From NCBI GenBank assembly GCA_002371695.1, contig DFGG01000043.1, positions 1 to 7,168 on the forward strand: 7,168 nucleotides of DNA, in the 5' to 3' direction. The notes below the pieces were generated by a model that did no database searches, was not told where the DNA came from, and saw nothing but the letters and a program-made list of their open reading frames with translations. The position numbers and the translations under genes were made by a program. This DNA is from a bacterium UBA3756 (lineage in GTDB: Bacteria > Bacteroidota > Bacteroidia > Bacteroidales > Bacteroidaceae). Positions 1-7,168 of this stretch are shown piece by piece (within the stretch, counting starts at the first letter, position 1; every line of letters begins with the position of its first letter).

Positions 1-47
1 ACCTCCTTGTCTTCAAATGACTTATATAAGTTCTTGACTTCTATCAT
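1..47 (-). CDS. mlaF: MlaF-type ABC transporter ATP-binding protein, N-terminal fragment
   Basis: This is the first 15 codons of a gene that runs off the left edge. The reverse strand from base 47 reads MIEVKNLYKSFEDKE, a typical opening beta-strand of an ABC ATPase (IEVKNLYKSF). Its ATG overlaps the TGA of the permease gene in an ATGA arrangement, so the two are translationally coupled. An ATPase directly after an MlaE-type permease is expected to power that permease in phospholipid transport between the outer and inner membranes. No Walker motif lies within the window, so the MlaF assignment rests on the operon position and the N-terminal match. Another ABC ATPase subfamily is possible but unlikely. 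Confidence 0.8.
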   Translation of the reverse strand, partial: MIEVKNLYKSFEDKE

Positions 48-790
48 GACAGCAGTTGGGTTAGGAAGACATCAGAGAAGAGTATCAGTACGCTTGAGGA
101 CACGACGGCATCGGTAGAAGCCTTACCCACATTGACGGAGCCACCCTCGACGGTATAGCCGCAGAAGGCAGGCACGCTGGAGATGATGAAGGCGAAGAAC
201 TGGCTCTTGATGAGCGACATATACATGAACCATGGCACAAATGAGTGTTGCAGGCCGAGCGTCAGGTCGTCGGGAGGCAGCACGTGCATGCCGTAGGCGG
301 TGAAGTAGGCTCCCAGGATGCCGGTGGCAGAGGAGAAGATGACCAGACAGGGCATGATGGTGAGCATGCCCATGATCTTGGGCAGGATGAGGTAACAGGC
401 GGAGTTGACGCCCATGATCTCCAGGGCGTCGATCTGCTGGGTGACGCGCATCGTGCCCAGCTCGGAGGCGATGTTCGACCCAACCTTGCCTGCCAGGATG
501 AGACACATGATGGACGAGGAGAACTCGAGCAGCAGGATCTCTCGTGTGACATAGCCGCTGACCCACCGGGGCATCCAGGGGCTCTGGATGTTGAGCTTCA
601 TCTGGATGCAGATGACGGCTCCGATGAAGAACGAGATGAGCAGTACGATACCGATGGAGTTGACGCCCAGCTGGGCCATCTCCTTGACATACTGTTTGAA
701 GAACATGCGCATCCGTTCCGGGATGGAGAAAACACGCCCCATCAGCATGACGTAGCGGCCCAGAATATGCAGATATCTGTTAATAAGCAT
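44..790 (-). CDS. mlaE: MlaE-type ABC transporter permease (lipid asymmetry maintenance)
   Basis: This is the inner-membrane permease subunit of an MCE/Mla phospholipid transporter, which works with MlaF (ATPase) and an MCE-domain MlaD protein to move phospholipids across the envelope. With the ATG at 790 the protein is 248 residues, close to the family norm. An upstream ATG at 838 would add 16 residues (MLKKNCNFAPKYNTLS), but they are translated from the promoter and repeat region and are rejected. An amphipathic N-terminus (PERMRMFFKQYVKEMAQLG, about 24-42) precedes hydrophobic segments near 45-64, 86-104, 135-160, 189-208 and 225-245. The family hallmark loop is present as ELGTMRVTQQIDALEIMGV (110-128). 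The stop overlaps the start of the ATPase gene. MlaD and the other partners are not in the window. The subfamily call is firm; the exact substrate and direction of transport are inferred from the family. Confidence 0.93.
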   Translation of the reverse strand: MLINRYLHILGRYVMLMGRVFSIPERMRMFFKQYVKEMAQLGVNSIGIVLLISFFIGAVICIQMKLNIQSPWMPRWVSGYVTREILLLEFSSSIMCLILAGKVGSNIASELGTMRVTQQIDALEIMGVNSACYLILPKIMGMLTIMPCLVIFSSATGILGAYFTAYGMHVLPPDDLTLGLQHSFVPWFMYMSLIKSQFFAFIISSVPAFCGYTVEGGSVNVGKASTDAVVSSSVLILFSDVFLTQLLS

Positions 791-813
791 ACTAAGAGTA
801 TTGTATTTGGGTG

Positions 814-821
814 CAAAATTA
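814..821 (-). promoter_or_regulatory. Bacteroidota-type promoter -7 element for mlaFE
   Basis: On the minus strand these bases read TAATTTTG, a full match to the Bacteroidota -7 consensus TAnnTTTG, and are followed by CACCC. The start of transcription would fall near 805-810, leaving a leader of about 15-20 nt before the ATG at 790. No good TTTG -33 box is seen. The expected -33 position, about 840-846, lies inside the arm of the inverted repeat. Confidence 0.6.
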
Positions 822-833
822 CAATTTTTTTTC

Positions 834-906
834 AACACAGAGCCACAGAGAGACGGAGAATTTTAATAAAAAAACAAAAAACTCTGTATCTCTGTGGCTC
901 TGTGTT
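834..906. repeat. Long inverted repeat between divergent mlaE and lptB
   Basis: The left arm 834-858 and right arm 882-906 are reverse complements at 23 of 25 positions (core CACAGAGCCACAGAGA). They are separated by an A-rich 23-nt spacer, part of which (TTTT 861-864 with AAAA 876-879) could extend the stem. The mirror axis is base 870. Similar CTCTGTGGCTCTGTG-type intergenic repeats are, to my recollection, dispersed in many bacterial genomes and produce spurious predicted peptides such as SVSLWLCVS, as both strands do here. The arms cover the expected -33 regions of both divergent promoters. Possible roles are a cruciform or protein-binding site, or a dispersed repeat copy; the sequence does not decide. 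The structure lies upstream of both predicted transcription starts, so it should act as DNA rather than RNA. Confidence 0.85.
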
Positions 907-918
907 TCAAAATTTGTA

Positions 919-926
919 TATCTTTG
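919..926 (+). promoter_or_regulatory. Bacteroidota-type promoter -7 element for lptB
   Basis: The bases read TATCTTTG, a full match to TAnnTTTG, followed by CACCCG. Transcription should start around 930-935. The element is the exact mirror image in position (about base 870) of the mlaE -7 element. The -33 region would be about 893-897, within the right arm of the inverted repeat, where only a poor TGTG is found. Confidence 0.6.
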
Positions 927-956
927 CACCCGAATATGGAAGAAACAGAGAAAACA

Positions 957-1754
957 ATGGAGCCTCAGGGGCAGTTGGTGCTGCGTACCGAGGGCCTCGT
1001 CAAGAAGTACGGCAAGCGTACGGTGGTCAACGATGTGAGCTTCGACGTGAAGCAGGGTGAGATTGTGGGTCTGCTGGGTCCCAACGGTGCCGGTAAGACC
1101 ACCTCGTTCTATATGACCACGGGTCTGATCGTGCCCAATGGCGGACATATCTACCTCGGTGATGAGGAGGTGACGAAGTATCCTGTCTACAAGCGTGCCA
1201 GGGCAGGTATAGGCTATCTGGCTCAGGAGGCCTCCGTGTTTCGTAAGATGAGCGTCGAGGATAATATCCTCTCCGTGCTTGAGATGACCGGCAAGCCCCG
1301 CGCCTATCAGCTCGAGAAACTGGAGGAACTCATCAAGGAGTTCCGTCTGGGCAAGGTGCGCAAGAACAAGGGTGACCAGCTCTCGGGAGGTGAGCGCCGA
1401 CGCACCGAGATTGCCCGTTGCCTGGCCATCGAGCCCAAGTTCATCATGCTCGACGAGCCTTTCGCCGGCGTCGACCCTATTGCCGTGGAGGATATCCAGC
1501 AGATCGTCTGGCGCCTGAAGTACCGTAACATCGGTATCCTCATTACTGACCACAATGTCGACGAGACGCTCACCATCACCGATCGTGCCTACCTGCTCTT
1601 CGAAGGGCGTATCCTGTTCCAGGGCTCGCCCGAGGAACTGGCGGAGAACAAGATTGTGCGTGAGAAATACCTCACCAACTCGTTCGTGCTGCGCAAGAAG
1701 GATTTCCAGCTGATGGAGGAGGAGCGAAAGGCCAAGGAGGAAGCCGAAGGATAA
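957..1754 (+). CDS. lptB: LPS export ABC transporter ATP-binding protein LptB
   Basis: This is the cytoplasmic ATPase that drives lipopolysaccharide extraction from the inner membrane with LptF/LptG and transfer along the Lpt bridge. Numbered from the ATG at 957 (265 residues), it has Walker [10 protein letters not shown] (41-49), Q-loop YLAQEASVF (87-95), signature [16 protein letters not shown] (142-157), Walker [14 protein letters not shown] (162-174) and the H-loop ITDHNVDET (196-204). [12 protein letters not shown] and [13 protein letters not shown] are typical of LptB rather than of generic importers. A charged tail of about 20 residues (ending [12 protein letters not shown]) extends past the length of E. 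coli LptB (241 residues). An in-frame ATG at 936 would give 272 residues, but it lies only a few bases after the predicted transcription start. I prefer 957, without a convincing Shine-Dalgarno for either. Divergent to mlaE, it suggests joint control of outer-membrane lipid traffic. Confidence 0.94.
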
Positions 1755-1800
1755 AGCATAAGAGGACTTAGTGATATCAATAAAAACGACCTGAACTAAC

Positions 1801-4242
1801 ATGAAACAACTTAAGAAACTGGCCGTGGTGGGCGCTATGCTTGCCCTCATGGCAGTGCCGGTGCAGGCACAGAGTGTGAGAGAGACCATCCGACTTGACG
1901 ACGGCTGGAAGTTCGCCCTCGGCAATGCTTCCGATCCCAAGAAGGACTTCGGTTGTGGCACTGAATATTTCAACTATCTGACAAAGGCCAACTCCATCCA
2001 CAACGAGGGACCTTATGTGATGAAGTTCGACGATAAGGACTGGCAGGAAGTGAGCGTGCCCCACGACTGGGTAACGACGCTGCCCTTCGCTCGTGAGGCC
2101 AGTCACTCACACGGCTACAAGACTGTGGGTTACAAGTATCCGGAGACCAGTGTGGGCTGGTATCGCAAAGTGGTGAATATCCCTGCCGGTGACCTGGGTA
2201 AGCACATTGCCCTGAGGTTCGACGGCATCTTCCGTAATGCCCGTGTATGGTTCAACGGCTTCTATATGGGTACTGAGCCCAGTGGCTATGCCACGCAAGT
2301 GTATGACGTGACGGAATACGTGAACTATGGCGGCGACAACCTGATCTGTGTGCGTGCCGATGCCACCCTCGAAGAGGGCTGGTTCTACGAAGGAGCCGGT
2401 ATCTATCGTGATGCTTGGCTTGAGAAGACGGCTGCTGTCAGTGTGGCACCTTTCGGCACCTTCGTCTATGCCGACCTGAAGGCGCCCTATGCTTCGGCCA
2501 CAATCCACGTGGAGACGGAAGTGAACAACCATTCGCTTGAGGCTCAGAAGTGTGAGGTCAGCCAGCGTCTGCTCGATGCCGATGGTAAGGAGGTGGCCTC
2601 GATGCTCCCGGTGACTCTCAGTCTGAAGGGCAAACAGACCCTCGGTTGTCAGCAGCAGGCCACCGTGCAGACGCCGCACCTGTGGAGCACTGCCGACCCC
2701 TATTTGTATAAGGTGGAGACCACTATTAAGGTGAATGGCCAGGTGACAGATGTCTATGAGACCACTACCGGTATCCGTGAGGTTGCCTTCGACGCTGAGC
2801 GGGGCTTCCTGCTCAACGGTGAACCACTGAAGCTGAAGGGCGTGAATATGCACCAGGATCACGCCGGAGTGGGAGCGGCCATCCCTGAGGCGTTGATGGC
2901 CTGGCGTATCCAGCGTCTGAAGGAACTGGGGTGTAATGCCTACCGCTCGTCGCACAATCCGATGACGCCAACCCTGCTCGACATCTGTGACCGTGAGGGC
3001 ATGCTCGTCATCGACGAGAACCGTCTTTCTGGCATCAACCAGGAGCACTTGCGACTGTTGGAGAACATGATCCGTCGCGATCGTAACCACCCCTCCGTCA
3101 TCCTCTGGAGCGACGGTAACGAGGAGTGGGGCATGGAGAATACGGTGACGGGACGCCGTGTGGCTGAGGCTATGAGAGAGTACACCCGACTGCTCGACCC
3201 CACCCGCCACTCTACGATTGCCAATGCCGGTGGCGGAGAGATGATCAAAGGACTCGATGTGGTGGGCTTCAACTATATCGCACAGAATAATGTAGACAAC
3301 CGCAAGAAGGCCAATCCCACTTGGAAGATCGTGGGAACGGAAGAGACGACGGGGTGCGGCACACGAGGCATATACTTCAATACTCCCGATCAGCCAGGGC
3401 ACATGGTGGCGATGAACCGCGACACTACACACCACCACGTGGAGAATGTGATAGAGCGTGGCTGGAAATTCTACGACGAACGGCCATGGGCGGCCGGCAT
3501 CTTCTATTGGACGGGCTTCGACTACCGTGGTGAGCCCAATCCCCTCAGCTACCCTGCCCACGACTCTGAATTCGGCATCCTCGACTATTGCGGCTTCTGG
3601 AAAGATGAGGCCTGGTATCTGAAGTCATGGTGGACGGATGAACCCACACTCCACATCTTCCCGCACTGGAATCTGGCAGGCCATGAGGGCGAGGAAATAG
3701 AACTTTGGGCCTACAGCAACTGCGACGAGGTGGAGCTGACGGTGAACGGCAAGAAACTGGGACGGCAGGCAATGCCCAAGAACGGGCACTTGAAGTGGAA
3801 GGCTGTGTACAAGCCTGGAAAGGTGGTGGCCACAGGCTATAAGAACGGCAAGAAGATCATGACTCAGACTATCGAGACCACTAAGCCGGCCTCGAAGATT
3901 GTACTCAAGTCAGACTGTCGGATGCTGACGGCCGACGGAAGAGACGTGGCTGTGGTGACGGTGGAGGTGCAGGATGCGAAGGGACGTGTCGTGCCCGATG
4001 CCTGCCCCGCGCTGACTTTCCGGCTGGAGGGAGAGGGCCGTATCCTCGGTGTGGGCGATGGCGACCCGTCGTATCCCGGCGAAGACCACCCCAAGATGCA
4101 GGACTGCAAGACATTCAGCATCCCGGCTTTCAACGGTCTTGCCCAGGTACTCGTACAAAGCGGCCGCGCATCTTCCACTCTGTCGCTGACGGCAACGAGT
4201 GACCAGCTGAAGGCAGGAAACCTGGTCATTGACACGAAATGA
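1801..4242 (+). CDS. Secreted family 2 glycoside hydrolase, beta-galactosidase type
   Basis: This is a retaining exo-glycosidase of family GH2, probably periplasmic and acting on oligosaccharides. Its 813 residues begin with a signal peptide (MKQLKKLAVVGAMLALMAVPVQAQ, cleavage probably after VQA) and no lipobox Cys. A jelly-roll sugar-binding domain follows (about 30-215; VGWYRKVV, GWFYEGAGIYRDAWLE), then an Ig-like domain (about 215-335), then the TIM barrel. The barrel carries CNAYRSSHNP (R382, H385), the acid/base Glu441 in WSDGNEEWG, and the likely nucleophile Glu514 in VGTEETTGCGTRG. The C-terminus has a DUF4982-like Ig domain (about 620-695) and a GH2 C5-like domain (about 695-805). The DHAGVGAA and DENRL motifs fit Bacteroidota beta-galactosidases, but the substrate cannot be fixed; other beta-glycosides are possible. 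It follows lptB by 46 nt with no clear promoter, so co-transcription is possible. No SusC/SusD or other polysaccharide-utilisation gene is nearby. Confidence 0.92.
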   Translation: MKQLKKLAVVGAMLALMAVPVQAQSVRETIRLDDGWKFALGNASDPKKDFGCGTEYFNYLTKANSIHNEGPYVMKFDDKDWQEVSVPHDWVTTLPFAREASHSHGYKTVGYKYPETSVGWYRKVVNIPAGDLGKHIALRFDGIFRNARVWFNGFYMGTEPSGYATQVYDVTEYVNYGGDNLICVRADATLEEGWFYEGAGIYRDAWLEKTAAVSVAPFGTFVYADLKAPYASATIHVETEVNNHSLEAQKCEVSQRLLDADGKEVASMLPVTLSLKGKQTLGCQQQATVQTPHLWSTADPYLYKVETTIKVNGQVTDVYETTTGIREVAFDAERGFLLNGEPLKLKGVNMHQDHAGVGAAIPEALMAWRIQRLKELGCNAYRSSHNPMTPTLLDICDREGMLVIDENRLSGINQEHLRLLENMIRRDRNHPSVILWSDGNEEWGMENTVTGRRVAEAMREYTRLLDPTRHSTIANAGGGEMIKGLDVVGFNYIAQNNVDNRKKANPTWKIVGTEETTGCGTRGIYFNTPDQPGHMVAMNRDTTHHHVENVIERGWKFYDERPWAAGIFYWTGFDYRGEPNPLSYPAHDSEFGILDYCGFWKDEAWYLKSWWTDEPTLHIFPHWNLAGHEGEEIELWAYSNCDEVELTVNGKKLGRQAMPKNGHLKWKAVYKPGKVVATGYKNGKKIMTQTIETTKPASKIVLKSDCRMLTADGRDVAVVTVEVQDAKGRVVPDACPALTFRLEGEGRILGVGDGDPSYPGEDHPKMQDCKTFSIPAFNGLAQVLVQSGRASSTLSLTATSDQLKAGNLVIDTK

Positions 4243-4274
4243 GACTGCCTGCAGAATGTTAATTATTGATAATC

Positions 4275-4307
4275 TTTAGGCATTTCCGTTTTTTATGTGT
4301 ACTTTTG
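4275..4307 (+). promoter_or_regulatory. Promoter for tig
   Basis: The -7 element TACTTTTG (4300-4307) matches TAnnTTTG and is followed by CACC. A -33 box, TTTA (4275-4278, consensus TTTG), lies 21 nt upstream, which is normal Bacteroidota spacing. The start of transcription near 4311-4314 leaves an AT-rich leader of about 40 nt before the tig ATG. The leader opens with a small palindrome at 4312-4322 and has AAGG at 4338-4341 as the only Shine-Dalgarno-like bases. Confidence 0.65.
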
Positions 4308-4353
4308 CACCTCAAATTTTGAAATATATATAATAATAAGGTATAAAAAGACA

Positions 4354-5715
4354 ATGAAGATTACATTTGAATGCCCTGATAAGATCAATGGTCTGCTGAC
4401 GATGACCGTTGAGCCTGCAGACTATCAGGAGAAAGTCGAGAAGACACTGAAAGACTATCGCAAGAAGGCACAGGTGCCGGGTTTCCGCCCCGGTCAGGTG
4501 CCCATGGGAATGATTAAGCGTCAGTATGGTACCGCCGTCAAAGTTGACGAGGTGAACCGTCTGATGGGCGAGAAACTTTATGAGTATATCCAGGAGAACA
4601 AAATCCATATGTTGGGCGACCCTCTGCCCAATCAGGAGAAGCAGCAGCCTCAGAACTTTGAGAAGGAGGGCGACCTGACCTTCGTGTTCGACATTGCCGT
4701 GGCTCCTGAGTTCAAGGTGGAACTGACTGCCAAAGACAAGATCGACTACTACACCATCGCCATCGACGATAAGCTCCTCGATGAACAGGTGAAGATGTAT
4801 CAGTCGCAGGCCGGTGAGTTTGTGAAGGCCGAGACTTTCAGTGGCAACGATACCATCACTGGCGATCTGCGCCAGCTCGACGCTGAGGGCAACACCCTCG
4901 AGGGCGGTATCACTACAGAAAGTGGCATGGTCATGCCTGCCTATTTCAAGGACGATGACCAGAAGAAACTCTTCGAAGGTTGCAAGGCTGGTGACATCAT
5001 CACCTTCAATCCTAAGAAGGCATACCCCGACAACGATGCAGAGGTGGCCGCCCTGCTGAAGGTGAAGAAGGAAGAGGTGGCAGGACTCGAGAGTGATTTC
5101 TCGTTACAGGTAACCGAAATCCGTCACTACCAGCCCGCCGAGGTCGACCAGAAACTGTTTGACCGCGTCTTCGGTGAGGGTACCGTGAAGGACGAGAAAG
5201 AGTTCCGTAGCCGTATCGCCGAAGGCCTGAAGACCCAGTTTGCCGGTAGCAGTGACTATAAGTTCCTCCAGGACGTTCGTGCCTATCTGGAGAAGAAGGT
5301 CGGCAAGCTCGAGTTCCCCGAGGCTTTGCTGAAGCGTATCATGCTGCAGAACAACAAGGATAAGGGTGAGGACTTCGTAGAGAAGAATTTCGAAGGCAGC
5401 ATCAAGGAACTGGCATGGCACCTGATGAAGGAGCAGATTGTCAGTGCCAACCAGATCAAGGTCGACGATGACGACGTGAAGCGCCTGGCCAAGGAGGCTG
5501 TACGTGCCCAGTTTGCCCAGTATGGTATGAGCAATGTGCCCGATGACGTGCTGGAGAACTATGCCAACGAGCAGCTGAAGAAGCGCGAGAGTGTCGATGG
5601 CCTCGTGGATCGTGCCGTTGACATGAAGCTGACCGAAACCCTCAAAAATGTAGTGAAACTGAATGAAAAATCGGTTTCTCTGGAGGAGTTTAACAAGATG
5701 TTGGAAGGAAAATAA
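4354..5715 (+). CDS. tig: Trigger factor (ribosome-associated chaperone)
   Basis: This cytosolic chaperone docks near the ribosomal exit tunnel and shields nascent chains. The start at 4354 (MKITFECPDKING, 453 residues) is preferred over an in-frame ATG at 4297, which lies inside the promoter. The ribosome-binding N-terminal domain carries the signature loop GFRPGQVP at residues 43-50, equivalent in position to GFRK in E. coli. The middle section (about 155-256) aligns with the FKBP-type prolyl isomerase domain but is degenerate and lacks recognisable catalytic aromatic residues, as I recall for Bacteroidota trigger factors. It is therefore probably a chaperone without strong isomerase activity. 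The rest (about 257-453) is the charged helical chaperone domain. It is followed by clpP and clpX, the same tig-clpP-clpX order found in many bacteria, here with a separate clpP promoter. Confidence 0.96.
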   Translation: MKITFECPDKINGLLTMTVEPADYQEKVEKTLKDYRKKAQVPGFRPGQVPMGMIKRQYGTAVKVDEVNRLMGEKLYEYIQENKIHMLGDPLPNQEKQQPQNFEKEGDLTFVFDIAVAPEFKVELTAKDKIDYYTIAIDDKLLDEQVKMYQSQAGEFVKAETFSGNDTITGDLRQLDAEGNTLEGGITTESGMVMPAYFKDDDQKKLFEGCKAGDIITFNPKKAYPDNDAEVAALLKVKKEEVAGLESDFSLQVTEIRHYQPAEVDQKLFDRVFGEGTVKDEKEFRSRIAEGLKTQFAGSSDYKFLQDVRAYLEKKVGKLEFPEALLKRIMLQNNKDKGEDFVEKNFEGSIKELAWHLMKEQIVSANQIKVDDDDVKRLAKEAVRAQFAQYGMSNVPDDVLENYANEQLKKRESVDGLVDRAVDMKLTETLKNVVKLNEKSVSLEEFNKMLEGK

Positions 5716-5738
5716 GCGTTTTTACGAAAAAATAACGC
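5716..5738 (+). terminator. Hairpin directly after tig, weak terminator candidate
   Basis: Immediately after the tig stop codon, GCGTTTTT and AATAACGC can pair with a 5-bp closing stem (GCGTT with AACGC), one T-T mismatch and two further A-T pairs around an A-rich loop. No U-tract follows, so it is not a classical intrinsic terminator. It may only protect the 3' end of the message or have no role. Confidence 0.25.
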
Positions 5739-5744
5739 CAACTA

Positions 5745-5776
5745 TTAGGTAGTTATCGACTTTTTTAGTATCTTTG
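5745..5776 (+). promoter_or_regulatory. Promoter for clpPX
   Basis: The -7 element TATCTTTG (5769-5776) matches TAnnTTTG, and TTAG (5745-5748) lies 20 nt upstream as a poor -33 box. Transcription would start near 5781-5784, giving a leader of about 60 nt. One arm of a 14-bp inverted repeat falls between the two promoter elements. The clpP start has AAAGGAAG at 5832-5839, the clearest Shine-Dalgarno-like sequence in the window. Confidence 0.6.
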
Positions 5777-5814
5777 TGTCCCAAAATCGCGGAGATATTG
5801 AAAAGTCGATAACT
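5751..5814. repeat. 14-bp perfect inverted repeat around the clpP -7 element
   Basis: AGTTATCGACTTTT (5751-5764) and AAAAGTCGATAACT (5801-5814) are perfect reverse complements separated by 36 nt. The left arm fills the spacer between the -33 and -7 elements; the right arm is in the predicted 5' leader and is followed by five T residues (5815-5819). It could be a paired operator. In read-through transcripts from tig it could form a long-loop stem followed by a short U run. Both readings are inference. Confidence 0.7.
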
Positions 5815-5844
5815 TTTTTATCCGCTTAACGAAAGGAAGAAAGA

Positions 5845-6519
5845 ATGAATATGAAAAATGATTTTAGGAAATATGCTATACAGCATTTGGGAATGGATGG
5901 CCTGACACTCGATGAGGTGATGAAGGTGCAGTCGCAGTATTTGAATCCATATATCCTTGAGGAGCGCCAGTTGAATGTCACGCAAATGGACGTCTTCTCA
6001 CGTCTGATGATGGACCGCATCATCTTCCTCGGTACACAGATAGATGACTATACAGCCAATACGCTTCAGGCGCAGCTGCTCTACCTCGACTCTGTGGACT
6101 CTGGCAAGGATATCAGCATCTACATCAATAGCCCTGGCGGTAGCGTGACGGCAGGACTGGGTATCTACGATACGATGCAGTTTATCTCCTCCGACGTGGC
6201 TACCATCTGTACTGGCATGGCTGCCTCGATGGGTGCTGTGCTGCTCGTGGCAGGTCAGGAGGGCAAGCGCTCGGCACTGCCCCACAGTAGGGTGATGATT
6301 CACCAGCCGCTGGGTGGTGTGCAAGGCCAGGCATCGGATATCGAGATTGAGGCCAAGGAGATTCTGAAATTCAAGAAAGAGTTATATACCATCATCTCGG
6401 AACACTCCCACACTCCCTATGATAAGGTGTATGCCGACTCTGACCGTAACTACTGGATGACGGCAGAAGAGGCCAAGGCATACGGTATGATTGACAACGT
6501 ATTGACGAGGAAGCAATAA
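5845..6519 (+). CDS. clpP: ATP-dependent Clp protease proteolytic subunit ClpP, with Asn at the triad Asp position
   Basis: This is the serine peptidase subunit that forms the barrel chamber of ClpXP and degrades unfolded or tagged proteins delivered by ClpX. Its 224 residues show INSPGGSV (oxyanion region), nucleophile Ser128 in TGMAASMGA, and His153 in SRVMIHQP. Alignment without gaps to E. coli ClpP from the His places the catalytic Asp at residue 202, in DSDRNYWM. The codon 6448-6450 is AAC, Asn; D198 and D200 are nearby but out of register. Ser-His spacing (25) and the domain layout are normal. The N-terminus before the ClpP fold ([19 protein letters not shown] onward) is longer than in E. 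coli, as I recall for Bacteroidota. The ATG at 5845 follows a Shine-Dalgarno-like AAAGGAAG; another ATG at 5851 is possible. The stop overlaps clpX by one base. Confidence 0.95.
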
Positions 6520-7168
6520 TGGCAAGGAAAGCATGTAGTTTCTGTGGCAGGACAGAGAATGAGGTAAGGCTTCTCATTACTGGTATCAACGGCTATATCT
6601 GTGAGGACTGTGCTCAGCAGGCTTACCGCATTGTGCAGGAGCAGGACTGGCTGAATGGGAACAAGTCGCAGAAGAGCAAGACCGGCTTGAAGAAGGTGCC
6701 TAAGCCCATGGAAATCAAGGCACATCTCGACCAGTACGTCATCGGACAGGACGAGGCCAAGCGTTTCCTCTCTGTAGCTGTCTATAACCACTATAAGCGC
6801 CTTCAGCAGCCGCAGGACAAGGATGGCGTGGAGATTGAGAAGAGCAATATCATCATGGTGGGTTCTACGGGTACCGGTAAGACACTGTTGGCCCGTTCTA
6901 TTGCCCGTCTGCTTGACGTGCCTTTTACCATCGTCGACGCTACCGTGTTCACTGAGGCCGGTTATGTGGGAGAAGATGTGGAGAGTATCCTGACGCGACT
7001 CTTGCAGGTGGCCGATTATGATGTGAAGGCTGCTGAGCGCGGTATCGTGTTCATCGATGAAATAGACAAGATAGCCCGTAAGAGCGACAATCCTTCGATC
7101 ACTCGCGACGTCAGTGGTGAGGGTGTTCAGCAGGGGTTGCTCAAGTTGTTGGAAGGAACCAATGTCAA
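6519..7168 (+). CDS. clpX: ATP-dependent Clp protease ATP-binding subunit ClpX, truncated at window edge
   Basis: This is the AAA+ unfoldase that recognises substrates and threads them into ClpP. About 216 codons are present; the 3' half lies outside the window. The start ATG shares its A with the clpP stop (TAATG), so the pair is translationally coupled. Visible in order are the zinc-binding domain with Cys6, Cys9, Cys28 and Cys31 (CSFCG and CEDC), the entry helix [32 protein letters not shown], Walker A GSTGTGKT (115-122), pore loop GYVG (148-151) within [12 protein letters not shown], Walker [14 protein letters not shown] (D180, E181), and the sensor-region stretch [21 protein letters not shown]. 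All key residues seen are intact. Walker A has Ser at the second position, where E. coli has Pro; this should not matter. The IGF loop that contacts ClpP is beyond the edge. Confidence 0.97.

Follow-up and report, generated by a model that had tools for sequence, protein, structure and literature searches.

The ClpP encoded in the window (the whole stretch of 7,168 nucleotides that was analysed) was found to carry Asn202 in the place of the catalytic Asp, and this residue is, as judged from aligned ClpP sequences, tightly coupled to residue 169, which is Glu here. The pairing makes it fairly probable that a Ser-His-Asn...Glu' tetrad, with a carboxylate supplied by the neighbouring subunit, operates in a most likely active peptidase with a rewired relay. 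The earlier note on this DNA had called Asn202 correctly and had overlooked the coupling to residue 169, which is the main point.

The window ClpP scored 453.8 bits against NCBIfam NF011091 (cut-off 361) and 263.5 against Pfam PF00574 (cut-off 20.2), and with 270.4 fell under the cut-off of the general model TIGR00493 (308.6). In this Prevotella-group bacterium it serves as the housekeeping ClpP, and its neighbours are listed in Table 1. Upstream of clpP a perfect 14-base inverted repeat was seen (arms at 5751-5764 and 5801-5814, 36 bases apart), and between the arms lies what we read as a Bacteroidota-like promoter box, TATCTTTG. Similar paired arms were seen in loci L001-L005 and L059, and the repeat is possibly an operator.

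Table 1. Genes and codons in the window, with position, strand and basis of the call.
Feature	Position	Strand	Basis
clpP, 224 aa, with Ser-His-Asn at the triad positions	5845-6519	+	ORF call, profile score, alignment
Codon of nucleophile Ser128	6226-6228	+	alignment and position arithmetic
Codon of catalytic His153	6301-6303	+	alignment and position arithmetic
Codon GAG of Glu169, handle helix, 16 residues past His153, covarying with residue 202	6349-6351	+	
Codon of Arg201, invariant in the ClpP alignment, in the place of the published oligomerization-sensor Arg	6445-6447	+	
Codon AAC of Asn202, triad Asp place	6448-6450	+	alignment
tig (trigger factor) ORF, upstream neighbour of clpP	4297-5715	+	ORF call and profile
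clpX, 5' part, running off the window; its start overlaps the final bases of clpP	6519-7168	+	
LptB-type ABC ATPase	894-1754	+	ORF call and profile
GalA-type beta-galactosidase	1801-4242	+	ORF call and profile
MlaE-type permease	44-838	-	ORF call and profile

The triad positions are occupied by Ser128, His153 and Asn202, so that the Ser and His expected of a ClpP are in place and the Asp of the canonical Ser-His-Asp enzyme is not. Asn202 follows His153 by 49 residues without an indel in the alignment. At the same distance from the catalytic His, Asp was found in two enterobacterial main ClpPs (L161 and L256) and Asn in the Listeria ClpP1 chain 4jcq_A, and the window ClpP shares with Listeria ClpP1 both the Asn at +49 and the Glu at +16. 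The alignment thus bears out the claim of an ungapped Asn in the Asp position; DRNYW at 6442-6456 and its AAC codon had been placed correctly, and Listeria ClpP1 is a true precedent for the Asn.

Asn was present in 35 of the 36 genomes from the same genus, the remaining one (G015) having Asp; the nearest compared genome, G001, has 45% of sampled words in common with the window. Among the 120 database homologues listed of 8000 scored, which include the window's own protein, 118 were Ser-His-Asn, one was Ser-His-Asp and one was an Asn row without an aligned His. Asn202 is therefore no base-call artefact, and the question of whether it is lineage-wide or strain-specific is answered against the latter. 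A search of 299 genomes of the genus for an Asp motif that demanded Tyr-Trp-Met after the Asp gave matches in 6, all six confirmed as ClpP, in a tally that covered Asp only. Named carriers of Asn among the matches listed, obtained with a pattern that demanded Trp after Asn and hence giving no frequencies, were Segatella copri, Prevotella falsenii, Hoylesella nanceiensis and Palleniella muris.

ClpP looks single-copy in the relatives of the window organism. Among the 36 same-genus genomes, an extra ClpP match was found only in G002 and G004 (36% and 28% identical), and these matches were open frames of 372-376 aa that we read as phage-protease-like; the two matches of G001 are one gene split by a run of N. 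In five of six named Prevotellaceae genomes one ClpP match was found, and Palleniella muris had two additional weak ones. The suggestion that this might be the only ClpP of the organism was borne out in the close relatives that were checked, each with one true ClpP. With one true ClpP in the relatives and a window gene linked as tig-clpP-clpX, the arrangement of a Listeria ClpP1-type paralogue, a second ClpP beside an Asp-type one, was not found.

Several other ClpP-like frames were seen. In a few Bacteroidales (L060, L061, L062), open frames of 372-376 aa resemble ClpP in their N-terminal part; we read these frames as phage prohead-protease-like. Second ClpP copies in G807, G818, G823 and G833 are each broken by one stop codon and are for that reason probably decaying paralogues. 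A recurrent DRDFWM match considered as a second Asp-type ClpP in Prevotella was rejected: in the two copies examined it lies in a protein of 455-464 aa with a ClpP score of 36, in our reading an adenylosuccinate lyase.

Within an alignment of 337 ClpPs, residue 169 was Glu in 156, Gln in 16 and another residue in 3 of the 175 Asn rows, and Glu in 3 and Gln in 22 of the 162 Asp rows, the rest of which mostly had Thr or His. Among 18332 column pairs scored in the 280 main-type rows, 169-202 had the highest APC-corrected mutual information. A two-trait Markov model, run on a tree built without columns 169 and 202, gave likelihood ratios of 79.3 for Glu169 and 85.8 for Glu or Gln, compared to 3.9-19.7 for 13 other columns. 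In a scan of column-residue combinations (363 tests completed of 399 planned), Glu169 came first (79.3) and Thr169 second (45.7); the best other column reached 30.0 and the median was 6.5. By the fitted rates, Asp changed to Asn chiefly where Glu169 was present, and Glu169 disappeared quickly when paired with Asp but not when paired with Asn. For Bacteroidales alone the ratios were 36.5 (Glu) and 47.7 (Glu or Gln), with six control columns at 3.0-31.3, so that Glu169 stood barely above column 159 (31.3).

Phylogenetically independent pairs on well-supported branches showed the same direction but were too few for significance. In the main-type tree, 3.2 pairs were with and 1.0 against the association for Glu, of 6, and 3.2 with and 0 against for Glu or Gln; the 337-row tree gave 7.1 with, 1.0 against and 1.9 without a difference for Glu. 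Ten Asp rows fall inside the Prevotella-group clade, and at residue 169 these had Thr (7) or Val (3) and in no case Glu. Among the listed database relatives of the window, all 118 Asn proteins with both residues aligned were Asn/Glu and the sole Asp protein had Thr; Listeria-type homologues were Asn/Glu in 120 of 120 among the matches listed. After the coupling was found, 25 Asn ClpPs were examined from a phylum that had already supplied 11 rows; one came from a genome used before, and the remaining 24 had Glu (11) or Gln (13) at 169. A description of this coupling was not found in the open-licence literature, nor was an account of how prevalent Ser-His-Asn is in sole ClpPs; earlier mention in subscription papers is possible. 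Ser-His-Asn itself is already known in ClpP and is termed rare in the available part of PMC12900304.

The trees indicate that Asn has several separate origins, with further cases in other Bacteroidota, in the Enterococcus phylum and in paralogues of the Listeria ClpP1 type. With column 202 left out of the tree building, 147 Bacteroidales ClpPs required at least 10 state changes, 6 of them forced by well-supported branches; 17 changes were needed for the 280 main-type rows, and 19, of which 10 were forced, for the 337 mixed rows, where long branches call for caution. These counts are events rather than rates, since rows were partly picked for bearing Asn. The supposition that Asn202 is an isolated oddity was thus not upheld: it is nearly genus-wide and recurrent across phyla. 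A strict requirement for Trp two residues past the Asn was considered and rejected. The first Asn rows had this Trp, but several searches had demanded it; with a later pattern that allowed Phe, Tyr or Trp, main ClpPs were found in which Phe-Phe or Tyr-Tyr follows the Asn, and the two-trait likelihood ratio of the Trp trait against Asn was merely 13.7.

In an order-wide sample the Asn motif was found in 18 of 393 genomes, 10 being ClpP and 8 not. Within the phylum sample of 128 genomes the main ClpP was read in 70 (30 loci and 40 fetched), and Asn was present in 11, nine in one family and two in another. In the phylum of Enterococcus sp. 5H, a looser motif matched 36 of 149 genomes and a main-type Asn ClpP was found in 11, nine with one ClpP match and two (G906 and G924) with two. 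A draw of 358 genomes that contains these 149 gave a tighter motif in 39 and an Asn ClpP in 35, two of which carry Asn solely in a Listeria-type paralogue; the other four motif matches were non-ClpP. For the Xenorhabdus phylum (150 genomes, looser motif in 37), one of the 30 loci fetched was a ClpP, an Asn paralogue, and the Xenorhabdus match itself is a short fragment. The Asn form was the sole ClpP match in six further uncultured lineages (G707, G708, G711, G713, G714 and G715); in Enterococcus and acetic acid bacteria, among others, it is a second copy beside an Asp-type ClpP. Because it is the sole ClpP match in many genomes, the Asn form presumably works.

Other arrangements of paired ClpP genes were also observed. 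An 8-kb stretch of Erwinia phyllosphaerae (L161) holds the main ClpP, of the Asp/His type, together with a second one of the Asn/Glu type, and adjoining genes of one Asn-type and one Asp-type ClpP lie on contig C201 of a Phycisphaerae MAG (G710; L263 and L270). Some Bacteroidia genomes have two adjoining ClpP genes that are both Asp-type (L289, L290, L294, L297, L298 and L300).

Residue 169 lies 16 residues past His153, as His138 of E. coli lies 16 past His122, and it is His in L161 and L256. According to the available part of the review PMC12383707, Asp171 of E. coli hydrogen-bonds His122 and, across the interface, His138 of the adjacent monomer; the contact from the handle-helix His to the triad Asp stabilises the extended form, and protonation of the His is proposed as the switch to the compact form. 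By the matching +16 position, the covarying residue 169 takes the place of the residue known to contact the triad acid from the adjacent subunit. An AlphaFold2 monomer model (mean pLDDT 85.1, 68 sequences) placed residue 169 on helix 163-188, with blocks 151-160 and 161-170 less certain (68 and 73). Asp at 202 goes mostly with hydrogen-bond-donating residues at 169, and Asn with Glu or Gln.

In the proposed tetrad, the side-chain carbonyl of Asn202, in the place of E. coli Asp171, would orient His153, and its amide would be held by Glu169 of the adjacent subunit, as His138 bonds Asp171 in E. coli. The carboxylate would thereby be shifted from the triad position to the neighbour (Ser128-His153-Asn202...Glu169'), and the tetrad would be complete only in the assembled, extended barrel. 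The contact, its support of catalysis and its dependence on assembly we infer from the comparisons above. Gln169, able to pair with Asp or Asn, may be an evolutionary bridge between the designs. The wider proposal is plausible, with a chance somewhat short of even, that such a tetrad is used by a recurring class of ClpPs, which includes the main ClpP of most Prevotella-group genomes sampled and of roughly one in ten of the Enterococcus-phylum genomes sampled; as the carboxylate would be given by the neighbouring subunit, the active site would be chemically present only in the assembled ring. Against the tetrad stand three Asn rows without Glu or Gln and three Asp rows with Glu, the inactivity of S. 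aureus D172N, a Ser-His-Pro ClpP whose low activity is not mainly due to its third triad residue (PMC12900304), the small number of independent pairs and the narrow margin over column 159 in Bacteroidales; rows were also partly picked for bearing Asn.

The strongest rival is the one raised in the earlier note, a weakened or latent triad in which Asn202 lowers activity or favours an inactive compressed or heptameric state, ClpX or substrate activates the enzyme, and Glu169 adapts the structure of the handle without taking part in the relay. It draws on S. aureus D172N, described in the available parts of PMC7496096, PMC8182300 and PMC9035409 as an inactive compressed tetradecamer that ADEP reactivates, and on Listeria ClpP1, which in the available part of PMC5361862 is an inactive heptamer alone and forms tetradecamers of higher activity as N172D. 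This gain of activity although Glu is present at +16 argues against the tetrad. A simply weakened triad is nevertheless not supported by the recurrence of Asn and its long retention in sole ClpPs, nor by the coupling to Glu or Gln at 169, the position in contact with the triad acid, and we consider it unlikely, if a serious contender.

Quite improbable is a coupling that reflects only ring-ring or subunit packing, for example via Arg201, the acid being dispensable for ClpP catalysis. Arg201 is invariant in the alignment and adjoins residue 202, and a Ser-His-Pro ClpP is reported in the available part of PMC12900304 to retain some activity, Pro not being the main cause of its low activity; but the contact published in PMC12383707, as far as its available text goes, joins the counterpart of residue 169 with the triad Asp itself, and the coupling was specific to column 202 in the scan, in which invariant columns are unscorable. 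Deamidation is favoured by Gly as the next residue, and a post-translational conversion of Asn202 to Asp that restores an ordinary triad, chemically possible and with no support found, is very improbable, given that Tyr, Phe, Asn or Lys follows the Asn in the Asn rows and that the coupling to Glu or Gln169 indicates selection of the Asn itself.

Asp-to-Asn changes in ClpP have so far been described as inactivating or regulatory (S. aureus D172N, Listeria ClpP1). Should Asn ClpPs that have a Glu partner prove to be normal housekeeping proteases, triad annotation would need rethinking for the Prevotella group and many Gram-positive bacteria, as would reliance on D172N as an inactive control and work on drugs against ClpP (inhibitors, ADEP), and the tetrad would be a natural example in which a catalytic carboxylate has moved across the interface between subunits.

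Among the known systems closest to the window ClpP is Listeria monocytogenes ClpP1 (PDB 4jcq, 4ryf and 6sfx), which, counted from the catalytic His, has Asn at +49 and Glu at +16, with Phe-Trp after the Asn; PDB 4jcr has Asp at the place of the triad Asn. Listeria ClpP1 is a second ClpP that works with ClpP2 (PMC5361862, available part), whereas the window type is the main ClpP, linked to tig and clpX and apparently sole in relatives. E. coli-type ClpP, in which the triad is Ser97-His122-Asp171 and Asp171 is contacted by His138 from the adjacent monomer, shares the family, the positions and the place of the handle-helix partner, and differs in its Asp/His pair, in contrast to Asn/Glu here, and in keeping the carboxylate in the triad place. 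For S. aureus ClpP, the residue at +16 is probably Ala, so that D172N gives no test of the 169-202 pair; it has the same substitution at the triad place, but it is a laboratory mutant, by the partly available reports compressed and inactive until ADEP binds. ClpP1 of Pseudomonas plecoglossicida (Ser-His-Pro) is likewise a ClpP with a third triad residue other than Asp, but according to the available part of PMC12900304 it is a paralogue of low activity that has Pro and accompanies a canonical ClpP2.
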